Below are positions 1 to 64,000 of a stretch of 64,000 nt of DNA, one piece after another; position 1 is the stretch's first letter; each line of letters begins with the position of its first letter. The DNA lies in the NCBI GenBank assembly GCA_951230915.1, contig OX579639.1, positions 930,001 through 994,000 of the forward strand. Direction: 5' to 3'. The DNA is from Antitrichia curtipendula (lineage: Eukaryota; Streptophyta; Bryopsida; Hypnales; Leucodontaceae). The notes below the pieces were generated by a model. The model ran no database searches and had not been told where the DNA came from. It saw only the letters and a list, made by a program, of their open reading frames with translations. Position numbers and translations under genes: made by a program.

Positions 1-2318
1 GTCAAGAACTCATGTTTGGAAATTCATCCCAGCCTCTGCTGCATTTCTACCACCCTATCGACTGCCAATGGGGTGTTGGTTGGCAATGGGTGGTCACACC
101 TTAAATGGCATTAGATGTTTTTTGGGGGGTTTATAGGGCTGTTTTGGACCTGTTCCTAGCGTTGTTCCCTCGGCAGTAAAAGAAAACCCGCTGTCAGACT
201 TTTCTTTTTGAAAATAAAAATAAAAATAAAAAATCTTAAAATGAAAAAACAAGATGAACAATTTTTATTTATTTATTATTATTTTTATATATGATGTGGC
301 AATCCCTCTACCACGTCACCCAACTGCTGCGGTGCAGTTCCAGACAGTTCCAGAGTCTAGGAACCCTTGAGAACTTGCAGCCCTCCACATGGGTTGAAAA
401 ACATGTAATGATTTGAACAAAACATCTAGCTCGTTTAAATTGTCTACATCCTATGCAACTAGCAATATTTGTTGGATTCTTGTGAGTTTTTATTTATTAG
501 AGGTGCATTTCACTGCTATCGTAATGCCTAATATTTTTTTACAACAATTCAAGTTGCGGTTAAAAGTATGCCTCAAAAGGACATTTATTTTTTGTAGTAC
601 GGGTAATTTTGGGCAACCATGAGATAGGTCCATTCTAGTTTGAAACTTTCACATATACTCTCAACAAGCTTGTTAACGTAATCCCCAAAGTTGAAAGGTA
701 TAGAAGCATATGATTCTCACTTACAAGCCTTTGAAATTGGGTGTTTAAAATTACAAACATTGTTAAGAGGTCCTTTTTGAGCTTGTTTTGCCTTTTAACT
801 TTGGAAAAAAGATTCGATTTATTCACACTTGATTGGCTTACACTTGATTAGGAACAAGTTCCAAAGGTAGCTATTTTAGGTGAAGCTATGAGATAGGGAA
901 TGGGTCCAATTGAAAAATCCACATTCCTATGGAATAAAATATTCATTTTTCTCTAATATTTTCTTTTGCATTCTTCCTCATTTTTATTTTTGTAGACATG
1001 AAGCTCAATTTCTCAACAAATTCTCCATATCCTACTAGTTGAAATGCTTAAATGATCCATTTATAGTATTTTCACCTTCATTTGTCATGAGTAGACCAAA
1101 GAAATGACTATATGACAATTTTTGACCACCCGAGGATCCTTCTCTTGAGTAGTTTCACTTTGGATGCATCGTGACAAAAGTGTTGTTTTATGTGAAAACC
1201 AAACATGAATAATTGAGGGGGGTACACCTGTCATTTTGCCATTGGTTGAGAAAATGAAACATATGCTTGTTAAATATCCCACCTCCACTCCATATTTGTA
1301 TATTTCTAAAATGTGTTTGGATTGCAAACGATATGGAATATCGATTGCCATATGTATTTTGTATCGTGGAGCACCAAACCCTAATCTTCTCGATAGCCAA
1401 GATCATCTCTTATGACTAAAATCAATTGTGATTGTCTATTTTTTAAATTGGAGATCTACGACATTAGAGAGGTATTTTTTTTTTAAAATTTAATTTAAAA
1501 AATAAATTGAGATCAATGGCTCTAGATTTTTTCAGTGGGGGCAGAGAATTGCAGAAACTATAGCTGTTTGCATCTTTTGGGTGCATAGCACAGTCTATGT
1601 TGGTCTTCCACTACTAGATTTCCCATTTCCCACTAGTGTGATTTTCAGTACATCCATAAGTTTGAGATTCACAAGATTACAGTAGACTGCCCATGCCATT
1701 AGTACCCCCCTACTACATTTCCAAACCCCCTCCCTCTAAATGTAGATGCAATGAGAGCTGGGTATTGTAGGTCAGTTACAAGAATACGTCATTCTTTTTT
1801 CTGTTGCCACCCACACATTCCACGCATAAGTTGGAAAATCAAGTTCAGAGTTGAGCTTTTCCGACACACACAATGCACACCCGTAGTACCGGTTACGTCA
1901 TGGATGACATGTACTTGAAAAAAACTCCTGCACTTGCAGTACTTACATTAGAAGGCATGTTTTTCACCTCCCATTCAAAGGTGATTGACTGATGCAAGTC
2001 ACTTGACCTAATCAGACCCCTTGGAAAAAAAAGCACTTTAGAAAACGAGCATGGAGTTCGTGATCCAAAAAATTAAGTCCTCGCAGAAATTGAAATCAAA
2101 TGAATTTCCCTTCTGCCACAGGTGTCTCCCATTCTGCAAAAAGGGCCCTATTTGGGGGCTGTGTAGGACCTTGAAAATTCCATGACCAATCACAACCCCT
2201 ACACATCTAGGCGCACTTGCACAATATGCACCCACCAAAAGACAACCTTGTTCAATAGTCATGCATTGTTTATTACATTTATTTTATTACATAAACTTTT
2301 CTTGCAAAGTTTGTGGTC
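1..2318. other. AT-rich intergenic stretch, no gene seen
   Basis: Low-complexity AT-rich DNA with poly-A and poly-T runs. Only short reading frames overlapping on both strands are present, for example at 1085-1406 and 2038-2262. None has a recognisable domain or a splice-consistent extension. I see nothing else I can support. Confidence 0.6.
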
Positions 2319-2380
2319 TTAACCCCTAAAGGACCAAACACCGTTTTTTTGACAACATAGCGTTTTTTGACAACATAGGG
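2319..2380. repeat. Truncated end of a TTAA-bounded element
   Basis: These 62 bases begin TTAACCCCTAAAGG and then carry a duplicated GACAACATAGCG-like stretch. They match the inverted end of the 0.9-kb TTAA family (compare the right end at 32,230-32,265). The fragment stops where the next copy begins, so it is a remnant abutting the 2381 copy. Confidence 0.6.
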
Positions 2381-3316
2381 TTAACGCCTAAAAGACTGTT
2401 ATCCCTTTGGGGGACAAATGGGATTTTGGGCAGGTACCTACAAGCTGAATTTCTGTCGTGATTTTTTGAAACTTTTTCTAAAGATATAAAAACTGATAAG
2501 CTTTGTGGGAATATATATTTTTTCACAATTGGTGCCCGGGATCAACAATTATGACCAAATAAGCTCAAAATAAGGGACAGGGGGCAGCCTGGGCAGCAAA
2601 AAAAAAATTCAAATGTTTTGGATTTTTTCTTTGAATATATTTTTCTCATAGAATATATTTTTGTCTATCTGGAAAGATTTTATTCATTTCATTCAGATTT
2701 TTTACAAGAAAGTATGGACATTCTTGTTTTTCGGGCAGTTAGAGCATCTTCTTGAAAAAAATAACTTCTAGGATTCATTTCTGAATGCAATTTTTCAAAT
2801 TTTTCAATTTTTTCTTTTTTTCATGGTTTAGTTTACTTGCTAGAACAATCTCACCTCTGGGATTAGTGTATTTTAATTCCATCTAAAATATATGAATATT
2901 TTAGATTCTTCTTCTATCTTGTATCTCCTTCTACTTAACAATTTTTTAAAGAATGATAAGTAAGTTTTTTTGAACTTTTATTTTTTTTCTAGACTCTCAA
3001 CTCATTTCTCTACTATAAATATTTAAGCTCAAAATGCTGTAGTGCAAAAATTTTAAGTTAAAAATGTTTGAAGTCAAAAATCTAGTTCTGCAATGTGCTG
3101 AAATTTTATTTTTTTCACTTTAAATGCAGATATCTTGCAATCTGTGCGGTCAAAAATTCTAAAAACAACTCCGCACATTCTTATACTAGTTTGGTGTAAG
3201 ATCCTACTGTTAGATGTGGAAAAAAACATTTTTCAAATTCTTTTACTCTTTGCTATAGAAACGGTTGTTTTGAGTGTTTTTTTGCAGAAAAAAGGCCTTG
3301 GGCCTTTAGGGGGTAA
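2381..3316. mobile_element. TTAA-bounded 0.9-kb MITE-like element, copy 1 (type 1)
   Basis: The left end reads TTAACGCCTAAAAGAC and the right end GGCCTTTAGGGGGTAA, which are imperfect inverted repeats. The interior shares long similarity with the copies at 7280 and 48,331 (for example the stretch meaning 'gaaaaaataacttctaggattc'). No transposase reading frame is visible; the ORFs inside are short. It resembles a non-autonomous piggyBac-type element: TTAA target, C-rich terminus. Confidence 0.65.
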
Positions 3317-4233
3317 TCCCTAAAGGACCATTGTGCTTACAAGTCCAAAAATGCTTTTAAATTGCTTGTGCCCAAAGCAAGGTCAAAATCTTCATCAATG
3401 TTTATTTTTTAACAAAACCAATTGTATGATTTTTTGGTTGACTTGTTCAGTTACATTGTTCCAAAATTTTAGAGTAAATATTCCCATTGATTGTAAGTGT
3501 AATGTGCCTAAACTTCAAAATGTAGGATTTCTAGTCCTTCCAAAAGGTGAAGTTTTGTCTTTCAACATTTTAAGGAAAAAAATGTGTATATCTTATTATT
3601 TTTGCATTTTAGTCAATAAGTTGGAAAATGGGTTGATAAATAAATAAATATTAAAAAATGATTATATATATATCACCAAAAAAACTTTCATATTCATTTA
3701 AAAAAAATTGTGAAGTGGAAGGTATTATTGAATGAAAGATATAACTGATATGCTAATAACTTTTGGAAAAATTTTATAATTGTTAATCCCAATGCTAAGA
3801 ATGTTCTAGTAAAAAATTAATAACTTTTATTTTTATTTTTATTTTCAAAATTTCAAAATTGAAAGCAAAAGATAATTTTATATGTTTTTTCTATCTCCAT
3901 TGCCTGCAAAATAAAACTCCTCATAACTTTTACCTCATTATTTGGAATTCAATGGTTAAATTTTTTTGAGTAGATATCAATCTATACAACTCCAAAAAAT
4001 GATTTACACTTTTTAGAATATAGTTTTTATTGCCCGATTTGACACTGAAATTTAAAAAACTATAATTTTTGCAATATTAATCAAAATGACATGAAACAAA
4101 GCTTCACATGTAGATTATGATGAGAAACATCCATCCTAAAAGATTTATGCAAAAATTTCAAATTATGAAATTAATAGAGGTTGCCCAAGTTCTCAAAAGC
4201 CCAAAGTGGTCACCTTAGTCATTTAGGGGTTAA
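3313..4233. mobile_element. TTAA-bounded 0.9-kb MITE-like element, copy 2
   Basis: It starts GTAATCCCTAAAGGACC, directly against the end of copy 1, and ends CATTTAGGGGTTAA. The interior resembles the type 2 copies at 31,323 and 37,291 (shared 'cataacttttacctcatta'-like segments). It is head-to-tail with copy 1, apparently sharing or overlapping the junction TAA. No coding capacity is recognised. Confidence 0.55.
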
Positions 4234-5430
4234 ATTATAGTAGATTCACTATGGGTGTACTAATATGTGAGCTTGTGAGCATGAGCTTGTTAGCCTTCAT
4301 TTTTTTAATTTAGGGTTTGTGAATCCATTGGAGACCTATGACCATGGAATTAGATGTAAGGATTTACAGTCCAAATGAAAAACGGATGATTATGTCACTA
4401 TGCAATTTTGTATCAAAAAATTAAACCAAAATATTTTCAAAAATTGAGGTATAGTCAAAATAGATAGTATGTGTAAGCAAACACACAATGAAAATAGGTG
4501 TTGTGGTTTAGGATGTCTCACCATAAAGCACATAAATGTAAAATTGCAATTCATCATAATACCATTATAGGGGTGACATTTATGAAATCTAAAATAGAAA
4601 GAGCAACAAAAGTGAACCAAAAAGCCTAGACATAAATCTGGTGATAAACAAAGGTTGTAAACATTACAAGCACTAAATCATGAACAATGCTTTTGAATGA
4701 TTAAATGATCAATGTGGTCTTTATTATGGACCTCATGTAAATTTAAATGATGAAAATATTCCACCTATTTTATTTTATTTCTATAACTATGCTTTTAAAT
4801 AAAAATAAAAATATCTTGGACATTGAATGTTTAAAATAAATATAATAGTAATATATTATATATCAAATAAATGTATTAATCCCTAATGAATCTTTAATGA
4901 AGTGTTCATTGCCGACATCCAAAGTTTCTCTTGAGTCATCTCTAGACTTTCATCATGAGTTTCAAAGTGACACTTCACCTACTCTAAAAAGGCCATGGTA
5001 TACTTAAGGATCTATAACGGGAAGCTTCTTTGTTAATTTTGAATGGAAATCTACCTTCAACAAACTCTTATTGCATAAAGTGAATGGTTTATAAAAATAA
5101 GTATTACTGCTCTTTGATGACAAATGTTGTACATAGTAGAGCAAGAAAATGTTAATTTGAATTAACAACAAGAACAAAGGGAAGACCTAAGTATTGAAAA
5201 AAATATAAAATGAACATGGCATAAGACTACACTTAGAGCCTCAACAGTAAAAGTAAACCAAGTTTATTGTTTTGACTTCTTCTTGGCTTCAGCAAAAGAA
5301 AATGAAAAAAAGCTTTAGAAACTAAGAAATCAAATGAAATTAAATTGATAAAGAGATTGAAGGAATTATCAATTGACTTCATAAAATACTGCCAACATAA
5401 TTGCAATGTTCCCCTTGATTTCTAAAACAA
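4234..5430. other. Intergenic, with a remnant of the GTGCTA repeat family
   Basis: At about 4253-4300 there is a short run (GTACTAATATGTGAGC and following) matching the ends of the elements at 12,894 and 20,137. The rest is AT-rich and holds no gene I can recognise. Confidence 0.4.
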
Positions 5431-5900
5431 TACTAACTTTCAATAGCACAATGTCATGTGAAGTCGTCCGCATGATCTTCATTGATAATAGGCAACTATG
5501 CTTGCACACTTGGGTTGCCATCCCACACCATAAACATCTTGTCAAAGAAAACTTTCAAATCTTCATCATTTTTCAATTTCTTTTCAAAATGCAACATTTG
5601 TTTACATTCAATTGGCATTCCATGACTTAATAATATAATCCATAACATCAATTTTCTTCCCATCATTGTTCTCCAAGGCCATATAAAAAATTTCATTTCC
5701 TTCCACGTAACCACAAGTAACAAAGTGTGTAGCTAGATTCATGAGATTGTTTTTCAATAAATGGTATGACAACCGGCAAAGAAATCATATGACATAAAGG
5801 AATATTGATTTTTGATTTTGCCCTCAGTTGATGCCTCAACCGCTCAAGTTGAGAAGAAGTGTTCACAATTTCTTTCTTCAAAAAGCTGTGCAATTGTAAT
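5430..5900 (-). pseudogene. Decayed fragment of an unknown repeat-borne gene
   Basis: On the minus strand two overlapping frames together read like one broken protein: a helical segment (LERLRHQLRAKSK), then KVFFDKMFMVWDGNPSVQA, a stop, and LPIINEDHADDFT followed by a stop and HCAIES. The composition is protein-like, but stops and frame changes interrupt it. The last part resembles, from memory, the kind of motif in uncharacterised plant proteins that may also include the fragment at 10.4-11.1 kb; that link is inference. No function is assigned. It could be chance reading in AT-rich DNA. Confidence 0.3.
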
Positions 5901-6337
5901 TCCAGTTGATCTTGAAAAATAGTTTGTAATACAACATCTTATCTTTGTGCTTGCGGATCCTTCTGAGTCAACATCTCTAATATGATGTCTAAATGTAGTC
6001 AATTGTCATGCATTAAGGAAAATGACTAGTATAATCCAAAAATGAAATGAAAATCACGTCTAATTTAAACAACTTCGTTTATATTGGATGAGGTTGGAAA
6101 ATAGCCTAGCTCTTAATGGATGATTAATAGTAACAAAAAACTTGTATTGGCCAAACTTCTTTAGATCCTAAGACAAACATAAAAGTCTAGCACTTGATAC
6201 CTAGATTCTAAAAAATGAATCACTTCCAATCTAAATCAAGATTAAAAAAAATTATAGTTTTTACATATGCATTGTACAATATATAATTCAACATAGTAGC
6301 CGTTGACGCCTATACTTAATTGGAAAGACCTAAGAAA

Positions 6338-7050
6338 TTGCAACATTTGACCAAATCCTAGTATATAGTGCAAGCAAACTTGAAACCAAAAAAACATGGT
6401 CTTTAATGGATGACGAATAGGATGGAAAAATAAATTGCAGCATTTGACCAAATCTTAGCATATGGTGCAAGAAAACGGGATTCCCCAAAAGCATGGTAGT
6501 TAACAATTGTGCACTGGGAATGCAAAAAAATAGCAACATTTGATCAAATTCCAAGCGCATGTTGGAAGCAAACTTGAATCCAAAAAAACATGTCCATTAA
6601 TGGTTGTCCATTAGGAAGGCAAAATAAATTGCAGCATTTGACCAAATATTAATATATGGTACAAGCAAATTGGAATTAAAAAAAGTGTGGCCATTAATGT
6701 CTGGGTGTCTAGGAAGGCATAATTTTTTTTGGCATTTGACTAATTTTTAGCATACAATAGAAGAAAATTTAAGTCCCCAAAAGTGTATCCGTTAACAGTT
6801 GGGATCTAAAAAGGCAAGAAAATTTAGCACTTGACTAATTTCTAGCATGTAATAGAAGGAAATTTAAGTCCCCCAAAGCATGGCCACTAATGGCTGGGGG
6901 TCAAGAAAATTTTAACATTTGATTGATTTTTAGTATACAGTAGAAGAAAGTTTAAGTTTAGATAAGCGTGGCTGTTAACAACTGGGGGTCTAGGAAGGCA
7001 CAAAAATTTCAGCATTTGACTAATTTCTAGCATATATTAGGAGGAAATAA
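6338..7050. repeat. Tandem repeat of about 97 bp, eight units
   Basis: The core GCAACATTTGACCAAATC, with variants such as GCATTTGACTAATTTCTAG, recurs at about 6340, 6438, 6533, 6632, 6731, 6825, 6911 and 7010, a spacing of 86-99 bases. Between cores are semi-conserved pieces (agcatggccgttaa-like, 'aatagaagaaaatttaag'). The units have diverged, so it is an old minisatellite array. Confidence 0.75.
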
Positions 7051-7199
7051 AAGTCAAAATAAATGAGATTTATTGGACAATTGCTTCATAAAGATTGAGA
7101 AGCCACTTATTATGAGTGTACCTTGAAGAGAAGACAAGATCTTTATACAACTATGGTGGTAGGAAGTAAAACAACCTATGTGGGATATGTAATTAGGAC

Positions 7200-8531
7200 T
7201 AAGGTAGTCTGCTCTAAAAGCACCCGTCTTCTTCAAACCGCTCCTATAATAAGCTCTGGAATGGACATGAGGTGATCCTTTAACCCCTAAAGGCCCGTTT
7301 GTCCTCTCGGGGGACAATTTGGGTCCGGGTAGGATCCTATGACCTCAATTTGTAGAGAAATATTTTGGGATTTTTTGAGGTTGTATGGTTCTACGAGAGC
7401 TTTGTGGATATATAATTTTTATTTCAATTGGTGTCCAAGAGAAAAAATTATGCCAAAAATAGAGTTTGGCGGGCAGCACAAAAAAATCACAGAAAGTCAA
7501 AATAAATTTCTTAAATATTTTTTTCAAAATCTATGTCTTTTTGTCTACATTTGAAGCTTTGATTCATTCTATTTGGACTAATAATGAAAAAGTTATGGAC
7601 AATCTTAGTTTTTCGGGCAATCTAAGCATCTTCTTGAAAAAATAACTTTTAGGATTCGTTTTTGAATGCAATTTTTACAATTTTCAGAAAAAAATTGTTA
7701 AACAAGGTTGAATTTTTTTGCTAGAACAATCTCACTGTTGGGATTATGGTATTTCAATTTGTCTTAGAGCTATTAATGATTTAGTTATTCCTTCAATCTT
7801 GAACCTACTTCTACTTAACAATTTTTTAATGAGTAAAAATTTATTGTTTTTTTCTTGAATTTTTTTTCCTAGATTCTCAACTGAAGTATTCAACATATAA
7901 ACTTAGAAAATCAAAATCAACAATACAAAAAATTTAAGTTAAATAAGTTCAAAGCCCAAAAATCTAGTCAAGCAAGGTGCAAAAAAACTTGTCTTTCTTC
8001 ACTTTGAATGCAAATATCTTGCAATCTATTTGGTCAAAGTTTCTGAAATTTCTTGCACACATTTTCATATTAGTCTAGTATAAGATCCTACGGTCAGATA
8101 TGCAAAAAAAAACAATTTTTATAGTTTTTTGCTCTTTGCAATAGAAGTGGCAATTTTGAGTGTGTTTTGATGAAGAAAAGGCCTCGGGGCTTTAGGGGTT
8201 AATGGACCTCTTTAGCCATTGAGTGGATCGAGGACAAAGTGTTATTTATTGCAAGAGCCAATCAATCTCCTTGGTTTCCATACATTTATTTACAAATTGC
8301 AGGGGAACAAATTTTGAGAGACCTATGGTCACAAATAGGTGACTGCAACAATAATCTTTAGCAAATTCCTAACTTATTTTACAAATGTCCAAAAAATATG
8401 AAACGACTTGGGTTAGATGCCAATTCCACCATTCTTCCTATAAAAATTTACTAAAAATTATTTTAAGGAGTTTAGCTTCCCAAAATAGGCGATCAACTCT
8501 TAAATGGTCGCTTTAAGAGCAGACTACCTTA
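7200..8531. mobile_element. TA-flanked AGGTAG-family MITE, split by a TTAA element
   Basis: The left end TAAGGTAGTCTGCTCTAAAA and the right end TTTAAGAGCAGACTACCTTA are inverted repeats bounded by TA. The interior on both sides of the inserted element at 7280-8202 matches the copy at 34,591-35,001. Without the insertion it would be roughly 410 bp. The TA target and short inverted ends fit a Tc1/mariner (Stowaway-like) non-autonomous element. Confidence 0.75.
7280..8202. mobile_element. TTAA-bounded 0.9-kb element, copy 3 (nested, type 1)
   Basis: It is bounded by TTAA on both sides: TTAACCCCTAAAGGCCCG at the left, GGGGCTTTAGGGGTTAA at the right. It sits inside the AGGTAG element 7200-8531, so it is younger than that element. 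The interior matches copies 2381, 36,656 (opposite orientation) and 48,331. The small ORFs on both strands here are repeat-internal and not conserved as proteins. Confidence 0.75.
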
Positions 8532-8536
8532 CTAGG

Positions 8537-9297
8537 AGCTCAATTTAGTTAAGTCAAAAGCAAGAATCGTGTTCAATGTAAAACTTTGAACTTCATTTTG
8601 GCATAGTAGATTAATTTTTTCTAAAAACTTTTTAGCTAAAAAAAGCTGTAATACCAAGATAAATTTCATTTACAAAAATCCATTTGAGATTTCAACACTC
8701 GAACCAAAAGTTATGGACAAAATTCAAAAAAGGGTTGGAAGGCACATTTTCTTTGACATTTTCAAACATCCTCCCTGAATTTTGCCTATAACTTTTTTTT
8801 GAAGGTTTAAAATCACAAACAAGTTTTTGAGGATGAAATTTAGATTGTTTAAATTACTTTTTCAGTCCAAAGTTTTTGAAAACTGTTATTGTATTGAGGT
8901 AGAAGGCTTGAGAATAGTTCGGGCATTAAGAACCGCCCACTTGTAAAATGTACACAATTTGTACATGCTATTTTTTTAATAGCCTTCATTGATATACAAA
9001 TAATGTACATCTTTAAGGAGTAGACGATTTTGGAGCCCTATACTAGTTCAGCTTCAAAATTTTATAACTAATTTCAAAAAGCTCCAAAAAAATATGAAAC
9101 AACCTCGGTTAGATGCCAAATCCACTATTTTTTTAAGGAAAATTTACTAGAAAAATATTTCAAGAAGTTTTGCCTTCCCTTAATTCAGGTTTAGCTCTTT
9201 GGTGGGCAATTTCTGGACCTTTTACCTTATGCCAAAATGAAGTCCAAAGTTCTACATTGAACACAAATCTTGCATTTTCACAATGAGCAGTCAAGCT
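8537..9297. repeat. Foldback (long inverted repeat) element, copy 1
   Basis: The left arm (GAGCTCAATTTAG..., with 'gttcaatgtaaaactttgaacttcattttggcat') reappears inverted at 9230-9297. There is a second, inner palindromic pair around 'aaaagttatggacaaaattc' at 8710 and its partner near 8785-8800. It is related to the foldback at 31,005-32,384. It carries an uninterrupted TTAA site at 8849-8852, the site that is occupied by a TTAA element in the other copy. An AGGTAG element is nested in its right side. Confidence 0.65.
8896..9229. mobile_element. AGGTAG-family MITE nested in foldback
   Basis: It begins GAGGTAGAAGG and ends CCTTTTACCTTA. The interior ('atatgaaacaacctcggttagatgcc') matches the copies at 33,320 and 8380-8420. 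The ends have decayed more than in the other copies. Confidence 0.55.
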
Positions 9298-10357
9298 CTC
9301 TTCTTTGAGTTGTCCCATCCCCTTGAGGATTTATGACAGACAATAGATTTCATTATAAAAACGACCTCTCAACCCTTCAATCCCACAAAATGTTAGTGAA
9401 GTAGTTCTAGCAATTCACCATCAAAAAATGTCTTGATGGTAGATGGTCAAATGATAGTTGATATTAGATTTAATCAATAGTTATTGGAGTCCTTGAATTT
9501 TTAGCAAATCATTTTTTACATTTATTTGTAGATTTGATTGTTTGATCCTAAAATTAGCAAAATGATTTGTCACTTTTTTATATGTCATTTAAGTCAAAAT
9601 TTGCAATCCAAATATGGTATTTGTTTAAGATGCTTATGGATGGACTTAAGAGTGGAGCAATCTTGCATAATAGATGCAATCAAACAACAATCTCTAGAAG
9701 TGTTATGTGTTTGATCATGTGAAGACAATGAAATCATGGACAAACTATTGCTTGTCATGTCTATCACTCCACTTATTGCAAAGTCATGACCATTGTTGTT
9801 TATGACATGCAAATTGAGGGCACCAAAGGCAAGCTCATTTTTGGCACTGTTTGAATAAGATTATTGTAGAAAATGGAGGTGTCAGATCCAACCTTTAAGG
9901 GAATTAATGTGTGATAGTGCTCAAACCAAATTTAATGCAATTTGCATTGTGTATGGGTCAAAGGAATCATCTATTCCCAATGATAGATTATAAAATGACT
10001 TATTTGTTTCATTCAGCAACAAATATGCACAAGCACAAAAAAAATTAATTACAAAAAAGTTCTAGAACCAACACACCCAACTCTGTACACATTACTAACG
10101 TACAATATCAATGTCTAAAGTAGATAAGATTTACCTAAAAATCAAAGCTTGGTAGTACTTCTTTAAAGCTACATCAAAACCTACAATTTGTCAATTAGAG
10201 GATTAAATTGCATTTTGGCACTTTTGATACCTTCAGTGGGATGGATTCATGGAAACAATATTATCTTTAATTTTATTTTTTATTTAAATTTCTTACCCTA
10301 GCTAAACCCTAAATTACAAACTATTGGAATAATGATTTCATTCATCATCTTTTGCAG
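9298..10357. other. Intergenic, no gene recognised
   Basis: AT-rich DNA. The only longer frame (9594-9812, minus) has no recognisable domain. The tail of this stretch ends in a pyrimidine-rich acceptor-like CTTTTGCAG at 10,349-10,357, which leads into the pseudogene that follows. Confidence 0.4.
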
Positions 10358-11150
10358 AAATTGACAATAGAAAAAATAGCCAACATTCCAACATGCAACT
10401 TGGAAGAAACAATGTACAAAAATTGAATGCAAGCTTCTGAAAAATGTGGATCTGATTTGTTTGTTGCCATTTGTAATGATTGAATTTGAGCCTTCATACA
10501 GATGACCAACTTTAGGGCTTATTTCTACAGAGGCCTTTTTGATAAAATCCTTTCTAAAGAGGATTTGAAATTGAAGAGAGCTACGGCATTTAGAAATGGA
10601 AGAAAATTGCAGATGCACTCAGTGAGATGCTTGAAATAGAAGACATTTATACTCAATTTTTGCACTTAGAGGGGGAAAATGTATGTGGATCCAACAAAAG
10701 AAAAGTGAATCTTTTGATCAATTTTGTAGATGATTCTCATCATTTCGACAAGGCTAGCTTCCCTCATGCTTGGGTTTAAATTAGATTGGTTGTTGCTAGA
10801 GTGCAACTTGAAATTGCAATTGAGGAATTTAACACAATCATGCCTCATACAATTTGTGGTGGAAATGAATTGTGATACATTGAAATGGTACATAGTGAGA
10901 ATTTCACACAAGTCAAAGAAATAATGTCACATCATTCAAAAGTACACATAGATCAAATGCAAGCTATTGATTGTTAGTCATGGGAACCCATTGATGCTTC
11001 TACTTACAAAGGGCAAAAGCATGAGTATAAAGCCACGGTAGTTCAGACAAAGGATTTTGATTTTGTGCAGATCAAATTGTACAATGCATCATGGAACCTA
11101 AGCGTTTGCATGTTCTTGTCCGATCTAAAATCCTCAAGATGTAACATGTG
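10358..11150 (+). pseudogene. Decayed gene of an uncharacterised plant repeat-borne family
   Basis: After an acceptor-like CAG the plus strand reads KLTIEKIANIPTCNLEETMY and continues with MQASEKCGSDLFVAICND and AFIQMTNFRAY. The reading is broken by three TGA codons at positions where Trp or Arg would fit. A frame change near 10,600 gives a second long stretch (ALSEMLEIEDIYTQFLHLEG ... SHHFDKASFPHAWV), broken by a TAA, TGA and TAG, running to about 11,150. The NIPTCNLEET motif recalls uncharacterised, often transposon-associated plant proteins; that recollection is unverified. The TGA codons fit C-to-T/G-to-A decay, as expected for methylated repeats. The reverse-strand ORFs here are shadows. 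Confidence 0.5.
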
Positions 11151-12893
11151 TTTATTGATACTCAATTCTACTTGAATCAAAATCATTGAGCTTGAAGAAG
11201 TTGGGTTCTACCTACAGTTTACTAAGCCAATGTCACCTCGATATGTATTCACCTTGTCTTGGATATTTGAGCTTGTGTTATGGACTCATCCTTGACTAAC
11301 ACATGTTGAAATAATCCTTCCATTTGGAATGGCAAGCAAGTTCACTAGCGCAATAAATCACCCATTAAAATCACCACAATCAGTGAAAAATGCAAGAAAT
11401 GCTTCTGCAATTATTATTGGGGCGAACTTCCTCCCTTGCCTTGAACCTAGTGCTATTATTACACTTTTGTCCAAGATTGACCCTAACTAAAAGGTTTATA
11501 ACATCACACTTTGCAATTATCTATCTTAAATTTGTTCTCATTATGAAAGCATGTACCTAAATTGCAAACACTTTTATTACATCTTTCTTTACTTTGCAAA
11601 ATAAATTGCAAAATAAACACGTTTATCCACCTTCCTACCCTCAACTTGGATGAAGTGAAATAAATGCTTGTTGTTGCCAGAATCATCAAGACGTGCAAAT
11701 GAGCAAGTTAATTGATACATATTAGCATGGTATGAAGTAGGGTGAATACATGGTTGAGTGGCTCATTTTTGGCAAATATCCAAGTCCAAAAAGTCCTTTT
11801 TTGTAAGTAAAATGTTTGAGACTGAAATGCTTGGAAGTGAATTCTACAAAAAACAAGTTTAAAAAAATTTAAAAGCACTTAGCTTTTTGAGCGCCCCTAG
11901 ACCTTAAAAATTTATTATACTTTAAAAAAATAGTTTTTGAAAAAAAAAATATTGGCTAAGAAAAAAAGATTTAATAAAATTTGGTGTTTCAAAAGTCATT
12001 AAGAAGTCCATTGCAAGTGTTCAATACATATCTACACCACAAGATTATAATTTAATTTTTTTTATTCAAATAGATAATACAATCGTAGTCCTTTCTATGA
12101 TATTAAGTACCAAAACCATCTTTTAAAAGTCCTTGAAAAATTTGTTAACAATAGATTCGTCACACCCATGAATTTTTAAAAGTCCCTTACACTTTCATAA
12201 AACGCTCTAAAAAATATTCAACAACATGGTTGTATTTAGAATGAAGTTCAAGCCTCTAAAATGAACTTTTTTTTTTAGTTTTTAATTTTTTCAATGTACC
12301 TTTTAGGCATTTGAAAATTGGTTTTGTGTAGGAATTGAGAGTGTGTCACGATTTTAAGCCATCCAACTATGCATTTATCCAGTAGATATATAGTACCAAA
12401 ATGTTATCTTCAAAATTCCCAAATTCTAATAGCAAAATATTATATTCATATTCTAATATATATTCTTTGCTATAATAAAAGAATATTTTATTATATACAC
12501 AATGTTCTATATTATATTATATTTTTATTACAATTGTCTTTCTCTCATCTTTAGAATTGCCTCTAAATTAGTTATACTTTCACTTGATCAATCCACCCTA
12601 AGATGGTTTTTTGAAACGTGATTTAAATTTCAAAACATGCAATAATATCAACTTGTATAGCTTTCAAATCTAAAATGCATGGTCATGAGATGCATGGTAA
12701 GATGTCATATTTTCCTAAAAAATAGAAAAATATTAGTCTTTTAATATTTTTATCCATTTCAAAAATAAATTACATCACATTTTAAATTTCTAGGCTCTTG
12801 GCTCACACAATCCATGTTCACTGCTTTTAGGCTCACGCTCACACGCTCACATCCTAGTGTCGTTGGATTCACTGCAAGGTTTGTAATCCAACA
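11151..12893. other. Intergenic, no gene recognised
   Basis: AT-rich sequence with short frames only (for example 11,504-11,698 minus and 12,369-12,554 plus). The latter is a translated ATATA-rich stretch. Nothing is supported beyond low complexity. Confidence 0.45.
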
Positions 12894-13121
12894 GTGCTAA
12901 TATATAAGCATGAAAATGAGAGCATCTGAGCTTTGAGCATATACATAAGTAGATATACTACAACCATTATAGTTGTTTATAATGTAAACACCTATAATAT
13001 AGGTACCTATATCATAGTTACACTGTAATCATAAAAGGTTTCTATAATATAGACATCTATAACATAGGTATATAGTCTTCTAGGCTCACGTGCTCATGCT
13101 TATAATCTCACATAATAGCAC
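12894..13121. repeat. GTGCTA-family element with CCTATAATATAG core
   Basis: The ends GTGCTAATATATAAGCATG and CTTATAATCTCACATAATAGCAC are imperfect inverted repeats. The interior contains repeated CCTATAATATAGGTACCTATA-like motifs, themselves nearly palindromic. Related copies lie near 17,824, 20,137 and 39,046. No target duplication is visible. Confidence 0.5.
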
Positions 13122-13609
13122 CCCTCATTTGTAATCTTGATTTTAGTGAATTACTTTATGTGGGGATTACCTCTTGTTACCTAGAAAGAGTTTTTTGTTT
13201 TGTTTTCTTTGATGTGTTTTCTAGAAAATTCAAATGATGAGCTTTAAGTAGTCCTAGTTAACCCTTAAAAAACATTTCATGTCTAGACTTGGTCAAACTT
13301 CATTAGATTTTTACATTAAAACATACATTTCAAAATTTATATATTTTCCATATGTAGGAGCACACAAGGACATACAAAAACTCGCCAAAATTGTCAAATA
13401 TCCCCCAAGAAACACTTGGACGTTTAGAAATTATTCCAAATGACTTGTGGTTAACCATGATATGAAGTTTCAACATATTTTCACCTTTGAGGGTCCATTT
13501 GACTAATATAACTGACTGGAAATAATTCAATTCTAGAATTTTTTTTTGAGATGAAATCACATGTATCTTTGATTTGCTACATCAACAAAAATCTGTCACC
13601 AGTTTAGTC

Positions 13610-14052
13610 GGGTGGAAGTACACTAATAGGAGCCAACTTGCACGTAACACCTCCTTTTTTTTAAGAATCTTCATTCTAACTCTTGAACATAAGTTGAAAT
13701 ATGAAAAAAAATTGAAGAGCATTGTCTCTTAGTTATGGCTACATGATATAATGTAAAACAAAATTAATTATGTTAAATTTTTAAACATCGAAAGGAGTAA
13801 AATGTAGCTATAACCACTGCTTTATTCTGCTTAATTGGATTCAATAAAGATCCATTATAGATGATTTAAAGACTATTTTAGATGAATAAACAACAATTTT
13901 TGTTAGAGTATTGCAATAAGAATCCATTACAAATGACTTAAAGACTATTTTAGATGAATAAGCGACAATTATTTGGTGGAATATTCCATTAAGGACCTCT
14001 ATAAGCACCTCAATAACATCTACAAGTGGCTCCTATTAGCGTACTTCCACCC
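13610..14052. mobile_element. 443-bp TIR element with 4-bp duplication AGTC
   Basis: The left end GGGTGGAAGTACACTAATAG and the inverted right end GGGTGGAAGTACGCTAATAG form a 26-bp terminal repeat with one mismatch. AGTC occurs at 13,606-13,609 and again at 14,053-14,056, immediately outside the ends. Inside is a tandem duplication of about 70 bp ('gacttaaagactattttagatgaata' twice, 13,846-13,990). No ORF of note. The 4-bp duplication and GGGT terminus are shared with the element at 50,486. Confidence 0.75.
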
Positions 14053-14060
14053 AGTCCACA

Positions 14061-14899
14061 TTAACCCCTAAAGTTCCTTGACTATGTTCTTACCAAAAAA
14101 GCTCCAAAAGTGTCATTTTTAGTACAAATATGAAAATTCTGAAAAATATCATTTTTGGATACATGTAACCATAAGATCTTGTAGTACTCTGGTTTGAGAT
14201 TATGTGGAAAAAAATTTCAGAAATTTTCACTCCACAGATTGCAAGATATTAGCGTTTGAAGTGACAAAAATCCTTTTGGGGGCCCTGTGGAAAACTAGGC
14301 AATTGCACTTCACAAGGTTAGATCATTATGAAAAAATGTCCAGAATGGTTTTGCTTCTTTGGATTCATTCTTCAAGGCAAGTTGGCTACATGTTCGAAAA
14401 AATTCAAATCATTTGGAATTGTACAACATAAAGGAAAATTATAGTATTAAGTAGAATGAAATAGAGAATGATTCAAAATACCAAATCATTGAGAATTTAT
14501 TTATGGAACTAAAAAATTCCAATTCCAATGATTGTAATTTTAAATAAACATTTTTCATCCTATGATTTAATTTTTTCCAAAAATATTGAAGATTGAATTA
14601 AATAAAGGACTTTAAAGTTTATCTTAGAGTAGAGAATCCATAACTGCCCACAAACTAGAACTCCTTGTAACTTTCATCTCATTAATCAAAATGGAATGAT
14701 TAAAAGCTTTCTACATATATATAACTCTAGAAAATTAATTTCAAATTTTAATTTCTGAAATAAGTGATTGTTTTTAATTTGCCCGGATTGCCCGAGTTGA
14801 GAAACAAGCCACATATCACACAATAACTTTTTAACCATGTAGTCAAAAGTTATGAAAATTGTTGAACTTTAAAGCTAAATTGTTGAACTTTAAAGCTAC
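14061..14899. mobile_element. TTAA-bounded element, right-truncated copy (type 2)
   Basis: It begins TTAACCCCTAAAGTTCCTTG and follows the type 2 copies at 31,323, 37,291 and 39,439 closely. It breaks off near 'aagctacc' at about 14,899, before the right terminus. A short internal duplication ('ttgaactttaaagcta') sits at the break. Confidence 0.65.
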
Positions 14900-17823
14900 C
14901 ACATTAGACAACCCATACCATATTATCCATGTGCCACTAGATGTCTTCATATCAGCAACTCAATTGATGAACTTCCTCATCAACAAATGGATGAAAAAAA
15001 ATCCATTTGTCCTAAATGAGTCAAATGGTCTACAATGACTCAAAACTAGAAATGATGTTACAGTCATTTCCAATCATAAGTGTTCTAAATGACTCATTTA
15101 TGAGTCTTTAATCCAATTATTTATAGCCTTTTTTTACTAGTAGAAGTGGTGGAATGCATAGACAACCTATTCACCATCAATAATGCACTAGTAGTAATAA
15201 TTGGAAGATTCGAGATCCTCACAACTTTGTTTGTATGCCCCTTCAATACCACATCTTCAATATTATGTTGAATTCACAAGAAGGAATAGCAAAAGGATTG
15301 CAAGTGGGAACTCATGGTCTCCATTGTCATGGTGTATTGAGAATACAAATTCTATGTACGCAAGGGTTCTTCAAGTGCAAGTGTGAAAATTGCGTAATTG
15401 GTTCCATAGACTGACAATGTCTTCATTAAAATAGCAACTTGTGATATCATTAGGAATACAAATTGGTTCATGCGTGTGGTCTAGGAAAGTGTGTTTTGAG
15501 TGTTGGTGCAAGATTACATGTTGCAATACGATGTTGTTTGAAGGGAGTCCAATACGGAGATTGTTTTGAATGTGTTTGAACGAGCAATTTTGTGAGGTTG
15601 TGTGTAAATACACGTCAAACTTCCATATGAAGTCATGAGGTACCAACACCTACAAAGCAACACTTATTATGGTCCTACTATCTTAAAGGTTGAGTGACTA
15701 AAAGACATCAATGATATTATAAGGAAACTCAAGAAAAATGCAAGCTACAAGGAATTTTTGTACTTTGTGATGCTTTAGTATTGTCTAACAATTTTCACCT
15801 TAAATGGATATTCGGTTTGAAGCAAAAAAACATCTCAAAATTGTGTAGTTGCTTCAAAATAACCCCTCACTTCTCAATCTCTTATTGGTTGCTTTTGAAA
15901 ACTTGTGGTTGTTAGAGTTTCAAAAGTATTCATTTAAGTCCGTTTTTAGATGTTTTCAAATGGATGGTGTTGCAATTAGGTGTGATTATTTCAATCTTTG
16001 AAGGAAAGTATGTAAAGGTGAACTTCCATGTTGTGTTGGAATTGAAAAAGATTTTGTGAGTTTGTTAGAGTTGAAGTTCCCTTCACCAAATTTCATGATC
16101 TATTTTACTTCTATGTGAGCTTTGCAGTGATTGCAAGAATTGGTAGTTGATGTTTTGTGTCACACATAATGTGAGTATGTGACGGACTTGTCTTTCACTA
16201 TAACTTTTGAAACATGAAGTTAATGAACTTAAATTTTTTTTATTGAAGACAAATGTTTCGACAGTTATCAAATTTCTTATTTATTTCAAATCCAAAAATT
16301 CATTTTATGTTTAAAAGTTAGTTTTTTTTCTAATGTGTCAAACTTTGAGGTTTAAGGGGTTATAATATTAGAGAATACTTAAAACTAATAATCTAGTGCT
16401 CAAAATCCAAACCTTGACCTAGTCAATGGATTTCCAACGTAGCAACCATGGATAATTGCCCTTGAGCTCATGTGGAAAAAAAATTATTATCGATAGAAAA
16501 TAAATGACTTTAAATTTTTTATTTTTTATTTAAAAAAGAGTGGATATTATTTATTTATTTAATCCTTTATTTCTTTTAACACTTGGATTGTTTGGAAAAA
16601 AAATGCCATTGAAAAAATGCAAACAAAGAACTAAGTCTATACAATGCACTTTTTGAACACCTTGTCAATGCAAGGCTTTTTTAATTGTACATGTACTTCC
16701 ATTCCCTCTTTGATACAATATCATTATGTTTTGTTTTTTGAGTCTATGTGTTGCCTTTTGAGGGGATAGTGAAACAGAGATAGTTGTCAACTAGTTTTTA
16801 TTATCCTCCATTCTTGTATTTTTATAGGGTTTGATTTATTCACTCCCCTCCATTGGGCTTGAATTACCCCGCTTTCTTGTATTTTATAGATTGACTCTAC
16901 TGAGCAATCAATACGGATTAATGTTTGAAAATCCTTTTATATATAAGTATATATATTCTAAAGTATCCATATCCATATTATTTATTTTTCAAGATCAATG
17001 GTGTTGGAGGGGGGGGGGGAGAATTTTTGTTCATGAGATCAATGGCTCTTAATTTTTACAAACAGGAAGGGGTGCGTTAATTGCAACTTGAACTTGAATA
17101 CATCACTATAGAAATAGTATTCAGTGGCTAAATTTTCCAAAAATTAAAAAAAATTCTTCATTTTCTTAATGCAAGCTAAAATGTTTGGATTCAATTTAGC
17201 TAATAGTTTTGGGAGAAACAAGGTTAAAAAATTTTAGGAGTTAATCTTCAACAATGACCAATTTCAATAGAAGTTGCTTTGCCCATTGAACCATGTAATC
17301 AACTCATTTCCATGATCATTGTGGCTTTTACCTCATACTTTGTTTGAGTTTGTTGTTCTATTGCGTATTTGTTCTCTGCCACTAAGGTCTCTCGAGCCAA
17401 AAACATAGTATAGAGAGCAATGCAACCCTAGTTTATAAATGTGTTGAAATGTTGTGTTGTGTTGAAAATAGATGTATTCAAATGCCTCCTATACTTTCAT
17501 GATTAGGCTTACTAAGAAGATCTCACCACTGGCAATAAAATGCAGTACAAATTTTTTTTATTAATAAATTGTGATTGAAAGTAATTTTTCAACTCTCAAT
17601 GGCCTAATTTGTTTTTATAAAAATAATGCAATTATGGATAAAAAGGCACACAAATTATTTAAAGCAATAGTCATGTGCCTTCATATCAAAGCTTTAACCT
17701 TGTGACATCATGATTCTATTATTTCCATGCCCATGTTGTGGCTTCATTTCATTGTTTTAGTCGTTTTGCTTCAAAATTTTCATGGTCAAGTCATGTCTAC
17801 TTGTCTCTTTGCATCCAACAACA
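14900..17823. other. Intergenic, no gene recognised
   Basis: AT-rich, with scattered short ORFs (15,201-15,649 and 16,083-16,271) on opposite strands and no domain similarity. A G-run lies at about 17,008-17,020. I see nothing else. Confidence 0.4.
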
Positions 17824-18130
17824 CTATCCTATGAGCTTAAAAATGCAAGCCTACAAGCTTTGAGCCTAGGTGTAAATAGGTACTCAATAACTATTGAAGG
17901 TGCCTATAATATACATACTTGTAACAAAAGTATCCTATAACCATAGAAGGTGTCTATAATATAAGTACCTGTAATATACACCTATAATATAAATATCCTA
18001 TAACTACGGAAGGTGTCTATAGTATAAACACCTATAATATAAATATCCTATAATCATGGAAGGTGCCTATAATATAGGTATCTATGATATGTGAGCCAAA
18101 GCTCCTAGGCTTGCATGCTAGCAATCATAT
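17824..18130. repeat. GTGCTA-family element copy, CCTATAATATA-rich
   Basis: It is flanked by 'atgagctt...gagcctaggtg' and an inverted 'gtgagccaaagctcctaggc'. The interior is four to five copies of a 'gtgcctataatataagtacctataatatac' type unit. Ends are approximate. Confidence 0.45.
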
Positions 18131-18501
18131 TTTTGCACCTACTATACCTTATATTTGTCAATATAAAAACATATTAGTAAATATTGCTAAACTAGATCCA
18201 ACAGAAAGCTCACCGTTGAAATTATGAATATTCAATCTTTAAAAATAAAAATTAATTAATAAATTAAATTTCACATTTCAAAAAATGAATCTTTTTAATT
18301 GGACATCATTGATAGCTATATGAAGAGCATTAGAATCCTAGTGTTAAAAGAACACTATCCCCGTTATCTACGGAAAACATGTCCTAGGAGTTGATTCTTT
18401 TTATGACTTTTATAATTTGAGATAGGACTTCATGCATCTAGTACAATGCAACCATGAATTTTTTTAATTTAATTTTTTAAGGTGTAGCCTTTTGTTGGTG
18501 T

Positions 18502-19041
18502 TTAATCCCTAAGTGCTCAAGCGACCATTTTTGGATCGTTGGCTGACTTTGGGTAAAATTTTGGGCAGAAAAAATAAAATTAATTATTATCTTTTTAAAT
18601 AATAAAAATAATAGATTATCTTTCAAAATTTATATTCAAAACTAAGATTTCTATTGTCAGACAAAAATTATAAGAGAAATAGCACAAAGTGTTTAGAATT
18701 CGCTAGTATTGAAAAGCTTACTAGTATGGAAAAGTGTTGATGTTCTCATTTCTAGATCTTATGCATTTTTTCACAAATCAATAAAAACCATAATTTTGAC
18801 CAACAAAAAAAATTCAAATGCTAAAGATAGAAATTGTATTTCTGACAAATTTTTGAAGTTATATCTTTAAAATTCATTTGAAGAAATCTAAAAATAATTT
18901 TATAATTTTGACTATGTAGATACTTTCTACTTTTCATGCTTCACATTATCTTCTTTGATGCAAACTTCAAAAAAGCTATAGAACTTATATTTTATAATCC
19001 ATTTGTGTTTTGTTTGAACTCCTTGGATTTTTAGGGATTAA
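18502..19041. mobile_element. TTAA-bounded short element (type 3)
   Basis: It is bounded by TTAATCCCTAAGTGC at the left and TTTTTAGGGATTAA at the right. The interior differs from types 1 and 2 and resembles the start of the element at 38,257 ('cctaaatgcttgagcacc'). It is about 540 bp, with no coding potential. Confidence 0.55.
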
Positions 19042-20136
19042 GCTAGGCATATGAAATCATAAGATAGTCTATAATTATAGTAGTTTGTATTGCATTAGAT
19101 TAGTCATTTGAAAATTTTTTAAACTTCAAATTGGAGTTGAAACTACTTAAATTTGGTACAAAATTTCTTTTAATATTACAACTCCAATGCAAAATAGACC
19201 ATTTTGATGGCAGAACTTGAGATTGATTGCAAAAGGTTAGAATTTGCTATAATAACTTATAATATGGCATAAACATATTATTTATAAAAATATAAATAGT
19301 ATCCCTATAAAGAAATTTCTAACACCATGTGCTACAAAATCATTCAAATATCTAGTCAAATATGAAACCAATTATAAGCTATAGATAAATTAGTTGCGTG
19401 AAATAGGATTCATTCTAAAATCACCGTAGAACAATTCAAATTTTTCAAAATAAAAATGATTTATTGTAAAATATAACTTAGAAAATCAATTTAACGATGA
19501 CTATTTAATAAAAATTATAAAATATGACACACCAAATGAGATACTAAATATATGAATTCAATTGGATTTACCTTTGCAAGTGACCAACTAATATTTATCA
19601 ATAATACTAGAAAAAATATATAAAGTTCTTTCCAATTTGATTGTGGAATAGATGTTAGTAATTTTTTTAAGAGATTTTTGTGATGTGTTTGAATTAAAAT
19701 GTTTGAATTTTGAATATTTTGAATATTTTTATATTACATATTTATTGAAGTCATTTTTGAAAGCATTGTTTATGAGCTAAAACTAGTTGGCAACAAATTT
19801 GTTTACAAGCTATTTTTATTAGAAAAAATTCAATTTACACAAAGAACTAGCCTTGCAAATAAAATAAATTTTGATTGGTATGGAAAATGGAAATTAGAAG
19901 TATTATTAATAGAAGTGTATCAAAAATCACTTAGAATGAACAATTATATATATCCCAATTTGGACTTTGGACTTTGAAGAGCCAAAATAGATTCAATTAA
20001 AAGCAAGCTAAAAGACAAGAATTATGAAGGCCTCAACAATCATAGCTTAGAAAATGAAATCAAACAAATGGCTCTACAAAGTGACTACATTAGAATTATA
20101 CTATAATTAAACTATTGCACTATGAGTACACCAACG
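19042..20136. other. Intergenic, nothing recognised
   Basis: Very AT-rich sequence without a reading frame longer than about 60 codons, inverted repeat or tandem array that I could detect. Confidence 0.4.
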
Positions 20137-20337
20137 GTGCTAGTATGTGAGCTCAAGAATGTGAGCGATGAGCTTACAATATAGGTACCTATAATATAGA
20201 TATCACACATTATAGAAGATGTATGTATCATAAACACCTATAATATATATACTATAATCGTATACAATTTTTTATAGTATATACACCTATAACATAGATG
20301 TGTAGTATTTTAGGCTCATGGGCTCATATAATAGCAA
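20137..20337. repeat. GTGCTA-family element copy
   Basis: The ends GTGCTAGTATGTGAGC and GGCTCATATAATAGCAAC are imperfect inverted repeats. The core has the CCTATAATATA motif seen at 12,894 and 17,824. Confidence 0.5.
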
Positions 20338-21385
20338 CCTTCTTGAGTACACCATGACTGCACTATGGTCACACTATAATTGCACTATAAATTTACTACA
20401 TATGACTATACTATTATTGTACTATTTCATAATGTATGCACCATATTTCAAACCACTTATCTTCTCTATGCCATGAATTCTTTTTGCCTTTTGATTCATT
20501 GAAACTACAATCAAATACCAATTGAAAATGAATTAGGCATCTCTAAAAAATAATACATCACAAAATAAAATAAAGCAAGAATTACCAAAAAATTGCCGAA
20601 CTCACCTAATGTAGAACTACATAATTGTTATGAATTATTTGATCTTACCTGCAACAATCACCAAGGAACTCCAAAAATCAATTGATGCAAAAAATCAAAA
20701 CTTAAATAAATTACTTGAATTCAATTGAACTGTAGAACTCACTTTTAAAAAATGAAAAAAAAAGTGAACAATAAAATGGACAAAGGCAAAAAACAGTAGA
20801 TAGTAAATATCAAACGATAAATACTAGAAGACAACAAACAATGTACAATAAAATATAAGAAACAACAAACAATAGAAAGGTAGAATGACCTAAACCTTCA
20901 TTTAGAAATTCTTAAAGCAAAGATAAGAATAATAAATGAGAAGAGGTTGATCATCAGGAAGGAAGAAGACTTTGTAGCAAAGAGGTGGTGGCTACATTTC
21001 AAGGGTGGTGGCTAACCTAAACCTTAACTGTGAATGAGAGAGAGAAATCTTCACTATTCATCTTTAGCAATTGTAGATGCAATTTACAGTTGCCACATCA
21101 CAATTATCACAATGTATTCTATGACGACAATATGACTAATTAATAATTGATCAATGATTGATCACTGAGATGAAATTATAACGTGCCATATATTAACAAC
21201 GACAAAGGTGGAAAGGCAACTAATCAAAATGTAGTCTAGGATTTACTATCCAAGAAAGATGCAATCTGAGCCGTTGATTTGTCATTGACATGCAATTGCA
21301 ACTTGCCGTGTGTTAGATGCCACTAACTTAGTGGCATATGACTAGTTTTGTGATTGACTAATGTGACTAAAAAATGACTGCATTA
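20338..21385. other. Intergenic with short direct repeats
   Basis: AT-rich. Around the following MITE the motif 'aatgactgcattRtgactaY' recurs (21,373, 21,840, 21,872), giving short degenerate direct repeats. No gene is seen. Confidence 0.35.
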
Positions 21386-21814
21386 GAGCATCTCCAGCGG
21401 TCATAAGACATGCTACATGGTATGTGGCGCGTCCTTCTTCCCTCCCATGGCACGTTGCTTCTCCGGCCTCCTATTGGTTGTACAGTGACGGCGCGCTAGA
21501 ACCCTCCCCCAAGGTGCAAAAGCTCTGGTCCCCATGCACGATAATGGCTACGCCCTCTTGCCACAATGGCAATGGGTTCAAAATAGGCAGAATTTCAGGC
21601 ATTACAGCCAAGGCGCCATGGAAAGTCGCGCTCTATAAGCTTGACACATGACAAGTCAAACCGGAAGAGCAATGTAGTTTCTAGTGTGGAGAGCAGCTTG
21701 TGGCGTGGCCTTCATTGAAAAACAACTCTAGCTACAACCGTTGAGATGCTACATATCCCTTCTTCATGCCAAATAGTTTGGATTGGAAGTGCAGCGCAAC
21801 CACTACATATGCTC
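21386..21814. mobile_element. PIF/Harbinger (Tourist-like) MITE, TTA target duplication
   Basis: The left terminus GAGCATCTCCAGCGG is the classic plant Harbinger-type MITE end (known family hallmark). The right end, read inverted, is GAGCATATGTAGTGG. TTA flanks both sides at 21,383-21,385 and 21,815-21,817. The body is GC-rich compared with its surroundings. The 75-codon frame inside (21,424-21,651) lacks any domain and is probably fortuitous, although gene-fragment capture cannot be excluded. Confidence 0.75.
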
Positions 21815-21817
21815 TTA

Positions 21818-23874
21818 TGATAACAAAAAATTGGCAAACAATGACTGCATTGTGACTATAGTGATTGGCAAACAATGACTACATTATGACTACAATGATT
21901 GTACAACAACTATACTACAACAAATACTATTTAGATGTACCAAGTTGGAATTACAAATATCCCAAATGGTGAAAGTTCCATGTTGTCCTAGTGATTGTCA
22001 TAAGATAGTTAATCAATAGTCATTGGTTTTTGCAGAGTTATTATTTGACAATTAGAGTATGACTACACACACTCCACATCACCGACTGCAACAAAAGATG
22101 TATAACAAACCATTGACGGAGAAGTTTTGTTCTTAGTTTCAACCTTTTGTCTTCTAGCAAGCATTTAAATCATTGATGTATGACTACAATGCAAGCCAAA
22201 TTTGTTTTAGGGCCGCAGTCACAGTTCAATCATTGAAAACACCTAATCATTGTTTCATCAGTTACAAAATATTTCATTTTTCTATTAGTATTCTAAAGAG
22301 TGGCTACAACGTCCAAAGCCAAGGTTCCAATGAAGGTCTTGGATTTTGTCTTGGATTTCTTCCTCGTTCCAATCCTCATCCCCATTCTTGTCCCCATTCT
22401 CATTCAAGTCCTTGTCCTCGTCCCCAACTTGATGCTCCTTTTTGTTTTGTTCCTTGTTCTCATCCTTATGAAACAAAGAGTCAAGTGGGATTAACCTATC
22501 TATCTAGCTCTGCATCTTTATTGAATCCAAACACATTCAAAGCCCACAATATTGAATCAAAATCCCATCCCTATGTGACTATTTTTTGAACTCAATTGCT
22601 AGATCAACAAGAAACACATTTCTACCAATGTACACACTAGCCTCGTGGTATTGCCATGCCACCGATTGCACTTGCTCAAGCCTCCTAAATCCAGACTTCA
22701 AAACGATCTGATTTCAAAATGACTTGGTAAGTTAACATTTTTAATTATGGAAAGACAAGGTCCAATCAACAACAATGAAGAGAATGTCAAGATACAAAGG
22801 TATATTTTGTGTTCTACGGTTTCATTCAAATTCATTCAGTGGACACTTTGAGTTGTTGTCTTTATAGGATTAATTGGTTACAAGGGGGGGCCCAATGCTT
22901 AAACTAGTTTAATTTAGAATGTTGTGATTAGTAATTCAAGCGCAACTCTTTTTTTATTAGGAGAAGCTAGTGGCATTAAATTGCACTTGAAGTTGGTCCA
23001 ACATAAAATAATTAGATATAAAATATTCTAAAAAATAATAAAATTGAATATATTTTAGGAAATCACCCATAAATCTACGGCTGAGAATATAGAATTATTT
23101 TTCTTTTGTACATAAAATTCAAATAATTGTCTCCGAACATGTCTTAAATAAAAATGAACACATATTGAATGAAATTATAATAGATTTTTATGTTGTGAGT
23201 ATGAATCTTCACAAATGTTTAGTTTTCTATCCCTTTTATATTAAAAAAAATCATTCTATTTATATTTGAAAGTCATGTTTAGTTTGAAAGCGTTTCAATT
23301 TTATTTTTTATAATCACATTGTCATACTCCCAAACTAATCACATTGTAACACTAAACTATATATTTTTGTGTAATTCAAATATAGCCAAAGAAAAAATAG
23401 AGTTGCATACTTAGAATCACCTATAGCTTTAAAATGTAATGAAAAAAGAAATATTAGGTATCATTCACATGAGTTATTTCTTCTTTAGAATGAATATGCT
23501 CATGACCTACAAATCATGCGGAATAATTATAAAAACATATTAAATCAAATTGGATTTTATAAAAAGAAATGCAATGAATATAAGAATAAACTAAGTTCAT
23601 ATAATACACAAAAGGTAACTACAATCAAATTCATTAAGCATTTAACCAAGGGTCCTATTCTTAAATTGTTTGAATTTTGTCTAAGCTTTTGTTGGAAGTC
23701 CAAAGGGGATTCTAAATTTCTCTTATCATGCATTTTTGGGTTATCATATGAATAATCCATGATTTTTCAAAATGATATAAATAGGTGAATCCAAAAACTA
23801 TCTTAATGAAAAGCTAGTTGCTTAGAAATCTAAAGTGAAAAAAAAAAATTGAATGCAAAAGCTCAAATGATACA
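21818..23874. other. Intergenic with a TCCCC/TCATCC low-complexity tract
   Basis: At 22,355-22,460 a degenerate 'tcctcatccccattcttgtcc' repeat makes open frames on both strands (22,173-22,589 plus, 22,285-22,476 minus). They are open because of composition, not coding. The remainder is AT-rich with nothing recognised. Confidence 0.5.
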
Positions 23875-24227
23875 TTAACTCCTAAAGCCCTAAACCATAT
23901 TTTTCTTGGCAACATAGCAATTTTTGGTAGCTCACTACAAATGAAATTTTTACTATTTTTTCCTTCAAATTTTCAAACAACATGTGCCTAAGGAGTATCT
24001 TTAAGGCCCAATAATTTTGATAATTTTTAACTACATGATTAAAAAGTTATTGTATAATATGTAATTTTCATTGCTCACCGAATAGCCCGGACAACTCAAA
24101 ATTTTTTTATTTAAATTTCTAATTCTTTTTATTTATTTATATATACATAAAAAAATTAAATCATTCCATTTTGGTTAATGAGATGAAAGTTGATGAATGC
24201 AATAAATCATTCCATTTTGGTTAATGT
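23875..24227. mobile_element. Truncated TTAA-bounded element (inverted type 2)
   Basis: It begins TTAACTCCTAAAGCCC, then 'ggcaacatagcaatttttggtagctcactac', which is the inverted right end of type 2 copies (compare 40,300-40,372). It degrades near a repeated 'ttaaatcattccattttggttaatg' at about 24,145-24,227. Confidence 0.55.
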
Positions 24228-25818
24228 GAAGTGGCATTTTTGATTATTTTTCTATATTTGTCAATAAGATGTTCTTTATAAAAGTTCACACTTCAAATAA
24301 GACCTAAGATATCCTACATGAGGGTTTACTTCAGCATAAATTAAGTCAATTTTATAAATTTTTTTTTTTTATCACATGTGGACCTTTTGAAATCTAACGT
24401 GGAAATTTCATTTCGGCACTTCACTAGCAAATCTAACCCTTGTTAACAATATTTTGAGCATACTTTGTCATTAATATTAATTTACTTGATTTATTACTTT
24501 TAAAATATCAAAATAGATTCAAATTTATTTTATAATTTCAAGAATTCAAAACCGTATTCAGTGGTTAAGATTGGCAAAGAAAAGCACATTTCTGAGAATT
24601 GATGCCAACTTTTAGAGGGAAATTAATTTTCAAAAAACGATTTTTTTGGAAAAAAGGTTCTTGTAAAATATTTTTATTTATTTTCAGTAAATATAAAACC
24701 TTATTATTTGAAAGAAAAACAAAACTTCTTGAGAGTGTCGACCTTCACTACCAAGAAACCCTTGGTTGAGTTGATTCATATTATCCCTTAAGGACATTGC
24801 AAGCCCCCACAAGCATTTTGAAAGTCAAGATCTGAATTTTCACATAGTTTTTTATTTTAAATGTTTAAAATATTAATTAAAAAAATGTAGCTCCCATAAT
24901 CTACACTTTACTCCATTTTAGTTTAGTTTTTTTAAACTATTAAAATTATAATTTTTGTGACACTTTGAAGATCTATAGCATCTTGAAAGCTCAAATTGCA
25001 CCACTTGAAAACTTTTTCTATCAAATTTCTCTTAGTGTAAGCTCAAGGAGTATATCAAAAGTTAATATAAATTCAATTTGATTTTTTTAGTTATAAAAGA
25101 ATTAGATTAAATTTTATTCATATAATACAACTACATGTGAAAAATATCAAATGTTAGAAATGTGTATTTTGATGTAGAAATCTAATGAAGTTTGACCAAG
25201 CCCAACCATGAAATGTACTATAAACAAGGATTATGTATGTCCAACAATCCCCCTTGATTTTCCAGGATGAGTGATCATGTCATTTTAATTAGGATTCCAA
25301 GAATTATATCTTACAATCACTTCCATCCAACAATAGTTGCTTTGGTCAAATTTAAGGTCAAAACGTTGTAGGATGCTAAACTCGTGTAAGGTGAATTTTG
25401 TATTTGGAGAGTAACTGTAAAAAAAAAGCCCACTAGTTTGTGCCATGTTAATTCTATATTTTTCACCTCTTCCAGCTAATTTGAGGTGTTGCACTGCAAA
25501 TTTAAATTCAAAATTTGCAAATTTCATCACGTGTGGAAAAAAAAATCCTTGTATTTTTTCCCAAGGTAAATTTACCCTACAAGTCCACTTCGTAGGACAA
25601 TTTCCGAGTCCTACCAAAACTCCCCCTTTCCTCTCTCAATGCACTATCAAGTCTTTCAATGAATAAACAGCTACACTAAATAGGGACATTAGAGCACCAA
25701 AAAATTTAAAAGGAATTACTATAGAAAACTGTAGATGTTTGAAACATGATGTACAGCCCCTGGACACTCTCAATAACCTTTGATTAAAAGTAAATATTTA
25801 TATAGTGTGTAATGTTGA
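24228..25818. other. Intergenic, no gene recognised
   Basis: AT-rich. Overlapping frames at 25,285-25,666 on both strands have no domain or splice support. Nothing else is seen. Confidence 0.4.
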
Positions 25819-26038
25819 TTAACCCATAAACGTTGCTGAGGACGTTTTCTAGCTGATGAATCTCTACTTGTAGGACAAAAGTGCAACTTTTCATCCTCCC
25901 AATTTTGTGTGAAAAGGAAAGATCATCTACAATAGTTTGTCTTTCAATCAATGCTTTTGCATTATTTTTAACCCAACAAATCACACGGTGACAAAACAGA
26001 TGATTTCCACGGTTATGAGCCCGTAGTTTAAGGGTTAA
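25819..26038. mobile_element. 220-bp TTAA-bounded MITE, short family copy 1
   Basis: TTAACCCATAAACGTTG at the left and GTAGTTTAAGGGTTAA at the right, with TTAA at both extremes. The interior ('aggacaaaagtgcaacttttcatcc', 'gatcatctacaatagtttg') is shared with copies at 28,824, 47,261, 62,585 and 63,691. Confidence 0.7.
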
Positions 26039-26417
26039 TTAGGAAGGGTCCCATTACAAACCCCTATTCACTGTGACAGTGCCACACGTCCTCCCTCCCA
26101 CTGGCTCTACTGGTAACTAAACGAAAGTTCTCCAGGGCCACAAATCTTTCCTTCCTTTCCCTTCCTTTCCTTTTTTTTTCACGCATGTGCCCAACTGCAG
26201 TAATCATTAATTATTGTTCAGCAAAGAGCAAATGCTCCGTCTTGCTCCTTCAGTGGCTCAGAACTGGTGATCAAAAGGGGTCAGGAAATCTCGTCTTCAG
26301 GAGCCTGATCTTGCAGACTCGTTGTGTGGAAGTGCCCGCCCGCTCCTGAGCAAAGGGTGGCCAGATTTCTGGGGCGGGGAAGGCCAGATTTCTGGGAAGA
26401 GAAAGTAAGCGTACAAG
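26039..26417. other. GC-richer unexplained block
   Basis: This stretch (for example 'gtgccacacgtcctccctcccactggctct' and a CCTTTCC-rich tract at 26,150-26,178) is unlike the surrounding AT-rich DNA. No convincing exon is visible. It might be promoter or UTR-like sequence, or a gene remnant. Confidence 0.3.
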
Positions 26418-26974
26418 TAAGGTAGGTACACTGAAAATGTGCCATCGACCCTAAAATCGCCATCTATACTATGTGTACATCTCCAAAATCAGTTCTATAC
26501 CTATGTGGAGGAAACGCTTTTTTAGAAACCAAACTTTGTTCCTCAATATCTTTTACATACAGTATCAAAATGCCATAAGGTGGGTACACCCAAAAACCGC
26601 CACTTTTTGCTACTGAGCCTAGTTACTACTATTAGACTGGTCAAATTTTCATATATTCTTGTTGGCAAGTGAAAGGAGGTTCCAACGCACCAGAGAACGT
26701 GGCATTTGGACCCCGTATGCAAAAGTTATTAAGGGTCACAGTTTGTTTCTGAAAGCGCTCCATCCAAATAGGTACATAACTGATTTTGAAAATGTACACA
26801 ACCTATAGATGGCACTTTAAAGTCAGGTGCCATTTGGGGGGTGCCTACCTTACTCTCTGGTGCGTTGGAACCTCCTTTTCACTTGCCAATAAGAACATAT
26901 GAAAATTTGACCATTCTAATAATAGTAACTAGGCTCAGTAGCAAAAAGTGGCGGTTCTGAGTGTACCTATCTTA
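26418..26974. mobile_element. AGGTAG-family element with a sibling copy inserted in it
   Basis: The outer element runs from TAAGGTAGGTACACTG to GTGTACCTATCTTA. A second copy in opposite orientation (26,576-26,852, TAAGGTGGGTACACCC to GTGCCTACCTTA) is inserted in its middle, flanked by TA on both sides. The arms therefore form a long palindrome ('ggtgcgttggaacctcctt' and its complement). Removing the insert plus one TA restores the sequence seen uninterrupted at 35,200-35,225, which establishes the TA target duplication. Confidence 0.8.
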
Positions 26975-28823
26975 CACCCCCCCTTTTTTCCTTCAGTAGC
27001 CAATAACTTACTTGTTGGACGGGCGGACGGACAACCTCTTTCTCTCTTAACATTCCTGCTCCCAAATCCCAAGAGCATGCTTGAGCCTGCAAAGAAGAAA
27101 CATATCATAAAAGCTGATCCGGGCGTTGTACTTGCTGGTGGGGGAGAATAGAAATTACAGGGAAGCTTTTAACTCATTAGGTGTAAGAGAGTTAGTTATG
27201 TACATACTAAACTCATCATGGGCATGACTAATCAATGCAGCTTAGGCGTGGATAAGGTGTCGTGGGGGAGCAAGCAATCAAGCATGCACAGCAGCCGCAG
27301 ATGAGCAACTAGGATCTTCTTTTGGATTTTTTTGCTTACCACCAATTTTACCAACTATAAATCCCCATATTGAACTGTTTTTTCAAGTACCAAGTTTTAT
27401 TTTGTTTTTACTCTCTAATTTAAACTCCAAATAGAGAATTTGTGGATATTTTTCATTTGGTTTCAAATATTGCAACTGGTTTTTTTTCCCAATTCCATTG
27501 GCTAACTTTGAACAAGCCATGGGGGGGTGGAGGGGTGGAGGGGTGGAGGGGGGGGGGGAGGGGGGTCTAAACACTCATTCATTACACTATAGCATTCAAA
27601 ATATATTCTTTGGAGTTTTCTACCAACTATTCTTACCTCGTAATTCCCATGTTGAAACAAATTTTCAAATATTGGGTCCATTTTTTTTGCTATTTTTTTT
27701 TCTCTATGTAAGGATTTTATGGATTTTTTTCATTGGAGGTCTTCACTTAAAAGAGATTCTTTTAAAAAGAGATCTTCACTTAAGCAAGACAACATTTTCA
27801 TTCACAAAAAGGATGAAACATGCAAATTGTAGACAATATTTATTTATTCATTCAAAATGTATGTATACTCATCTAAAAGAAGTAATATCGTTCCAAGATT
27901 TTGTAACAATTTAGAATTTCATCTACTAAGAAAAAAGAAACATCTTATCAAATATTCACACCAAAAAAAATTTGTATCATTTTTGAGTGATTTTTTTCTT
28001 AAAAACTCTCAGTGAGTGTCGTTGTTAGGCTAGCGTAATCATCATCTGATAGAGTCTTATTTTTTTTTTGACACAAATGAAACATAATTTCATTGCAAAG
28101 GGAATAAAATTTCAAGCCTTGGCAGAGGAGACCTGTCTAATAGAACTTATTTGTAAGTTTTCGAGTCAATTCTAAGCATATATTTAGTTAAAAAATAATA
28201 TTTGGGACTAATTTTGTAATAAAAGGAGTATCTATAATAGGTAATAATATTTATGCTAACCAAAGCAAATAATTTAGATTGTGTTGATTTTTAACACATT
28301 TATTTATATTTTGAATTCAAATGAAAAGAAAATTGTTTGCAAGTGACCAATTTCACTCTCAAGTCTAACTAATGTAAGAAATCTAAATTACGTCCTACCC
28401 AAATTCTCAAAAAATCCAAAATGAGTTCCTTGGTCCTTGAGACTTTAAGCAAATTTGTTACAAAAACAACAATCATCACCTTCTTGTATTACCGATTTGG
28501 ACTTTAAACTTTTTAATAATACTATGTATACTTCCATGCTTCATTGATAAGGTATCCACCTTGTTGGAGAACCACATTATATATGAGGATTTTTTGCAAC
28601 AATTCAATTTGATATCAAAAAAGAGATATTATACAAAATATTATATACATTTTTGAAATGGATAAAATTGTCAAAAATCACCCCAAAAGAAACATAGAAA
28701 AATTTGTTATAATTGCCAAAGTTTCCATGATGAATGCAAGATATTTCATCCATAACCTTCAACATACATCATAGATGAAATCGACTTGCAACATACAGAG
28801 GCTTGCACTCAAACCATGCTCTC
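26975..28823. other. Intergenic, with a G-rich tract
   Basis: GC-richer patches at 26,980-27,320 give way to AT-rich DNA. No gene is supported. Frames over 27,383-27,914 are driven by the G-run at 27,520-27,566 and by T-rich DNA. Confidence 0.4.
27520..27566 (+). other. Purine G-rich tract, G-quadruplex candidate
   Basis: A run of GGGGTGGA-type repeats followed by eleven or more consecutive G residues, then AGGGGGG. There are well over four G-tracts of at least four within 47 bases on the plus strand, which is the sequence requirement for an intramolecular quadruplex. Confidence 0.7.
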
Positions 28824-29051
28824 TTAACCCTTAAACAATGGGCTCATAACCGTAGAAATCATTCGTTTTGTCACCATGTGAATTGTTGGATTAAAATATT
28901 GCAAAAGCACTCATTGGAAGACAAATACACTACTATAGATGATCTTCCCTTTTCACCTAAAATTATAGATGATGATTCTGTCCTACATAGAGAGATTCTT
29001 TGTCATTCATCGGCCAAAAAACGCCCTCGTCGACGTTTATGGGTTCGTTAA
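28824..29051. mobile_element. TTAA-bounded MITE, short family copy 2
   Basis: It begins TTAACCCTTAAACAATGG and ends ACGTTTATGGGTTCGTTAA. The interior matches copy 1 at 25,819 in the opposite orientation ('ggctcataaccgtagaaatcat', 'ttgtcaccatgtga'). Confidence 0.65.
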
Positions 29052-29375
29052 GTTAGGTAGGAAAGAAACTTATCGGAAAACAAAAAAATCGTTGCATGGC
29101 GAGTCTGACTTCCAAAAGCTCCCAAGATTTCCCAGGATATTTTTTCAGTGCTGAAAGTGGAGGTAAGCATGCAAAGCCCACCCCCCAGTCCCACCCCCTC
29201 AGTCAGTCAGATAAATGTGCGTTGGGCGTCCTCAGAGTTGGTTTCTCTCGTGCACCGTGCCACTAATTATTTTTAACTAACTCTTAACCCAGTTCCCTGT
29301 AGCTCCCCCAATCAGGTCCCCGGGGGAACTTCTCCCTGCCTGTCCACGGCACCCCCCACAACAAGAAGTGTGCCA

Positions 29376-29750
29376 ATGGGCATGCGATTGGATCTCTGTG
29401 ACGGGAGCTTCGGGATTCGCAAAGCGAGAGAGAGGAGGCCACTGCCACTGCAGCTGCTGTGCAAGAGTCGTCAGTCCGCCACCTCCATTAGTTCGTCGAC
29501 TGGGGAAAAAAATTTCATGCAGCAGCAGAGATCAATTCTCAGCCGCTCGCAACAGGCAGACGTGAACCTCGGCAAGAGTGCCGCCAAGCGAGCGCAGCAG
29601 CAGCAGCCGTCCCTGACTGACCCAAACGCACTGGATTCTGAACGCAAAGGCGTAATTGGAGTCTCGCACTCACCGCATGTCGAACTTGCATTTCTGCTTT
29701 TTTATTTTTGTTCCATTGCACTTGTCCAGGCCACAGATGAATACGTATGA
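29376..29750 (+). CDS. Candidate small gene in a GC-rich island, function unknown
   Basis: An open frame from ATG at 29,376 to TGA at 29,748 encodes about 124 residues in a block with much higher GC than its surroundings. The product is basic and low-complexity, with Gln runs (QQQ at the middle, QQQQ further on) and Ser/Arg-rich stretches; no domain is recognised. A GT-AG pair (GGC|GTAATT ... TTGTCCAG|GCC) would remove 78 bases in frame, and the removed part translates to a hydrophobic T-rich run, as introns do. An AATAAA-type signal lies at about 29,812. Support is composition, length and poly-A signal only; it could be a first exon or non-coding. Confidence 0.35.
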   Translation: MGMRLDLCDGSFGIRKARERRPLPLQLLCKSRQSATSISSSTGEKNFMQQQRSILSRSQQADVNLGKSAAKRAQQQQPSLTDPNALDSERKGVIGVSHSPHVELAFLLFYFCSIALVQATDEYV

Positions 29751-29820
29751 CACCACACCCTTGTCGCCTGCTGCTAACTTACAGTCAGGTCTGCTTCCTT
29801 TTTGGACCATCAATAAAAAT

Positions 29821-29881
29821 AAAATAGAATAGAATATAAAATATAAATAGAATAGAATAGAATAGAATAGAATAGAATAAG
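29821..29881 (+). repeat. (AATAG)n microsatellite
   Basis: Pentanucleotide repeat, six perfect AATAG units in a row after degenerate AATAAAAT/AATATAAA units, directly after the AATAAA-type signal of the candidate gene. Confidence 0.9.
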
Positions 29882-31004
29882 TAAGACATGTTGCACATCT
29901 TTTAATTCATCCATTTAAAGACCCCTGGCTACACTTTTTTTTCCCCCAATTGAAAGCGTTTTTAATTAATGGACGGACCAGTATTTGTACTGATGCAAAA
30001 GAACTGAACGGAGTTTGTTTGGACGGGAAGGAATTAAGTTACTAGAAGCTTGCACCTCACACGGGACTCAGTCCTCCTCTTGCAACAATGATCACCCTGG
30101 CAATGGTATGATGGAAGAATAAAAGAAGATAGCGGAAGCTGTCGATTATTTTTACCCCTGACGGTGGAAAGGATGGAGTTTGACTGGCCACATTTCACTG
30201 GGTGAGCTGTGATGATGCAAAAAAATCCTAAAAAAACACTGGCAGCAGGGAGTTATAACTTAGAAGGGGCCTACTCTCTCTATCCCTCCCCTCCGTCACT
30301 CAGAATGCATCTGTGTGTGGAGGTCGTTTTCTGCCGGCCACAAAAAAACAGGAAGAAATTCGACGACTACCGGTAATTATCAACGGTACTCTTGAGTCTT
30401 GAGAGAAAGAAATGCCACTAGCCATCGATGAATTGTCCTCCAGGGTAAGTTAGAACCCAACTGAAGGACCACTCTCTGGGTCAGTTAATCTTCAGTCAAA
30501 CTGTACTTTCTATTTTTTTAATTAAAAAAAACAACCCAAACTTTCAGTTCAGTTTGGCAAACATTACGTAGTAAATTTCTTACTTTATTTCAGAAATTTT
30601 ATTGCCATTGTATGGAGCTTGCATAACATTCAGTAGCCTTCAGAGAGCCTGAGTGCCTTTCCCTCTTTGGAGGTCTCATCCACGAAAAACATCCACCTGA
30701 GAATTAAAGTAAGTTTCAGTACCAAGCACCAAGATCGTGGCAGTAGATTTATGTACACTATTCTTTTTGCAAAACCTTGAACCAGCCAAACAATTCAAAT
30801 TGGGCCATCAAAATTCTTAAGATGATTTGCCGAGAATCTTGAAAACCCTATCCCAATGTCATTTAACCCTAGGTAGCCAACAAAAACAATTTTGATGGAC
30901 CAATGAAGACCATTTGTAGTAAGAAAGGTTGGAGCTGTCATTTTTATATTGAAATCAATTGTCAATCATGATTCCTCAAAGGATATGGGATAATTTGAAA
31001 ATGA
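29882..31004. other. GC-moderate block, possible first exon
   Basis: At 30,412-30,444 an ATG opens an 11-codon frame (MPLAIDELSSR) that ends at a strong donor (AGG|GTAAGT). Several later AG acceptors exist, but none leads to a convincing continuation. The following AT-rich DNA contains no exon I recognise. This may be a 5' exon of a long-intron gene, or non-coding. Confidence 0.2.
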
Positions 31005-32384
31005 GAGCTTGACCACTCATTGTCAAAATGTAAAAATCATGTTTGATGTAGAATTTTAGACCTCATTTAGTCATAGTAGAATAAATTTTCTCAAAATATT
31101 TTGGACAAGTAAAAGTTGTTAAATCAACTTAAATTTTATCTCCAAAAATCCGTTTGATATTTCAAGCCTCCAATCAAAAGTTATGGACAAAATTCAAAAA
31201 GGATGTTTGAAAATGTAAAAGAAAACGTCCCTTCCAACTCCTCTTTGAAATTTATCTATAACTTTTAATTGGAGGCTTGAAATATCAAACGGATTTTTGG
31301 ATATGCAATTTAACTTGATGTTTTAACCCCTAAAGGTTTTTGACTATGTTTTCACAAAAAACGCTCCCAAACTGCCATTTCTAGTACAAGTACCAAATTT
31401 TGGAAAAAAAACATTTTTGGACACATGTAACCGTAGGATCTTGTAGTAAACTAGTTTGAGAAGATGTGGGAAAAATTTCAGAAATTTCCACCGTGTAGAT
31501 TGCAAGAAATTAGCATTTGAAGTGACAAAAACCCTTTTTTTGTCCCTGCGAAAAACCGGGCAGCTGCACTTCACATGGTCACATTTGTATGAAAAATTGT
31601 CCAAAATGGTGGTAATCATTCTTCAAAGCAAGTTAGCTACATGCTTGAAAAATTTCAGATCGTTTGAAATTGTATAACATATAGGAATAAAATAGTAAGT
31701 AGAAAGAAGTAGAAAATGATTCAAAACACTAAATTGTTAAGGATTTAATTATGGAATTGAAAAATGCCAATCCAAACGATTGTAATGTTGTAATAAACAA
31801 TCTACACCTTGTGTTTATATTTTTTTCCAAAAATATTGAAAATTGAGTTAAATAAAGGACTTCAAAGTTTATTTTAGAGTAGAGATTCCATAACTACCCG
31901 CAAACTACCCACAACTAAAATTCCTCATAACTTTCATCTCATAAATTAAAGTGGAATGATTCAAAGCTTTCCTTGTGCACATAAATCTAGAGAACCAATT
32001 TCAAATTTTTATTTCTCTAGAAAATGATTTTTAAAGAAGTTTTTTTTGTTGCCTGGGCTGCCCGTTGAACAATGAAAACTACATATCATACCATAAGTTT
32101 TTAACCATGTGGTCAAAAGTTATGAAAATTTTTGGGCCCTAAAGCTACTCCTCGGGCACATCTTGTGTGAAAATTTCAAAAAATAAAAATAAAAATTCCA
32201 TTCGTGGTGAGCTGCCCAAAAATACTATGTTGTCAAAAAACGGTGTTTGGTTCTTTAAGGGTTAACTTTTTTCAGTTCAAATTTTTTTGAAAAAAGTTAT
32301 TCTACTATGACTAAATGAGGTCTGAAATTCTATTTTAAGTACAATTCTTGTTTTAATTTGACTTAACTATGAGTGATTGAGCTC
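31005..32384. repeat. Foldback element, copy 2, split by a TTAA element
   Basis: The outer arms ('gacctcatttagtcatagtagaata' at about 31,060 and its complement at about 32,300) and inner arms ('aatccgtttgatatttcaagcctcc' at 31,150 and its complement at 31,270) form nested palindromes. The TTAA element 31,323-32,265 is inserted in the right half. It is homologous to the foldback at 8537-9297, which lacks that insertion. Confidence 0.7.
31323..32265. mobile_element. TTAA-bounded 0.94-kb element, full length (type 2), nested
   Basis: TTAACCCCTAAAGG at the left, TTCTTTAAGGGTTAA at the right. It is flanked by TTAA at both ends, while the homologous empty site in the other foldback (8849-8852) has a single TTAA, so TTAA is the duplicated target. 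The body is about 940 bp of AT-rich DNA. The two overlapping antiparallel ORFs (31,344-31,677) recur in every type 2 copy as a consequence of the repeat and show no domain. Confidence 0.85.
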
Positions 32385-32740
32385 CTACTAATTTTTAATT
32401 TATACATCCTACATTGTTTGTTTTACCTCCTAACATCCCATATGTATATAAAAAGTTGTCTTCTCATTGTAAAGTCATGAATCATGAGTGGCTTTCAAAA
32501 TATTGTGAGGAAATTGCAACTTAGAGTTCAAAGTTGAATGCTTTTATCTTGAAAATTTTATTCAAAATATTTATTCTGTTGCTAACCTAGTTAAGTGCAA
32601 TTTTTTTACTAACCCGTTATTTTTTAGTAACCCAGATTGGGTTAGCCTTGAGTGTTCTCTAGTTTGTTCACCAACCCCCTCTTGCTTGCTTCTGAACAGA
32701 GTTTGTCAGACAAATTTTGACGCGTGTTTGTTAGCTACTA

Positions 32741-32806
32741 ATGGTGCCGAATATTCGGCACCATATCATCTAGCGGATGAAATGATGCCGAATATTCGGC
32801 ACCATT
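32741..32806. repeat. Twin copies of a 24-bp palindrome
   Basis: ATGGTGCCGAAT/ATTCGGCACCAT is a perfect palindrome at 32,741-32,764. A second copy with one mismatch sits at 32,781-32,806, 16 bases further on. Both lie inside a 75-codon open frame (32,686-32,913) of no recognised family. The GC-rich palindromes contrast with the local AT-rich DNA. Confidence 0.85.
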
Positions 32807-32954
32807 ATGTTAGAGGGAATGCAGACTTTGCTTCTGCTACTGAATGTTATGTGCAATTCTTCTTGTTACCAGCTTGTTACTTACATGATTATTTGGATGA
32901 AACAACAAATTAATGTGAAATTATCATATGAAATAAACAATGACAATGAAATAG

Positions 32955-33149
32955 ATGGTCAATTTCGTTAAAAAGGCAGTATTACTTAATTTTGGCGCTT
33001 TTACAATTTAGACCGACTGTCCTGAGACCTATACCAATTCTACATGTTTCCGAACACCTATTCTGAACTCTATACAAGTCTTAGATGGTGAAAAATATCA
33101 CACCGTCGAAATATCACAATAATACTGCCTTTTTAATGAAATTGACCAT
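32955..33149. mobile_element. 195-bp MITE with 30-bp inverted ends
   Basis: ATGGTCAATTTCGTTAAAAA at the left matches the inverted right end ATGGTCAATTTCATTAAAAA. The match continues through GGCAGTATTA, with one mismatch over 30 bases. No clear target duplication and no coding potential. I see no second copy in the window. Confidence 0.7.
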
Positions 33150-33319
33150 ATAATCAATCACGTAACAAGGTTCAATTCATTGTTATTTGTTAATGTATTC
33201 TGGCTCTACAAAACTTAGACCAGGGTTTCTTATTTGTTGCAATACTAGGCTATTCTTGTTGCCAATGCTTGACATCAGATTTTGATGGTACAGTCAAATT
33301 GTGGCGACAATTACAGTAG

Positions 33320-33625
33320 TAAGGTAGTATGCTCTAAAAGCGCCCATGTTCTAAAAGCAATCACGACACAGAGGTACATTTTGCTTTCTTCAATGTTCGA
33401 ACTGTGTACATTTCAGAAGGTGGTCGCTTTTAGAAACCACTGTGTTTGAACTTCAAAAATTCATAACTAATGCTACAAAGATCTGAAAAACATGAAACGA
33501 CTTGGGTTAGATGCCAATTCCATTTTCCTTCCTATGTAAATTTACTGAAAATTGTTTCAATAAGTTTAACTTCCCTGAAAAGGCGATCTGCTCTTAAGTG
33601 GTCGCTTTAAGAGCATACTACCTTA
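33320..33625. mobile_element. AGGTAG-family MITE, full length (306 bp)
   Basis: TAAGGTAGTATGCTCTAAAA and TTTAAGAGCATACTACCTTA are matching inverted ends, with TA at each border. The interior is shared with copies at 8896-9229 and 35,729-35,925. Confidence 0.8.
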
Positions 33626-34590
33626 TATCACCAAAAAAAACCAAGTGTCCTTGCCAACCATGGGGCATCCAAACTTTCAAAATGCAAAAAATTATTATGA
33701 AGTACACCACAGAAAAACAATAAATAATGAATCTCAAACCAAGTTATTGACCACAACGTATAGAATGATTAAGTCCAAGCAATCAGTGTCCCCACACATT
33801 TTGAAAGTCTATGAATAATTTGAGAATGAAATTATTTTGGAAAGGCATAATTCTATTACTCGTCAAATCTTTACTTAATCCCTAAAAGACCATCATGCAT
33901 TTTTTTTGGCAACATAGAAATTTTGGGCAAGTACATGTGACAGTTTGCATATTTTAGGCTAAAATTTTAATAGAAGGTGAAACAAGGAATATCTCTCATG
34001 TGTATTAAATTCTGTGACATTTGAAAATAAGAGTCAAAAGTTATGGTCTAATATATTACTTCTCTTTAAAAATGGGCAGTCCATGCAAATCAGAAAAAAT
34101 CACTTTTTTCATGAACAAAATTTTTTAATTGGTTTTCTAGAGTTTTATATATGTGGAAAGCTTTGAATCATTCCATTTTGATCAATGAGTCAAAAGCTAT
34201 GAGGAGTTTTAGTTTGTGGGTAGTTATGGATTCTCTACTCTGAAATAAACTTTGAAGTCCTTTATCTTACTCAACTTTCAATACTTTTTGAAAAAAATAA
34301 AATCTTAGGATGTAGATTGTTTATTACAACATTGCAACCATTGAAATTGTCAATTTTCAATTCCATAACTAAATTCTTAACAATTTTGTATTTGAATCAA
34401 TCTCTACTTCTTTCTACTTACTATTTTTTTTCTATATGTTGTACAATTCCAAATGATGTGAAAATTTCAAGCATGTAGCCAACTTGTCCAGGAAAAAGAA
34501 TCCAAAGAAGCACCACCATTTTGGAAAAAAAATTTGCAAGGCCAAAAAAGGAGTCTTGTCACTTCAAACGCTCATATCTTGCAATCTACA

Positions 34591-35001
34591 TAAAGTATGC
34601 TCTTAAAGCGACCATTTAAGGACTGGGCTGCCTTTTTCACAGGTTTTCTTGGACGAAAATATTTTTAGATCATTTTTCAGAGAAAGAAAAATAGATGTGA
34701 TACCTAACACAAGTGATTTTGTATTTTTCCAAGCATTTTTGGATTACTTATGAATTTTCAAAGATTCAGGGCATAGGCACCTATTTGTAACCATAGGTCT
34801 TCCAAAATCTGTCCACTTGCAACTTGTAAAGAGATGTGCAGAAATCAAAGACAATGATTGGCTCTTGCAATAGAAAAACAATTTTTCCTCAATGCATTCA
34901 ATTGCTAAACTGGTCCATTTAAGGATCACCCCATCTCCATTCTCCACCTAAAAATAGGGGCGGTTTCAAGAAGATGGGCGCTTTTAGAGCACACTACCTT
35001 A
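34591..35001. mobile_element. AGGTAG-family MITE, nested copy (411 bp)
   Basis: The left end TAAAGTATGCTCTTAAAGCG has lost part of the AGGTAG motif; the right end TTTTAGAGCACACTACCTTA is intact. The interior matches the host parts of 7200-8531. The 67-codon frame on the minus strand at 34,744 is repeat-internal. Confidence 0.7.
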
Positions 35002-35046
35002 CTGGAAATTTCTTGAAATTTTTTCCCATATCTTCTCAAACCAAAA

Positions 35047-35322
35047 TAAGGTAGACACTCCCAAAATGGCACCTGACCTTAAAGCGCCATCTATAGGTTG
35101 TGTACATTTCTAAAATCAGTTGTGTACCTATTTGGATGGAGCGTTTTCAGAAACAAACTTTGACCCTTAATAACTTTTGCATATGGTGTCCAAATGCCAC
35201 GTTCTTTGGTGCGTTGGAACCTCCTTTCACTTGCCAACAAGAATATATGAAAATTTGACCAGTCTAATAGTAGTAACTAGGCTCAGTAGCAAAAAGTGGC
35301 GGTTTTGGGTGTACCTACCTTA
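35047..35322. mobile_element. AGGTAG-family MITE, nested copy (276 bp, GTACACCC subtype)
   Basis: TAAGGTAGACACTCCCAAAA and TTTTGGGTGTACCTACCTTA are inverted ends. TA flanks both sides, and the TTAA-element copy at 31,450 shows the uninterrupted site with a single TA ('tttactacaag'). Confidence 0.8.
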
Positions 35323-36655
35323 CTACAAGATCTTACGGTTACATATGTCTAGAAATGTTTTTTCTTTTCTAAAATTTGGTGCTTGTACTGAAAATGATTC
35401 AATGAACCACTTGTATGATATGTCATGTCCTGGATGATTTGACTTCATACAGCCGAAGGGCTGTCTGGAGCACTTATTTTTTGAAGTGCAAAAACAAACA
35501 TCCCTATTGGGACTTGGACTTGGACATATGAAAGTGGAGGACTATGAAATTCAGTTTCATTTATTTCAAAAAGAAAAGAAAAAGTAACATAATGTTTGAC
35601 TTGGATATAATTAAGTTACATTATCAACTTGTACGCAATATCATCACATTATCTTGTCCAGAGTACTAAAGTTGCATTGGTATCAGATAAAGACAACTTA
35701 CCTTCATAGTTTTGCACTAAGTTGTATTTAAGGTAAAGTGCTCTAAGAGCAACCACTAACATAGAAGTACATTTTGTTTTCTTCAATGTACCAATAGTAC
35801 ACATTTCAAGAGGTGGTTTTTTTTTTAGTGACTACTACATTGCAACTTCAAAAATTTGTAACTAATTTCATGAAGGTTCAAAAAATTACGAAATGGTTTG
35901 GGTTAAATACAAATTCCTTCCTTGCCCTCGAGTGCATCAAGGTTTTTGTGTGTGCCTTCATGTGCTATTTTAGTAAAGTGTCTACCCAAGAACAGATTTC
36001 ACCACAGTAGTGAGTTGATGAGATTTTTCCCTAAACATATTGTCCCTATTTATGAGAGCCTAGGGTCGCTTTCATATATAAATATTTTTTCATTACTTTT
36101 GAAAATTCATAGTTTGTTCTTACAATATCCCCCAAAGCACACTCAGTTAGACTTCCAACAAGATTCATCCATTAAGTTATAATGTTTGTTTGTTACGTTG
36201 AGATCTTCACAACCGTGCATCTTCTAGTTGCGTTCTTGGTACCATCAAAAAATCCTTGATAAAAAAAGGTGTACGGTTATAATTTGTAGAGTTTGAACCT
36301 ATGGTGTGAAAATTATGAAATTTCAAAGTTTTTACAAATAAGAAAATAAGAAAATAAATTTTTCTTTTGATAGTAGCAACAACACATGGCACACTAGTCT
36401 AGTCTAGCTTGAAATTATTCAATTCAATAATAGGAAGAATGTTCAATTGCTTATTCACTAAATACAATTAAGTAAATTTATTTTAACCCCTGAGCTTTCT
36501 AATTTCTGAAATTGTTATAATATAAATAATAGAATGCTCACAATTGATATAGAATAACTATTTTTTTTTAATTTAAAAAAAAAAGATAATTGCACTTAAT
36601 TGTGCATTAACTGGAAAAAAAAATTACTTGGATTTTTGCTTAAAATTTAAGTCCT
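35323..36655. other. Intergenic, one partial AGGTAG element
   Basis: At 35,729-35,925 a partial copy of the 33,320 element begins TAAGGTAAAGTGCTCTAAGA and breaks off before its right end. The rest is AT-rich. The minus ORF at 36,207-36,392 and plus ORFs at 35,813-36,182 have no recognisable product. Confidence 0.4.
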
Positions 36656-37240
36656 TTAACCCTAAACCCCCAAGGGTGTTTTCTGCCAAAAACCACTCAA
36701 AACTACCACTTTTGTTGTATTCACTTAAGTAAACCAATTTTTTTGTTTTTTGGAAATTCAACAGTAGGATCTTGTACTTAACTTGTCTGAGATCATGTAG
36801 TCAAAATTTCATCAAATTTCACCGTACGGATTGGAAGATATTAGCATTCAAAGTTGAACAAAAAGTTTTTTTTCAAGAAGATGCTTAGATTGCCCGAAAA
36901 CTAAGATTGTCCATAACTTTCTCATCCCTAGTCCAAATAGAATTAATCAAAGCTCCACGTATAGGTAAAAACATAATATTTTAGGAAAAAAATTCAAAAA
37001 AAATAATCTTGACTTTTTGTAATTTGTTTTGGGCTGCCTGCTAATCTCCGTTTTTTGCTCATTGTGCCATAACTTTTTCATCCAGCATCCGATTGAAATA
37101 AAAAGTATATATTCACAAAGCTCTTGCAAAGCTACAAAACCTCAAAAAATCTCAAAAAAATTCACTTCAAATTGAAACAATAGGAACCTACCCGGACCCA
37201 AATTGTCCCCCGAGGGGACATGCGGGGTTTTAGGGGTTAA
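36656..37240. mobile_element. TTAA-bounded element, internally deleted (585 bp, type 1 inverted)
   Basis: It has TTAA at both ends (TTAACCCTAAACCCCC left, TTTTAGGGGTTAA right). It is colinear with the inverted 7280 copy at both ends but lacks about 340 bases of interior. Confidence 0.7.
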
Positions 37241-37290
37241 ACATGAAAGCCTACATGTGGATTTTGAGCACTTACATCTACTTTTACCAC

Positions 37291-38215
37291 TTAACCCCTT
37301 AAGTTCTTTGACTATATTTTCACCAAATACACTCCCAAACTGCCATTTTTATTACAAGTACCAAACTTTTGAATTTTTTTTTACACATCTAATCATAGGA
37401 TCTTGTAGTATGCTGACTTGAGAACATGTGGTAAACATTTCAAAAAATTTCACCGCGTGGATTGCAAGATGTAAGCATTCAATTCACCGAAATCATTTTT
37501 TGGGCCCTGCAAAAAACATGTCAGCTGCACTTCACAAGCTCACTTTTCTATAAAAAAATGTCCAAAAAGGTGGTCCTTTTTTGGATTCTTTTTCTTAGAC
37601 AAGTTGGCTACATGCTTAAAAAGTTTCACATCATTTGGAATTGTACAACATATAGGAAAAAAAAAGTAAGTAGAATGAAGTAGAGAATGATTCAAAATAC
37701 AAAATTGTTAAGAATTTAGTTATGGAATTGAAAAATGCCAATCCCAATGGTTGCAATGTTGATATAAATAATCTACATCCTATGGTTTTATTTTTTTCAA
37801 AAAATATTGAAAATCAATTAAAATAAAGGACTTCAAAGTTTATTTTAGAGTACAAAATCTATAATTGCCCACAAACTAAAACTTCTCATAACTTTTGAGT
37901 TGTTGGTCAAAACTAAATGATTCAAAGCTTTTCACGTAGATATAACTCTAAGAAACCAATTTCAAATTTTTGTTTTTGAAAAAAGTGATTTATTCTGATT
38001 TACCCGGACTGCCCGCTTAGAAAAAAAAAGCAACATATGAGGCCATAACTTTTGACTCATATTTCCAAATGCCATGAAATTTAGTGCATGTGAAAGATAT
38101 TCCTCGTCCCACCTTTTATTAAAATTTCAGCCATAAACATAAAAATCTCTAGTCATAGGTACCTGTCCAAAATTTCTATACTACCAAAAAAGGTGTGTTG
38201 ATTCTTTAGGGTTAA
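37291..38215. mobile_element. TTAA-bounded 0.93-kb element (type 2)
   Basis: TTAACCCCTTAAGTTC left, GATTCTTTAGGGTTAA right. It is colinear over its length with 31,323-32,265. It lies only 50 bases from the previous copy. Confidence 0.75.
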
Positions 38216-39438
38216 AAAATTCATAATTTAATCTTACACCATCCCTACATTGTATGTTAACCCCTAAATGCTTGAGCACCCATATATGGTTGCCCCACAT
38301 TCTCATGTGCGTTTTGTTGTAGGTAGTTAAATTTTTTTGACTGATTTAAATTTTTTTACAAACAATATTGAAGGTTAACTATTAAAAGCTTTTAATTTTC
38401 ACTGAAAAAATAATAATTTTCGAGGGGCCGTCAAAGGCATATATGTACCATTAGTGGAAGAGTAAAACTTTCAAATTTTACTCAATTTCTTGACTTTAAG
38501 CAAAGCTTGCCAATTTCACTTGATTCGAGATCTAAGAAATTGTACTTATCTACATGCTTTGAAAATGGTTCCAATAGAACGTGTAAAGTGTTTACATGAT
38601 TTTTACCATTGAAAATTTAAACTTGCAACTGTTGATTTGGAGTTATTTGCGATTTCTACTTATAAATAAAATTGCATTTCAACAATTGCAAGGTCGATTG
38701 AGTAATGAGTTTGATAGCTTTTCAGGTGAAATCAATTTTTTTGAAAGTGTATTTTAGTGTACTAACACTATTTGTAGTTGTTCATGTCACCTCCAATTCC
38801 AAAAAAAAATTTATATGCAAATTCTCTTTTGACTCATAACACGAATCAACCAAAATTTAGACAATAATTTAATGATGAAAATCATGCTCAAATGCATATT
38901 GGGACAATTTTAGGTGCAATTAATTTACATCCTTGGGTAGCATATGTTTTGTACATGAACCAATTAATCAAACATAACAAAAAATGCTGAAATTTTTGTT
39001 GGCCCATGTCTATGACAAAGCATTATTTAGCATGAAGGTAGAGCATGGTTGTTGTTATGTGAGCCAAGAATCACGAGCACATGAGCATATATACACCTAG
39101 GTGTTTATATTATAAAAACTTCCATGATTATAGAGTACCTATATTTTAGTACTATAAGCATCTTCAATGGTTGTAGAATATCTACTTATACATATGCTCA
39201 AGATTTGTGCAATTTCTCTTAGGCTCACACTTCCATTCTCACATGTTCAATATGATTTATTGGCAATCTTTTCTTCTACATGGACCTTTGCATTGCAAGG
39301 TTGAAATTTGAAAACTTGTTTTCTATTTGACCAAGATAACTATTTGTTTTTGTAAATCTACTTTGAGCAGGTAGATCTCACAAAAGATAAAACAATTTGA
39401 TTTTGAAACTATTGGATATATTTTGTTTAAAGATAGGA
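38216..39438. other. Intergenic, with a partial type 3 TTAA element and a GTGCTA-family copy
   Basis: TTAACCCCTAAATGCTTGAG at 38,257 starts a type 3 element like 18,502, but I cannot find its right end. A GTGCTA-family copy spans about 39,046-39,252 ('gttatgtgagcc' to 'ggctcacacttcc', with a TATAATATAG-like core). No gene is seen. Confidence 0.4.
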
Positions 39439-40372
39439 TTAGCCCCTAAAGATCAAAGACTATGTTTTCACCAAAATTGCTCCAAAACTGCTATTTCTAA
39501 TACAAGTATCAAATTTTAGAAAAAAAACATTTTTGAAAAAATTTAACTTGAGGATCTTATATTAAACTAGTTTGAGAAGTTGTGGAAAGACTTTCAGAAA
39601 TTTCCGTTGTGTGGATTGCAAGATAATAGCTTTTGAATTGACAAAAATCCTTTTTTTGTCCTTGCGAAAATTCGGGCAGCTGCACTTCAGAAGGTCACAT
39701 TTGTATGAAAAATGTCCAAAATGGTGGTTACTCTTTGGATTCATTATTCAAGTCAAATTGTCTACATGCTTGAGATATTTCAGATCATTTGGGATTGTAA
39801 AACATATAGGAAAAAAATTGTAAGTAGAAAGAGGTAGAGAATGTTCAAAACACTAAATTGTTAAGAATTGAAATATAGAATTGAAAATGCCAATCTCAAT
39901 AGTTGTAATGTTGTAATAAACAATCTACACCAACGTTTTTATTTATTTATTTTAATATTGAAAATTGAGTAAAATAAAAGACTTCAAAGATTATCTAAGA
40001 GTAGAGATTCCATAACTACCTTCAAACTAAAAATCTTCATAACTTTCATCTCATTAATCAAAATAGAATGATTCAAAGATTCCCACGTATGTACAAATCC
40101 AAAGAACCAATTTCAAATTTTATTTTAAAAAAAATGATTTTTTAAGAATTTTTCTCAACTGGCTGGGTTGCCTGTCGACCAATGAAATGACATATCATGC
40201 AATAATTCTTTAACCACGTACTCAAAACTTATGAAAATTGTTAGGCCTTAAAGCTATTCCTTGGCAACATCTTGTGTGAAAATTTCAAAGAAAACAACAC
40301 ATTCCGGTTGTAGTGAGCTGCCCAAAATCAATATGTTGTCAAAAAATGGTGTTTGGTCCTTTAAGGGGTTAA
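39439..40372. mobile_element. TTAA-bounded 0.93-kb element (type 2)
   Basis: The left end is TTAGCCCCTAAAGATC (one change in TTAA), the right end GGTCCTTTAAGGGGTTAA. It is colinear with 31,323-32,265. A further orphan end (AATTTAGGGGTTAA) sits at 40,478-40,491. Confidence 0.75.
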
Positions 40373-40491
40373 GATCCTACAGTTCTGATTTTCACATAAT
40401 TTATAATTTTTTTATTATCCGAGCACCTTGGCTCAAATGTGCATATTATCTGCTTCTTGGACTCAAAATACCAGAGAAATTTAGGGGTTAA

Positions 40492-41971
40492 CACCTAAGT
40501 TGACCTGTGTGGTGGAGATCAGTCTTGAGTGAAGCCAGTCCACAACCCCAGAGGACAAGAAAAGGTCTATCCATTTCAGGACTGCACTTTGGCTGGGTTG
40601 TGGACTTTGGCAAGTGAGCATCCAAGCATCCGTAGCAACACCAGACGCTGCACTGCAGCACAGCAACAGCTGAAAATACGGTGCATGAAGCTGCAGCAAT
40701 TCGTATACTCAAGTTAAGGTAGAAATCCATCGACGTCCACTGTACAGTAGCAGCGCATTGATGAAGACAAAGTACAGTTCGCAGTACTTGCCTCGGTTCT
40801 CGCTCAATCTGCCCTTTTCAGTTTTTCACCACCCCACTCTACTGCCGGTCGTCACAGCCTAAGATCGACTTTTGTCCCTACCTTCCAAAAGTGCAGAAGG
40901 TGAAAGAGATAGAGAGAATGAAAAGAAAAATTCAGGGTATTGGTAAAAGAAGGACGGCTGGCCCAATAACTGGGCCGCAGGGGAGTGTGATGATGGCAAG
41001 ATTCCACCCTGTGGGCTTAAAAGGCGTTGCCTGAGCTGCACTTGGGTAGTGTAGCACTGCAGTCTCTCTGAGAGCTAACTTGCAATTGATCAAGTAGGTG
41101 AACTCGTCTCCCACTTGATGCATGCCTGTGGGTGTTGCAGTAAGGCCCCATCTGTTGATTGCCTCGTTCATTTCAGATTGCATGTTCGACTGCATTGCCT
41201 CTTCTCTGAGCAGAGGGCCACCCTGCTGATTCCTTCCCGGTGAAATGTTGTAAGTTGGCGGATAGCTTCTGTCTCTGCCTTGAATGCCCACAGGTAATCG
41301 AATTCGTTGGAGGAGGCTTCTCGCTTTGTAAGCATCTTTGTCCTCAACCTCTTGGTCCCAGTCAGCCGGCCTGCTTGCGTTGTGGCATGGGTGGGCGGTG
41401 AGCAGTCCATTCGAAGGTAGGAAGTGAGCTCCACCCTCCATCCTTCTTGTTGCAGTCGTTTCCAGTTGCTATGGTAGTGAGTGGCTGTCCGTATGCGTGA
41501 TCATGTGGCCGCTTGCACGTAATGATCTCTGCTTCTTCATCAGAAGTGTGCAGTGGTGCATTGCCATACCCTGCATTTACTGATTCTATGAATGCCCACG
41601 CGTCGTGTAAGTCCCTTAGATTATACATTGATCAAAAGACTTCTTGTGTGAGTGTAATTTAGTACTGCTCTTACTAGATTGCCTGCTTGCTGACATTACC
41701 ACCTGTCTCATGGGGTCCAATTAATCTCTGCTCGAGTGATTTGCTATTTATGCCAGTGCACGTTCCTATTTTATCAATTCTTGTCTCCAATGCCAATGAT
41801 CTGGGTGAAAATTCCCCCTGGAGTTGAGCACATGATCGATCTTTCGTTCTGTAGTAAGAGTATGTCTGACCTCCTCTTGCCTGTGTAGTTTCTTTGTGAA
41901 GACTGAAGACGACATCTCTGTTGCAGCTCGGCTTCTGCATTGCACCTAGAGAAGGGAGGGAACCTAGCATC
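40492..41971 (+). promoter_or_regulatory. Putative promoter and 5' leader of the SOSEKI gene
   Basis: This block is about half GC, unlike the repeats upstream, and lies directly before the SOSEKI start codon. A pyrimidine-rich CATCTCTGTTGCAG at 41,912-41,925 looks like an acceptor, so the leader may contain an intron. Several long minus-strand frames (41 kb region) overlap each other in different frames and have no known domain; I treat them as fortuitous in GC-richer DNA. I do not see a certain TATA box. Confidence 0.4.
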
Positions 41972-44900
41972 ATGGCTTTTGCGGAGGAGCTTTCGAATGT
42001 CCAAGTTCTGTATCAGCTCAGTTGGGAGGGTAAACTGGAGCATCCCCACATGATTACAGTTCAGTATCCGTCGAATCAAGACGGCCTGCGTTTGAGAGGT
42101 AAATTCCCATCTTCAATGTTGGTGTATATCCTGCTCAAATTCAGGAACAGGAACAAATTATGCAAATGTGGTGAAATTCTAAGAATACTCTTGTTCTTCC
42201 TCGCAGATGTGAAGAGGCGGCTCACAACTCTGAGGGGGCAAGGCATCGGTCATTCTTTTTCCTGGTCCTACAAGAGGTTCGTCTTTGGTTCTCCCATTGG
42301 CATCGAGAATTTGAGGCTCTGCATTCGAAATTCCTGTGTCTCTGAGAGCACAATGTCCCTGATATCAAAGCACGGTGACTTGGAGAGTTGCTGGGATCCC
42401 AACGCACTAGCAAGATGATGACCAACGTTGATGTCGCTTGTTTCTTTTGTGCGCAGAAATTACAGGAGCACATTTATCTGGAACGATTTGAGTGACGACG
42501 ATGTGATATATCCTCTGCGCGGCTCAGGAGAGTACCTCTTGAAAGCCTCCGGGCTCATTGACACCTTCGCAAGTAAGAATTCGAAATTTCGGTACCGTGA
42601 ATGCAACCTTCTTCGTTTGGTACGGGCTAGACGGATTTGAGCTTTGACCGAGAACTTTGATTCTCAACCTTCATACTGACAGTCAATGTATTCACTTCCT
42701 GCAGACAAGCCAGAGTCTGAGAGCAAATTCCAGAACGAGCGAAAGCAGAATTCTGCTGACAGACATCCTCGGACAATGCCAGTCGGCTATCTTTCTGTCG
42801 AGGATTTGAAGAGGGACGATAGCGCGAAACAAGGCGTTGTTGCGATTGACACTCCGCAGAGCCTACCGCCTCTGTCGGTGGAGCAAGAAACAATCGACGT
42901 GGAAAAGTCGGACTTCTGCTTATCGTCTTCTGACAACGAAATCTCGCCTCGCCCTTTGAAGATGGCCGACAACAGCAAACCTGCAAACAATCACGGCCTG
43001 GTTTCTCTGAGAAAGTCGCCAACTGTACAAGGCCTTCAGACTCCTCCCCCGTGCAATTATCCGACGGAAGCGCCATTCTCCCCTGGTAGCGCGAAACGAC
43101 TGTGGAAGAGAGAAATCAGGAAAAGCCTCTTCCGGACTCGCAACACGAATGCGAGTTCTCCCTCTAAGATACACGAGAATGTATGCGAGAATCCTACAGT
43201 GCAAGGAGAGGCTCTGGTCGTTGAAAGATCCCATGAGGATGCATCGCTGTGGAAAGATAGCCGGTCAAAAAGTGTCAACACATTGGACCTCAAAGAGAAG
43301 GAGGTCGAGCAGTCCACCTCGCAGCTCATTCGATTGCTCTGGGCTCGCTGGACTGGCGGAAGCAGCAGGGGTAAGCGATTCCCTAACAACACGAGTGACG
43401 CATCCCCTTGCAAAGCTGCAATGACGCCAGACAGCACACCGAGATTGTTGTCTCGCTCCAAGTCCCCGTGCGTAGAGGAAGAGCGATTCCCGACTCCAGA
43501 AGAAATCTCCGAGCAGCTTTCTCTTCGTCCAGCTACACCGAGGGCTCCGAGCAATCCTCTTCCAAGACCGTCAGTGGTGGAGAAAGAAATTGTTGCAGTA
43601 GAGACACCAACACAAGAGTCCCGTCAACCAGAGGAATTGAGATTGAATCGGCCAGCACTAATTGTGTCGGAGCTTCAAGTTGTGCTTGACACCGATACGC
43701 AAGAAGGCGGACCTCCTGAAGCCGAAATCGAGACACCAAAACCCGCCATAGCGAGGTAATAAAATCCTGTTCCGCATTCTCTTCCACCTCATCTCCAAAC
43801 TAATCTTTCTTAATTTCAGTTGAATGTACATCCGTGCATTGTTTCTTCCTCCTCTAATTTTGTGCTGAGAAGCATCAATTCGAAACTAATCTTCCTGCTT
43901 ACTTTCTGTTTTTCTTCCGCTCACGGAGATTGTGTTTCTTCTCATTTTGTGCAGAGTTAATTTCAAGAGCATCAATACTGGCAACGCTCTTCCGAAGGTG
44001 CGGACAACGGTCACATCACCGAGGCCTCTTCCGCCAGGTTTTCACAAAGGCACCAACGATACAAAACCAGTTCAAACACCGAGAAGAAGTTCCAGGAATA
44101 ACTCCATTCCGCTGGCTTCTCCTCCACTGAGGCGGTCCTTAAGTAGGGACGCAGCCCGGAGCATCGGCGCCATCGGTGTCATCACTTGTTCACCGGATCA
44201 AGATTCTGTCTCCTCCACTCCTTCCCCGAAGAAAGTAATCAAGAAGTGCATCAATTTCCATGAAAGAGACGAAAGGTACTCAAAAACAAAACCATATTTC
44301 TACATGCGCTTTAGTTTCCCAATATACTCCGATTCTCCATTGCCTTTCTAATTGCCTTCCTCTGTTTTTTTAATCGATTGTGTTTTCCAGACTCTGTTCT
44401 TAAGCTGCTAATACGCATAAAAGATTGAAAAACTTTAAAAGATCGTGAAATTGCTCCTGAAGTAGAATTCAGAGCACAGAATACAGTAAATTGGTTTCAT
44501 TCCGTCTTCCCGGCAACTCCCAAATTGCGCTCTATAAAATTGTGTTTCTCACTCGCTCGCTCTCCAATTGACTGCAGACCTCTTACACCTGGATTGACGA
44601 CGGTAGATTGGGAAAAAGCTTTACAAGCGGCGGTCGCCGACTGCTTACCACCGCCGAACTTCGGGCAAATCCTCCAAGAGTGCTCGTAAGAATCCTACTC
44701 TCATTACCAGTAATTCTTCCACTTGCTCCATCTGCCTTACTCCATACGAATTCAACAGCGCTTCAGTTTTCCACTAAATTCCTATGGTTTCTCGAAAACA
44801 GAAAATTTCCTCATATGTACAAATTTTCACTTGCGTTTCGATTGCCTTTTATTCAGTACTTTTTCTAAAGACTACTCTTGTTTGTAAGTACACATACAAA

Positions 44901-45124
44901 GATTGAAAACGTTCGCATAGAAATTTCAAGTACGAGCGTATTCCATTTCCAATAACGAAGCTTCTTTCTAACAAACCAAAACTCAAATGTGTGCCAGGAC
45001 TTGTGGACGGACGTTCAAACCGGATTCATTACAGGTGCACAGGAGAGGCTGCCATCCCCCGCACTACGCTCGAGCTTTCTCTGCTCGCGCATCCCCTCAC
45101 ATGATCCGAACTCGCTTTCCGTGA
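41972..45124 (+). CDS. SOK: SOSEKI-family polarity protein (DIX domain plus C2HC zinc finger)
   Basis: Seven exons join in frame with GT-AG introns: 41972-42098, 42207-42276, 42457-42572, 42705-43755, 43955-44275, 44578-44685 and 44998-45124, giving 639 residues. Residues about 9-104 form the DIX-like domain (former DUF966): VQVLYQLSWEGKLEHPHMIT, DGLRLRDVKRRL, FIWNDLSDDDVIYPL, GEYLLKASGLI. A long Ser/Pro-rich, probably disordered middle follows. The C end carries a C2HC zinc finger with C597, C600, H612 and C616 (STCGRTFKPDSLQVHRRGC). SOSEKI proteins polymerise through DIX and sit at polar cell edges in land plants (established knowledge). The protein is longer than many flowering-plant homologues, mainly because of exon 4. 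ATG 41972 is the only in-frame Met before the domain. The reverse-strand ORFs over exon 4 are shadows. Confidence 0.93.
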
Positions 45125-46315
45125 ACAAACTCTCGCGACCGGCCATAGAATCATGAGGAGAGAGTATTTTCAGTTTTCGGCAGAATTGTTAGACTTCTTG
45201 ACACCAATTGAGAGCTGCTCCAGCTAGAGTTGTACATAGTTTGATCCATTTTCCATTAGTCTTTGAACAGAAGTTAGCTAGTTCAATACAATTTGATGCA
45301 ATTCAATTCCCCCACATTCGGCCCAGCTTGAGAGAGTTTTAGCTAGAGTTAGTGAGTTTCCGTCTTTGATAGAGCAGCCTGGGGCATAAGTTGAGACAGG
45401 GCGCATCTTCCTTTGTACATAGGTTCCCTTTCAATCTGGATTCGTCAACATTCGAGAGACTGTATTATTCGATCATTGTTGTATAAACCTACAAATTTCC
45501 TACTTCATGTTTTCAATGCTGCATTCCTTGATAACCGAAGGTGTTTCCTGAGGCTGATATAATGCTCGAGAAACAGATCATAATTAACTTGCATTTACTT
45601 GCCAACTAAAACTTGTTTTTACCTCTCTACTTTTGGCTTGTCTTGCCAGACTGAACTCTCCAATCTTAACAGTACAATCTCTCAATATAAGTAGGGATAA
45701 ACTCGATCTAGAAAGAACAGTTGCTAAGAATTGAGCGACTTCTCCAATTTTTAAATGATGGAAACTCTGAAAGTAGTTATGTCTGATGACAGGTTATCAT
45801 TGGCGCAAGCCCAAGCAACAACAAGGTACCAACGTACTAAGAAGTCCAAGGAACAAACCTCTAATCCTACTTCCCTCAATCTCTGATGCACAAAATAGCG
45901 TCTGCCCAGGCATCTGAAGAGGCATAGTGAAGACTGAAGACAGTGCGTCCTTCCCCTTCATCAGATTGAGAGGAACGTAAGTTTTACATCACGTGGTGAA
46001 AGAAATTTGCACCACTTGAGGTGTTCAATTGAATTTCATCCCCTCTTTTTGCAAAGGTGGGATCTAAACATGTCAATCTCCACCTGATACCTAAATCTAT
46101 CTACTACTCTACAATTCTACAATTGTGCCCATCTGATGTTCCCGCTACTCGTGTTTCCAAGGCTGCCAAAGTAATCCTAAGAGAAGAGCCTGATGCTGCA
46201 AAACCTCTTCTGGTGACTTGAAGGGACAATTGGAAGCTGCATCAAATTGCAACTGAGATACAATCGTAATTGTGGCCTCCATTTCGAAGCCTTCAAATGA
46301 TCAAGTACGTCAAAT
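45125..46315 (+). other. SOSEKI 3' flank and convergent intergenic space
   Basis: About 400 bases after the stop keep genic composition and probably hold the 3' UTR, though I see no single clear poly-A signal. A 43-codon frame at 45,755-45,886 is open but unrecognised. The end of this stretch should contain the 3' side of the minus-strand RING reading frame. Confidence 0.35.
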
Positions 46316-46744
46316 TCAAACGGTGTACACCTTGACAATCTGTTGAATCTGAGATCGACATATGAGACATAGCCACCGATTGATCCTGAAAGTACAATCC
46401 ATGCACGCCACCAGATGACCACACGGAACATAAACAGCCTCAGGAGGGTTGGTCATGCAAACCACACATAAACCATCTGTCGCCAAAACTCGATTTCTCG
46501 ACTTGTTGGTTGTGATCTCCTTGTCTTTTGAATTTCCCCCTTCGACATCGGCGTTCTTGACCTTGATCTCATCGTCTTCCTTCTCATTGAGATATTCCTC
46601 ATCAGCATTCACATAGACAACGTGTTCCTTCACACACACTCGCGTTTTCGTAGGGCAAATAATCGTGGCGCCGCATTTGCAGGTTTAGGCTGTCATGCGG
46701 TCAACGACCTTCATCACCGTCTCATCTTTCCCCGGGCGTGACAT
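46316..46744 (-). pseudogene. C3HC4 RING-finger reading frame, 5' end interrupted
   Basis: The minus strand encodes a complete C3HC4 RING at its C end: CVVC, eleven residues, CGH, three residues, CMDC, eight residues, CLIC, then IQQIVKVYTV and stop. The usual Pro of CPxC is Leu. Such terminal RINGs occur in E3 ubiquitin ligases (known of the fold). An acidic, lysine-rich linker precedes it. Upstream, ATG at 46,744 opens MSRPGKDETVMKVVDRMTA, then TAA stops the frame, and the frame continues through CKCGATIICPTKTRVCVKEH with no further Met before the RING. Either this is a pseudogene or the true 5' exon lies elsewhere. The RING itself is intact. Confidence 0.6.
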
Positions 46745-46784
46745 TGTGAGCACTTCGGTGTTCACAAAAAAATTGAAACTAGGG

Positions 46785-46826
46785 AACCCTAAACCCTAAA
46801 CCCTAAAAAAAACTAAACCCTAAAAA
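46785..46826. repeat. Telomere-like CCCTAAA tract (telo-box cluster)
   Basis: AACCCTAAACCCTAAACCCT is followed by a degenerate AAAAAAACTAAACCCTAAAAA. It contains four CCCTAAA units of the plant telomere type, about 40 bases upstream of the RING ATG on the minus strand. It may be a promoter telo-box cluster or an interstitial telomeric remnant. Confidence 0.8.
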
Positions 46827-47260
46827 CCACTATAAACTCCAAATGCTTGGTCAATTCACTTCCATAGTTCCACCGATACTGGATCAAACGGGTTTTCGCT
46901 ACTTCTAAACATATTTTCAAACACAAAAGTAGAATTACTTCAAATTTCAGAACAAGTGTCCACGCAATCTTGAATATTTCAATGCAGAATCCAAAATTGC
47001 GATGCTAAATCAATTCCTTTCCGTCCCTTTTGCAATTTGTAAAGTTAAAAAGAAGAAATATATCAATGGTCCAAAATCCAAACCATATACATAAATCGAC
47101 ACAAATCAACATTAGTGCGAAAAGCAAAAGAGTCTTGATAGCTATAGAAATTTTTTGGGTCCATTTGTTTCCAAAAATAAATAAAAATAAAGTAAAAGCT
47201 TTCTTCAAATTAGGGCATGCTAATTTGAGGCGATTTTTTGTTTGTGAATCCGTTCACTCT

Positions 47261-47490
47261 TTAACCCTTAAATGTCGAGGAGGGCATTTGGCGTCCGATG
47301 GATGACAGAGAATCAACCTAGTAGGATAGAAGTGCAACTATCATCCTTGGAATTTTGTTGTGAATGGGGGAAGGTCTTCTATAGTTCTTTGACTTCCAAT
47401 GAGTGCTTTTGCTATTTCTTAGGCCAATGATTTACAAGGTAATGAAAAGGGATGATTTACAAGGTCACCCCTTTGTCCTTTAAGGGTTAA
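47261..47490. mobile_element. TTAA-bounded MITE, short family copy 3 (230 bp)
   Basis: TTAACCCTTAAATGTCGAGG left and TGTCCTTTAAGGGTTAA right, TTAA at both borders. It contains a duplicated 'gatttacaaggt'. It shares interior with 25,819 and 63,691. Confidence 0.75.
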
Positions 47491-48330
47491 TGTTATTGGT
47501 TAGGTTTTATATGCATGTGATTATATGGAGTTTTGCAACATTGTGTCACATGTGAAAGTGTCAAGCATTAAAGTAATATTTTTGTTTAGACAAATAAAAA
47601 GGTGGTTTTATTTATTTTTACCTTTCCAAACTTCCTATCATTGAGTTTATTATGGACCTTCAACATGATTTTTTAACTCAGGTTTTAATTTAAAAATTAA
47701 ATAAGTGTTAAATAATGAAAGACGAGTTAATTCTTTGGTTTATGTAGAAATTCTTTGCCAAATGAATAACGAACTAATCTCAAAAGTAGTCAAGCAACTC
47801 TCACTCCACCAAGGGAGAATCCAAAAGTGTACATGTATCAAAGAGAAAACTCAAAGTTTTATAAATGACTAAATTATTGTAAGTTTAAAAATTAAATCAC
47901 AACAAAAAGAGCTCTTTCTAAAATATACACAAAGTTTGAATTGGCAAATAAGGCCAAGTCAAGGGAGCCTTAAAGCTTAAATACTCCAAAACCTAGTTGA
48001 TAGGAACAAATTAAGAATTAACTTCTACATGAACAAAAACTTTACAACAAAAAAGAATTAACTTTTATATGAAATGCCACACAAGGTGTAGTCTCAAATG
48101 GCCTTAGGTTCCCAAATAAGGCTAATGGCCAGCTTCTATGTGGAGTGGAGGTTGATGAAGTCCATTGATCAATGGTGGAATGGGAGTTCTAGGAAAATGG
48201 GACGCCCGTTCCATTGTTGCTTGATAAGCTTCAACGGACCCAAATCCACATGGAAGCCAACCCTAAAGTTGGGTTTATACTAGCCTTAGGGTTGGATGGA
48301 AGGTAGCCCCAGTTCAATACTCCAACCCAA
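47491..48330. other. Intergenic, no gene recognised
   Basis: AT-rich. The 61-codon frame at 48,098 overlaps a GC-richer 150-base patch without any domain or splice context. Confidence 0.4.
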
Positions 48331-49245
48331 TCAACCCCTATAGGACCAAGACCCTTTTTTTGCCAAAAAACACTCAAAATTTCCATTTCTACAACAAAGA
48401 ATTAAAAAAATTGAAATACACCTTACTAACTGTATGATCTTACACCTTACTGATATGGAAATGTGTGGAAAAAATTTCAGAAATTTTGACCACATAGATT
48501 GCAAGATATCTGCATTTAGAGTGAAAAAAACCAAGTTTTTCAGCACATTGCGGGACTAGATTATTTGACTTTGAAACTTAAATCTTAACTTAAATTTTTA
48601 GTACTACAAAGCTATGAGCTTTAAATCTTTATGGTGGAGAATTGAATTGAGAATCTAAGAGAATTTTTTTCAAAAAATCTTAATTTTTATACTTTAAACA
48701 ATTGTCAAGTAGAAGTAGGTATAAGATAGAAGGAAAATCTAAATTATTAATATCTCTAAAATAGAATTTAAATGCCCTAATCTCAATGGTGAGATTTTTC
48801 TAGCAAGAAAACTAAACCATGTGGAACTTTTTTTTCTTCTTAAATTGTAAAAATTGCATTCAAAAATGAATCCTACAAGTTATTTTTCAAGAAGATGCCC
48901 TAATTGCCCCCAAAACAAGATTGTCTATAACTTTCTCATAACAAATCCAAATGGAATGAATCAAAGCTTTCCATGTAGACAAAAATATAGTCTGCGAGGA
49001 AAATAAAAAAGTAAAAAAATTTGTGAATATTTTTTTTGTTGCCCCCTATCCCACTCTCTCCATTGTTTTGAGCATAACTTTTGTTCCCAGGCTCCAATTG
49101 AAAAAATATTATATTTCTATGAAGCTACTCAATTTTTATATTTTCATAAAAAGTTTCAAAAAATCAAGACAAAAAATGAGATTGTAGATACTTGCCCAAA
49201 ATCCTACTTGTTTGGCGAAGGGACAAATGGTCCTTTAGGAGTTAA
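48331..49245. mobile_element. TTAA-bounded 0.9-kb element (type 1, inverted)
   Basis: The left border is TCAACCCCTATAGGACC (one change from TTAA), the right GGTCCTTTAGGAGTTAA. It is colinear with the inverted copies at 2381 and 7280. Confidence 0.7.
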
Positions 49246-49399
49246 TATAAAGTATTGAGGTTCAATTCTAGAGCCTAATTTCCGATTGATGTGCTCTTTT
49301 GAAATTTTTAATGCTCAATTTAAAAAATATATAACATGCATCTTTTCCTTTATCTTTTTTTTTTTTTAGTTCAAAAATAGAAAAAAGTTTTTTTTACTA

Positions 49400-49960
49400 A
49401 TTTTGAACCATCTAATGCAAGTATCTTTTTGAAAAAATAACTTCTAGGATTCATATTTGAATTCAAATTTCACAATTTTTCAAAAAGAAGGGTCGGCAAG
49501 GTTTAATTTGCTTGTTAGAACAATATTACCATTAAAATTATGGTGTTTCAATTCCATCTTAAACCTATTAACAATTTAGTTTTTCTTTCAATCTTGTACC
49601 TACTTCTACTAAACAATTTTTTTAAGTGAATGAAAAATAAGTTTTCTTTTAAATATTTTTCTTTAGACTTCCAATTCAATTTTTCAACATAAAAATCTTA
49701 AATTCAATATTGGTTGTGCAAAAACTTTAAGCTAAGAAGATTTAAAGTTTTAAAATCTAGTCAAGCAAGGTGCAAAAAATCCATATTTCTTTACTTTGAA
49801 TGCAGATATCTTGTAATCCATGTGGTTCAAGTTTCTGAAATTGCTTCCATATATTTTTATATCAATCTAGTACAAGATGATATGGTTAGGTATGCTAAAA
49901 GCAAACAGTTTCTAAATTTTTTTGCGCTTTGCAAATAGAAATGAAAGTTTTTTTTAATGG
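49400..49960. mobile_element. Partial type 1 TTAA element
   Basis: The interior of the type 1 family ('ttgaaaaaataacttctaggattcat', 'tactttgaatgcagatatcttg', 'cgctttgcaaatagaaatg') is present, but both TTAA termini are missing. Confidence 0.55.
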
Positions 49961-50485
49961 AAAATGGCAGGACGTTGCTTGGGTTCATGTTGTGAGTACA
50001 ACAAAGCAATGTTGATGAGGTGTTGCATTAATTCAGATTTCTCGTCATCTTGCAAGATCAAAGTAGGGTCTGCTAATTCCATCTGTTGGCCTTCTTCATG
50101 GGGTTTCCAAACCTGCCATGGAGTCACATGAATTTGATTGTAGGTATGTTGAAAAGAAACTTGTCAATCCATGCACAAAATATATACAACTTATCTTACT
50201 TCCTACACATTCATTAGAAATCATAGCCCCAGATGTACAATGGCTAGAAGAAACTTGCCAATTTTCTTTGATTGATTATACTCTTACTTCTTACACATTT
50301 TTATTGCTTCAGAAGGCCTTTTCTTTCTACAACAAGTTTGCAAATTTGAATTCTCCAACACATTATTTTAATAAACCTTGCGATGAGAGTTGTGTCTAAG
50401 CAACCTACATGGCCTACATCTATACACTAGAGAAAAAACAAAGTTTGAGGAAAAGCGCAATGTAGTACCCATTTGGAGAGATACA
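49961..50485. other. Intergenic, unrecognised frame
   Basis: A 93-codon plus-strand frame at 50,118-50,399 has no domain I recognise and no splice context. Otherwise nothing is seen. Confidence 0.3.
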
Positions 50486-51378
50486 GGGTCATTGCACGAA
50501 ACACTTGTACTATTTGTTGTGTTTTGCCTTTTTGGTCAGTCAGTACTATAGGTACTATTAGTACTGTGAGTACTATAGCGGTGTGGAAGAAGAAATCTGG
50601 GCCGTTAATCTTTCTGATGATCTTCTGCGCCGCTACCACGTGTACGTCCGTGATTGGATGATAGGGACGGATGGTGAGGTCTGTTCGTCCGAGGGGGGGG
50701 GCTTGGATGCAATCCAGGTAGCAGTGACTGAGAAATTCACGCCAACTGCCATCCACGTCAGAGACTATCATCCAAAGTGGGCCCCCACCAGTACTATTGA
50801 GTACCACGGGGAACCTTACAGTACTATTTTTTGGCAGAGACTTCAATTTCCCCTGGAAAATAGGCTGTTGACATTTATATATTTTTAAATTACAAAAAAG
50901 GCTTAAAAAAATAAGGTAAAAAATGGCCATTTTGGAGAACTTAGAAGAGAAAGGTAATCTTCAAGAAAATTATGAATTATGAAATTGTACTCTCCGGAAA
51001 TGCATGCTCATTGAAGCACACTTTAGGGCAAACCAGAAGACAATGGAAGCAAGGATTTTTGAATCCCTCTCGATAGAAGGTGTATGTTGCTTATAGGAAG
51101 AGGCTCACCAAAGCTCTAGTCAAATTTCCCTATTTTGGGCTCTCAATAGTACTAAAAAACCCCAAAATGGAAAGTGTGACAAATTAAGAAAAATCAGTCT
51201 TAAATGCTAAACTAATTTGAAAAAATTTGAAAAAATTTGAGCATGTTGAAAATCCCCAGTACAACCTTCACCTTGAATTTTGTATTCATTGGTTCATTTT
51301 TCAAAAACTTATGGCACAAAATCACTTTCACTTGCAACATGTGACGAAAAATAGTACAAGTGTTTTGTGCAATGACCC
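50486..51378. mobile_element. 893-bp TIR element with 4-bp duplication TACA
   Basis: The left GGGTCATTGCACGAAACACT and the inverted right GGGTCATTGCACAAAACACT match over 30 bases with one mismatch. TACA lies immediately outside at 50,482-50,485 and 51,379-51,382. The motif AGTACTAT recurs subterminally (around 50,540-50,575, 50,797, 50,818, and inverted at 51,147). A GC-rich middle (50,580-50,800) supports overlapping frames on both strands, none with a recognised domain; it may be captured sequence. Shares the 4-bp duplication and GGGT end with 13,610-14,052. Confidence 0.8.
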
Positions 51379-52276
51379 TACACTTCTTCCAATGGCCTTA
51401 TCTTATCTATATTTGGCTGACCACTCAAAACCTCCAGACATAGAACGCCAAAGTTGAAGACATCAACTTTATCACTCAGTTGGCCAAGTAACACATATTT
51501 AGGTGCCAAATACTCCTTGCATTCAACACATATGCTACATTCATTAGAATCAAGAACTCTATTGCATGAATCTACTTTAATTTATTAATCTTACAAATAA
51601 ACGGTCTTTATTTGATGAGTCAAATTCAACAAATCCCTAAGGCATTAAAAAAAAGTTAGGTATGCAACAAATGTGATTACTTTCCAAATTAGCATACAAA
51701 TACATTAGGAAGTAAAAAAGAGATATCTAATGGAGAAAACTTGTACGGTGACCAAACTTCAAAATCCACGTCAGGGCTCAACTAAGAAATTACACCCTCC
51801 CATGTAAGGTACCTAATCCACTTTACAGAATGGAAAAAGGTGCAAACCCCTACTTCACTTGACGTACTTTGGACAGGGTGCTCGGAGACTTCAATGGCGC
51901 AACTAAATAATTCAAAAACTCCGTGAAATTAGTGCACTAGGTTCAGGACAGATCGCAAGCGATGAAGCTCACACACATACTCCGGGGAAGTTCCAAATTT
52001 TTTTTCATGGAATTTCATCGGCCAGATCTTCAACGAGGGAGCTTTGAAGACTAAGAAGGCAGAGCATTTGGACCTGCCCGGTGAACAATCGAGTACTCCC
52101 CGCAGGAAATAATGACGTATATAAGACTGTGCAGGGGATAAAGTGCACGGAGGGCACCGTGGCCAATTGCACATGGACGACGTCTGTTGAATCGTGGATA
52201 GAGCCACCGGACGGCACACTTCTGCAATCCCGTGAACACCGTTCGGTTACAAACTGCCGTTGCCACCCTTGCTACT
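51379..52276. other. Intergenic, with a GC-rich block facing left
   Basis: From about 51,750 the sequence becomes GC-richer. On the minus strand a TATATACG motif (about 52,115) precedes short frames (ATG at about 52,080 and 52,020), as at a promoter and leader. No recognised product is encoded: the overlapping 70-96 codon frames lack domains. It directly adjoins the Mutator-like element. Confidence 0.3.
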
Positions 52277-52285
52277 GACAAGGAC
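52277..52285. repeat. Left target-site duplication GACAAGGAC
   Basis: Nine bases identical to 56,512-56,520, in the same orientation, immediately outside the terminal inverted repeats. Confidence 0.9.
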
Positions 52286-52735
52286 GGGGAGCACTATTTC
52301 TCACCCCTCCATAAATCACTCCACATATTATAAATCTTGAAGATGATAGTGCAGATAATAAATTATGCATAGATACTTTATTAGTATATACATTGTACAT
52401 AAATATTGTACTTGTAAATTGATTGTGCAAAAAGTATAAAAATGTAATTTTATTACATTTTCATTTCCTTTTCTGTAAATCAATTGTACTGCAAATATTA
52501 TAAGACAATGAATATGATGATAATAGAATAATCATGGCATAAATATTAATGCACATACATTTTACAAGAATATAGAGCAAGTGAAAGAGTATTTTTAAAT
52601 GAAATAAGAAATTATTGCAAAGACATTTTTTTTTTCTAAAATCAATTCTAGTGCAAATTGTTGACTACAATGTATATAGAAATAATTGACCAATTTCTTG
52701 ACCAATTAATAGTTCATGAATATGTAACAAGCATT
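52286..52735 (+). repeat. MULE left terminal inverted repeat
   Basis: About 450 bases matching the inverse complement of 56,058-56,511 with few differences, starting GGGGAGCACTATTTCTCAC. The inner limit is near 'gtaacaagcatt'. Confidence 0.9.
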
Positions 52736-52849
52736 TCCTATATATAAGTTTATAGAAAGAAATCCATGTAATTCATGAAGGAAATTGCTTTTTCAAAAAC
52801 AGAGGAATCAATGATGTGAGTCTAAAGTACAAACATAATATAAAAAACA

Positions 52850-53081
52850 AGCACAAATTACAAAGACAGGATCTAGGGGCACAAATAGGGACCTACAACT
52901 CATTTTATTTGAAAATCATAAGTAATTCAAAAATGCTTGGAACAATACAAAACCACTTTTGTTAGATTCCTCATCTATTTCTCTTTGTCTGAAAAATGAG
53001 CTAAAAAATTTTCATCCAAGAAAATACGTGCAAAAAGGCGGATCAGCCCTTAGATAGTCGATTTATGAGCCTTGTACCTTA
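52850..53081. mobile_element. Partial AGGTAG-family MITE inside the MULE
   Basis: It ends GCCTTGTACCTTA at the right. The interior ('gatcagcccttagatagtcg', 'cacaaatagggacctac') is the inverted version of 34,600-34,800. The left end is degraded. It lies downstream of the dioxygenase stop codon. Confidence 0.5.
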
Positions 53082-53165
53082 TCATTCATGTATGTTTTAC
53101 CTATCCTGGTCTACTCTATGTTATATCATTAGTGCCAATACATGGTGAGTTGGTGACCTGTCAAG

Positions 53166-54594
53166 CTACTGCTTCTTTTCCTTTACTTTCAAACTCCCAA
53201 GAATTTCATCATACAAATGTTTGCTAGATTTGTTTTTTGCTCTCCGAAGCTCATCAATTTCTTTGATAATTCTTTCAAATGAATCTAAAGTAGACTTTTT
53301 GTTTAGAAGAGCAACTCCCATTTGGAAGAACCCAATATTTGTTGTTGTTCCATGCCTTACATGTGTTGAATCCAATAGTAATACTGATCCGGTTCTGGGT
53401 TTAATATAATACCCATGGTTTGGTAGATAGAACTCCCAACCTTTTCTTGATATTCCATAGAAAAATTCTGCAAACACATTGTTGATAAAACTTAGTTATT
53501 TTATTCCAAGAAAATAATAGATGCTACAGTAAAATACCCCCTTCCACCAAATGTAAAGTCTTTTTTTCAATCATATGAATTCACTTTTAAACAAAAACAA
53601 AAATTCAAATAAGAATTCAAATATGACCTTTGGTAAACCACATGATGAAACCCATATGGGTGTCATCTTCATCTTCATGCGGTGATACCCAGTAGTTTTT
53701 CGTAAGGTCTAATTGGGTAAAAGGTATATCCCCAATTTGACAATATTGTCTAGGAATTGTAGTGGGGTACAGGTTTTCAAGCAACGTTGTCCAAGATTGA
53801 AACGCCGGTTGTAGAAGCTTATACACATCTTTCGCAAAGAATTCCCCAAGCTTATGGATCTCTTCTGCTGATGGTTTGATATTGTGATTTGTTCTTTTTG
53901 CTTGAGCATACCTATAAGCATTGATGTGCAGTCAATATAAATATTAGATGGCATGAGCTTATACATATGCTTTGCCTATAAAGAAAATGCATTAGCAAGT
54001 ACATGTCAAACTAATCATGAAGTACATGGAATGTACTCACAACATTCAACATGTTAGATGGAAGTTAATGTACTTATAAAATAGGATATTTGACATGAAA
54101 AATCAAGGTGATCATACTATTGAATTGTCATTCAACAATGAATTGCTTTCTCATTTAGATGTATAAAAAATGAATGAGAACATGGAATGTTCTTACGTAA
54201 CAATATTGTTAGTAAAAGAATCCATCCTCCAACCACACATCACCATGTCGCCACCAACTTTTTCACGTCTTCGATCCACTATACCTCCATGCTCATAAAT
54301 GAATTCTACAAGATTGTAGTATTGCTGGCACTTGTGACTTGGGAAATTTTTTTGAACATAGATGCCAAGTACTTTTTCACCTTCCATAAAAACACATAAA
54401 TCTGAAATTTCAATCACTTTTGAAGTGTCCATTTTACATGTTTTATTTTTTATTTTCCGACACTTGATGACTTGGTTGACAACTTTAGGGATTGACAAAC
54501 CTAGGGCTCGTAACTTTTTGACATCTTCATGAATGGTAGGAGTGTTCATAGAAATGATTGAATCATGTTCTTCAACTTTTTCTTTTATAGACAT
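53166..54594 (-). CDS. TET/JBP-like 2-oxoglutarate/Fe(II) dioxygenase on the MULE
   Basis: Three exons on the minus strand join in frame with GT-AG introns: 54594-54197, 53911-53628 and 53467-53166, giving 327 residues from the first available ATG. The double-stranded beta-helix signature is clear: HxD as SPHEDEDD (H211, D213), then MGFIMWF, then GWEFYLPNHGYYIKPRTGSV and the distal histidine in VRHGTT (H266). The Arg expected about ten residues after that His to bind 2-oxoglutarate is not there (GFFQMGVALL), so catalysis is uncertain. A Lys-rich helical tail ends the protein. The likely family, by motif layout, is Tet-like oxygenases, some of which oxidise 5-methylcytosine. Upstream, the frame would continue into a U1-type zinc finger, but its first Cys codon is a TGA. 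A host prolyl-hydroxylase-like enzyme is a less likely alternative. Confidence 0.72.
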
Positions 54595-54690
54595 CTTATG
54601 ATTTTTTGCATGTTTTTTACCCCTCAAATGAGCTTCACATTGGTCTTCAGAGTTGAAGGTTTCACTACAAAGAGATCATGTGTGTGTCAC
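54595..54690 (-). pseudogene. U1-type C2H2 zinc finger with its first Cys codon replaced by TGA
   Basis: In frame with the dioxygenase exon 1, the minus strand reads stop-SLCSETFNSEDQCEAHLRGKKH. With a Cys in place of the stop this would be C-x2-C-x12-H-x5-H, the U1/matrin-type spacing. The TGA is at 54,676-54,678. Alternatively TTTGTAG just inside could be an acceptor, and the first Cys pair would then come from an upstream exon I cannot find. Confidence 0.55.
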
Positions 54691-54878
54691 TGGATGCATT
54701 GCATTTGTTGAAGAAAACTATACTCTAAAAGAAAATGAATTCTTAAGATATAGTAATTGATCAAGAAGTAAGAAGGTGTATTGCAAGTGTAAAAAACAAC
54801 TACATACTATCTAGCTCCATGCTACAACAATGTGCTTCAAGTACCTCCATTAGTTACCAACACACTATTCTTCACAAT

Positions 54879-55000
54879 ACAAGCTAATGGTACACTATGA
54901 GCATATTGATGTTGTAACATGCTTCATCAGAATGGAGGTACAAGCTAATGGTACACCATGAGCATACTGATGTTGTGACATGCTTCATTAGAATGGAGGT
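54879..55000. repeat. 61-bp tandem duplication inside the MULE
   Basis: Two units starting ACAAGCTAATGGTACAC at 54,879 and 54,940, differing at a few positions, upstream of the dioxygenase gene where its promoter would be. Confidence 0.85.
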
Positions 55001-55589
55001 ACAACACTCAGAGCATGAGGATGAAAATAAATTGCCCTCTCCTAAGCAGGCCTTATGGACAAAAAACCATCACCGCAAACATAACTTTCCTTCTCTCAAT
55101 TAGGCTCCATGAACAAAAATTACTTTCACAGAGACAAACACATAGTACAATTAATTTGGGAATCTACTAAGTTCATTGTCATCCAAGCATAGAATATTGA
55201 ATTCATTGTATGAAGTGTAGGTCTTTCATGCACAGAGGTACTTTAAATATTGGTTGCATGTTGTTTAATCTACCGTAGAATATGTAGGGACGTAGACTCT
55301 TCATTTCAGTAAATTTTAGTCTTCTCATTTACATGTACCAGTGTCCATTGATAGTCCACCTACCTAAGGTTTCATTAATCTTGGATCAATGAGGAAGATG
55401 GAAAACCACAAGACAGAGGTAAATACAAATGAAATGACACTAGATTTTATAAATGCATAATTTTCTTATTAAGCCACTATATATTGAATGGTATGTAAAA
55501 AGGCTTGGTGGTAATATATAAGGTTTGTCAATGTGTAGAGCACTTACATTGGTGTGGTGAACAAGAAATGAGTACAAACATATTTAATG

Positions 55590-56035
55590 AATGTACACCC
55601 AAAGTCGCCACTTCTTGCTATTTAGCCTAGTTACTATTATTAGATTGGTTAAATTTTCATATGTTCTTGTTGCCAAGTGAAAGGAAGTTCCAACGCACCT
55701 AAAAACAAGGCATTTGGATATTGTATGCAAAAGATATGAAGGAACAAATTTTGGTTCTAAAATGGTTCCTTACACATAGGTACAAAATTGATTTTGGAGT
55801 TGTACATTGAGTATAGATGGTGATTTAGGGTCAAATTTTCATATGTTCTTGTTGCCAAGTGAAAGGAAGTTCCAACATAGCTGAAAAGAAGGCATTTGGA
55901 TATTGTATGCAAAAGTTATGAAGGAACAAAGTTTGGTTTTAAAATTTGGTTTGGTTTACATAGATACAGAATTGATTTTGAGTATAGATGGTGATTTAGG
56001 GTCAACTAGCACATTGGTAAAATACCTAGCTTATG
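55590..56035. mobile_element. AGGTAG-family MITE (GTACACCC subtype) inside the MULE, partly duplicated
   Basis: Starts TGTACACCCAAAGTCGCCAC and ends AAAATACCTAGCTTA. It matches 35,047-35,322 inverted, but a segment of about 165 bases ('aaattttcatatgttcttgttgcc' onward) is present twice. Confidence 0.65.
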
Positions 56036-56057
56036 TTTGTCTTTCTTTGATGTAGTG

Positions 56058-56511
56058 AATGCTTGTTACATGTTCATGAACTACAAATTGGTCTGGTCAA
56101 GAAATTAGTCAATTATTTCTATATACATTGTAGTCAACAATTTGCACTAGAATTGATTTTAGAAAAAAGAATGTCTTTGCAATAATTTCTTATTTCATTT
56201 AAAAATACTCTTTCACTTGCTCTATATTCTTGTAAAATGTATGTGCATTAATATTTATGCCATGATTATTCTATTATCATCATATTCATTGTCTTATAAT
56301 ATTTGCAGTACAATTGATTTACAGAAAAGGAAATGAAAATGTAATAAAATTACATTTTTATACTTTTTGCACAATCAATTTACAAGCACAATATTTATGT
56401 ACAATGTATATACTAATAAAGTATCTATGCATAATTTATTATCCGCACTATCATCTTCAAGATTTATAATATGTGGAGTGATTTATGGAGGGATGAGAAA
56501 TAGTGTTTTTC
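56058..56511 (-). repeat. MULE right terminal inverted repeat
   Basis: The inverted counterpart of 52,286-52,735. Its outer end on the plus strand is GAGAAATAGTGTTTTTC, directly followed by the duplication. Confidence 0.9.
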
Positions 56512-56520
56512 GACAAGGAC
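56512..56520. repeat. Right target-site duplication GACAAGGAC
   Basis: Identical to 52,277-52,285. Confidence 0.9.
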
Positions 56521-57785
56521 TTGTACACAGAGAATACACTTGAGACAGAATGGGAGAGGCAAGTATTGTATTACATAAGTGTGATTAATGCCATAGTCTA
56601 TTTTGAAAGTTTAGGTAAACCATTCTAAGTTGTATTGTTCTTTATGATACATCAAATTTTCAATTTCCAATTGGAATGTTTTTATTGTCTTTTGTTTATT
56701 TAAATTTGAAAGAAATGGAGTGAATTGCCAAAGTGAGTACTTCAACCATTAGCTTCATGAAAAGCGAATACCCCATAGGCCATAGGGAATTGAAAATTGA
56801 TATATGAGGATAGAATGCTAATTACAATTGATACATGAAGCCTAAATTGTAATAAAACGGTAATGAAATTGATGCATGCTAATCCTTAATTACCAAAAAT
56901 ATTTCAAATTTCAAATGTTGTGAAGATGTACTATTTAATGCAACTTAGGGTAATAATTTAATGTTGTTTATTTATAAAAAATTATAAAATGTGATTGATA
57001 TTATATCATTTCCATAAGATTAGAAATATTACTATTATAAACAATAATTTTCAATAAACTTTCAGATCGAATATTAAATTTTTTCATATAGTTTTATTTT
57101 AATTTTGAATGTGTATAATTTTCAAAATCTAGAGTTTTAATTATGGAGATTAATCAAGATTTTTCTATTTTTTTTTTATCTATTCAAGTCATTTGTGATG
57201 ACTGATTTTTGAATTATAAAAATTGCTCTCTAAAGCCGGTCAAATATACTAGTATATAGAGTATTAATAATGAATTTTTTTTGAGAATTTATATTGTACA
57301 AATGTGAAAGAACTAATACAAGAATATACCAATAATTAGATGGATGACAATACCAAGATAATGTATGTTTGGAACATCAATGGACGTTCATTTGTTGTTT
57401 GAAATTTGAACATTTGATCCTTTAGGATGTAAGAAAGTCAATATCTAGTACTAGATGGATCATGGTAATTACAATTTATAATAAAAATCATCAATAGAAT
57501 TGAAAAGTCCAAACTTTTCCAATGTTTGATGCGCATTGATCACCTAAATCCTTGAATGCCTTTTCTACTGCCGATGATATCTTTGCATGGTGGTATGGGA
57601 CAATATTTCCTTCTACACCTTCTCCCGCATTCATTGAATAATCGTAACTTCTATTCTTGTAATTTCCACGCAAGGATGTAGTTTTATATTTAATTTTGGC
57701 TATATGGTGGGATTGTTTCATAATACTAACTCTTTTACTTTTATTTTAATGCAAGAGAACATATTAAAAAAATAAATTATTCATT
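56521..57785. other. Intergenic, no gene recognised
   Basis: AT-rich. A 76-codon minus frame (57,491-57,721) is slightly less biased than its surroundings but has no domain, Met context or splice signal I can defend. Confidence 0.35.
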
Positions 57786-58343
57786 TTAATCCCTAAAATC
57801 TCAAGGTTTTTTCCATCAAAATACATTTGAAACTGCCATTTCTATAGCAAAAAATTTAAAAATTTAAAAAGATATTTTTTTGCATATTCGATTGCAGGAT
57901 CTTGTTCCAAAATAGTAGAAAAATATGTGGAAGAAATTTCAAAAAATTTGACTGTGTAGATTAGAAGATATTTGCATTTAAAGCAAAGAAAACAAATTCT
58001 TTTGCTTGTTGTTCAACTACATTTTGTGGCTTTGAACCTTCTTAACTTAAATTGTTTGCTCTATGGATTTTACATTTTAAACTTTTTATGATGAACAATT
58101 GAGGTGAGAATCTAGAGAAAATAAATCTAAAAGAAAACGCTTAGTTTTCACTCATTAAAAAATTGTTAAGTAGAAGTAAGTTTAAGATTGAAGGAAAAAC
58201 TAAATTGATTATAGCTCTAAGATGGAAGTGCACTAATGTGAGATTGTTCTACCAAGAAATCTTAACCTTTAGGAACCTTTTTTTTCTCAATATGAAAAGT
58301 GAGTTCTTAAATGAATCCTACAAGTTATTTTTTCAAGAAGATG
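57786..58343. mobile_element. Right-truncated TTAA element (type 1 inverted)
   Basis: Starts TTAATCCCTAAAATCTC and follows 48,331-48,900. It stops within 'ttcaagaagatgctctat', where the hairpin array begins. Confidence 0.65.
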
Positions 58344-58350
58344 CTCTATG

Positions 58351-58590
58351 AGTGCACTTAGTGACACATGATTTTTTTTCAAGATCATGTGTCACTAAGT
58401 GCACTAACCCCTCCAAATACATGTTACTGCACTTAGTGACACATGATTTTTTTTCCCAAGATCATATGTCGCTAAGTGCACTACCCCCCCATAATATATG
58501 TTAGTGTACTTAGTGACACATGATTTTTTTTTCCCCCAAGATTATGTATCTCTAAGTGCACTAATCCCCCCAAATACATGCTAGGGTGCT
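58351..58590. repeat. Three tandem hairpins of about 77 bp
   Basis: Each unit has the arm TGCACTTAGTGACACATGA, a T8-10/C loop, the complementary arm ending CTAAGTGCACT, and a spacer like 'aaccccccaaatacatgtta'. Units start at 58,351, 58,428 and 58,505, a period of 77. The arms are nearly perfect in unit 1 and progressively less so in unit 3. They cut off the TTAA element 57,786. Confidence 0.9.
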
Positions 58591-59101
58591 ATGAAATTCT
58601 AGCTTTTTGAATTAGAATTTGGCCTGTTTGATTAGGATCTTGTAAGAATTGAAAGTTATATTTGCAAGACAAAAAATGCCAATTGTATTCTATTTTATAT
58701 TGTGCCTAAAAAAATTGAATGGCATAATATCAATTTAATTATAAGATTGTAGACCCAATTGTATACCACGGCAAAGATGGCCATGGTTTTATAATAATTT
58801 TGGGGAGCATGTGGTACTTCATGCTCGTAACATCTACACTTTAGGTACTTTCTAGCATCCTAATCAACCCTTTAAACAAAATATAAAATTGAATTAGTTT
58901 CCCACTCTTTGAATTTGGGCTGCTGGACAAGATTTGTTTCATCCTTGACTGCAAATTCTTCAATCATCAACAATAGTTTTGTGTTGATTGTTTGCAAGTT
59001 CCTTGTAACTTTAGTCTTTGTGTGAACTCCTTGCACATAACTATGGCAAACACTTAGCCTTATTTCACCATCAACAGGTGTGAGTCTTTCAATTTTGCAA
59101 C
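58591..59101. other. Intergenic, upstream of the decayed 59-kb gene
   Basis: AT-rich. It ends in an acceptor-like CCATCAACAG at 59,069-59,078, which could be a leader splice site. No gene is seen. Confidence 0.35.
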
Positions 59102-60706
59102 ATGCTGCTTTGTAATTGTATTGAGGCTATCACTGTTCATAGCACCCAAAATTGGCCTTCCGGGAACTGGATTCCCATGCAGATTGAAGTTAACTCATGG
59201 GTAACCCTGAAGCCGGATCTGGCTTCTGAGTGGGGACAAGACTTTGAGCGCTATGGCGTTGATACGCAACAATACCTCTGGAAAGCACAAGTGCTAGCAT
59301 TCAAATTTAGCAACGAGGGGAACCAGATTGTCTTGAAGGTGCTGGTGCGACATGCTTACGAGCGTAGACAACTATGCTTGGACCCCGAACAACCACGCCC
59401 AAGACTACCTTGTAATTGTGAGTCTATTCTTTATACATTTGTTTTTGGATTGATTCCTAGATTTTAATTTAATGTAATTTACTAGCGCACTTCGAATTAA
59501 TTTAAGCTAATCCTTCACTATTTATCCATTAAATTTTGATTCTTCACTATAAAACTAGAACCTTCAACTGTTCCTTGAACTTGTTGTTAGTGATTGCTTC
59601 ATTGCATCAAAGCTCCTTCCACAACATAGTACTGCCATAGTAATGTGTAGTCAACGGTGTAGTCAAAACCAAGACCCTAAACTATTCCACTAATTGCCGC
59701 ATTGATTCTTTGAAGTTCACATAGTATCCAACCCTGAATTGCAAGTTAAATTATTGAAATTGTAAATTGGTGGTACTTACTTGCTTCTCTTTCTGCTGTT
59801 TCTGGTGTCAATTGCAGACCTTTTTCCTTGTTACTTTGACGATTGGGTGGAGCCTGATTCTATAGTAGGCGTCATCGTTGGGATGCATGCAGATATTTGA
59901 GAGTCCGTCCACCATGCACGTCCACACAGGGAGCTATATGAGGCCTCCATTTTTTTTTACAAGTGGATTTATGTCCCTCTAGTTGAGGCTCAGCTGTATG
60001 GAGAGTTGAAGCCCATATCACTTCCACACTTCAATTCTCCAAGTTGGCCTTTACCGTGAATGAATACATCAGAGGCATTCCGTGCAAAGATGCGAGTTGA
60101 TTTCAACAAGCCTTGAAGCCAAATATAGGCTCCAGAAGGTCACACATTCAATGGTTTATGCCATTTGCAGTCTTTGTTGACCTTTTCGCATTAGCAACCA
60201 ACTGGATTTGCACACCCTAGTTGTTCACTATCAAGAACCTTGAGGACCAAGTCTTTAGTGACATAATGGACCTTGGTTGGCACAAGAAGACCACAGATGA
60301 CGGTGATATTGTGCAGTGTACAATGGTACTTCCAAGCATTATTTTCCGCTATCATATGGACCGCCAAACTCCTTACGTTAATTTTTTTTCTACACGAGCA
60401 AGGTATGTGGCACTTTCATGGGTGTCCATTGAGCAAGAGGTTGGAGAACATATGGTGGAACTTGAGTGTCACGTGATGGACAATAATCCGCCAATAATTA
60501 TTCGCTTCAAGGTCGACACAGATTGGCTAGTAGCTCACTTGCGGCACGAGGTGCAGATCACGATGGGAAACAATGCACCAATTGACTTCTATTTTTTTTG
60601 CAATGAGCCCAACAAGTTGGACCGAAAGATCAACGTACGTGTAGAGAAGATACTAACAGTGGCAGACGTGCTTCCCCCTAAAGTACTAAAGACCAGAAGT
60701 GCGTAG
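59102..60706 (+). pseudogene. Decayed multi-exon gene of unknown family
   Basis: An ATG at 59,102 opens 105 codons (59102-59417) ending at a donor GTGAGT. An acceptor TTGCAG at 59,817 continues the frame for 27 codons (LFPCYFDDWVEPDSIVGVIV) to TGA at 59,898. The same frame continues protein-like for about 55 more codons (ARPHRELYEASIFFYKWIYV, LPHFNSPSWPLP) before further TGA, TAG and TAG codons. A different frame then gives an uninterrupted 161 codons ending at 60,706 (NLEDQVFSDIMDLGWHKKTT ... KINVRVEKILTVADVLPPK). Together this looks like one gene of at least 400 codons broken by stops and at least one frame shift. I do not recognise the family. The ends could instead be two small intact genes. 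Confidence 0.5.
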
Positions 60707-61810
60707 CCTCTTTGAGTTGGTATAACGACGCATGCAATCAGAGAGAGACCGTTGCCTGCAAGACACATTGCAACCATGCCACACCTTCAGCTTTACATTT
60801 TTGTAGTGCCTTGTTTTATTTTGTAAGCTCATTTAGAACATTAGTAATCTATTCTACTTGGGAGACATTTTCTAAGGTGTATAGCCACAAGACTCGTTGG
60901 CCTTCTGTTTGATGACATTAAGCAGCATTATATACAAATTATAATGTTGTATAAACTTCAAATATATAGATTTTTTATTCTTCAGAACTTTCTTATTGCT
61001 CATTTTGAATTAAATACCCCAGATTGCCTTCAAGTCTAGCCAAGCTATTTGTTTACAAGTGAGAGTGATGATGACCATCGAGACAAAATCCGGAGATACA
61101 TATAGCTTCAAAAGCTCTTGTAAGGGTAATTGAATCAAGGCTTGGTCTTAAGTTTCACAAGCTTATTGATATGCGACAATATTTCCATAATCTGTGATAT
61201 CGAATTGATCAACAATTGACGTGAAGAAAAAATTAGGCGTTAAGCTAAGAACTTAGGGCCTGATTATAAATTGTCCTATACTTCTCAAACTTCAATCCAA
61301 CCATAGCTACAAAGAACGCTTGAATATTCCAAAATCAAAAATTATGGATTAAGTTCTTAAAAACTAGATTGGTGACCTAATTGTGATAAGAATGGTGCAC
61401 TGGAATCTTTTTGGATTTGCTAATAGGAATATGTAAAAATCTGACAATCTTAATAATAATAATAATATTATTTTGCTTAGCACTTAAAGCATGCTTCCCA
61501 TATTCTCTTCAATATCTTGTGTCCTTGAGCTAAGCTCTCAGATGTAATTGAAAAGCGTATGAGAAACATTCAAATCCATATTAAGCTAGAAAAAGAGACT
61601 GTATTCAAATGTTTTTCCTATAAATACATTAAATACGAGACTACAACTTGGAGAGTCATGAATTTCCAGTTCACAAGCCAGCTTTCATACGAGTTGCAAC
61701 AACAAATCAGAGTTCTTACAATAGTGGAATAAAAAATGTGAATCACATCATCAATTCTAATGAATAACTCATGAACAACAATAGATCAATCATAATGTGA
61801 AGTAGTAATT
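60707..61810. other. Intergenic, no gene recognised
   Basis: AT-rich, with an (AAT)n run at about 61,450-61,470. The first 70 bases still have the composition of the preceding gene and may be its 3' end. Confidence 0.4.
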
Positions 61811-62077
61811 TTAAGAATCATTTGAAAGGCTGAAGTTAATTGTACAAGTTGCAAACAAACAATTTGTAACTCGGACACCAGAATTAACTATGACTATAAT
61901 CCCAACTTGAATGAGTACACTTGTCAGACAAAGCAAATAGAGTAGTGTAAAAATCTGACAAGCGCCATAAGTGCTTGCATCACCCAACCAATCGCCAAAA
62001 TTGTCCTTCTGAAATACTACGTCACAAGCTCCAAGCGGATATAGGATATTAGCCCTGTCCAATTTGCAAAAGGACAT
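61811..62077 (-). CDS. Short open frame with one hydrophobic segment, unknown
   Basis: 88 codons from ATG (62,077) to TAA on the minus strand. Residues roughly 41-65 (CQIFTLLYLLCLTSVLIQVG and on) form a convincing membrane-spanning stretch, preceded by a balanced hydrophilic segment (DVVFQKDNFGDWLGDASTYG). No family is recognised. Upstream on the same strand, other frames up to about 62,230 look weakly protein-like (WWAIMLQALDIDGKIILPSH) with stops, so it may be the remnant of a larger membrane-protein gene. Confidence 0.3.
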   Translation of the reverse strand: MSFCKLDRANILYPLGACDVVFQKDNFGDWLGDASTYGACQIFTLLYLLCLTSVLIQVGIIVIVNSGVRVTNCLFATCTINFSLSNDS

Positions 62078-62584
62078 TCAATTTAAATGTTTTGACCCCT
62101 CCAACTGCTTTCCTTGAGGGCCCTCTCCTGAGTTCAAATATCCTCTAATGAGAAGGTAGGATAATCTTGCCATCTATGTCAAGTGCTTGCAACATGATCG
62201 CCCACCATAAAAGATTGAAACAAAAATAGTAGCCAATTCCAAAAGGGTTTCATAAAAAGATACATGCGCATCTACATTGATCAAGCTCTCCATTGAATAC
62301 AATGATGGGATGATTTAAGGCCAGTGCTACATTCTTGTATAGCTCCTCAATAGCTATCACCTCTCTTCACCACAACCTACTATGATCTTATGAAACAACT
62401 TGCAATAGTTACATAAGACATGATTATATTTGCGTTACTTTGGCTAGAACATATTCAACTATTGAGTGCAGCGCTCCTCCGTGCCTTCAAATGTTGGACA
62501 ATAGTGCATCCAACTATTGTCCACAATAGGTGAGCCTAAAAGCCCTAACAGGAGGGCTATCCAAAATAGGTACTTTTGCTATAT

Positions 62585-62813
62585 TTAACCCTTAAAAGAC
62601 GGACTAGTTTCCATAGAAATCATCCCTTTGGATACCATAGGAATCATTGTCTTAAAAAAATGCAAAAACATCCATTGGAAGTCAAACTACTGAAGAAGAC
62701 CTCTCCTTATCAAATTTTTTTTCTCAAGATGAATAGTTGCATTATATCCTACATTGATGGGTTATTTATCATTCATCGTACACAAAATGTTTGCGGCCTT
62801 ATTTATGGATTAA
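62585..62813. mobile_element. TTAA-bounded MITE, short family copy 4 (229 bp)
   Basis: TTAACCCTTAAAAGACGG at the left, TTATTTATGGATTAA at the right. The interior matches the 28,824 copy ('ttccatagaaatcat', 'gcaaaaacatccattggaag'). Confidence 0.65.
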
Positions 62814-63580
62814 ATACTCCTTCCTCTTTGTGAAGAGCGTAAGGAAATCATTTGCTAGGTGTTTCTTGACATTTGGTACAAAATTGAGTGTTTTTTGCTC
62901 CAATATATAGCTTTCATGCATGAGTCTAAAGGTTGGTTCAAACCAAGCCCAAGTCACTCCTAGTAAGTGGTACCTTGCTTTGTTAGGTGAGAATATTATG
63001 ACACAAAGGGCCCATCAAAAATGAAAGTGAGGTCCCTAGCAATGGTCTTAATGTAAATTAAAAAGTGACCAACTAACAAGAATTTCCAAGCTATGATTGT
63101 GGGCTTGGGGGACTATAATTAGGGGCCATGTAATATTGACATCAACATCCTTATTTTAAGTTTGAGTTCTTCTGTTCAACTTCTTCTTGGTTTTCCATTG
63201 TACCAGTACTAAAAACAATAATATTTAAAGACTTTCATTTTATATTTGTCATAGTTAGTCGCATACGATATTTGTTAGGCCTACCTCTTGGAAGTGGTCG
63301 AGAATCTCTCGTTCCAAAGTTGGACCAACTCTTACTTCTGTACCAATCACATCATAGTATGGCTAATCAAAGATTGTGTTCATTTTATTCCAAAAACATA
63401 AAAAATACTAACTACTCTTATTAAGTGAAGTTGTTCTAAAATAGCTCTAGAGATTTTGGTTTAGAAAAAAAATTACAAAATATTTTGAGAATATCCTCTA
63501 AAATCCAAACTATAAAATATTTTCAAACTATATCTATTATTTCATACTCACTGATTAAATACCCTCTGTGATACACCTAG
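62814..63580. other. Intergenic, nothing recognised
   Basis: AT-rich sequence without a long frame, inverted repeat or tandem array. Confidence 0.4.
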
Positions 63581-63714
63581 GTTATTTATTTTACACTAAA
63601 TGCCTTCCAAACACGTGATTACCTTAAACCTTAAAAACATCAACGAGGTTATTTATTTTACACTAAATGCCTTCCAAACACGTGATTACCTTAAACCTTA
63701 AAAACATCAACGAG
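63581..63714. repeat. Perfect 67-bp tandem duplication
   Basis: Units 63,581-63,647 and 63,648-63,714 (starting GTTATTTATTTTACACTAAA) appear identical, so the duplication is recent. The second unit runs into the start of the short TTAA element at 63,691. Confidence 0.9.
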
Positions 63715-63890
63715 GACGTTTTGTGTCCAATGCATGACAGAGAATTCTTCTAGTAGAACAAAAGTACAACTATTCATCCTTGGAACTTTCTTGTGAAAAG
63801 GGGAGATCTTCTACAATAGTTTGACTTCCAATGAGTACTTTTTTCATTTTTTTAAGGCAATGATTCACAGGGTAACCACAAGGATGCAAT
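63691..63890. mobile_element. TTAA MITE short family copy 5, right end lost
   Basis: Starts TTAAACCTTAAAAACATC and shares 'gtccaatgcatgacagagaat' and 'cttctacaatagtttgacttcc' with 47,261-47,490. The right TTAA terminus is missing. Confidence 0.6.
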
Positions 63891-64000
63891 GTACGGGGAG
63901 TACCGGCATTTAGTTACGAGCTAGCTGGTTGATTTTGAGAATTTCCGAATGGATTTCAAAATCTTCGGAAAAAACCTGATCATTTAAGAGGAAAATCAAA

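Follow-up and report, generated by a model that had tools for sequence, protein, structure and literature searches.

A zinc-finger TET/JBP-like dioxygenase gene carried by MULE-like and piggyBac elements of Antitrichia curtipendula

Related systems

Transposons of fungi encode TET/JBP dioxygenases, described as types PU, AG and PE (Kojima 2025, PMC12730594). The module reported here resembles these, as far as the descriptions in that paper go, in its carriage by DNA transposons of several lineages, in its transfer between lineages and in a proposed counter-silencing role. It differs in its host, a plant, in its MULE-like and piggyBac carriers, which are absent from the 11 lineages set out there, and in a fused C2H2 finger; in the part of that text available to us, ‘zinc’, ‘C2H2’, ‘piggyBac’ and ‘Mutator’ have no occurrence, and MuDR is mentioned twice, in the introduction and about other cargo. 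A second comparison is with VANDAL MULEs and VANC, where, as far as the available part of PMC5735166 describes them, a plant transposon likewise carries a candidate anti-silencing gene, and the non-coding parts of VANC targets hold tandem repeats whose number varies between copies, as it does here. According to PMC5735166, however, VANC binds a short DNA motif, whereas the gene here codes for a predicted oxygenase. A third is CMD1, the 5-methylcytosine (5mC)-modifying TET homologue of Chlamydomonas (PMC7854593). Whether TET-like enzymes or oxidised 5mC exist in plants is disputed (PMC6949463, in its available part). We found no earlier report of a transposon-borne zinc-finger TET-like module in plants, or in MULE-like or piggyBac elements.

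The element in the window and its gene

The stretch analysed (the window) comprises 64,000 nt of A. curtipendula assembly GCA_951230915.1, contig OX579639.1, positions 930,001-994,000, forward strand; coordinates without a contig name are window positions, the first letter being 1. It holds a terminal inverted repeat (TIR) element with a target-site duplication (TSD) and a TET-like gene (Table 1). The initial annotation had given this element inverted ends of about 450 bp and a 9-bp duplication, and these bounds held: the inverted arms are 99% complementary over 52292-52634 and 56163-56505, their gapped alignment extends to ~458 bp at 96% likeness, and GACAAGGAC stands on both sides, an exact 9-bp identity whose chance we estimate by hand at ~4e-6. 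The outermost 6 bases are unlike between the two ends. Larger repeats lie on either side, at 48333-49964 and 57783-58348. We considered them as outer ends of the gene-holding element and rejected this, because the ends of TTAA-CCCC type that they show in relatives point towards the gene; the D copies set aside, these repeats look like separate insertions. In five D copies, common DNA reaches at least 1.5 kb past both sides. The W segment boundaries were also rejected as TSD-flanked, no 8-bp TSD having been found around them.

Table 1. Positions of the element, its gene, repeats and shared flanks in the window
Feature	Position	Strand	Remarks
TIR element, X family, copy A	52286..56511	.	inverted arms and TSD
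Left flank	51739..52285	+	common to copies A and B (C10)
Left TSD	52277..52285	+	9 bp, GACAAGGAC
Left TIR	52286..52743	+	
Exon 3	53166..53467	-	distal His at 53354-53352, C terminus, stop
Exon 2	53628..53911	-	HxD iron ligands at 53679-53671, Asp of HxDxxD at 53664-53662
Exon 1	54197..54699	-	C2H2 (JAZ/zf-met) finger and N-terminal part
61-bp tandem repeat	54878..55004	+	2.1 copies, upstream of exon 1
182-bp tandem repeat	55647..55980	-	two units, upstream of gene
Right TIR	56050..56511	-	
Right TSD	56512..56520	+	9 bp, GACAAGGAC
Right flank	56512..56580	+	common to copy A, copy B and five D copies

As first annotated, the only sizeable gene of the element is a spliceable three-exon oxygenase gene, on the minus strand with GT-AG introns, in which the HxD...H iron triad that is a feature of TET/JBP proteins is present. 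The 327-residue product then proposed does read from an ATG, at 54594, but it starts too late: an in-frame ATG lies upstream at 54699, followed by a C2H2 finger, and that reading had missed both the N-terminal finger and a TGA at 54678-54676 (codon 8) that replaces, in the window copy, the first Cys of the finger found in relatives.

We scored the products against the curated Pfam cut-offs, namely 34.9 for Tet_JBP (PF12851), 27 for the Tet-like 2OG-FeII_Oxy_6 (PF20515) and 22.6 bits for zf-C2H2_jaz. All four products passed 2OG-FeII_Oxy_6 (window 27.7, L051 38.4, L010 35.8, L009 32.9). For Tet_JBP the window (26.8), L051 (27.1) and L010 (30.5) stayed below the cut-off and L009 (37.6) exceeded it, so that L009 passes both Tet profiles; its zf-C2H2_jaz score was 34.2 bits. 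Pfam thus supports membership of a Tet-like family, for the window product by 2OG-FeII_Oxy_6 and not by Tet_JBP. L068-type relatives fell under the Tet cut-offs, and a six-frame genome search with Tet_JBP, exon by exon, gave eight matches, none above the cut-off. Queried by itself, the window product gave no matches in a protein search; a profile-based one returned L068-type proteins (P0001-P0005 and P0007), an exon-1 relative (P0006) and a weak fragment (P0008). An AlphaFold2 model of P0001, made from five sequences, had a mean pLDDT of 36 and was discarded.

Searched with the profile, the PDB gave 10 rows in which CMD1 was the only oxygenase (E 0.013, a weak match overall); its H345, D347, D350 and H397 align with conserved residues of the family, the CMD1 iron ligands being those given in the available part of PMC7854593. 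The Asp of HxDxxD, three after the iron Asp, is invariant in all four alignment rows and is the residue set against D350 in this weak match. D350 is a base-contacting residue of CMD1. The usual 2OG-carboxylate-binding Arg was not recognised: in the products of the window copy, L009 and L010, neither Arg nor Lys occurs among the 17 residues that follow the distal His. An Arg elsewhere in the protein could bind 2OG instead.

Copies, carriers and repeats across the genome

Protein matches numbered 128, in 72 genome loci. Each of the ten close copies has a match to the same TIR no more than 886 bp away; the TIR is truncated in several and in copy F consists of just two inner pieces (each ~36 bp). 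Since other copies carry both this TIR and this gene, a one-off capture, the outcome that the initial annotation named as damaging to its proposal, is not borne out. Copy B (C10) has the same flanking DNA as copy A past the TSD on both sides, and five D copies have the same right flank; part of the copy number is therefore duplication of one insertion, and the TSD of the window element probably documents that single insertion, duplicated later. Both TSD copies of copy B read AACAAGGAC, not GACAAGGAC. The left flank has four genome matches, two of them (67-68%) with no TIR match alongside among the matches listed. Wholly different flanks at a TIR end occur only in the short C1 copies L023 and L024, at one end, the other end being truncated.

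The TSD of MULEs ranges from 8 to 11 bp (PMC6446971, in its available part), and the window element combines long TIRs with a TSD within this range. To this extent the Mutator-like claim stood; it gained no support from a transposase, the nearest of 35 genome matches to PF10551 (MULE transposase) being 68 kb from a gene locus and, among the TIR matches listed, at least 164 kb separating PF10551 from the nearest. With transposase matches so far off, the MULE label refers only to TIR length and TSD size; an autonomous partner may have been missed.

The hallmarks of piggyBac elements are TTAA flanks and short ends starting with CCC. The L009 gene lies, together with a 1156-codon open frame (piggyBac transposase domain, DDE_Tnp_1_7), between TTAA-CCCCTCA[GC]AGCCCCAG ends 9440 bp apart, so that its carrier has the TTAA target, the matching short ends and the transposase of a piggyBac element. 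It differs in its length (9.44 kb, against 5.5-5.8 kb for the four further exact-end pairs in which a transposase was scored) and in having a second gene. With one mismatch permitted, this end pattern occurs 908 times in the genome and its reversed control never; among the exact ends listed, 22 of 99 have a scored piggyBac match on the inner side and none on the outer. Two of the close copies, E1 and E2, have unlike outer flanks, and their mutual match starts within one base of such a piggyBac end. The window element shows no piggyBac features (TTAA flanks, short ends, transposase); no TTAA ends surround it, and the end pattern matches the window weakly at three places, 8183, 18502 and 40353. 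Nor was L010, which like L009 is a diverged member with an open reading frame, found within such a piggyBac element. Because L009 sits inside a piggyBac element and E1 and E2 just inside piggyBac termini, at least two types of DNA transposon carry the TET-like module: MULE-like elements with long TIRs and 9-bp TSDs, and TTAA-flanked piggyBac elements.

The 182-bp repeat varies in unit number, from 2 up to 6 among the other copies. The left TIR core (positions 54-288) resembles an array of 179-bp units that lies 5' of the L009 gene (60.8 bits; best of 200 shuffles, 37.4). In this array-versus-TIR test two of nine loci exceeded their own shuffles, L009 and L043, the latter having been picked by TIR match; the L010 array was not above its shuffles. 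Two of the 62 non-close loci (C6:32.81 Mb and C7:17.57 Mb) have TIR-like DNA in the same orientation 0.7-1 kb 5' of the gene, with 0.01 expected.

Competing readings and their meaning

On balance we favour reading the window element as a member, now decaying, of a long-lived module that transposons carry, in which a C2H2 finger is joined to a TET-like oxygenase and which has a predicted zinc-finger-guided anti-silencing role. The finger would bring the enzyme to the non-coding repeats of the element (the TIR core and the 180-bp tandem units), the oxygenase would oxidise 5mC there and, with the methyl mark lost, the element would be freed from silencing; DNA binding, substrate, targeting and anti-silencing are what we infer for the module. 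More speculatively, and with real doubt, we suggest a self-propagating land-plant demethylation module, whose predicted zinc-finger-guided TET-like enzyme would cross unrelated transposon superfamilies and modify the 5mC of its own tandem repeats, by oxidation or by a CMD1-like ascorbate-derived modification; oxidised cytosine would then occur at plant transposons.

Also rather unlikely, in our view, is a host gene family captured repeatedly, in which these are ordinary nuclear zinc-finger TET-like genes whose MULE-like and piggyBac copies arose by chance and then decayed. Such a history fits the tendency of MULEs to pick up host gene fragments (PMC6446971, in its available part), the presence of at least one lesion in each of the ten close copies, the window copy included, the near-neutral dN/dS among six of them (0.47-1.09, 15 pairs), and the 39 of 72 loci that are distant matches (<44% identity), some of which lie in long, stop-free open frames. 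Between families, substitution patterns indicate purifying selection (dN/dS 0.159 for window vs L010, 0.178 for window vs L009 and 0.20 for L009 vs L010), a long-term signal that a host gene family would show as well. Repeated capture is harder to reconcile with the TIR-like sequence that stands 5' of three genes, in an unchanged position and orientation, although these genes are just 45-68% alike, with the open L009 gene adjoining an open transposase frame within one element, and with the four of 72 gene loci that have one of the 116 scored piggyBac matches at a distance of 10 kb or less, where 0.44 were expected, though three of those four are distant matches.

We think it improbable that the module is a transposon accessory with no effect on DNA methylation, such as an oxygenase that modifies RNA or protein, or a factor helping transposition. 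Its JAZ-type finger may bind dsRNA, as Pfam describes for zf-C2H2_jaz, and the canonical 2OG Arg was not found, but the sole oxygenase matched in the 10 PDB rows is a 5mC enzyme, with Asp350 aligned (E 0.013), and L009 lies above the Tet_JBP cut-off. Just as improbable is a bystander that merely sits in mobile DNA without present function, its arrays and TIR likeness being by-products of repeat expansion: decayed close copies and the flanks shared by A, B and D agree with this, but between-family dN/dS of 0.16-0.20 requires past selection.

As for the transposon-borne zinc-finger TET-like module, activity of its genes would make plant transposons a source of TET-like enzymes and would offer a direct test of the dispute over plant TET and oxidised 5mC. 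Such activity would also provide a second enzymatic anti-silencing route beside VANC, and evidence of TET-like cargo spreading between plant transposon types, as in fungi.

The element in the window and its product

The inverted ends of the Mutator-like element described in the initial annotation were borne out (table), as was the 9-bp duplication bordering them (GACAAGGAC), and the minus-strand gene of this copy (copy A) can indeed be spliced, with three exons and GT-AG introns. The 327-residue product predicted for it corresponds to reading from the second ATG; missing from that prediction were an upstream in-frame ATG and a C2H2 finger of the JAZ/zf-met type. This finger is complete in three other members of the gene family (L009, L010 and L051). 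A TGA replaces its first Cys codon in copy A, so that the product of this copy could begin only at the next ATG. Copy B (locus L050, on C10) has AACAAGGAC as both of its target-site duplications vs. GACAAGGAC in copy A, an identical change on each side despite the flanks that the two share.

The proposed TET/JBP affinity found partial support in profile searches: the copy A product passed the 2OG-FeII_Oxy_6 ('Tet-like') model at 27.7 (cut-off 27), but its Tet_JBP score of 26.8 fell below the cut-off of 34.9. The L009 product exceeded both cut-offs (32.9 and 37.6) as well as that of the finger model (34.2, cut-off 22.6); L010 and L051 were over the first oxygenase cut-off and under the second. 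Counting against the assignment, Tet_JBP run on all six frames of the genome matched eight times, never above the cut-off. When a four-member family profile was run against the PDB, 10 sequences were returned up to an E-value of 1, namely nine zinc-finger proteins and, as a weak match (E = 0.013), CMD1. The HxD motif and distal His noted initially are invariant among the four members and in this weak match align with CMD1, whose H345, D347, D350 (presumably a base-contacting residue) and H397 all fall on invariant positions; on the opposing side, the Arg that usually follows the distal His was not recognisable in the family alignment. CMD1 is a Chlamydomonas 5mC enzyme, its iron ligands being as given in PMC7854593.

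More distant Tet-like oxygenases were also seen, one of about 25% identity on five small contigs (L002–L006, on C19, C105, C112, C180 and C206) and one of similar distance on C4 (L008/L011). Other relatives have no introns (L068 and P0001–P0004); the N-terminal finger is degenerate (CxC) in P0001–P0003, and the P0001 cluster comprises 10 sequences.

Features of the window and of related loci
Feature	Location	Description
TIR element, copy A	window 52286-56511	inverted arms about 458 bp, 96% alike
SOSEKI DIX-like domain	window 41900-42418	in a reading frame; points to a land plant, SOSEKI being a land-plant family
Another inverted-repeat element, two copies	window 48333-49964 and 57783-58348	relatives have TTAA-CCCCTAAA type ends; similar elements close to L010 and to each of the five D copies
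L018	C7:927242-928223 (L018 7242-8223)	two piggyBac-type TTAA ends facing each other across about 1 kb; may be a short non-autonomous element
L014	C4:11558749-11562324	leucine-rich repeats, nearly identical, in a very long array; both strands open; L009 element a few kb away
L068	C1:47513850-47515100	intronless relative
TIR-like DNA 5' of diverged gene loci	C6:32.81 Mb; C7:17.57 Mb (L043)	
Exon-1 and exon-3 parts close together, exon-2 match absent	C1:14357861; C2:4733266; C2:29301855; C2:33782074; C3:16983680	apparently without HxD motif, from match coordinates
Exon-1 match only	C1:15391402; C2:23900499; C3:18340528	from match coordinates

Recurrence and decay of the gene

A protein search of the 400-Mb genome (303 contigs, the window being C7:930001-994000) gave at least 128 matches (E up to 0.001), grouped into at least 72 loci: 10 with no less than 76% identity, 23 with 44–70% and 39 lower, all lower bounds, with 116 of 252 candidates scored. 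The left TIR gave at least 50 matches (40 of 43 candidates scored), and one lies within 886 bp of each of the 10 close gene copies. Other TIR copies with the gene thus exist; the gene in copy A is not a one-off. Near several close copies the TIR is truncated: at the one end observed, E1 and E2 are missing its outer 86 bp; in the D copies much of one end is gone; and copy F shows no more than two inner pieces, each about 36 bp long. TIR copies without the gene occur as well, for example two of 1.75 kb on C1 that are 97.6% alike across 3.5 kb, flanks included. Copies A and B have both flanks beyond the target-site duplication in common, and the right flank recurs in the D copies, so that A, B and D seem to descend from a single insertion, duplicated later.

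At two of the 62 other loci (0.01 expected), TIR-like DNA in the same orientation lies 5' of the gene, at a distance of 0.7–1 kb. A match of 60.8 bits was also obtained between the TIR core and the 179-bp array that precedes the L009 gene on its 5' side, where 200 shuffles reached 37.4 at most. Nine loci were put to this shuffle test; L009 and L043, the latter picked beforehand by its TIR match, stood above the shuffles, and the other seven, L010 included, did not. Judging from these similarities, the association of TIR-type DNA with the gene seems to predate the split of some gene families.

All 10 close copies carry at least one lesion, namely a stop at codon 8 in copy A, a stop at codon 64 and loss of a finger Cys in copy B, a one-base deletion common to the five D copies and placed late in their frame, and several lesions in E1, E2 and F. 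The dN/dS ratio was 0.47–1.09 among six close copies, 0.159 for copy A vs. L010 and 0.178 for copy A vs. L009 (these two at dS of 1.7–1.9, near saturation), and 0.20 for L009 vs. L010. Such lesions and ratios are what is usually seen when a gene long under selection decays in its transposon copies, but a host gene family under selection could produce them too.

A piggyBac carrier

No MULE transposase was found near either the gene or the TIR: the 35 matches in the genome come no closer than 68 kb to a gene locus and 164 kb to one of the 41 listed TIR sites. At L009, on C4, a complete piggyBac DDE domain (253 bits) is encoded in an open frame that measures 1156 codons from stop to stop and lies 2.1 kb upstream of an open ZnF-TET gene (N-terminal finger, C-terminal oxygenase) on the same strand. 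Frame and gene are enclosed by CCCCTCAGAGCCCCAG and CCCCTCACAGCCCCAG, TTAA-flanked ends with 9440 bp between them. These ends match at 16 of 20 positions, the runner-up of up to 405 pairs at 12. With one mismatch allowed, the end pattern occurs 908 times in the genome and its reversed control not at all. Exact ends to the number of 99 were listed; within 7 kb of them, the 116 scored transposase hits include one on the inner side of 22 ends but never one on the outer side, and for this reason the pattern is, on sequence evidence, a true piggyBac end.

E1 and E2 have differing outer DNA, and their mutual match starts within a base of a piggyBac-type end, with the truncated TIR about 0.6 kb away, one end of each having been seen. 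Scored piggyBac hits fall within 10 kb of 4 of the 72 gene loci (0.44 expected), three of these loci being distant matches. The 30 kb around L010 yielded a single weak match to the end pattern, with five mismatches of 20. The genome holds 906 candidate piggyBac transposases, a number that seems very high for a plant; all 116 of those scored were over the cut-off, many without stops.

Precedents and a possible role for the tandem repeats

Among the papers listed by literature searches, none described a TET-like gene carried by a plant transposon; a search on the Pfam family name gave no papers, and a review of plant gene capture contained neither 'dioxygenase' nor 'TET' as a whole word. Priority is not certain, because the 2014 study of fungal TET/JBP genes by Iyer and others may mention plants or algae. 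According to PMC12730594, TET/JBP genes are found in 11 lineages of fungal DNA transposons, which resemble the present elements in this cargo; the main text of that paper names neither 'piggyBac' nor 'Mutator', and MuDR appears there twice, both times in the introduction and about other cargo.

Tandem repeats occur upstream of the gene and within its introns. Units of 182 bp number two in copies A and B, three in both copies designated C, and four to six in the D copies; L009 has arrays of 179-bp and 171-bp units, and the 182-bp unit found no match in L009 or L010. The motifs bound by VANC proteins are described in PMC5735166 as making up non-coding tandem repeats whose number varies in VANDAL elements, and the 182-bp units are like these in position and varying number. 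By analogy, the finger would guide the oxygenase to the tandem repeats, where its predicted oxidation of 5mC may relieve silencing.
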